From IMG/VR virus record IMGVR_UViG_3300029319_000667, positions 1-20,463 of that record: a stretch of 20,463 nucleotides of DNA; one strand, 5' to 3'. Below are positions 1 to 20,463 of this stretch, in pieces. Below the pieces are notes generated by a model. It searched no databases and was not told where the DNA came from. It saw only the letters and a list, made by a program, of their open reading frames with translations. The position numbers were made by a program, and so were the translations under genes. The first letter of the stretch is position 1. The number at the start of each line of letters is the position of its first letter. The stretch comes from a virus.

Positions 1-1
1 G

Positions 2-187
2 GGTGTTCCTAAAAAGTACCTTTCAGGGGCGAAGAATAAAGCTGCAAAGGCGGCAGAAATAAAAAGAACTTCTGAAGCCTACAAACGCGGCGAGTTTATT
101 GACATCAAAGCTGTTCAAAAATCAAGGGTTAATCAAGATGGCACCAAAAAGAAAACCACTAAGCGCCGCCGTAGAAAAAAATCTTAG
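2..187 (+). CDS. Small basic phage protein, 5'-partial
   Basis: An open frame enters from the left edge and stops with TAG at 185-187, leaving 61 codons. The visible part begins GVPKKYLSGAKNKAAKAAEI and ends in a run of lysine and arginine (KKKTTKRRRRKKS). The 'VPKKYLSG..' opening resembles short lysine-rich proteins I remember from marine phages and large algal viruses, whose function is unknown. The extreme basic tail suggests contact with nucleic acid or with acidic head proteins, which is inference. It overlaps the next gene by 50 bases in another frame, as expected in this tightly packed cluster. The true start is outside the window and may be only a few codons upstream. No catalytic motif is visible. 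Confidence 0.6.
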   Translation, partial: GVPKKYLSGAKNKAAKAAEIKRTSEAYKRGEFIDIKAVQKSRVNQDGTKKKTTKRRRRKKS

Positions 188-380
188 AGAAAAGGCAAAA
201 AAATCGCGCTTTACATATAGACAACTAGCCCGTGTATATAGACGCGGCCAAGGTGCATATCTTTCAGGCGGTTCAAGTAATGTTTCGATGGCGGCTTGGG
301 CGATGGGTCGCGTAAATAGTTTTATATCAGGAAAAGGCGGAGCAAGAAAAGCTGACGCCGACATATTGAGGAAAAAATAA
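138..380 (+). CDS. Basic 80-aa protein, 'VYRRGxGAY' module
   Basis: The start is taken at ATG 138 (MAPKRKP...) rather than at the upstream in-frame ATG 99, because the conserved-looking protein begins there and 99 would overlap the previous gene much further. It has 80 residues, about a quarter of them Lys or Arg and only four acidic. Residues 29-60 carry the pattern LARVYRRGQGAYLS followed by WAMGRVNSFI, and it ends ADADILRKK. I recognise this 'YRRG-GAY...QWAM-RVN-FL...D-D-L' module from many phage proteins, some of them portal- or head-associated, where it is an unnamed domain. Function is unknown. Its stop overlaps the next start (TAATG at 378-382), so the two are likely translationally coupled. 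Confidence 0.8.
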   Translation: MAPKRKPLSAAVEKNLREKAKKSRFTYRQLARVYRRGQGAYLSGGSSNVSMAAWAMGRVNSFISGKGGARKADADILRKK

Positions 381-499
381 TGCCATATTCTAAATATTCT
401 GCAAAACAAAGAAGATTGGCCGCTGTTGCACCTCCAAGAACAAAAATAACTGGCGCTGATCTTGCTAAAGTTAGAAAAAAGAAAAAAAAGAAAAAATGA
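380..499 (+). CDS. 39-aa lysine-rich mini-protein
   Basis: Short reading frame MPYSKYSAKQRRLAAVAPPR... ending in seven consecutive lysines before TGA 497-499. It has 15 basic residues and one acidic residue in 39. The start overlaps the previous stop by one base and the stop overlaps the next ATG in an ATGA junction, so it fits exactly between its neighbours, which supports it as a real gene despite its size. I recall proteins of the form 'MPY..YSAKQ.RLA..APPR.KITGADF' in marine phage structural clusters; their role is unknown. The A-rich 3' end that encodes the lysine run is also a potential site of ribosome or polymerase slippage. Confidence 0.75.
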   Translation: MPYSKYSAKQRRLAAVAPPRTKITGADLAKVRKKKKKKK

Positions 500-651
500 A
501 ACTTACAACCCGTCAAAAAAATACTTTAAAAAGGCATCAGGAGACACATGGCCATACAAAAGCCCATATGGACTATATGAGGCGCAAGATGCGCGAAGGA
601 ATGAGTTTTACCGATGCTCACAGGCTCGCTATGAGGAAAAAAGGTAAATGA
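496..651 (+). CDS. 51-aa His/Lys-rich mini-protein
   Basis: Frame MKLTTRQKNTLKRHQETHGH..., 51 residues, stop TGA 649-651. It starts inside the stop of the previous gene (ATGA 496-499) and ends in another ATGA with the next gene, typical of coupled translation. Five histidines (residues 14, 18, 20, 24, 42) and a methionine/arginine-rich centre (HMDYMRRKMREGMSFTDAH) stand out. The 'LT.RQ..TLK.H..HHT..HM..M...M..G.SFT.AH' pattern is familiar from marine phages as an uncharacterised protein that travels with the other small basic proteins here. Metal or DNA binding is possible from composition but not shown. A longer + strand frame at 462-647 covers the same bases but is the less plausible reading. 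Confidence 0.75.
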   Translation: MKLTTRQKNTLKRHQETHGHTKAHMDYMRRKMREGMSFTDAHRLAMRKKGK

Positions 652-929
652 GTATTAAAAGGGGCGGACATACATTTGAACGTGTTGATAAGCCGATCAG
701 GACGCCAAATCATCCAAGCGGTAAATCTCATGCTGTTGTTATAAAAAAAGGCGATGGCTATAAATTAATTCGTTTCGGTATGCAAGGCGCGAAAACAAAG
801 CCGCCCAGAAAAGGCGAGTCAGACGCAGATAAAGCAAAAAGAAAAAGTTTCAAAGCTAGACACGCAAAAAATATTGCTAAAGGTAAAACAAGCGCGGCGT
901 ATTGGGCTGACAAAGTTAAGTGGAGTTGA
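648..929 (+). CDS. Basic 93-aa protein (DUF5754-like)
   Basis: 93 residues. The N-terminal half contains RTPNHPSGKSHAVVIKKGDG followed by IRFGMQGAK, a small beta-rich module. The C-terminal half is a basic helix with KAKRKSFKARHAKNIAKGK and ends SAAYWADKVKWS. This combination (a 'K.h.V......iRFG..G' strand pair, then 'R.SFkaRHakNi.kGk.SaaYWadkvkW') occurs in phage proteins and in algal-virus DUF5754-type proteins, as far as I remember. The function is unknown; the RFG-type module plus basic helix suggests a packaged or DNA-associated protein (inference). The start overlaps the previous gene by four bases. It is the last gene of the small-basic-protein chain; the scaffold gene follows after a 32-base gap. 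Confidence 0.8.
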   Translation: MSIKRGGHTFERVDKPIRTPNHPSGKSHAVVIKKGDGYKLIRFGMQGAKTKPPRKGESDADKAKRKSFKARHAKNIAKGKTSAAYWADKVKWS

Positions 930-947
930 TAAGATAGAAAAAATTTT

Positions 948-960
948 AACCCTGCGGGTT
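948..960 (+). promoter_or_regulatory. GC-rich hairpin in scaffold gene leader
   Basis: AACCC-TGC-GGGTT forms a five-base-pair stem with a three-base loop, one base before the ATG at 962. It sits where a Shine-Dalgarno sequence would be expected and follows an A/T-rich tract (GAAAAAATTTT). With the adjacent TTTAT it could be a weak terminator, a translation-repressing stem or an RNA-processing site; the sequence alone does not decide. Confidence 0.4.
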
Positions 961-961
961 T

Positions 962-1684
962 ATGTCAGACGAACAATTTCAGGAGTCCGCGACTTCTGAA
1001 CCACAAACAAACGCGAGAGAACAAGAACTTCTAAACAGAATCGAAGCACTTGATCGAAAGAATAAAGAAATATTAGAAGAAAAACGAAAATTCAGTAAAG
1101 TTGAAAAAACGTTGCAAACTTTACCTGATGGCGTAGATGTTCAAGCCTTAATTGATTTTAAGAATAAAGCGGAGCAACAGAAACTTGAAGAACAAGGAAA
1201 CTACAAAGAAGCAATCCAAAAAAGCGAAGAACAGTTTCGAGAGCGAAGCGCCGCCAAAGATAAAGAAATCGAAGAACTTAAAGCCAGAGTACGAGAGTTG
1301 GAACTTGTTTCCCCCGCCATACAAGCCTTGGCGGAAGTGACACACAACCCGAAACTTGTATTTGATAACTTTTTGAAAGGCCGCACAGAATTAAAGGACG
1401 GAAAGCCTGTCGTCATAGATGGTTATGAACGACACAATGTTACAGAATGGGCAAAAAATTCTTTAGCAAAAGATCATGCTTACTTGTTAAAAAATCAGCC
1501 CGCAACAGGTTCAGGAGCGCCTGTTGCCAGAACTGGCGGAACTCAAGTGAATACAGGCGAATTTGACCCTGAAATGATGCGCAGATTAGCAAACGGCGAA
1601 CACACTGTTGAACATGAAATATATAAAAAATACGGCAGAGAAGGTTGGCAACGTGCAAAAGAGCTTGCAAAGAATTACAAATAA
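962..1684 (+). CDS. Capsid scaffolding protein
   Basis: 240 residues, directly upstream of the major capsid gene, the usual position of a scaffold. The sequence is highly charged: residues about 18-52 and 66-115 are heptad-rich helix (ELLNRIEALDRKNKEILEEK; ELKARVRELEL), predicted coiled coil. The middle (about 118-175) is more globular (ELVSPAIQALAEVTHNPKLV). A flexible Gly/Thr-rich linker leads to a C-terminal basic helix ending WQRAKELAKNYK, like the capsid-binding ends of other scaffolds. It should fill the procapsid interior, set its curvature and leave or be degraded on maturation (family knowledge). No protease motif is visible. The start is ATG 962, immediately after the hairpin at 948-960; no clear ribosome-binding site is seen. 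Confidence 0.82.
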   Translation: MSDEQFQESATSEPQTNAREQELLNRIEALDRKNKEILEEKRKFSKVEKTLQTLPDGVDVQALIDFKNKAEQQKLEEQGNYKEAIQKSEEQFRERSAAKDKEIEELKARVRELELVSPAIQALAEVTHNPKLVFDNFLKGRTELKDGKPVVIDGYERHNVTEWAKNSLAKDHAYLLKNQPATGSGAPVARTGGTQVNTGEFDPEMMRRLANGEHTVEHEIYKKYGREGWQRAKELAKNYK

Positions 1685-1694
1685 CAGAATTAGG

Positions 1695-1710
1695 GTTAAT
1701 ATATAAATAA
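1695..1710 (+). promoter_or_regulatory. Candidate promoter motif upstream of capsid gene
   Basis: GTTAATATATAAATAA lies in the scaffold-capsid gap. A near copy with four extra bases (GTTAATATATTTATAAATAA) precedes the tail-tube gene, and a 13/16 match precedes the tape measure gene. It contains TATAAATA, the core of T4-type late promoters. No good -35 box is seen. Similar AT-rich strings also occur inside genes, so this is tentative. Confidence 0.35.
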
Positions 1711-1737
1711 CTATTCAAAGCTGCGCTGAGAATGTTA

Positions 1738-1748
1738 GGGCTGCGCCC
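1738..1748 (+). promoter_or_regulatory. GC-rich mini-hairpin in capsid gene leader
   Basis: GGGC-TGC-GCCC forms a four-base-pair GC stem with the same TGC loop as the hairpin at 948-960. It lies in the 96-base gap before the capsid gene, downstream of the candidate promoter motif, and would therefore be in the capsid mRNA leader. GCTGCGC also occurs just upstream at 1720-1726 as a direct repeat. Role unknown; there is no U-tract directly after it. Confidence 0.35.
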
Positions 1749-1768
1749 ATACCGTTAAACATTTTTAT

Positions 1769-1773
1769 AGGAG
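1769..1773 (+). promoter_or_regulatory. Strong ribosome-binding site of capsid gene
   Basis: AGGAG, seven bases before ATG 1781. Most genes in this window have no or weak Shine-Dalgarno sequences, so this strong one fits the high expression expected of the major capsid protein and fixes its start. Confidence 0.75.
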
Positions 1774-1780
1774 TCTATCT

Positions 1781-2803
1781 ATGGCGGTTTTACGCTCAGA
1801 TATTGTAATTCCTGAAATTTTTACGCCATACGTTATCGAACAGACAACGCAACGCGATGCTTTCTTGGCAAGCGGTGTGGTTCAGCCTATGGCGGAGCTT
1901 AATGCTACAGAGGGGGGAGATTTTGTCAAAATCCCATTTTACTCTGCAAACCTTTCAGGAGATTTTGAAGTACTTTCTGATTCTTCATCATTAACACCAA
2001 GCAAAATTTCAACCGATCAACAGATTGGGGTTGTGCTTCATCGCGGTAAAGCATATGAAGCGCGTGATTTGGCTGCGCTTGCTGCGGGTTCTGACCCAAT
2101 GGCTGCAATCGGTCAAAAAATCGGTGCTTATATAGCAAACCAAAGACAGAAGGATTTATTCTCTTGTCTTTCAGGTGTATTTGGTTCAATCAATGCAAAC
2201 GATAGCAACTCAGCTTTCTTTGATCTATGTATTGATTCTGAAAGTGGTGACACACCAACAGCATTATCTCCACGCCATATTGCAAGAGCAAGAGCAATTC
2301 TCGGAGATCAAGGCGACAAGCTAACAGCTTTAGCAATGCACTCAAAAGTTTATTACGACTTAATCGAAAGAAATGCGATTGATCGTATTTATGACAACAA
2401 TGGTGATGCTGACGCTTCAGCAACTTCAGGTACAACTGCAAATGCTTTTGGTAGCCCAACAGTTCCTACATTTATGGGATTAAGAGTTATCGTTTCAGAT
2501 GACGTACCAACAACAGGTTCAGGCGCTTCAACTGAATATTCAACATTCGCTTTTACAGCGGGTTCTGTTGCATCAGGTGAGCAAGCTGGACTAACCACAG
2601 AAACAGACCGCGACATTCTCGCAAAGTCTGATGCTATGTCTATTGACTTACATTACACATATCATCCTGTAGGAAGTAAGTGGGCTGTTACAACTACAAA
2701 CCCAACAAGAGCGCAGCTTGAAACAGTAGGCAACTGGTCGAAGGTCTACGAAACAAAGAACATTGGTATTACAAGAATTACCAACGTATCTAATCAAGAC
2801 TAG
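1781..2803 (+). CDS. Major capsid protein (Gp13-like, HK97 fold)
   Basis: 340 residues. The N-terminus MAVLRSDIVIPEIFTPYVIE, the block HRGKAYEARDLAALAAGSDP (87-106), the A-domain-like AMHSKVYYDLIERNAI and the late blocks GLRVIVSDDVP, TTETDRDILA and YHPVGSKW match the 'major capsid protein 13-like' family, to which SPP1 gp13 belongs as I remember it. The protein builds the icosahedral shell after the scaffold. A Ser/Ala/Thr/Gly-rich segment (about residues 205-232, DADASATSGTTANAFGSPT) before GLRVIV looks like a loop insertion. No maturation protease cleavage site is obvious at the N-terminus, consistent with families that do not process the capsid protein. Gene position, strong ribosome-binding site and length all agree. 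Confidence 0.93.
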   Translation: MAVLRSDIVIPEIFTPYVIEQTTQRDAFLASGVVQPMAELNATEGGDFVKIPFYSANLSGDFEVLSDSSSLTPSKISTDQQIGVVLHRGKAYEARDLAALAAGSDPMAAIGQKIGAYIANQRQKDLFSCLSGVFGSINANDSNSAFFDLCIDSESGDTPTALSPRHIARARAILGDQGDKLTALAMHSKVYYDLIERNAIDRIYDNNGDADASATSGTTANAFGSPTVPTFMGLRVIVSDDVPTTGSGASTEYSTFAFTAGSVASGEQAGLTTETDRDILAKSDAMSIDLHYTYHPVGSKWAVTTTNPTRAQLETVGNWSKVYETKNIGITRITNVSNQD

Positions 2804-2815
2804 AGGTAACTAATT

Positions 2816-3178
2816 ATGCCATCACAATTTGAAGCGGTTGCGGGTTCTGCACTTGGTTATTCTGATGACGACACAGGTTCAGTTACGCAAGCTACAAACA
2901 AGGGTACAGGAGTTACCCTTAATAAACCATCAGGTGTGATTACAATGAACGATGCGGCTCTTGGGGCTGCGGGCGAAGTTTCTTTTGCTGTTACAAACTC
3001 AACTTGTACTGCAAGCGATAACATCATTGTTAATCACGCAAGCGGCGGCACAGCAGGGTCATACCTTGCACAAGCAAACACAATCGCTGCGGGTTCCTTT
3101 GCAATCACAGTTACAAATGTTTCTGGCGGTTCTTTAAGTGAAGCCATTGTTCTTAATTACAAAATAATTAAGGGTTAA
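2816..3178 (+). CDS. Head decoration-like protein
   Basis: 120 residues, immediately after the capsid gene with AGAGGT (2802-2807) eight bases before its ATG. The sequence is rich in Gly, Ala, Ser, Thr and Asn with alternating hydrophobic residues, as in an all-beta domain: GSVTQATNKGTGVTLNKPSG, then VSFAVTNSTCTASDNIIVNH, then FAITVTNVSGGSLSEAIVLN. This 'GSVTQATxKsTGVTLNkxsGxITMn' to 'VTNVSGGSLSEaivlN' fold recurs in many phages and prophages next to the capsid gene or as a repeat in larger virion proteins. The likely role is a capsid surface or head-fibre protein stabilising or decorating the shell; this is inferred from position and fold type, not from a known active site. Confidence 0.7.
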   Translation: MPSQFEAVAGSALGYSDDDTGSVTQATNKGTGVTLNKPSGVITMNDAALGAAGEVSFAVTNSTCTASDNIIVNHASGGTAGSYLAQANTIAAGSFAITVTNVSGGSLSEAIVLNYKIIKG

Positions 3179-3330
3179 TGGGATTGTTTGCTTTTAAGCG
3201 GATAAAGGAAAAAGAAGCTGCCGTTGCGGTGGCTTCTATTCCTACTAAAACAAAAAAACGTAAATCCAAATCTAAGGTCGAAAATGGCAATTACCATAAC
3301 AGCAACAGCGGGAAGCGCGTCAGCAAATAG
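3178..3330 (+). CDS. 50-aa lysine-rich small virion-cluster protein
   Basis: The start ATG 3178 shares a base with the previous stop (TAATG) and the gene ends at TAG 3328-3330, overlapping the next gene by 47 bases in a different frame. The protein is MGLFAFKRIKEKEAAVAVAS... with a central KTKKRKSKSK tract and a C-terminal Asn/His/Ser-rich part (ENGNYHNSNSGKRVSK). 'MGLF.FKR.KEKEAA..V.S.P.K.KRK.K.K...GN' proteins are common in phages just after the capsid genes, of unknown function. Given that position it may be a minor head or connector component, which is inference. The conserved-looking N-terminus and exact coupling to the upstream stop support it as real. Confidence 0.7.
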   Translation: MGLFAFKRIKEKEAAVAVASIPTKTKKRKSKSKVENGNYHNSNSGKRVSK

Positions 3331-3844
3331 TTATTTAACTCTTTCAGACGCAAACGCAATTATTGAAGGATTAATTGCTGATGATGATGTCGCAGCTTGG
3401 GATGGGTCGTCTAATGATAATAAAAATCGCGCATTATTTACCGCAACTATTAGAATTGATCGCGAAAGATTTTTAGGGGCAAGAGCTACAGATACACAAG
3501 CTTTACAATGGCCGCGAACAGGAGTCAGAAAACCAGATACATATATAAATACATATGCTGTCGGATTTCCTTTTCGTATAACAACAGATTATTTTACAGA
3601 CACAGAAATCCCAGATCAAGTAAAAAAAGCGCAAGCAATATTGGCTGTTTATTTGAATAATAATCGAGATGGATTAGGATTAAGTGGACTTGAAGATTTT
3701 AAAAATGTTCAGGTCGGATCTGTAAATGTTACGCCTAATTTTTATGGGTCAGTTGGCGCTGATCGCGTTCCGCCATTATTTGAACGCTATTTCACAGGCT
3801 TACGCATTAGTGGGCCAAACAACATTGCAATTAAAAGGAGTTAA
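3284..3844 (+). CDS. Head-tail adaptor, DnaT-like family
   Basis: ATG 3284 (MAITITATAGSASANSYLTL) is chosen over an upstream in-frame start at 3224, because this N-terminus is the conserved one and the earlier start would lie deep inside the previous gene. 186 residues. The opening, followed by SDANAIIEG and LFTATIRIDRERFLGARAT, then ALQWPRTGVRK and IPDQVKKAQAILAVYLNNN, matches proteins annotated as 'DnaT-like ssDNA-binding' in phages. In this genomic position those are regarded as head-tail connector adaptors sitting under the portal. The helical bundle (RA-F-ATI-D, then V-KA-A-LA-Y) fits adaptor folds such as HK97 gp6 or SPP1 gp15. It is followed two bases later by the next gene. Confidence 0.8.
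   Translation: MAITITATAGSASANSYLTLSDANAIIEGLIADDDVAAWDGSSNDNKNRALFTATIRIDRERFLGARATDTQALQWPRTGVRKPDTYINTYAVGFPFRITTDYFTDTEIPDQVKKAQAILAVYLNNNRDGLGLSGLEDFKNVQVGSVNVTPNFYGSVGADRVPPLFERYFTGLRISGPNNIAIKRS
3835..3840 (+). promoter_or_regulatory. Ribosome-binding site for 78-aa gene
   Basis: AAGGAG, six bases before ATG 3847, inside the end of the adaptor gene. Together with the capsid-gene site it is the clearest Shine-Dalgarno sequence in the window, so the small protein downstream may be made in quantity. Confidence 0.6.
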
Positions 3845-3846
3845 CA

Positions 3847-4083
3847 ATGTACAACGCAGACCCAGATTACACACTTGGCGGTGAATTAATCACAGATACA
3901 GCCGCACATACAGGTAGATTTAAAAGTATTTTTTTTAAAGAAGATACACAGATCAACACGGCTTCGCATAATTATTCAGGAAATTCAATTGATTCTGAAA
4001 CTTTTCTTGCGGGTCAAACTATTTATGGATTGTTCACAAGTATCACTTTATCAAGTGGCGCTTGCATAGCTTATAAAATCTGA
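3847..4083 (+). CDS. 78-aa small virion-cluster protein
   Basis: 78 residues, starting MYNADPDYTLGGELITDTAA and closing with FLAGQTIYGLFTSITLSSGACIAYKI. The final block ('tf.AG..iyG.ft.itLsSGk.iaYk') is familiar from small phage proteins beside head or neck genes, where it forms a compact beta barrel or sandwich; the function has no name that I know. The gene has a strong Shine-Dalgarno (3835-3840), and its stop shares a base with the next ATG (TGATG 4081-4085). From the context, between the adaptor and the head-closure gene, it could be a decoration, head-spike or neck component. I cannot choose among these from sequence. Confidence 0.7.
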   Translation: MYNADPDYTLGGELITDTAAHTGRFKSIFFKEDTQINTASHNYSGNSIDSETFLAGQTIYGLFTSITLSSGACIAYKI

Positions 4084-4433
4084 TGGGTTTATCTTCAGCA
4101 CTAAAAAAAGTTTTGACAAATAAAAAACTTGCGGCTGATGTCACTTTTAGAAGTGTTTCGGCTGGTTCTTACAATACCACTACAGGTCTTATTGCTGAAA
4201 CAAACACGGACACATCAATCAAGGGCGTTTTAGAAGATATAAACAATCGCGAAATTAATGAACTTATAGAAGCAACTGACAAAAAAATTCAAATTGCTGC
4301 GGCAAGTTTATCTTCTACGCCAACAACCAAAGATAAAGTGATTGTCGGTTCTGTAACTTATTCAATAATTAGAGTAGAAACAAATCAATTTGCTAACGAA
4401 AAACTTTCTTTTGTTTGTTATTTAAGAGTATGA
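4083..4433 (+). CDS. Head-closure (stopper) protein
   Basis: 116 residues of mainly beta structure: LAADVTFRSVSAGSYNTTTG, a central GVLEDINNREINELIEATDK and the C-terminal DKVIVGSVTYSIIRVETNQF ending SFVCYLRV. Size, fold pattern and position, between the adaptor and the HK97-gp10-like gene, match phage head-closure or head-tail joining proteins (SPP1 gp16 / lambda gpFII-type). These plug the portal after packaging and give the docking surface for the tail. Start and stop are coupled to both neighbours (TGATG at the start, ATGA at the end). There is no catalytic motif. Assignment rests on gene order and general fold. Confidence 0.68.
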   Translation: MGLSSALKKVLTNKKLAADVTFRSVSAGSYNTTTGLIAETNTDTSIKGVLEDINNREINELIEATDKKIQIAAASLSSTPTTKDKVIVGSVTYSIIRVETNQFANEKLSFVCYLRV

Positions 4434-4882
4434 GAAAAATTAGATTAGATGAAATTGGTGATTATTCAGAAGAACAAATTAATACTTTGTTATCGGTTGT
4501 TGTTTTAACTGCTGATCGAATAGTCAAGGAAGGCTCACCAGTAGACACAGGAAGGCTTGCTGTTTCTTGGCAGATAGGAGAAAACGCAGAAAGCGGCGCA
4601 CCCGCTCCTGAAGGCAAATATGGCGCTTCTGGTTTAGGTTCTGTTGTTAAACCTCCAAAGCCCTTAAATTATCAGCTTGGAAAAGAAAATTTCAGAAAAA
4701 AATATCATATACATAATAATGTTCCATACGCTGAACCTGTCATGCTTGGAACAAGTTTGCCGCCGTCTTGGGGTGGAATATATAGGAGTAATAACGGATT
4801 ATCTGCGAAGCATTTAGATTTACTTGCAAAAGAAGTTAGTAATGAAGTTCAAGACCTTTACAAACAAATCAGAGGTAAATAA
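4430..4882 (+). CDS. HK97 gp10-like neck/tail component
   Basis: The start is ATG 4430 (MRKIRLDEIG), overlapping the previous stop as ATGA; an upstream in-frame ATG at 4415 is less likely. 150 residues. The family signature SPVDTGRLAVSW is at residues 36-47, after a helix (EEQINTLLSVVVLTADRIVK), and the typical 'HNNVPYAEPVMLGT' block (H..vpYa..ve.G) lies near residue 100. A C-terminal helix (LDLLAKEVSNEVQDLYKQIR) follows. HK97-gp10-like proteins sit in the neck or at the head-proximal end of the tail and are needed to complete or join tails. It is followed directly by the tail terminator (TAATG at 4880-4884). Confidence 0.88.
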   Translation: MRKIRLDEIGDYSEEQINTLLSVVVLTADRIVKEGSPVDTGRLAVSWQIGENAESGAPAPEGKYGASGLGSVVKPPKPLNYQLGKENFRKKYHIHNNVPYAEPVMLGTSLPPSWGGIYRSNNGLSAKHLDLLAKEVSNEVQDLYKQIRGK

Positions 4883-5301
4883 TGGCTGCAACAGATTTAA
4901 ATACAGTAAGAGCCGCTATTGAAGGCAGAATCGCTACAGAATTAGCTAGTAGCCCCGCAATTACTCTTGTTTTTCACAATATGGCTTTTGATGCTGGAAG
5001 TCAGGATTCTTTTGTACAATGTCTTACAAGTTTTGGTGAAAGTAATTATTTGACATTCGGAGATTCAAGCGGTCAAAATCGTTTAAATGGAATTGTTGTT
5101 TTAAATATATTTACACCGCAGGGGGTGGGTTCTGGAAATAATTACACTATAGGCAAAAGGTTAAGAGACTTATATAATAGGATTACAGTTTCAAATGTTA
5201 TTTTTGATTCGCCGATTGGCCCTGAAGTTGTTACCCCAAGTCTTGAAGGTAAATTTCAAACACAATTGCGGATGACCTTTGAAATATTTGAGGAACTTTA
5301 A
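4882..5301 (+). CDS. Tail terminator / tail completion protein (DUF4128-like)
   Basis: 139 residues with an opening helix (DLNTVRAAIEGRIATELA), then beta strands with ESNYLTFGDSSGQNRLNGIV, VVLNIFTPQGVGSGNNYTIG and KRLRDLYNRITVSNVIFDSP, ending LRMTFEIFEEL. This order (N-terminal helix, strand, G-rich loop, long amphipathic helix with RLRDLYNR, last strands) is the lambda gpU / DUF4128-type tail terminator fold. These proteins cap the growing tail tube as a hexamer, stop its polymerisation and bind the head. Position between the gp10-like gene and the tube gene supports it. Confidence 0.78.
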   Translation: MAATDLNTVRAAIEGRIATELASSPAITLVFHNMAFDAGSQDSFVQCLTSFGESNYLTFGDSSGQNRLNGIVVLNIFTPQGVGSGNNYTIGKRLRDLYNRITVSNVIFDSPIGPEVVTPSLEGKFQTQLRMTFEIFEEL

Positions 5302-5303
5302 TT

Positions 5304-5456
5304 ATGGCAAAACTTGAAATTACAGAAGAAATGCTCGATGCAATCGAAGCTATAAAAGGAAGAAGGGAAGCGAACTATTGGGACCCCGAATGTCGCAAAT
5401 ATTATGAGAGTCAACAAAACTCTAAAAAAGATGTAAAAAATTCAGAAAAGAGTTAA
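5304..5456 (+). CDS. Small 50-aa charged protein
   Basis: MAKLEITEEMLDAIEAIKGR, then REANYWDPECRKYYESQQNS and a Lys/Ser-rich end; stop TAA 5454-5456. GAGGA at 5290-5294, nine bases before the ATG, acts as ribosome-binding site. The N-terminal half is a single acidic amphipathic helix. It fills the space between the terminator and tube genes with two bases on its left. I recognise no family. Given its place it could be a small tail assembly factor, but that is a guess. The stop codon lies within the AT-rich motif at 5452-5471. Confidence 0.65.
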   Translation: MAKLEITEEMLDAIEAIKGRREANYWDPECRKYYESQQNSKKDVKNSEKS

Positions 5457-5471
5457 TATATTTATAAATAA
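5452..5471 (+). promoter_or_regulatory. Candidate promoter motif upstream of tail tube gene
   Basis: GTTAATATATTTATAAATAA, 15 bases before the tube-gene ATG and followed by TTC and a run of T. It closely resembles the motif at 1695-1710 before the capsid gene, both containing GTTAATATAT and TATAAATAA. The two genes code for the most abundant virion proteins. If it is a promoter the leader would be very short. Confidence 0.33.
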
Positions 5472-5485
5472 TTCTTTTTTTTGTT

Positions 5486-5905
5486 ATGGCTGCTGTTAAA
5501 GGTGATGTCGGTAAAATTATGTTTCACAATGCGGCTGGTACTGAAGCCGATATTGCAGGAACAAGATCTTGGTCTTTATCAATCACTAAAGACACAATGG
5601 AAACAACTGTTCAAAATGACACATCAAAAACTTTTGTTGGTGGTTTAATTTCTGGTGAAGGTTCAGCAGAACTTATTTATGACCCTTCTGGAAACTCAGA
5701 TTATCAATCATTTATTGATGATGTCTTAGTAACTGGCGATGCCGCAGACGCATTGTTTGAATTATTTCCTGATGGCAGTACAAGTGCTAAAAAAATTAGT
5801 TTTTCAGGTATTATTACAGGCGCAGAATATGGTGCAACTTTAGGTGAACTTGAATTAATAAATGTAACCTTTATAACAAGTGGTGCAATTACCAGCGCTA
5901 TCTGA
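5486..5905 (+). CDS. Major tail tube protein
   Basis: 139 residues, an all-beta protein: MAAVKGDVGKIMFHNAAGTE, SWSLSITKDTMETTVQND, FVGGLISGEGSAELIYDPSG, a helix (YQSFIDDVLVTGDAADALFE), then KKISFSGIITGAEYGATLGE and LELINVTFITSGAITSAI. The 'tR.W.l..t.d.iett...d...' and 'G..sG.g.ael.yD' elements plus the late 'i.G.i...e......geli...v.F...G.i' strands are typical of siphophage tube proteins of the lambda gpV / HK97 gp10-neighbour class. It stacks in rings around the tape measure to form the tail shaft. The order, tube gene then chaperone genes then tape measure, is the conserved siphophage order. Confidence 0.9.
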   Translation: MAAVKGDVGKIMFHNAAGTEADIAGTRSWSLSITKDTMETTVQNDTSKTFVGGLISGEGSAELIYDPSGNSDYQSFIDDVLVTGDAADALFELFPDGSTSAKKISFSGIITGAEYGATLGELELINVTFITSGAITSAI

Positions 5906-5913
5906 TACATTGA

Positions 5914-5935
5914 GTTTATTAGTCAACTAATTAAC
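5914..5935 (+). promoter_or_regulatory. AT-rich hairpin between tube and chaperone genes
   Basis: GTTTATTAG-TCAA-CTAATTAAC can form a nine-base-pair stem with one mismatch and a four-base loop. It starts nine bases after the tube stop and ends two bases before the chaperone ATG at 5938. There is no U-tract, so it is not a typical terminator. It covers the place where a ribosome-binding site would be and might lower translation of the chaperone relative to the tube protein. Confidence 0.35.
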
Positions 5936-5937
5936 CA

Positions 5938-6288
5938 ATGGCAAACAAAAGAACGATTGACCTGTTAACTGAATCTTACAAAGATCAGATGACAGCTAGA
6001 AGAAAATACGAATTTAAAAATAAAAATGGAGAAAAAATTGTTGATTTATACTTTAAGCCTTTAACTAGGGATGATCGTGTTCGCGCTCAATCAGCCGCAA
6101 ACACAGACGATGCTTTGACAATATCAACATATCTCCTTTGTAAAAATGCTGAATTACAAGATGGATCAAAGGCATTTGCACCCGCAGATGCGCCGAACCT
6201 ACAAAGAGAACTTCCAGAAAATGTTTTGAACGAAATTGAATTATTTATGTTTAATATTGATTTAAATCTTGATACAGCAAAAAAATAA
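5938..6288 (+). CDS. Tail assembly chaperone G
   Basis: 116 residues: MANKRTIDLLTESYKDQMTA, then ARRKYEFKNKNGEKIVDLYF-type beta strands with KPLTRDDRVRAQSAANTDDA and a C-terminal helical part (LPENVLNEIELFMFNIDLNL) ending DTAKK. Location between the tube and tape-measure genes, size and the 'f.pl...dr.ra......d......l...ae..dG...f' layout fit the G protein of the lambda-type G/GT pair. G and GT coat the tape measure and recruit tube subunits, and are absent from the finished tail. The last sense codons, GCA AAA AAA, are a slippery sequence that allows a -1 shift into the frame downstream (separate entries). No ribosome-binding site is visible; a hairpin precedes the start. Confidence 0.85.
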   Translation: MANKRTIDLLTESYKDQMTARRKYEFKNKNGEKIVDLYFKPLTRDDRVRAQSAANTDDALTISTYLLCKNAELQDGSKAFAPADAPNLQRELPENVLNEIELFMFNIDLNLDTAKK

Positions 6289-6467
6289 TATCGCGAGATA
6301 ATTGGATAAATTTTGAATTTTTTCTCGCAACAGAATTAGGCAAAACAATTCAGGAATTACGTTCTTTGATAACAGAAGAAGAACTGATATATTGGGCTGC
6401 CTATTATGAAGTTAAGAATGAAAGAGAAAAAAGAGAATTAAATCGCCAAAGAGCAAATAAAAGGTAA
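5938..6467 (+). CDS. Tail assembly chaperone GT, -1 frameshift product
   Basis: G is extended by a -1 shift at the A-run 6279-6285. Reading from base 6285 gives ATA ATA TCG CGA GAT AAT TGG ..., an open frame without its own start that stops at TAA 6465-6467. It adds 60 residues to G's 116, for 176 in total. The added part, INFEFFLATELGKTIQELRS, LITEEELIYWAAYYEVKNER and a basic end, has the 'G.t..eLr..lt..El..W.ayy' signature of phage tail protein T domains. In lambda the T part binds the tube protein while the G part binds the tape measure. The open T-like frame, the in-register heptamer and the position before the tape measure support programmed frameshifting. Efficiency cannot be judged. 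Confidence 0.85.
6279..6285 (+). other. -1 ribosomal frameshift site (A AAA AAA)
   Basis: Seven A in register as X XXY YYZ relative to the G frame (gcA AAA AAA), directly before the G stop codon TAA. Three bases after it lies TATC-GCGA-GATA (6289-6300), a four-base-pair stem with a GNRA tetraloop, which may act as a stimulator, though the spacer is shorter than usual. A stop codon in the next codon also favours pausing. Confidence 0.75.
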
Positions 6468-6478
6468 TATATAAGAAA
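6463..6478 (+). promoter_or_regulatory. Candidate promoter-like AT motif before tape measure gene
   Basis: GGTAATATATAAGAAA matches the motif before the capsid gene (GTTAATATATAAATAA) at 13 of 16 bases. It overlaps the end of the GT frame and lies about 15 bases before the GTG start of the tape measure gene. Weak evidence, offered only because of the resemblance. Confidence 0.22.
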
Positions 6479-6493
6479 AGGTTTAGTTGATTT

Positions 6494-8278
6494 GTGGCAC
6501 AGGCTAATGTAAAACTTACAGTTGATAGTAGTCAGGCCACTAGAGCGTTAAAAGGCGTTCAAACACAGACACAGAAATTAAATAATGGTGTTAATAGATT
6601 AAAAACAGCAGTTGCGGGCATTGGTTTAACAGTTTTAGCAAGACAAGCAGTTCAAACGTCAGCTAATTTTGCAAAGTTAAATGTCAGATTAGGACTATTG
6701 ACAAAGGCTTCAGGAACTTTCGCAAGATCGCAAGAAATTGCGGCAGAAGCACAAAAATCATTTGGATTAAGTGCAACAGAAGCGCTTGAGGGTATTACAG
6801 ATATAACAGCAAGATTACAGCCTTTAGGTGTTGGCGTTGAAGATATAAGAACAACATTTATCGGATTTAATACAGCGGCAAAACTGGCGGGAGCTTCAGC
6901 AATGGAAAGTTCAAACGCTTTCAGGCAATTAGCACAGGCTTTGGGTTCTGGTCGTTTACAAGGCGATGAATTTAGATCAATTGCGGAACAAGTTCCGACT
7001 CTTTTAGCACCAATAGCAAAAGAACTTAACACAACAGTTGGAGGGTTAAAGAAATTTGCTTCTGAAGGTAAATTAACAAGTGATGTTGTTATAAGAGCAT
7101 TAAAAAAAGTAGAAGTTGATGGCGCGGCTTCGCTCAAAGCATTACTAGAAAATGATCCAACGCAAGTTTTTAAAGATTTAGGAAATGAAGCTGAAAATTT
7201 ATCAAGAGCATTTGGTGACTTATTAACTCCTGTTGTTTTACCTGTAATTAGAGCATTTACAGATTTAACTAAGGCAGTAACAGAATTTTTAAATTCACCA
7301 TTAGGAACTACAGCAGCAATATTCGCAGCAATCGCCGTTGCAGCAAAAGGTGTTGCAGTAGGATTACCATTAGTAGCATTAGGGTTGAAGAAAGTTGCTT
7401 TAGCTGGTGCATCAGCTACTGTTGCTTTTAATGGAATACCGTTTGTTGCTGTTGCAACAGGTATTGGGGCAATAGTAACTCAATTAATAAAACAAAGAAA
7501 AGAACAAAATAAAGTTACTGAAGCTATAAAAAAAGGTGAACTTGCACAACTAAGAGCTATAGAGTCTGATCTAAGCGTAAAAATGGCAAAAGAATTTGCA
7601 ATAATTAATCAATCAAATGATAAAAGGTCAATAGCAGCAGCAGAAAGAAGACTTGCTTTATTGCGTGAACAGTTTAAACCTATTAGAGACAGAATAAATG
7701 AAGTAATAAAAGAAAATGTAGCAATCAAAGAAAGTAATAAAAAATTAGAAGAAAAAGAAGAATTATTAAAAAGAAATGCACAGGCAGCACAAAAACTTAA
7801 AGAAAAATTTGATGAGATAGGACAATCTGTTGAACAGAATTTAGTTCAAAATTTAACTGATGCTGTAATGGGCGCACAGACTCTTGGACAGGCTTTATCT
7901 AATGTTTTAAGAGGATTACAAAGGCAGTTAATAGAAATGGCAGTACAAAATGCTGTAGGTGGTATTGGTGGAGTAGTAAGTAATTTTTTAGGTAGTGTAT
8001 TTAATCCAGCACCGAAAGCAATGGGTGGGCCTGTATCTGCTGGTGGCTCTTTTTTAGTAGGTGAAAAAGGCCCAGAATTGTTTGTTCCCTCAAAAAGCGG
8101 TACTATAATCCCTAATCATGCTCTTAGTGGTACAACTAACGTGGTGGTCAATGTAGACGCTTCTGGGTCGTCTGTACAAGGTGATGATCAATCTGCTGCA
8201 CGATTAGGTGAAGCTATAGCATCAGCAGTGCAGGCTGAAATTGTTAATCAAAAAATGGCGGGAGGTTTATTAAGTTAA
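6494..8278 (+). CDS. Tape measure protein
   Basis: 594 residues, the longest gene of the tail-shaft block, starting at GTG 6494. The N-terminal part is helical with QATRALKGVQTQTQKLNNGV. Residues about 70-210 form the tape-measure domain with TEALEGITDITARLQPLGVG, AGASAMESSNAFRQLAQALG and SGRLQGDEFRSIAEQVPTLL. Residues about 272-335 hold hydrophobic segments (TTAAIFAAIAVAAKGVAVGL; FVAVATGIGAIVTQLI). A Lys/Glu-rich coiled coil follows (about 335-440), then a Gly-rich end with SFLVGEKGPELFVPSKSGTI, the usual lambda gpH-type C-terminal motif. It sets tail length: at roughly 0.15 nm per residue the tail would be near 90 nm (rule-of-thumb estimate). It probably enters the host envelope during DNA delivery. 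The stop overlaps the next start by one base. Confidence 0.93.
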   Translation: MAQANVKLTVDSSQATRALKGVQTQTQKLNNGVNRLKTAVAGIGLTVLARQAVQTSANFAKLNVRLGLLTKASGTFARSQEIAAEAQKSFGLSATEALEGITDITARLQPLGVGVEDIRTTFIGFNTAAKLAGASAMESSNAFRQLAQALGSGRLQGDEFRSIAEQVPTLLAPIAKELNTTVGGLKKFASEGKLTSDVVIRALKKVEVDGAASLKALLENDPTQVFKDLGNEAENLSRAFGDLLTPVVLPVIRAFTDLTKAVTEFLNSPLGTTAAIFAAIAVAAKGVAVGLPLVALGLKKVALAGASATVAFNGIPFVAVATGIGAIVTQLIKQRKEQNKVTEAIKKGELAQLRAIESDLSVKMAKEFAIINQSNDKRSIAAAERRLALLREQFKPIRDRINEVIKENVAIKESNKKLEEKEELLKRNAQAAQKLKEKFDEIGQSVEQNLVQNLTDAVMGAQTLGQALSNVLRGLQRQLIEMAVQNAVGGIGGVVSNFLGSVFNPAPKAMGGPVSAGGSFLVGEKGPELFVPSKSGTIIPNHALSGTTNVVVNVDASGSSVQGDDQSAARLGEAIASAVQAEIVNQKMAGGLLS

Positions 8279-8622
8279 TGGCTAGTTTTCCAACAACAGT
8301 TAATCCTTCTTATGGAGCAAGGAAAAATTCACAGCCAAATGTTCGCATTGCACAATTTGGTTCGGGATATTCTCAAAGATCTACCTTTGGTATAAACCAA
8401 AATTTAAAAGTATATCAATTTAATTGGAATAATATATCTGAAACACAAGCAGATGAAATAGAGACTTTTCTTGATGCTAGGGCTGGGGTAGAAAATTTTG
8501 ATTACACACCAGCAGGTGAATCAGCTTCTAAAAAATTTATATGTCCACAATGGAATAAAACTATACCATATTTAAATAGAGCTTCAATATCAGCTACGTT
8601 TGTAGAGGTGGCCGAAGCATGA
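8278..8622 (+). CDS. Minor tail protein M (lambda gpM-like)
   Basis: 114 residues. VRIAQFGSGYSQRSTFGINQ is the diagnostic 'v....fGdGY.qr...Gin' opening of the phage minor tail M family. VYQFNWNNISETQADEIETF, LDARAGVENFDYTP and a late KFICPQWNKTIPYLNRASIS plus ATFVEVAE follow in the expected order ('W..ls...a..i..Fl....G...F.w.pp'). The protein forms part of the tail-tip complex below the tube, where it connects the tube to L. It is coupled on both sides (TAATG with the tape measure stop, ATGA with L). Length is close to that of lambda gpM. Confidence 0.93.
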   Translation: MASFPTTVNPSYGARKNSQPNVRIAQFGSGYSQRSTFGINQNLKVYQFNWNNISETQADEIETFLDARAGVENFDYTPAGESASKKFICPQWNKTIPYLNRASISATFVEVAEA

Positions 8623-9353
8623 CAAGTAAACAAGTTTCACCAACATCTTCAAAAATTAGTGAAGAAATACAAAAACTAGAACCTTCTGCGTTAATTACCT
8701 TATTTGAATTAAAACTTACTGCTGCTGTTAATGGTGTAGATCAAATTTATTATTATCATGCTGGAACTAATGAAATTAAAAGTAATATTGTTTTTAATAG
8801 TCAAACTTATGTAGCCGCACCTGTACAAGTAAAAGGTTTTGATAAGGTTACAAAAGGAACATTACCTCGACCGACTTTTACTGTTGCAAATGCTGATAAT
8901 GCAATAACAAATTTAATGCTTTTGTATAATCCTTTAAATGCAGAACTAAAAAGGATTCAAACACATAAAAAATTTCTTGATGCTGTAAATTTTTCCAGTG
9001 GAACAAATTCAACCGCAGATCCAGATGCGATAGCACAAACTGATGATATTTGGTATATAGATAGAGTTGCATCAGAAACACCTGAGTCAGTAGTTTTTGA
9101 ACTTGTCGGTAAAATTAATTTACAGAATCTTAGATTACCCAAAAGACAAATTGTGGAGCATTGTCCTTGGTTATATAGAGGAACGCAATGTGGATATAAT
9201 GAGAAACGATATTTTAACATAAATGATGAATCAGTTAGCTCTGAAAGTGAAGACAAATGTGGTCATAAATATTCAAGTTGTTTAAAACGTTTTCCAAGCA
9301 AAGATGATAAAGTACCTTTTGGTGGATTTTTAAATGCAAGATTAAAGATCTGA
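8619..9353 (+). CDS. Minor tail protein L with Fe-S cysteine set
   Basis: 244 residues. It starts with a helix (SEEIQKLEPSALITLFELKL) and continues with FNSQTYVAAPVQVKGFDKVT, LPRPTFTVANADNAITNLM and DIWYIDRVASETPESVVFEL, the standard gpL N-domain. The C-domain has RLPKRQIVEHCPWLYRGTQC and later cysteines, i.e. Cys182, Cys191, Cys214 and Cys221, in the spacing C-x8-C-x22-C-x6-C. Lambda gpL carries a four-cysteine set in this place that binds a [4Fe-4S] cluster; from memory its spacing is the same. L lies at the tail tip, binding M, the tube end and J. All four cysteines are intact, so cluster binding is likely. The next gene begins at the stop (TGATG). Confidence 0.93.
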   Translation: MTSKQVSPTSSKISEEIQKLEPSALITLFELKLTAAVNGVDQIYYYHAGTNEIKSNIVFNSQTYVAAPVQVKGFDKVTKGTLPRPTFTVANADNAITNLMLLYNPLNAELKRIQTHKKFLDAVNFSSGTNSTADPDAIAQTDDIWYIDRVASETPESVVFELVGKINLQNLRLPKRQIVEHCPWLYRGTQCGYNEKRYFNINDESVSSESEDKCGHKYSSCLKRFPSKDDKVPFGGFLNARLKI

Positions 9354-9658
9354 TGATATTTAAAGAAACTGCAAAACAACACGCAATAAAGGAAGCACCG
9401 AGAGAGTCTTGTGGGATTGTTGTGAATGATGTTTATTATCCTTGCAATAACATTTCAGATACGCCAGAAAATAATTTTGCAATACACCCAAAAGATTTTT
9501 TAAAAGCTAGATCAAAAGGTTATTTACAATATATTGTTCATTCTCACCCGAAAGGTGGAAACGCAAGCGAACCAGATAAAAAAGCTTGTAAAGCAACAAA
9601 AATCCCTTGGTACGTTTATCTTTTACCACAGGACATATGGCAAATTATAAATCCTTAA
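9353..9658 (+). CDS. Tail assembly protein K, JAMM peptidase part
   Basis: 101 residues. The JAMM/Mov34-type metalloprotease signature is complete: Glu18 in PRESCGIVV, His63-Ser-His65-Pro in YIVHSHPKGG, then Ser72 and Asp75 in NASEPDKKAC. The last spacing is H-x6-S-x2-D, one residue shorter than the usual H-x7-S-x2-D. In lambda, gpK carries this JAB domain fused to an NlpC/P60 domain and acts in tail-tip assembly. Here the gene stops at TAA 9656-9658 and the NlpC/P60 part is a separate overlapping gene. Both domains are full length and have intact catalytic residues, so this is a split rather than a broken gene. The metal would be zinc by family analogy. Confidence 0.9.
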   Translation: MIFKETAKQHAIKEAPRESCGIVVNDVYYPCNNISDTPENNFAIHPKDFLKARSKGYLQYIVHSHPKGGNASEPDKKACKATKIPWYVYLLPQDIWQIINP

Positions 9659-10011
9659 TAGGACGACAATGGCAATATGGTGTTTTTGATTGCTATTCTA
9701 TAGTGCGTGATTATTATGCCTTACTAGGCATCAATTTGCCAGATTATGAACGCCCAGAAAGTTTTGAAACTTGTGAGAGTATTTTTCTAAAAAATGCAAA
9801 TAAATTAAATTTTTATGAAGTTGATTTAAATCAAAGAAAACCTAATGATGTTCTGGTAATGAAAATATGGACAAAAGAACCGATGCACGGTGCTGTTTTG
9901 TTAAAAAATGATATGATACTGCATCAAAAGTTTGAGTCCATTAGTTGTTCTCAATACTTCAACCATTATTATAGAAGAAGAACTGTAGGGTGTTTTAGAT
10001 ATGCAGCATAA
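9637..10011 (+). CDS. Tail assembly protein K, NlpC/P60 part
   Basis: ATG 9637 (MANYKSLIGR) is chosen because homologous domains begin just before 'G.qW.yG..DC'; the frame is open further upstream only within the JAMM gene. AGGA at 9630-9633 precedes the start. 124 residues. The NlpC/P60 triad is visible as Cys19 in WQYGVFDCYSIVRDYY, His84 in PMHGAVLLK and His96 in MILHQ. The motif before it, NQRKPNDVLVM, matches the usual 'l..GDvll' strand. In phages the domain is a peptidoglycan amidase/endopeptidase or a structural relic in the tail tip, working with L and I. It overlaps the JAMM gene by 22 bases and gpI by 11 bases, suggesting translational coupling. Confidence 0.9.
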   Translation: MANYKSLIGRQWQYGVFDCYSIVRDYYALLGINLPDYERPESFETCESIFLKNANKLNFYEVDLNQRKPNDVLVMKIWTKEPMHGAVLLKNDMILHQKFESISCSQYFNHYYRRRTVGCFRYAA

Positions 10012-11269
10012 AATTCTGCTGCTAGATGAATTAGGTGATAGGTGGGGTAAAACTCATGTCTATCATAATTTAAGAACGCCAGCAGATGCTATAAAACTTT
10101 TATGTATAAATTATCCTGATTTTGCTAAACACTTAGCGTCTTCACATGAACAAGGTATTTCATATCAGATAACACAAGTAGACCAAGAATTAAATTATGA
10201 TGATTTGCATTTACCTTTAGGAAAACATGATTTAGTGATAACACCTGTGATTACAGGTAGTGGTGACACTTTAAAAACAGTTCTTGGAGTCGGGTTAATT
10301 GTTGCTACTGGAGGAATTGGATCAGTTTTAGGTGTTGCAGGGACAAACGCAGCTTCACTTTTTGGAAACACATTTCTTGGTGGAGTAGTTGGTAAAATAG
10401 GTGTTGGTCTTGTTCTTCAAGGTGTTTCAGATATGATTTCACCACAGCCACAATTACCTAGTTTTGAATTTGATTTTAATGCACCTTTATCAGGTTTTAC
10501 TGGTGGTGCTGGTGGTATTACGAGAGGGTCAGATGGTTCTCAAAGTTATGGTTATACAGGGCCATCTAATACTGTTGGTTTAGGTAAAACAATACCTGTT
10601 GTTTATGGAAAAGCTTTAGTTGGAGGTCATATCCTAAGTACAGATATTGAAATAGCAAACGAATCTGATCCATTAATGAAATTTATTAGACCAGCAGGCT
10701 TGGATACAGTGCGGTTGAATGGTGAAGAATTGAAATTTGTATACACGACAGCAGGTGGTTTAGAAGCAAAAAGAGGTGGTAGACTAGAAACTCCAAATGG
10801 AACTGCAAGATATATTCATGCAGAATTTGGTGATACAGATGTAGGTGGACTCCCAACTGTGCGAGGCCCAAGGTTTGTAGATCTTAAAAAAGAAGGCCCA
10901 CAGTTTTTAGGTAATATTGAAGGCAGTAATGATGGCAATACAAATCATGAAGATTTTCAAATTCATTTTAGAGTTGGTGGATTAGTTGATTTTGTTGGTA
11001 ATGAAGGCACAACAAGAATTGATGGTTTTATAACTTATGCTATAGAGATAGAAGAACGAAGTACAAATAATTTAGTTCTAAATAATCAAGCAACTATACA
11101 AGGGTTGACTTTTAGATCACAAAAATATAATTATTTTGCAAAATTACCCTTTCAATTTATTGAAGGAAAAGATAATTATGTGGTAAGAATAAAAATAATT
11201 GATACATCAGTTGATTTTGATCAAGCTGTTTTTATTGTTCAAGGAATGGGATATAACTTAAAGAAATAG
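10001..11269 (+). CDS. Tail assembly protein I with long C-terminal extension
   Basis: 422 residues. Residues 1-85 form a beta-grasp-like domain (VYHNLRTPADAIKLLCINYP, LGKHDLVITPVITGSG). Residues 90-145 form a Gly-rich hydrophobic stretch (TVLGVGLIVATGGIGSVLG). IPVVYGKALVGGHILSTDIE at 198-217 is the conserved 'iPi.YGr..vGg.viS..i' end of lambda-type I proteins. Lambda gpI ends about here (about 220 residues), but this protein continues for 200 residues of beta-rich sequence containing EELKFVYTTAGGLEAKRGG and INVEIEE-like strands, a possible receptor-tip or J-associated domain I do not recognise. Its start lies 11 bases inside the NlpC gene and it is followed after five bases by J. The role is tail-tip assembly. 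Confidence 0.83.
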   Translation: MQHKILLLDELGDRWGKTHVYHNLRTPADAIKLLCINYPDFAKHLASSHEQGISYQITQVDQELNYDDLHLPLGKHDLVITPVITGSGDTLKTVLGVGLIVATGGIGSVLGVAGTNAASLFGNTFLGGVVGKIGVGLVLQGVSDMISPQPQLPSFEFDFNAPLSGFTGGAGGITRGSDGSQSYGYTGPSNTVGLGKTIPVVYGKALVGGHILSTDIEIANESDPLMKFIRPAGLDTVRLNGEELKFVYTTAGGLEAKRGGRLETPNGTARYIHAEFGDTDVGGLPTVRGPRFVDLKKEGPQFLGNIEGSNDGNTNHEDFQIHFRVGGLVDFVGNEGTTRIDGFITYAIEIEERSTNNLVLNNQATIQGLTFRSQKYNYFAKLPFQFIEGKDNYVVRIKIIDTSVDFDQAVFIVQGMGYNLKK

Positions 11270-11274
11270 TAATT

Positions 11275-13278
11275 ATGGCTTTAAATTCTACATCTACTAT
11301 AAAAATCATTGATTTGCTTTGTGAGGGGCCGATAGAAGGTATTGAAGGAGCAAAAAAAGGAATTTTTTTAGATGAAACACCAGTTCAAACAGGAATAGTA
11401 AATAACGTCAGCAGTGAACATTTTACTTATACACTTAGAACAGGAACAAAAAATCAAGAACAGTTGTCTGATTACCAAACTGGTGGAGCGTCAAATTTAA
11501 TTAATTTTTCAGAAGAAATCGGTTCAAATTACAGCGAAACAAAAAATAATAAAAATAAAGTAACTGAAAGAAATTATGGTTTTGGAAAAACTGTAAAACA
11601 AATTACTGATAATGATACAACTTCAGTTGAATTTCTTTTTACAATTCCCGCTTTATTCTGTACTGCTATGGAGGGAGTTGCTAGAGGACAACTATTTAAT
11701 GCAACAACTAGGATTAGAATACTTTTAAAATCCAAAAGCACAGCGTTTAATGAAGTATATGATAAAACTTTTACTGGTATTAGCACTTCTTCTTATCAAT
11801 TCAAAACACCTAAAATTAAATTAGAAGGTGAAGCTCCTTTCTTGTTTAAAATTCAAAAACTAACTAACAAAGAAAATGATTATGAAGTCCGTAAAGAACA
11901 ATTTGAAGATATAGATATAAATACACCGTTGGAAGGTACAAGAGCAAATAGAGTAATTCTTACCTCAATGATTGAACGACAAGATTTTAAAAGTCGTTAT
12001 CCGTTCACAGCCTGTGTCGGATTAAGTTTATCTACTGAAGCTTTTGCATCTTTACCAACAAGAGCATATTTGGTAAAAGGTATGCGTGTAAAAATTCCTC
12101 ATAACGCAACTGTAAGATCTGATGGTAGTTTAAGATTTACTGGTTCTTTTGATGGAAGTTTGGCAGTTGGAAGACATTGGACAACTTGCCCTGTTTGTAT
12201 TTTTTTTGATATGTTGACTTCTGATAAGCATGGGGCAGGTGATTTTATAACGGCATCAAACATCAGTTGGGTTGATTTATATCCTCTTGCTCAATATGCA
12301 AATCAACTTGTGGAAACTCCTGATGGTAACGAACCAAGGTTTGCAATAAATACTGTAATTGGCGCACAGAATGAAGCTTATAAAGTGCTTCAGAACCTTG
12401 CAAGTACATTTAGAGGAATGACATATTGGGCTGCTAATACTGTTAATGTAGGGGCAGATCATGGCAATCTTGACGGTTCAGATGTTGATCCTGTTCATCT
12501 TTATACAAATGCCAATGTTATAGGCGGTGTTTTTACATACACTGGAACCTCTTTAAAAACAAGATCAACTTCAATAAGGGTAAGGTATAACGATCCAGAT
12601 AATCTTTACAAACCAAATGTAGTTATTGTTGAAGATTATGATTTAATTACAAAATATGGTTATCAGGTAAAAGACATTGTTGCATTTGGTTGTTCTTCTA
12701 AATATCAGGCACAAAGATTAGGTACATGGATTTTAAAAAGTGAAGAACTAGATGGAGAAGTTGTTGTTTTTAAAACTGGTTTAGATGGGTTAGCTGTTTT
12801 ACCAAGTCAAGTGTTTGCAGTAGCAGATGAAATGCGTCAGGGTGTGCAAAGGGCGGGAAGGATAGCAACTGGTGCGACTACTACTTCAATTACTTTAGAT
12901 AAAGATTTGTCTTCTGTTTTAAGTAGTGATCCAGAATCTTTTACTTTAAATTGCACACTACCAGATGGAACAGTGGAATCAAAGACAATAAGTGCGGTGT
13001 CAGGTGCAACTGTTACCACAGCAGCTTTTTCTGACGCACCACAATCACAATCTGTTTATACGATTACTTCATCTACATTACAGCATCAAAAGTTTAGGTG
13101 TATTGATGTAATAGACAATAATGACGGTACTTATACAATAGAGGGTGTCCAGTTCAATGATTCAATTTATGCTGCTGCTGATACAAATTCAGCTTTAGAA
13201 TATACAGACATTACAGCTTTTGATGAACGACCAACACCACCTACAGATTTGCAACATTCTGTTATCACTGTTAATTAA
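11275..13278 (+). CDS. Tip attachment protein J, N-terminal/central part
   Basis: 667 residues. STSTIKIIDLLCEGPIEGIE followed by GIFLDETPVQ is the hallmark N-terminus of lambda J (central tail fibre hub; usually 'dllSEGPIeG'). NYEVRKEQ-type and RANRVILTSMIERQDFKSRY segments, then YLVKGMRVKIPHNATV with a following FTGSFDGSL, and WTTCPVCIFFDMLTSDKHGA match the body of the J/phage-tail-3 family. The C-terminal quarter (VVVFKTGLDGLAVLPSQVFA, TISAVSGATVTTAAFSD, QKFRCIDVIDNNDGTYTIEG) ends where lambda J normally continues into fibronectin domains. Here the gene stops at TAA 13276-13278, and the continuation is a separate gene. J forms the trimeric hub that binds the receptor and anchors side fibres. 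Confidence 0.9.
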   Translation: MALNSTSTIKIIDLLCEGPIEGIEGAKKGIFLDETPVQTGIVNNVSSEHFTYTLRTGTKNQEQLSDYQTGGASNLINFSEEIGSNYSETKNNKNKVTERNYGFGKTVKQITDNDTTSVEFLFTIPALFCTAMEGVARGQLFNATTRIRILLKSKSTAFNEVYDKTFTGISTSSYQFKTPKIKLEGEAPFLFKIQKLTNKENDYEVRKEQFEDIDINTPLEGTRANRVILTSMIERQDFKSRYPFTACVGLSLSTEAFASLPTRAYLVKGMRVKIPHNATVRSDGSLRFTGSFDGSLAVGRHWTTCPVCIFFDMLTSDKHGAGDFITASNISWVDLYPLAQYANQLVETPDGNEPRFAINTVIGAQNEAYKVLQNLASTFRGMTYWAANTVNVGADHGNLDGSDVDPVHLYTNANVIGGVFTYTGTSLKTRSTSIRVRYNDPDNLYKPNVVIVEDYDLITKYGYQVKDIVAFGCSSKYQAQRLGTWILKSEELDGEVVVFKTGLDGLAVLPSQVFAVADEMRQGVQRAGRIATGATTTSITLDKDLSSVLSSDPESFTLNCTLPDGTVESKTISAVSGATVTTAAFSDAPQSQSVYTITSSTLQHQKFRCIDVIDNNDGTYTIEGVQFNDSIYAAADTNSALEYTDITAFDERPTPPTDLQHSVITVN

Positions 13279-13283
13279 TATTT

Positions 13284-14732
13284 ATGGCAAATAGTAAAGC
13301 AGTTATTAGTTGGTCTAGAGGTCAAAATGGGCCTTCAGTTTCATTTGATATTAAATATCGAATAGGTGATGGATCTTTTGTAACAGCAACAACAAACAAC
13401 ACTATATTTGAAATAGATAATTTATTACCTGAGTCAGAAGTCAGATTTTATGTGAGGGCAGTTGGTGTTGCACCAAATAATAAAAAATCAGATTTTATAT
13501 TTAAAAAAATTACCATTCCTAAATCTTCAATACCCGAAACAACATCTCCTGTAGATTTACCTGTACTATTACCACCAGACCCGCAAAATGTAACTGCTGA
13601 AGCCACTACAAAAAATGAAGCAATTTTAAAATGGCACATTGATCCAGAATATACAGGTAAACGAGAAGAATTAGTAGTTGAGGTAAGACATTCTGCATTA
13701 ACTGATGGCACAGCAATATGGCCTGAAACAACTTTAATTAGAAAAGTTGCAGGATCAACAAATTCTATAATGATTCCATTATTAAATGGTGAATATTTAA
13801 TTAAATTTGTAGATAAGGATAATAACAAATCAGAAAATGCTACAAGTGCAATAATAAACTTACCTGATGAACTTCCAAAATTATTAGTTCAAGAAATTCG
13901 TGAAGATCAAGGAGCCGTACCTTTTGCAGGGCAAAGGAATGATTGTTTTTATTCTGATGAATATGATGCACTTGTATTAGAAACTGATGATTTAATAGAT
14001 GACAAAGCAGATTTTGAAGAAGGCTATTTACAGAACATTGATTTTGGTGGCACATTAAAGACATCAGGTGAATATTTTTTTGAAAATACTGTTGATTTGG
14101 GAGGGATTTTTACAGTTCAATTTAACAGAATATTAAAAATCAGAGGTCTTTATCCAAACGATACTATTGATTTACACTTTACAAAAATTGACCAATGGAG
14201 TGATTTTGATGGTGCTTTACCAGATGAAACAAATGGTATTTTAAAATTTAGAAAGAGTAATAATGCAGCAACTGATGATGAAATAGAAGATGAAAACAGT
14301 GAATTTATTTTATTAGAAGATGATAGTAAATTTTCACAGGAAGATTCAAGCGTTTTTGAAGATTTTGTACCCATGGAAAATGGTAGATATACAGGAAGAT
14401 TATTTCAATTTAAATTGGAGTTAAGTTCTGAATATAATGACCAAACACCATTAATAGATGAGTTAGGCTATCAGTTATTGTTTGAAAATAGAACTGAAAG
14501 TGCATCAACTACAAGTGGCGGTAGTAATCCAAAAGTGGTAACTTTTGATAAAGCCTTTTATCAAACTCCTAAACTAGGCATAACTGCTAGTAATATGGCT
14601 TCAGGGGACTATTATGTAATTAGTAGTGAAAGTCGCACAGGCTTTTCTATCACTTTCTTTAATAGTTCAAATGCAGCTATTGACCGCACATTTGCATATC
14701 AAGCTAACGGCTTTGGTGCGGAAGGTGCTTAA
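13284..14732 (+). CDS. Fibronectin-type tail tip protein (distal part of split J)
   Basis: 482 residues, five bases after J in a different frame. Residues about 3-78 and 98-190 look like two fibronectin type III domains (VSFDIKYRIGDGSFVTATTN; LLPESEVRFYVRAVGV; AILKWHIDPEYTGKREELVV). A middle region (about 200-390) is acidic and beta-rich with a jelly-roll look (GEYFFENTVDLGGIFTVQFN). The last 80 residues (KVVTFDKAFYQTPKLGITAS, GDYYVISSESRTGFSITFFN, RTFAYQANGFGAEG) form the 'tGF.i.f.......R.f.y.a.GyG' C-terminal domain often found at the end of J-like proteins. 667 plus 482 residues is close to lambda J's length of 1132. It probably sits at the tip distal to J and may contact the receptor or fibres. 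Confidence 0.82.
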   Translation: MANSKAVISWSRGQNGPSVSFDIKYRIGDGSFVTATTNNTIFEIDNLLPESEVRFYVRAVGVAPNNKKSDFIFKKITIPKSSIPETTSPVDLPVLLPPDPQNVTAEATTKNEAILKWHIDPEYTGKREELVVEVRHSALTDGTAIWPETTLIRKVAGSTNSIMIPLLNGEYLIKFVDKDNNKSENATSAIINLPDELPKLLVQEIREDQGAVPFAGQRNDCFYSDEYDALVLETDDLIDDKADFEEGYLQNIDFGGTLKTSGEYFFENTVDLGGIFTVQFNRILKIRGLYPNDTIDLHFTKIDQWSDFDGALPDETNGILKFRKSNNAATDDEIEDENSEFILLEDDSKFSQEDSSVFEDFVPMENGRYTGRLFQFKLELSSEYNDQTPLIDELGYQLLFENRTESASTTSGGSNPKVVTFDKAFYQTPKLGITASNMASGDYYVISSESRTGFSITFFNSSNAAIDRTFAYQANGFGAEGA

Positions 14733-14761
14733 ACTCTCAAATCCACTGGTATAACTAACTT

Positions 14762-16018
14762 ATGGCCACACACGATTATAATCTAGCCAATCAATCAGGA
14801 GCCAGTTTTAGATCAGATTTAAATAATGCTTTAGCTGCAATCCTATCTAATAACAGTAGTGCTTCAAGTCCTTCAACAACTGTGGCGTATATGTTTTGGG
14901 CTGATACTAACTCAAACACATTAAAAATACGTAATAGTTCAAATAACGCATGGATAGAATTATTACAGCTTGACGGAACTTTAACTCTTGAAGATGGTTC
15001 TGGCACCAATCCCGCTTTAGCTTTTCGTAATGATCTAAATACAGGAATTTTCTCAGGTGGTGCTGATAAACTTAATTTTGCTACAGGTGGAACAGAACGT
15101 ATAGAAATTGGAACTACTGCTATTGTTGTTAATGAAAGTGGTGCGGATATAGATTTTAGAATTGAAGGCGATACTGAACAAAATCTATTTTTTGTTAATG
15201 GTGAAACAGATAGAATTGGAATTGGAACCGCTGCGCCTCTTGGTAATCTTGAAATAAAGGGTAATAATCCAAATATAAGATTTAATGATTCTGATAGTAA
15301 TAATATTGGTGAAATAACTCTTGATGATACATCACTACGTATTGAATGTGATACAACTAACTCCCCTAATGGAAGTGTAGGTAGCAGCACAATAAAGTTT
15401 ATGATTGATACTACAACCATAGGGATTCTTGATAGCACGGGTGGTTTAGGTCTTGGAACGACAAATTTAGCTAAGGGTCATCTTTCAATGCTGTCAAATA
15501 ATCCAAATATAAGGTTTGATGATAGCAACACTGATAATAATGCCGAAATAACTCTTGATGATAATAGTTTGCGAATCGAGGTTGACGAAGATGATGCTTC
15601 ATCAATAACTAGCCCTTCAATCAAATTTAGAGTTAAAGCAAGTCAAAAAGCCGTTATTGATGTAAATGGCAATTTAGGTGTTGCTAAAGTATCACCTGCT
15701 GAAAAAATTGATGTAGTGGGTAATATAGCAGCTACTGGAACAATAACTGCTGGTTCAGATATAACTTTTAAAAAAGATATAGAACCTTTAAAAAATGTTT
15801 TAAATAAAGTAACTCAATTACTTGGTGTTAATTTTACATATAAAGACAATAATCAAAAATCTATGGGGTTATTAGCTCAAGATGTAGAAAAAATTTTTCC
15901 AGAATTAATTAGTGGAGAGGAAGGAGAAAAAAAATTAAATTATAATGGATTAACTGGTGCAATAGTAGAAGCAATTAAAGAATTATCAGCAAAAGTTGAT
16001 GCTCTTGAAACTTCTTAG
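14762..16018 (+). CDS. Tail fibre A with S74 self-cleaving chaperone domain
   Basis: 418 residues. N-terminal adaptor MATHDYNLANQSGASFRSDL then NNALAAILSNNSSA and YMFWADTNSNTLKIRNSSNN, a common attachment domain of marine phage fibres. The shaft is made of beta repeats; one unit containing NNPNIRF-D-S...EITLDD-SLRIE appears twice, 78 residues apart. The last 87 residues form an intramolecular chaperone (peptidase S74) domain: GSDITFKKDIEPLKNVLNKV, then SMGLLAQDVEKIFPELISG and the coiled-coil end IVEAIKELSAKVDALETS. Autocleavage is predicted just before Ser332 (Ser332-Asp333, with Lys337 as partner). The chaperone trimerises the fibre and is then released (known for endosialidase-type fibres). 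It probably attaches to J or its distal partner. Confidence 0.9.
   Translation: MATHDYNLANQSGASFRSDLNNALAAILSNNSSASSPSTTVAYMFWADTNSNTLKIRNSSNNAWIELLQLDGTLTLEDGSGTNPALAFRNDLNTGIFSGGADKLNFATGGTERIEIGTTAIVVNESGADIDFRIEGDTEQNLFFVNGETDRIGIGTAAPLGNLEIKGNNPNIRFNDSDSNNIGEITLDDTSLRIECDTTNSPNGSVGSSTIKFMIDTTTIGILDSTGGLGLGTTNLAKGHLSMLSNNPNIRFDDSNTDNNAEITLDDNSLRIEVDEDDASSITSPSIKFRVKASQKAVIDVNGNLGVAKVSPAEKIDVVGNIAATGTITAGSDITFKKDIEPLKNVLNKVTQLLGVNFTYKDNNQKSMGLLAQDVEKIFPELISGEEGEKKLNYNGLTGAIVEAIKELSAKVDALETS
15263..15513 (+). repeat. Internal direct repeat in fibre A
   Basis: AATAATCCAAATATAAG at 15263-15279 recurs exactly at 15497-15513, 234 bases (78 codons) later. Similar sequence follows in both copies, including GAAATAACTCTTGATGAT. 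The repeat lies in the shaft region and encodes the NNPNIRF...EITLDD unit. Confidence 0.8.
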
Positions 16019-16042
16019 TAGAATTAGATAAATAATAATATT

Positions 16043-16345
16043 ATGGCAACAACTACTTGGAAATTAAAACGGGTTGACTTTGATGTAAGTGACGGTTTTT
16101 GTCATACCGCAAATTGGACAGTTACAAGAGTAGATGGAGACTACAGTTCACATCGTTATGGTTCAAGTAGTTTAACAAGACCTAGTTCTCTTACAGAAAG
16201 AACAGAGTTAAAGTCAGCAGATATTATTGCTGATGTAAAAGCAGTATTAGGCACTGAGCAGGTTAGTGCTTTAGAAAATACATTAATTACTTTGATAAAT
16301 GAACAAAAAACACTTATCCAAGGATCTTTTGTGCCTTCTAGTTAG
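16043..16345 (+). CDS. Small 100-aa protein between fibre genes
   Basis: 100 residues: MATTTWKLKRVDFDVSDGFC, HTANWTVTRVDGDYSSHRYG, then a Ser-rich linker and LKSADIIADVKAVLGTEQVS with SALENTLITLINEQKTLIQG. The first half is beta-rich and the second a helix pair ('ii..vK..lG.e.v...E..l...i..q'). I recall this kind of protein next to tail-fibre genes in many marine phages (DUF7936-like), with no assigned function. Possible roles are a fibre chaperone or a small fibre-linked subunit, inferred only from its place between two fibre genes. An AT-rich TAGATAAATAATAAT precedes the start; no clear ribosome-binding site. Confidence 0.72.
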   Translation: MATTTWKLKRVDFDVSDGFCHTANWTVTRVDGDYSSHRYGSSSLTRPSSLTERTELKSADIIADVKAVLGTEQVSALENTLITLINEQKTLIQGSFVPSS

Positions 16346-16380
16346 TCACAGGATATAATAAATTTAATTACATAAAAAAC

Positions 16381-16638
16381 ATGACAAATCCAGTAGATCT
16401 CATAAAAGAAGAAATAAAAATCATTAAAGATCAATTAGATATTGATATAAAAAAAGTTTCTTTGTTACAACAAGAAATAAAAGATATTCAACAGCAAGCA
16501 CAGGCAGCTATAAACGAAAAACAAACACAAATAAATAACGCAACACAACCTATATTAGAAAATCAAGGATCATTAAAAAAATTAAATGCGGTTCTTGAAA
16601 AATTAGAAGGTAAGATAGAGACAGCTACTAAAAAATAA
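16381..16638 (+). CDS. 85-aa coiled-coil protein
   Basis: 85 residues, nearly all helix: LIKEEIKIIKDQLDIDIKKV, SLLQQEIKDIQQQAQAAINE, then KKLNAVLEKLEGKIETATKK. Heptads of Ile and Leu run through residues 5-50 and again 63-82, with a short break around NNATQPILENQGS, so a helical hairpin is likely. The stop codon is directly followed by the ATG of fibre B without a gap. I know no specific family. Its place suggests a fibre assembly factor or trimeric linker, but this is inference. Gln and Lys are abundant and there is no cysteine or signal peptide. Confidence 0.7.
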   Translation: MTNPVDLIKEEIKIIKDQLDIDIKKVSLLQQEIKDIQQQAQAAINEKQTQINNATQPILENQGSLKKLNAVLEKLEGKIETATKK

Positions 16639-19158
16639 ATGGCTGATAGAAAAATTACAGCACTTACTGAGTTAACTGCGCCTGTAGCTGCTGATGTTTT
16701 TCCTGTAGTTGATGTAAGTGAATCAGCAAATGCTAGTAAAAATAAAAAAATACAACTTACAACAGTTTTAAAAAATATTCCAGATGGAAATGTATCAGCA
16801 CCAAGTGTAGGTTTTACAAGTGATTCTGGTCTTACAGGTTTTTTTAGAGTTGCAAGTAACGAAATAGGAGTATCAGCTAACCAAACATTAATTGGATCAT
16901 TTTCAACAACAGGTTTTCAGTTAGGGTCAGGAACCCCTGCTGCACAGTTGCATTTGTTCAGTACAGATACAACCGATCAAGTAATCATAGAAAATAGCGA
17001 TACTGGTGCTGATAATGCACCTGATCTTGTCTTATTTAGGAACTCAGCTTCACCAGCAGCCGATGATAATTTAGGAAATCTTGTTTATAGAGGTGAAGAT
17101 TCTGCTGGCAATGCTCACGATTACGCAAGTGTGGTCGCATCTATAGAAGATACAACAAATGGTTCTGAAGACGGCATATTAGATATTATGTCTAGTGCTG
17201 CTGGTACTTTAGCTTCAAGGATCAGGCTTAAAAATAATTTGGTTGGTATTCATGAATCTGACCCTGCATTTCCACTGCATTTAACAACAACTGCCGCAGG
17301 GCAAGCTTTTCAGATTGAATGTAATGCTAATGATGCTGCCAGTGGTGCGGATCTTATGCTGTATCACAGAAGGGGTGCTAGTGGTGCTGGTCAAGATAAT
17401 GATGTCTTATCAACAATTATTTATAAGGGTAAAAATGATGCTGGAACACCAGAAGAGGTAAATTATGCAGCGATAGAATCTGTAATTGTAGATGCCAGTG
17501 ATGCAACAGAGGATGGCAAGTTAAATTTACAAGTCATGACGGCTGGTACATTAACAACGAAGGTAGCTATTGATGCTAGTGGCATAGATGTAACAGGAAC
17601 AATAACTGATGATGGTGCGGTGCATGATGGTGATGTTACATTTACTGGTGCAAGTGCAAATATTGTATTCGATAAATCCGATAATGCTTTGGAGTTTGCC
17701 GATAACGCAAAGGCAACTTTTGGTGCGGATTCGGATTTACAAATATTTCATGATGGATCTCACAGCGTCATAAAAGATGATGGAACTGGAGTATTAAAAT
17801 TATTAGGATCAAGCACATTTATAAAAAATAATACTGATGATAAAATGTCCGCTAATTTTGTACCTACATCAGCTTGTAATTTTTTCTTTAATGGTTCGAA
17901 AAAATTGGAAACTGCCTCTTATGGAATTTTAGCTACTGGTACAATAGTTACCACTACAGGTAATGTAAGATGTCAATCAGATTCACATAAAATTACTGCT
18001 GGTGCTGGAAATGACCTAACCGCATTTCATGATGGGACGGATTCATTCATTGAGAATACAAATGGTAATTTACACATAAGACCAAAATCTAGCGAAGAGG
18101 GTATAAAGCTTATACCTGATGGGAGTGTAGAAATCTACCACGATAATGTAAAAAAATGCTCAACATCAGCCGATGGATTAGATTTCCCAGATAACAGCAA
18201 GTTGCAATTAGGAGATTCGCAAGATGCTTTAATTTATCATTCTGGAAGCTCATTAAATATTGATAACAATACAGGGAATATTTTTTATGACACTGTGGGT
18301 ACTCACTATTTTAGGGTGGGTGGTGGTAATGAAACAGCTATTCAAGCAGCAGCCAACGGAAGTGTTGATCTCTACTTCGATAATGTTTTAAAGGCACAAA
18401 CATCAAGTGATGGATTTGATATACCAGCAGATTCCGCTAAATTAAAAATTGGTCAATCGGGGGATCTAACCTTTTTTCATGACGGTTCAAATTCTCATAT
18501 TAAAAATAATACTGGCGATCTAGTATTTAGTGACACTAATCATGTCTATATTAGAGGCTATACAAGTGATAAATCAGTTGGTTTATTTTTTAATGGATCG
18601 CAAAAAGTAGTAACATCAAGTGATGGACTAGATTTCCCAGATAACAGCAAGTTGCAATTAGGAGATTCGCAAGATTTACAGATCTTCCATGATTCTGGAA
18701 ACAGCGTCATAAAAGATAATGGAACTGGACAATTAAAGATATTAGGATCAACTGTATCTATTAAAAATGGTAGCGATAATAAAACGATGGCTAGTTTTTT
18801 GCCTAATGGTGCTTCTTTTTTAAATTTTAATGGCGTTAATAAATTAGAGACAACCAGTTCGGGAGTGACGGTGACGGGAACAGTTACAGAAACATCTGAT
18901 ATTGCATTTAAATCTGAAATCAAACCTATTACAAACACACTAGATAAACTACAACAAATCACAGGTTATAAATATAAATTAGACAATGCTTCAATAGATT
19001 CAATGGGAGTTATAGCACAAGATGTAGAAAAAGTATTTCCTGAGCTTGTTCATGGTGATGAAGGTAGTAAGACTTTACAATATAGTGGTCTAATTGGAGT
19101 TTTAGTAGAAGCTGTAAAAGATTTATCAGCTAAAGTAAAAGCTTTAGAGTCTAGTTAG
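16639..19158 (+). CDS. Large tail fibre B with S74 self-cleaving chaperone domain
   Basis: 839 residues. The N-terminal adaptor MADRKITALTELTAPVAADV, FPVVDVSESANASKNKKIQL is a form common in cyanophage structural proteins and different from fibre A. The shaft is a long series of beta repeats of the 'sDLqIFHDGSnS-IKnn-tG-L-i' type (near residues 366, 440, 525, 610, 680) alternating with 'LDFPDNSKLQLGDSQD'. The last 87 residues are an S74 domain: TSDIAFKSEIKPITNTLDKL, SMGVIAQDVEKVFPELVHG and LVEAVKDLSAKVKALESS. Ser753-Asp754 is the predicted cleavage site, with Lys758 as partner. By ungapped alignment the domain matches 47 of 87 residues with that of fibre A. It probably forms a trimeric receptor-binding fibre. 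Start follows the coiled-coil gene with no gap. Confidence 0.9.
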   Translation: MADRKITALTELTAPVAADVFPVVDVSESANASKNKKIQLTTVLKNIPDGNVSAPSVGFTSDSGLTGFFRVASNEIGVSANQTLIGSFSTTGFQLGSGTPAAQLHLFSTDTTDQVIIENSDTGADNAPDLVLFRNSASPAADDNLGNLVYRGEDSAGNAHDYASVVASIEDTTNGSEDGILDIMSSAAGTLASRIRLKNNLVGIHESDPAFPLHLTTTAAGQAFQIECNANDAASGADLMLYHRRGASGAGQDNDVLSTIIYKGKNDAGTPEEVNYAAIESVIVDASDATEDGKLNLQVMTAGTLTTKVAIDASGIDVTGTITDDGAVHDGDVTFTGASANIVFDKSDNALEFADNAKATFGADSDLQIFHDGSHSVIKDDGTGVLKLLGSSTFIKNNTDDKMSANFVPTSACNFFFNGSKKLETASYGILATGTIVTTTGNVRCQSDSHKITAGAGNDLTAFHDGTDSFIENTNGNLHIRPKSSEEGIKLIPDGSVEIYHDNVKKCSTSADGLDFPDNSKLQLGDSQDALIYHSGSSLNIDNNTGNIFYDTVGTHYFRVGGGNETAIQAAANGSVDLYFDNVLKAQTSSDGFDIPADSAKLKIGQSGDLTFFHDGSNSHIKNNTGDLVFSDTNHVYIRGYTSDKSVGLFFNGSQKVVTSSDGLDFPDNSKLQLGDSQDLQIFHDSGNSVIKDNGTGQLKILGSTVSIKNGSDNKTMASFLPNGASFLNFNGVNKLETTSSGVTVTGTVTETSDIAFKSEIKPITNTLDKLQQITGYKYKLDNASIDSMGVIAQDVEKVFPELVHGDEGSKTLQYSGLIGVLVEAVKDLSAKVKALESS
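18181..18675 (+). repeat. 45-bp perfect direct repeat in fibre B
   Basis: The 45 bases at 18181-18225 (starting GATTTCCCAGATAACAGCAA) recur exactly at 18631-18675, in the same frame and 450 bases (150 codons) apart; extending nine bases upstream adds one mismatch. A second pair, 17762-17790 and 18701-18729 (ACAGCGTCATAAAAGATRAT...), differs at one base in 29. Synonymous positions are conserved, which points to recent duplication or gene conversion. Confidence 0.9.
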
Positions 19159-19280
19159 TTTTTTTCTGTCATATAACGGGTCATAATTCCTAAAGTTATA
19201 TATAAGGGAGCCAATGCACATAATCCGCAGAAGGTTATAATTGTAACAGGTACTAATGCACGGGCAAAAGCTGATTTCAT
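19155..19280 (-). CDS. Candidate 41-aa membrane peptide, minus strand
   Basis: Reading the minus strand, ATG (complement of 19278-19280) to TAA (complement of 19155-19157) gives a 41-residue peptide: MKSAFARALVPVTIITFCGL, then CALAPLYITLGIMTRYMTEK and N. It has one strongly hydrophobic segment (about residues 9-34) flanked by basic N-terminal and charged C-terminal ends, a plausible single membrane span or holin-like peptide. It exactly fills the gap between the stop of fibre B and the start of the next + strand gene, touching both, which argues for a real gene. Against it: it is very short, no ribosome-binding site is visible and it would be the only minus-strand gene here. I recognise no family with certainty. 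Confidence 0.5.
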   Translation of the reverse strand: MKSAFARALVPVTIITFCGLCALAPLYITLGIMTRYMTEKN

Positions 19281-19497
19281 GGCAAAAATTTCACAAATAT
19301 TATCTATTTTAAGTTTTATGATTTCTGCGTCAATGTTAGGCGGCGCATACTTTGGTTATAAATACGTTACTTCTCCGCAACTAAAAAATCGTGTAATGAA
19401 TGAGATATTACTAAATGTTCAGCAGATGATACCTAAAATGCTAGATAAACAAATTCCAAAGATTTCAGGAGAATCAATACCTTTACTTAATAAATAA
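19279..19497 (+). CDS. 72-aa single-span membrane protein (cyanophage-like)
   Basis: 72 residues with an N-terminal membrane segment (about 7-30, ILSILSFMISASMLGGAYFG) followed by YKYVTSPQLKNRVMNEILLN and QQMIPKMLDKQIPKISG. The layout 'mSkIaQILsilSF...gg..fgYKyvtSPqf...i...v....PkmLDKqlPk..G' resembles small proteins I remember from marine cyanophages, of unknown role. A membrane anchor with a soluble C-terminal helix is predicted. Its start overlaps the minus-strand candidate by two bases. The next gene follows its stop immediately (TAA then GTG), so the two form a pair. Lysis or envelope association is possible but unproven. Confidence 0.75.
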   Translation: MAKISQILSILSFMISASMLGGAYFGYKYVTSPQLKNRVMNEILLNVQQMIPKMLDKQIPKISGESIPLLNK

Positions 19498-19818
19498 GTG
19501 TCACAATTTAAAAGAACATTTTCAAGAGTGCGCACACGTTACCTTGCTATTTTTGCACTAATAACATCAGGGATTACTTTTGGATCGGGGCTGATAGTGT
19601 TTCTGTATATGAAAAGTCCAGCTTTTGAAAATCAATTATTAGGACAGGTAATGAAGCACATGGATTGGATTGTAGGTGCTGAGTTTGAAAAGCAGATAAA
19701 AAAATTAAAACCAAGATCTGTTCCTGATCCTAATGATCCTAATAAATGGTTTTGGGATTTTATAGAGCAAAGAAATAAAGAACAAATTGAATGGGAAACT
19801 GAGGGAAAATGGAAATAA
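19498..19818 (+). CDS. 106-aa single-span membrane protein
   Basis: 106 residues, starting at GTG 19498 directly after the previous stop. A basic N-terminus (MSQFKRTFSRVRTRYLAIFA) leads into one membrane segment (about 15-37, YLAIFALITSGITFGSGLIV), then KSPAFENQLLGQVMKHMDWI and a charged C-terminal half with DPNDPNKWFWDFIEQRNKEQ. It shares the plan and some wording ('YMKSPAFENQLLGQVMKHM' against 'VTSPQLKNRVMNEILLNV') with the preceding 72-aa protein, so they may be distant duplicates. The positive-inside rule puts the N-terminus in the cytoplasm. Its end overlaps the next gene by ten bases. Function unknown; perhaps cyanophage-specific. Confidence 0.72.
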   Translation: MSQFKRTFSRVRTRYLAIFALITSGITFGSGLIVFLYMKSPAFENQLLGQVMKHMDWIVGAEFEKQIKKLKPRSVPDPNDPNKWFWDFIEQRNKEQIEWETEGKWK

Positions 19819-20432
19819 AGGAAATAAAAATTCCTAAAATTTCAACAATAAATTCTAATTATTATATTCCTTCGTCTAGTTCTTTAAATATAACTCCGCC
19901 AAGAATTGATTTAATTGGCTGTATAAAAACACATCGTGATAGTTCTATAAAAAATACACAGATTATTGAAGACGACCCAAACGGCGCTTTTTTTAAATGC
20001 GGATCAAATGGAGAAATTCCTTCTTATACACCCATGCAATACAATCCAAACAAACTTGAATTTGTAGAACAAAAACCACCCGCTAATAATATTCCTGAAC
20101 CGCCCCCCTATAAACAACCTGAAATTCCAAAAACTAAAGAAAAAGAGATTATAACGATTCCGCCTTGTCCTGACCCAAAACAAACCTTACGCGTTGGCTC
20201 GTATGCCAATTCTCAGAAATTAGAGAAGGTCAAAGCCTTTGAGCTAGTTGATGGAGAATGTAACATCATATGGGAGCCAGTAAAATTTCAAGAGCAATAC
20301 ATCCCAGAAGTATCAACAATAATTTCAACCGCTGTGATTGGATTTGTAGCGGCATCCTCCCCCATAATTTTAAACGCTATAAAGCCAATTATTAAAAAAT
20401 TAATTACAAGAAAAAACAAAAAAAATGTATAA
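19809..20432 (+). CDS. 207-aa tail-anchored cyanophage-like protein
   Basis: 207 residues; GAGGG at 19801-19805 precedes ATG 19809. The N-terminal domain holds IDLIGCIKTHRDSSIKNTQI, DDPNGAFFKCGSNGEIPSYT and PMQYNP. A proline-rich linker (PPANNIPEPPPYKQPEIPKT) follows, then IPPCPDPKQTLRVGSYANSQ and VDGECNIIWEPV. Four cysteines (38, 64, 120, 151) all precede a single hydrophobic segment (about 168-189, STIISTAVIGFVAASSPIIL), and the chain ends with a strongly basic tail (KKLITRKNKKNV). The order 'gC...h.d..i....l..DDPnG....C..G..Ps..Pm.Y.p' to 'E.Y.P..s...' plus a terminal membrane helix matches, from memory, virion or hypothetical proteins of marine cyanomyophages. Function unknown. This is the best host clue in the window. 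Confidence 0.75.
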   Translation: MEIKEIKIPKISTINSNYYIPSSSSLNITPPRIDLIGCIKTHRDSSIKNTQIIEDDPNGAFFKCGSNGEIPSYTPMQYNPNKLEFVEQKPPANNIPEPPPYKQPEIPKTKEKEIITIPPCPDPKQTLRVGSYANSQKLEKVKAFELVDGECNIIWEPVKFQEQYIPEVSTIISTAVIGFVAASSPIILNAIKPIIKKLITRKNKKNV

Positions 20433-20463
20433 TGAATATTTGTAGATGAGTTAAAAACCCGTG

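Follow-up and report, generated by a model that had tools for sequence, protein, structure and literature searches.

A probable G/G-T tail assembly chaperone with a predicted programmed −1 frameshift in a marine siphovirus close to Prochlorococcus and Synechococcus phages

The stretch of viral DNA analysed here – a linear virus record of the IMG/VR kind, 20463 bases long and referred to as the window – contains a segment of tail genes in the order major tail protein, G, T and tape measure, as judged from the PHROGs and Pfam matches of the neighbouring genes (Table 1). The G open reading frame ends in GCA AAA AAA TAA, and the initial annotation was correct in placing an A-run in the register of G with the stop codon following at once. 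It was also correct in describing the −1 frame as open for 60 codons (6285–6464); the translation is IISRDNWINFEFFLATELGKTIQELRSLITEEELIYWAAYYEVKNEREKRELNRQRANKR. The nearest upstream stop codon of this T frame is at 6270–6272, 27 nt 5′ of the DNW codon, and any shift from the G frame into T is therefore confined to positions 6273–6288.

Table 1. Features of the G/T junction and its neighbouring genes in the window
Feature	Coordinates	Strand	Basis
Major tail protein gene, upstream neighbour	5486..5905	+	phrog_10528, E 2.5e-42
G, predicted tail assembly chaperone, 116 aa when translation terminates normally	5938..6288	+	phrog_20784, E 1e-32; AlphaFold2 model compared with 2OB9
Putative slippery heptamer A_AAA_AAA, in G register	6279..6285	+	sequence; in-register heptamer in 137/138 distinct relatives
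TAA stop codon of G, immediately 3′ of the heptamer	6286..6288	+	sequence; the stop moves in relatives, the heptamer does not
T, extension of 60 codons and a stop in the −1 frame	6285..6467	+	phrog_337 tail protein, E 5.4e-7
Predicted stimulatory hairpin, two-part	6293..6328	+	−11.2 kcal/mol; synonymous shuffles; covariation
Tape measure protein gene, GTG start, downstream neighbour	6494..8278	+	Pfam TMP_3, E 2.7e-34; phrog_3336, E 2.7e-35

The product of the T frame matches, in addition to phrog_337, two further families, phrog_26456 (unknown function; E 6.9e-4) and phrog_14766 (E 9.1e-4), and all nine members of our alignment A2 match the same three. As yardsticks, the T protein of phage lambda matches phrog_337 at E 4.7e-7, and that of HK97 has E values of 2.5e-57 to phrog_14766 and 8.1e-38 to phrog_337. 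The T-domain signature noticed in the initial annotation, for which a search against T-family profiles had been proposed as a check, thus corresponds to a family, phrog_337, that is common to the T proteins of the window, lambda and HK97. Comparison of T with Pfam gave two single weak matches among the nine members, and comparison with PDB sequences gave nothing credible. These profile matches group the window T with the T proteins of lambda and HK97.

The G protein has a single significant match, to phrog_20784, a family of unknown function. Among the named chaperone families of PHROGs, Pfam and NCBIfam, none is significantly similar to G in sequence, and a search of PDB sequences with a G profile returned nothing credible. 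An AlphaFold2 model of G (23-row alignment, pLDDT 81.5, pTM 0.66) was compared by Foldseek with 350,542 PDB chains; the top match is the HK97 tail assembly chaperone 2OB9, with E 1.2e-3 and probability 1.00, and no PDB match is at E 0.001 or better. Aligned with 2OB9, the model has a Z of 8.2 – a little over what the tool describes as common – with an rmsd of 3.7 over 98 residues, and the next structures by Z are 3FGX (7.0) and 3KLU (YqbN; 6.1). The matches of the model in a viral library include several named tail assembly chaperones, from E 1.2e-3. On this predicted structure, G has the fold of the HK97 tail assembly chaperone.

The heptamer and the open −1 frame have to be read against what occurs elsewhere in the window, which is A-rich. 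In-register A_AAA_AAA is not rare, with 14 occurrences in the 28 listed ORFs (6434 codons), and there are seven in-register X_XXY_YYZ heptamers no more than 30 nt from a stop codon, of which that in G is the sole A_AAA_AAA. Dinucleotide shuffling of the T stretch gave 60 open codons in 29 of 5000 cases, and 15 of the 28 ORFs in the window have at least 30 open −1 codons past their stop; in 14 of these 15 the −1 frame is simply that of the next listed ORF, G being the sole exception. The combination of frame and heptamer is by itself suggestive, and it is homology and conservation that decide whether this is a G/GT arrangement.

Relatives were collected in three IMG/VR scans, from which the best 80 of 305, 532 and 568 confirmed loci, respectively, were taken. 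Together with the window and phages MED4-117, MED4-184 and S-H1 these amount to 241 loci, with many contigs represented more than once; seven are unusable (apparently truncated near the site) and the remainder comprise 138 distinct sequences of 85 nt. An in-register heptamer is present in 137 of the 138 – A_AAA_AAA in 77 and A_AAA_AAC in 60 – and the only sequence with neither is that of MED4-117 and MED4-184, a sister lineage. The position of the G stop relative to the DNW codon of T varies among the 101 haplotypes of the first set (−11, −8 or +10 nt), whereas the heptamer is at −18 in 100 of them, three of which have a second heptamer farther upstream. We also inspected 53 of the 80 loci from one scan individually, mostly more distant ones, and every one has an in-register heptamer (24 A7 and 29 A6C). 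Synechococcus phage KBS-S-2A, whose G is very divergent, has A_AAA_AAC as well. Of 105 candidate stretches from a scan of genome_contigs with G, one proved to be a locus, and it is in a MAG that carries the label Maricaulis.

These relatives bear directly on whether a single gene appears split because the A-run was misread or misassembled, a concern raised by the error-prone nature of homopolymers and by the origin of the window as a linear IMG/VR-type record. Since 137 of the 138 distinct sequences, including that of the isolate S-H1, and all 53 of the individually inspected loci are arranged in this way, such an error is already refuted by the sequences of the relatives, and we regard its probability as negligible.

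The T frame of the window contains neither ATG nor GTG, and its first start codon under translation table 11 is an ATA at 6285. The initial annotation had described T as having no start codon, which holds for the first 27 codons and, with respect to ATG and GTG, for the whole frame, but not for the TTG at 6366, which is codon 28 of the 60 and lies within the conserved T core. Among the 101 haplotypes, 25 (one of these cut by the contig end) have no ATG, GTG or TTG in the T frame at all; counting codons from the heptamer, the first such codon is at codon 23 or later in 72, at codons 6–22 in two, and before codon 6 in two. Where present, the first start ranges from codon 4 to codon 60, the commonest being the codon-28 TTG (30 of the 101). 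Differences from the window in the T frame, counted over 97 sequences, number 617, 255 and 1331 at codon positions 1, 2 and 3, and this third-position excess indicates that T evolves as a coding frame. One metagenome contig has a shortened T frame, reflecting either a sequencing error or a broken gene.

Independent translation of T, either from an alternative start (the ATA or the TTG) or by re-initiation past the G stop, could draw on the codons just described, and the GenBank record of Synechococcus phage S-H1 does have a separate CDS within T (3884–4027). It is nonetheless extremely unlikely, as no start is shared among the haplotypes or conserved ahead of T, initiation at the codon-28 TTG would drop the DNW...ELGKT core, and conservation of the heptamer would have no reason. 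The S-H1 CDS itself starts at a TTG inside the conserved stretch DNWLFFEFHL, and is likely to be a mis-annotated frameshift product.

Downstream of the heptamer, the initial annotation had proposed a stem with a GNRA loop, UAUC-GCGA-GAUA (6289–6300), three bases past the A-run. This stem can be drawn but is not supported. Alone it folds at −1.0 kcal/mol, all four of its pairs are intact in only 41 of the 138 sequences, and its closing pair has a probability in the window fold printed as 0.0000, compared with 0.997 for the pair G6293-C6328. The latter belongs to a larger, two-part hairpin in which a lower stem is predicted to form between GCGAGA (6293–6298) and UCUCGC (6323–6328) and an upper stem between AAUU (6300–6303) and AAUU (6316–6319), with a spacer of 7 nt (6286–6292) between heptamer and hairpin. 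Relative to dinucleotide shuffles the fold has z values of −2.80 (6279–6330), −2.42 (6286–6345) and −1.61 (6260–6330), being less outstanding in the last and longer stretch, where 15 of 200 shuffles are as low. With shuffles that preserve the T protein and follow the codon usage of the window, the mean z over the 101 haplotypes is −3.79, and 100 of them are below −1 (the exception has −0.27); the window itself has a z of −2.57, an energy that 4 of 200 shuffles reach. Among the 138 sequences, 100 have a predicted spacer of 7 nt and 20 one of 8 nt.

The upper stem has all four pairs in 135 of the 138 sequences. Its third pair is formed by the third bases of an Asn (or Ser) codon and a Glu codon, which are C-G or U-A in 129 sequences (AAC-GAG in 80, AAT-GAA in 45 and AGC-GAG in four), G-U wobbles in six (AGT-GAG in five and AAT-GAG in one), and unpaired in three (AGC-GAA, AAC-GAA and CAC-GAA, one each). 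In the lower stem, all six pairs are found in 105 of the 138, and at least five in each of the 108 sequences outside a GGGG class, whose 30 members have lost the canonical lower-stem pairing. A shifted register would restore five of six pairs in all 30, yet it is not discriminating because 104 of the 108 other sequences satisfy the same criterion via wobble pairs. The two arms vary together: among the first 101 haplotypes, a 5′ arm with GGG (Gly, 15 haplotypes) always occurs with a 3′ arm of TTC CTA or TTC CTT, and one with CGA, CGG or AGA (Arg, 85 haplotypes) always with TTT CTC, both versions of the 3′ arm encoding Phe-Leu. S-H1 has CAG with CAT TTG, and two GGGG sequences in the larger set of 138 carry TTC CTC.

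On a tree of 97 rows built without the hairpin stretch, all five independent changes in the lower-stem arms are concordant (p 0.0625), as are four to five of six at the Asn/Glu pair of the upper stem (p 0.0625–0.125), with none opposed in either stem; these sign tests miss 0.05 because the independent changes are few. Control pairs (the heptamer with the Asn base, and the 5′ arm with the Asn base) have no such concordance on the tree. Mutual information is high between the arms (columns −3/26 and −3/29, which are not partners and mark the class switch) and for the partner columns 5/20, and some pairs outside the helix, such as −11/0, also score high. From these comparisons the pairing of the hairpin is conserved, with synonymous covariation, and the larger two-part hairpin is a better candidate for a stimulator than the GNRA stem.

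Both the A-run and the hairpin are pertinent to an origin of the shift in transcription – with RNA polymerase slipping on the A-run and adding an extra A to some mRNAs – rather than in the ribosome. A7 is a homopolymer, A runs longer than seven have been tied to transcriptional realignment (PMC3711429), and polymerase slippage has been named as a possible cause of A7 avoidance (PMC4066793), as far as the available parts of these papers go. Against this, the run is six A's followed by C in 60 of the 138 sequences and in all 74 called loci of the S-H1 group (best 80 of 568), the codon register is maintained, and a conserved hairpin downstream is not needed for slippage upstream of it. We consider polymerase slippage very unlikely.

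The locus thus very probably encodes a G/G-T tail assembly chaperone with a programmed −1 ribosomal frameshift, in a marine siphovirus near the Prochlorococcus and Synechococcus phages. This supports the G/GT reading of the initial annotation, the relatives neither giving T a start of its own nor losing the A-run or its equivalent. The majority of ribosomes would terminate at the TAA and release G, and some fraction – the presumed shift rate – would slip by −1 on A_AAA_AAA with tRNA-Lys in both the P and A sites reading AAA AAA, probably aided by the hairpin that starts 7 nt downstream. Slipped ribosomes would continue in the −1 frame to yield G-T (...KK-IISRDNW...). By analogy with lambda, G would coat the tape measure protein, with recruitment of the major tail protein falling to the T part of G-T.

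The slippery heptamer of the lambda G/G-T system is G_GGA_AAG. Lambda and the window share the location between the major tail protein and the tape measure, the order of G and then T, and the phrog_337 match of T, but the window has an all-A heptamer, a stop directly after it and a conserved downstream hairpin, and its G is unlike that of lambda in sequence (phrog_20784 and phrog_42, respectively). HK97 gp13/gp13-14, the record of which notes a −1 frameshift, resembles the window in the chaperone fold modelled for G and in T, the match of the window T to the fusion family phrog_14766 falling in the T part of that family, at 129–162 (HK97 T: 127–224). The two differ in that T has 60 codons in the window compared with 98 in the HK97 stretch read, and in that the searches gave no significant sequence match to HK97 for the G part.

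A review of the G/G-T device treats its −1, −2 and +1 forms and how it bears on tail length (PMC5009743, in the part available). The all-A slippery site of the window is not the first to be published for a phage tail gene: AAAAAAA was proposed as the tail assembly frameshift site of 13 named Paenibacillus larvae phages (PMC6256562). It is a purely predicted heptamer and falls in the corresponding gene pair; the hosts are different, and the accessible text of that paper does not describe a conserved structure. According to the portions available of the respective papers, AAAAAAC is found in the tail chaperone genes of phiCbK (PMC3556154), Loki (PMC5313236) and possibly Dragolir (PMC6003738), a heptamer that these share with 60 of our 138 sequences, whereas the window itself has A_AAA_AAA. 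As to efficiency, the excerpts available give 10% frameshifting for A_AAA_AAA in one experimental cassette and 7% for a phage tail chaperone cluster (PMC3711429), and describe A_AAA_AAC as a low-efficiency motif and A_AAG as the best tetramer −1 motif in E. coli (PMC4066793). Among the titles and abstract openings listed in literature searches, none reports this frameshift in picocyanobacterial siphophages, which is weak evidence of absence. The window presents a case that is ordinary in kind and unusually well documented. The retention of the site in 137 of 138 sequences and the compensated hairpin pairing allow the gene to be annotated as G/G-T where the MED4-117, MED4-184 and S-H1 records have a hypothetical protein.

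Other groups of the same chaperone family differ in the sequence at the overlap. In the S-H1 group (best 80 of 568 loci), T is in the −1 frame in 74, with one not called and five ambiguous, and all 74 have AAAAAAC. The MED4-184 group was scanned with the MED4-184 G, and among the best 80 of 145 loci T is in −1 in 78 (two not called), with AAAGGAATCY ahead of the TAA in each of the 78. The 59 distinct sequences of this group end G with NNA AAG GAA TCY TAA, in which AAG and GAA are invariant and the base preceding AAG is A in all 59, despite the residue being Ala, Val, Thr or Ile; this suggests a −1 shift on the tetramer A_AAG. For a third group, the scan used the G of AG-345-A17, a single-cell virus whose own T is in the +1 frame; of the best 80 among 506 loci, 71 likewise place T in +1 (the T motif was not found in six, and three were ambiguous). 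Here the overlap is often merely TTR_AAA_AGC_TAA, and a +1 slip on AAA_A is therefore the simplest reading. Within the 27 distinct AG-345-A17 group sequences that have a stop directly after AGC or AGT, GAG GCT AAA GCC is invariant just 5′ of the shift site, and codons farther upstream vary; this stretch could represent a small GGC-UAAA-GCC hairpin or another upstream signal.

The G of AG-345-A17 matches phrog_20784 (E 9.2e-22), and across 42 residues the T proteins of AG-345-A17 and the window share 50% identity; the groups of the window, S-H1, MED4-184 and AG-345-A17 therefore form one family. In synonymous shuffles using each group's own codons, the downstream hairpin is weak to absent in the other groups, the mean z being −1.65 for S-H1 (46 distinct sequences), −1.09 for MED4-184 (28) and −0.28 for AG-345-A17 (48). 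A tree of 50 rows, in which six of the 11 S-H1 rows tried passed the filter, supports MED4-184 and S-H1 each as groups and no branching order among the groups; a topology that unites MED4-184 with AG-345-A17 could not be rejected (p-AU 0.38). On balance we lean towards a history in which the shift signal was exchanged at least twice within the family, among A_AAA_AAA/C (−1, with a covarying hairpin; window and S-H1), A_AAG (−1) and AAA_A (+1), with each signal fixed down to the nucleotides within its group and the G and T proteins still recognisable. If so, the family would offer a natural series for testing how the type of frameshift, and even its direction, can change with the fusion protein retained, and this family-wide swapping of signals is the part that merits specialist attention.

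Elsewhere in the window, 14762–16018 and 16639–19158 are two tail-fibre-like genes with similar C-terminal stretches. These stretches may resemble S74-type intramolecular chaperones.
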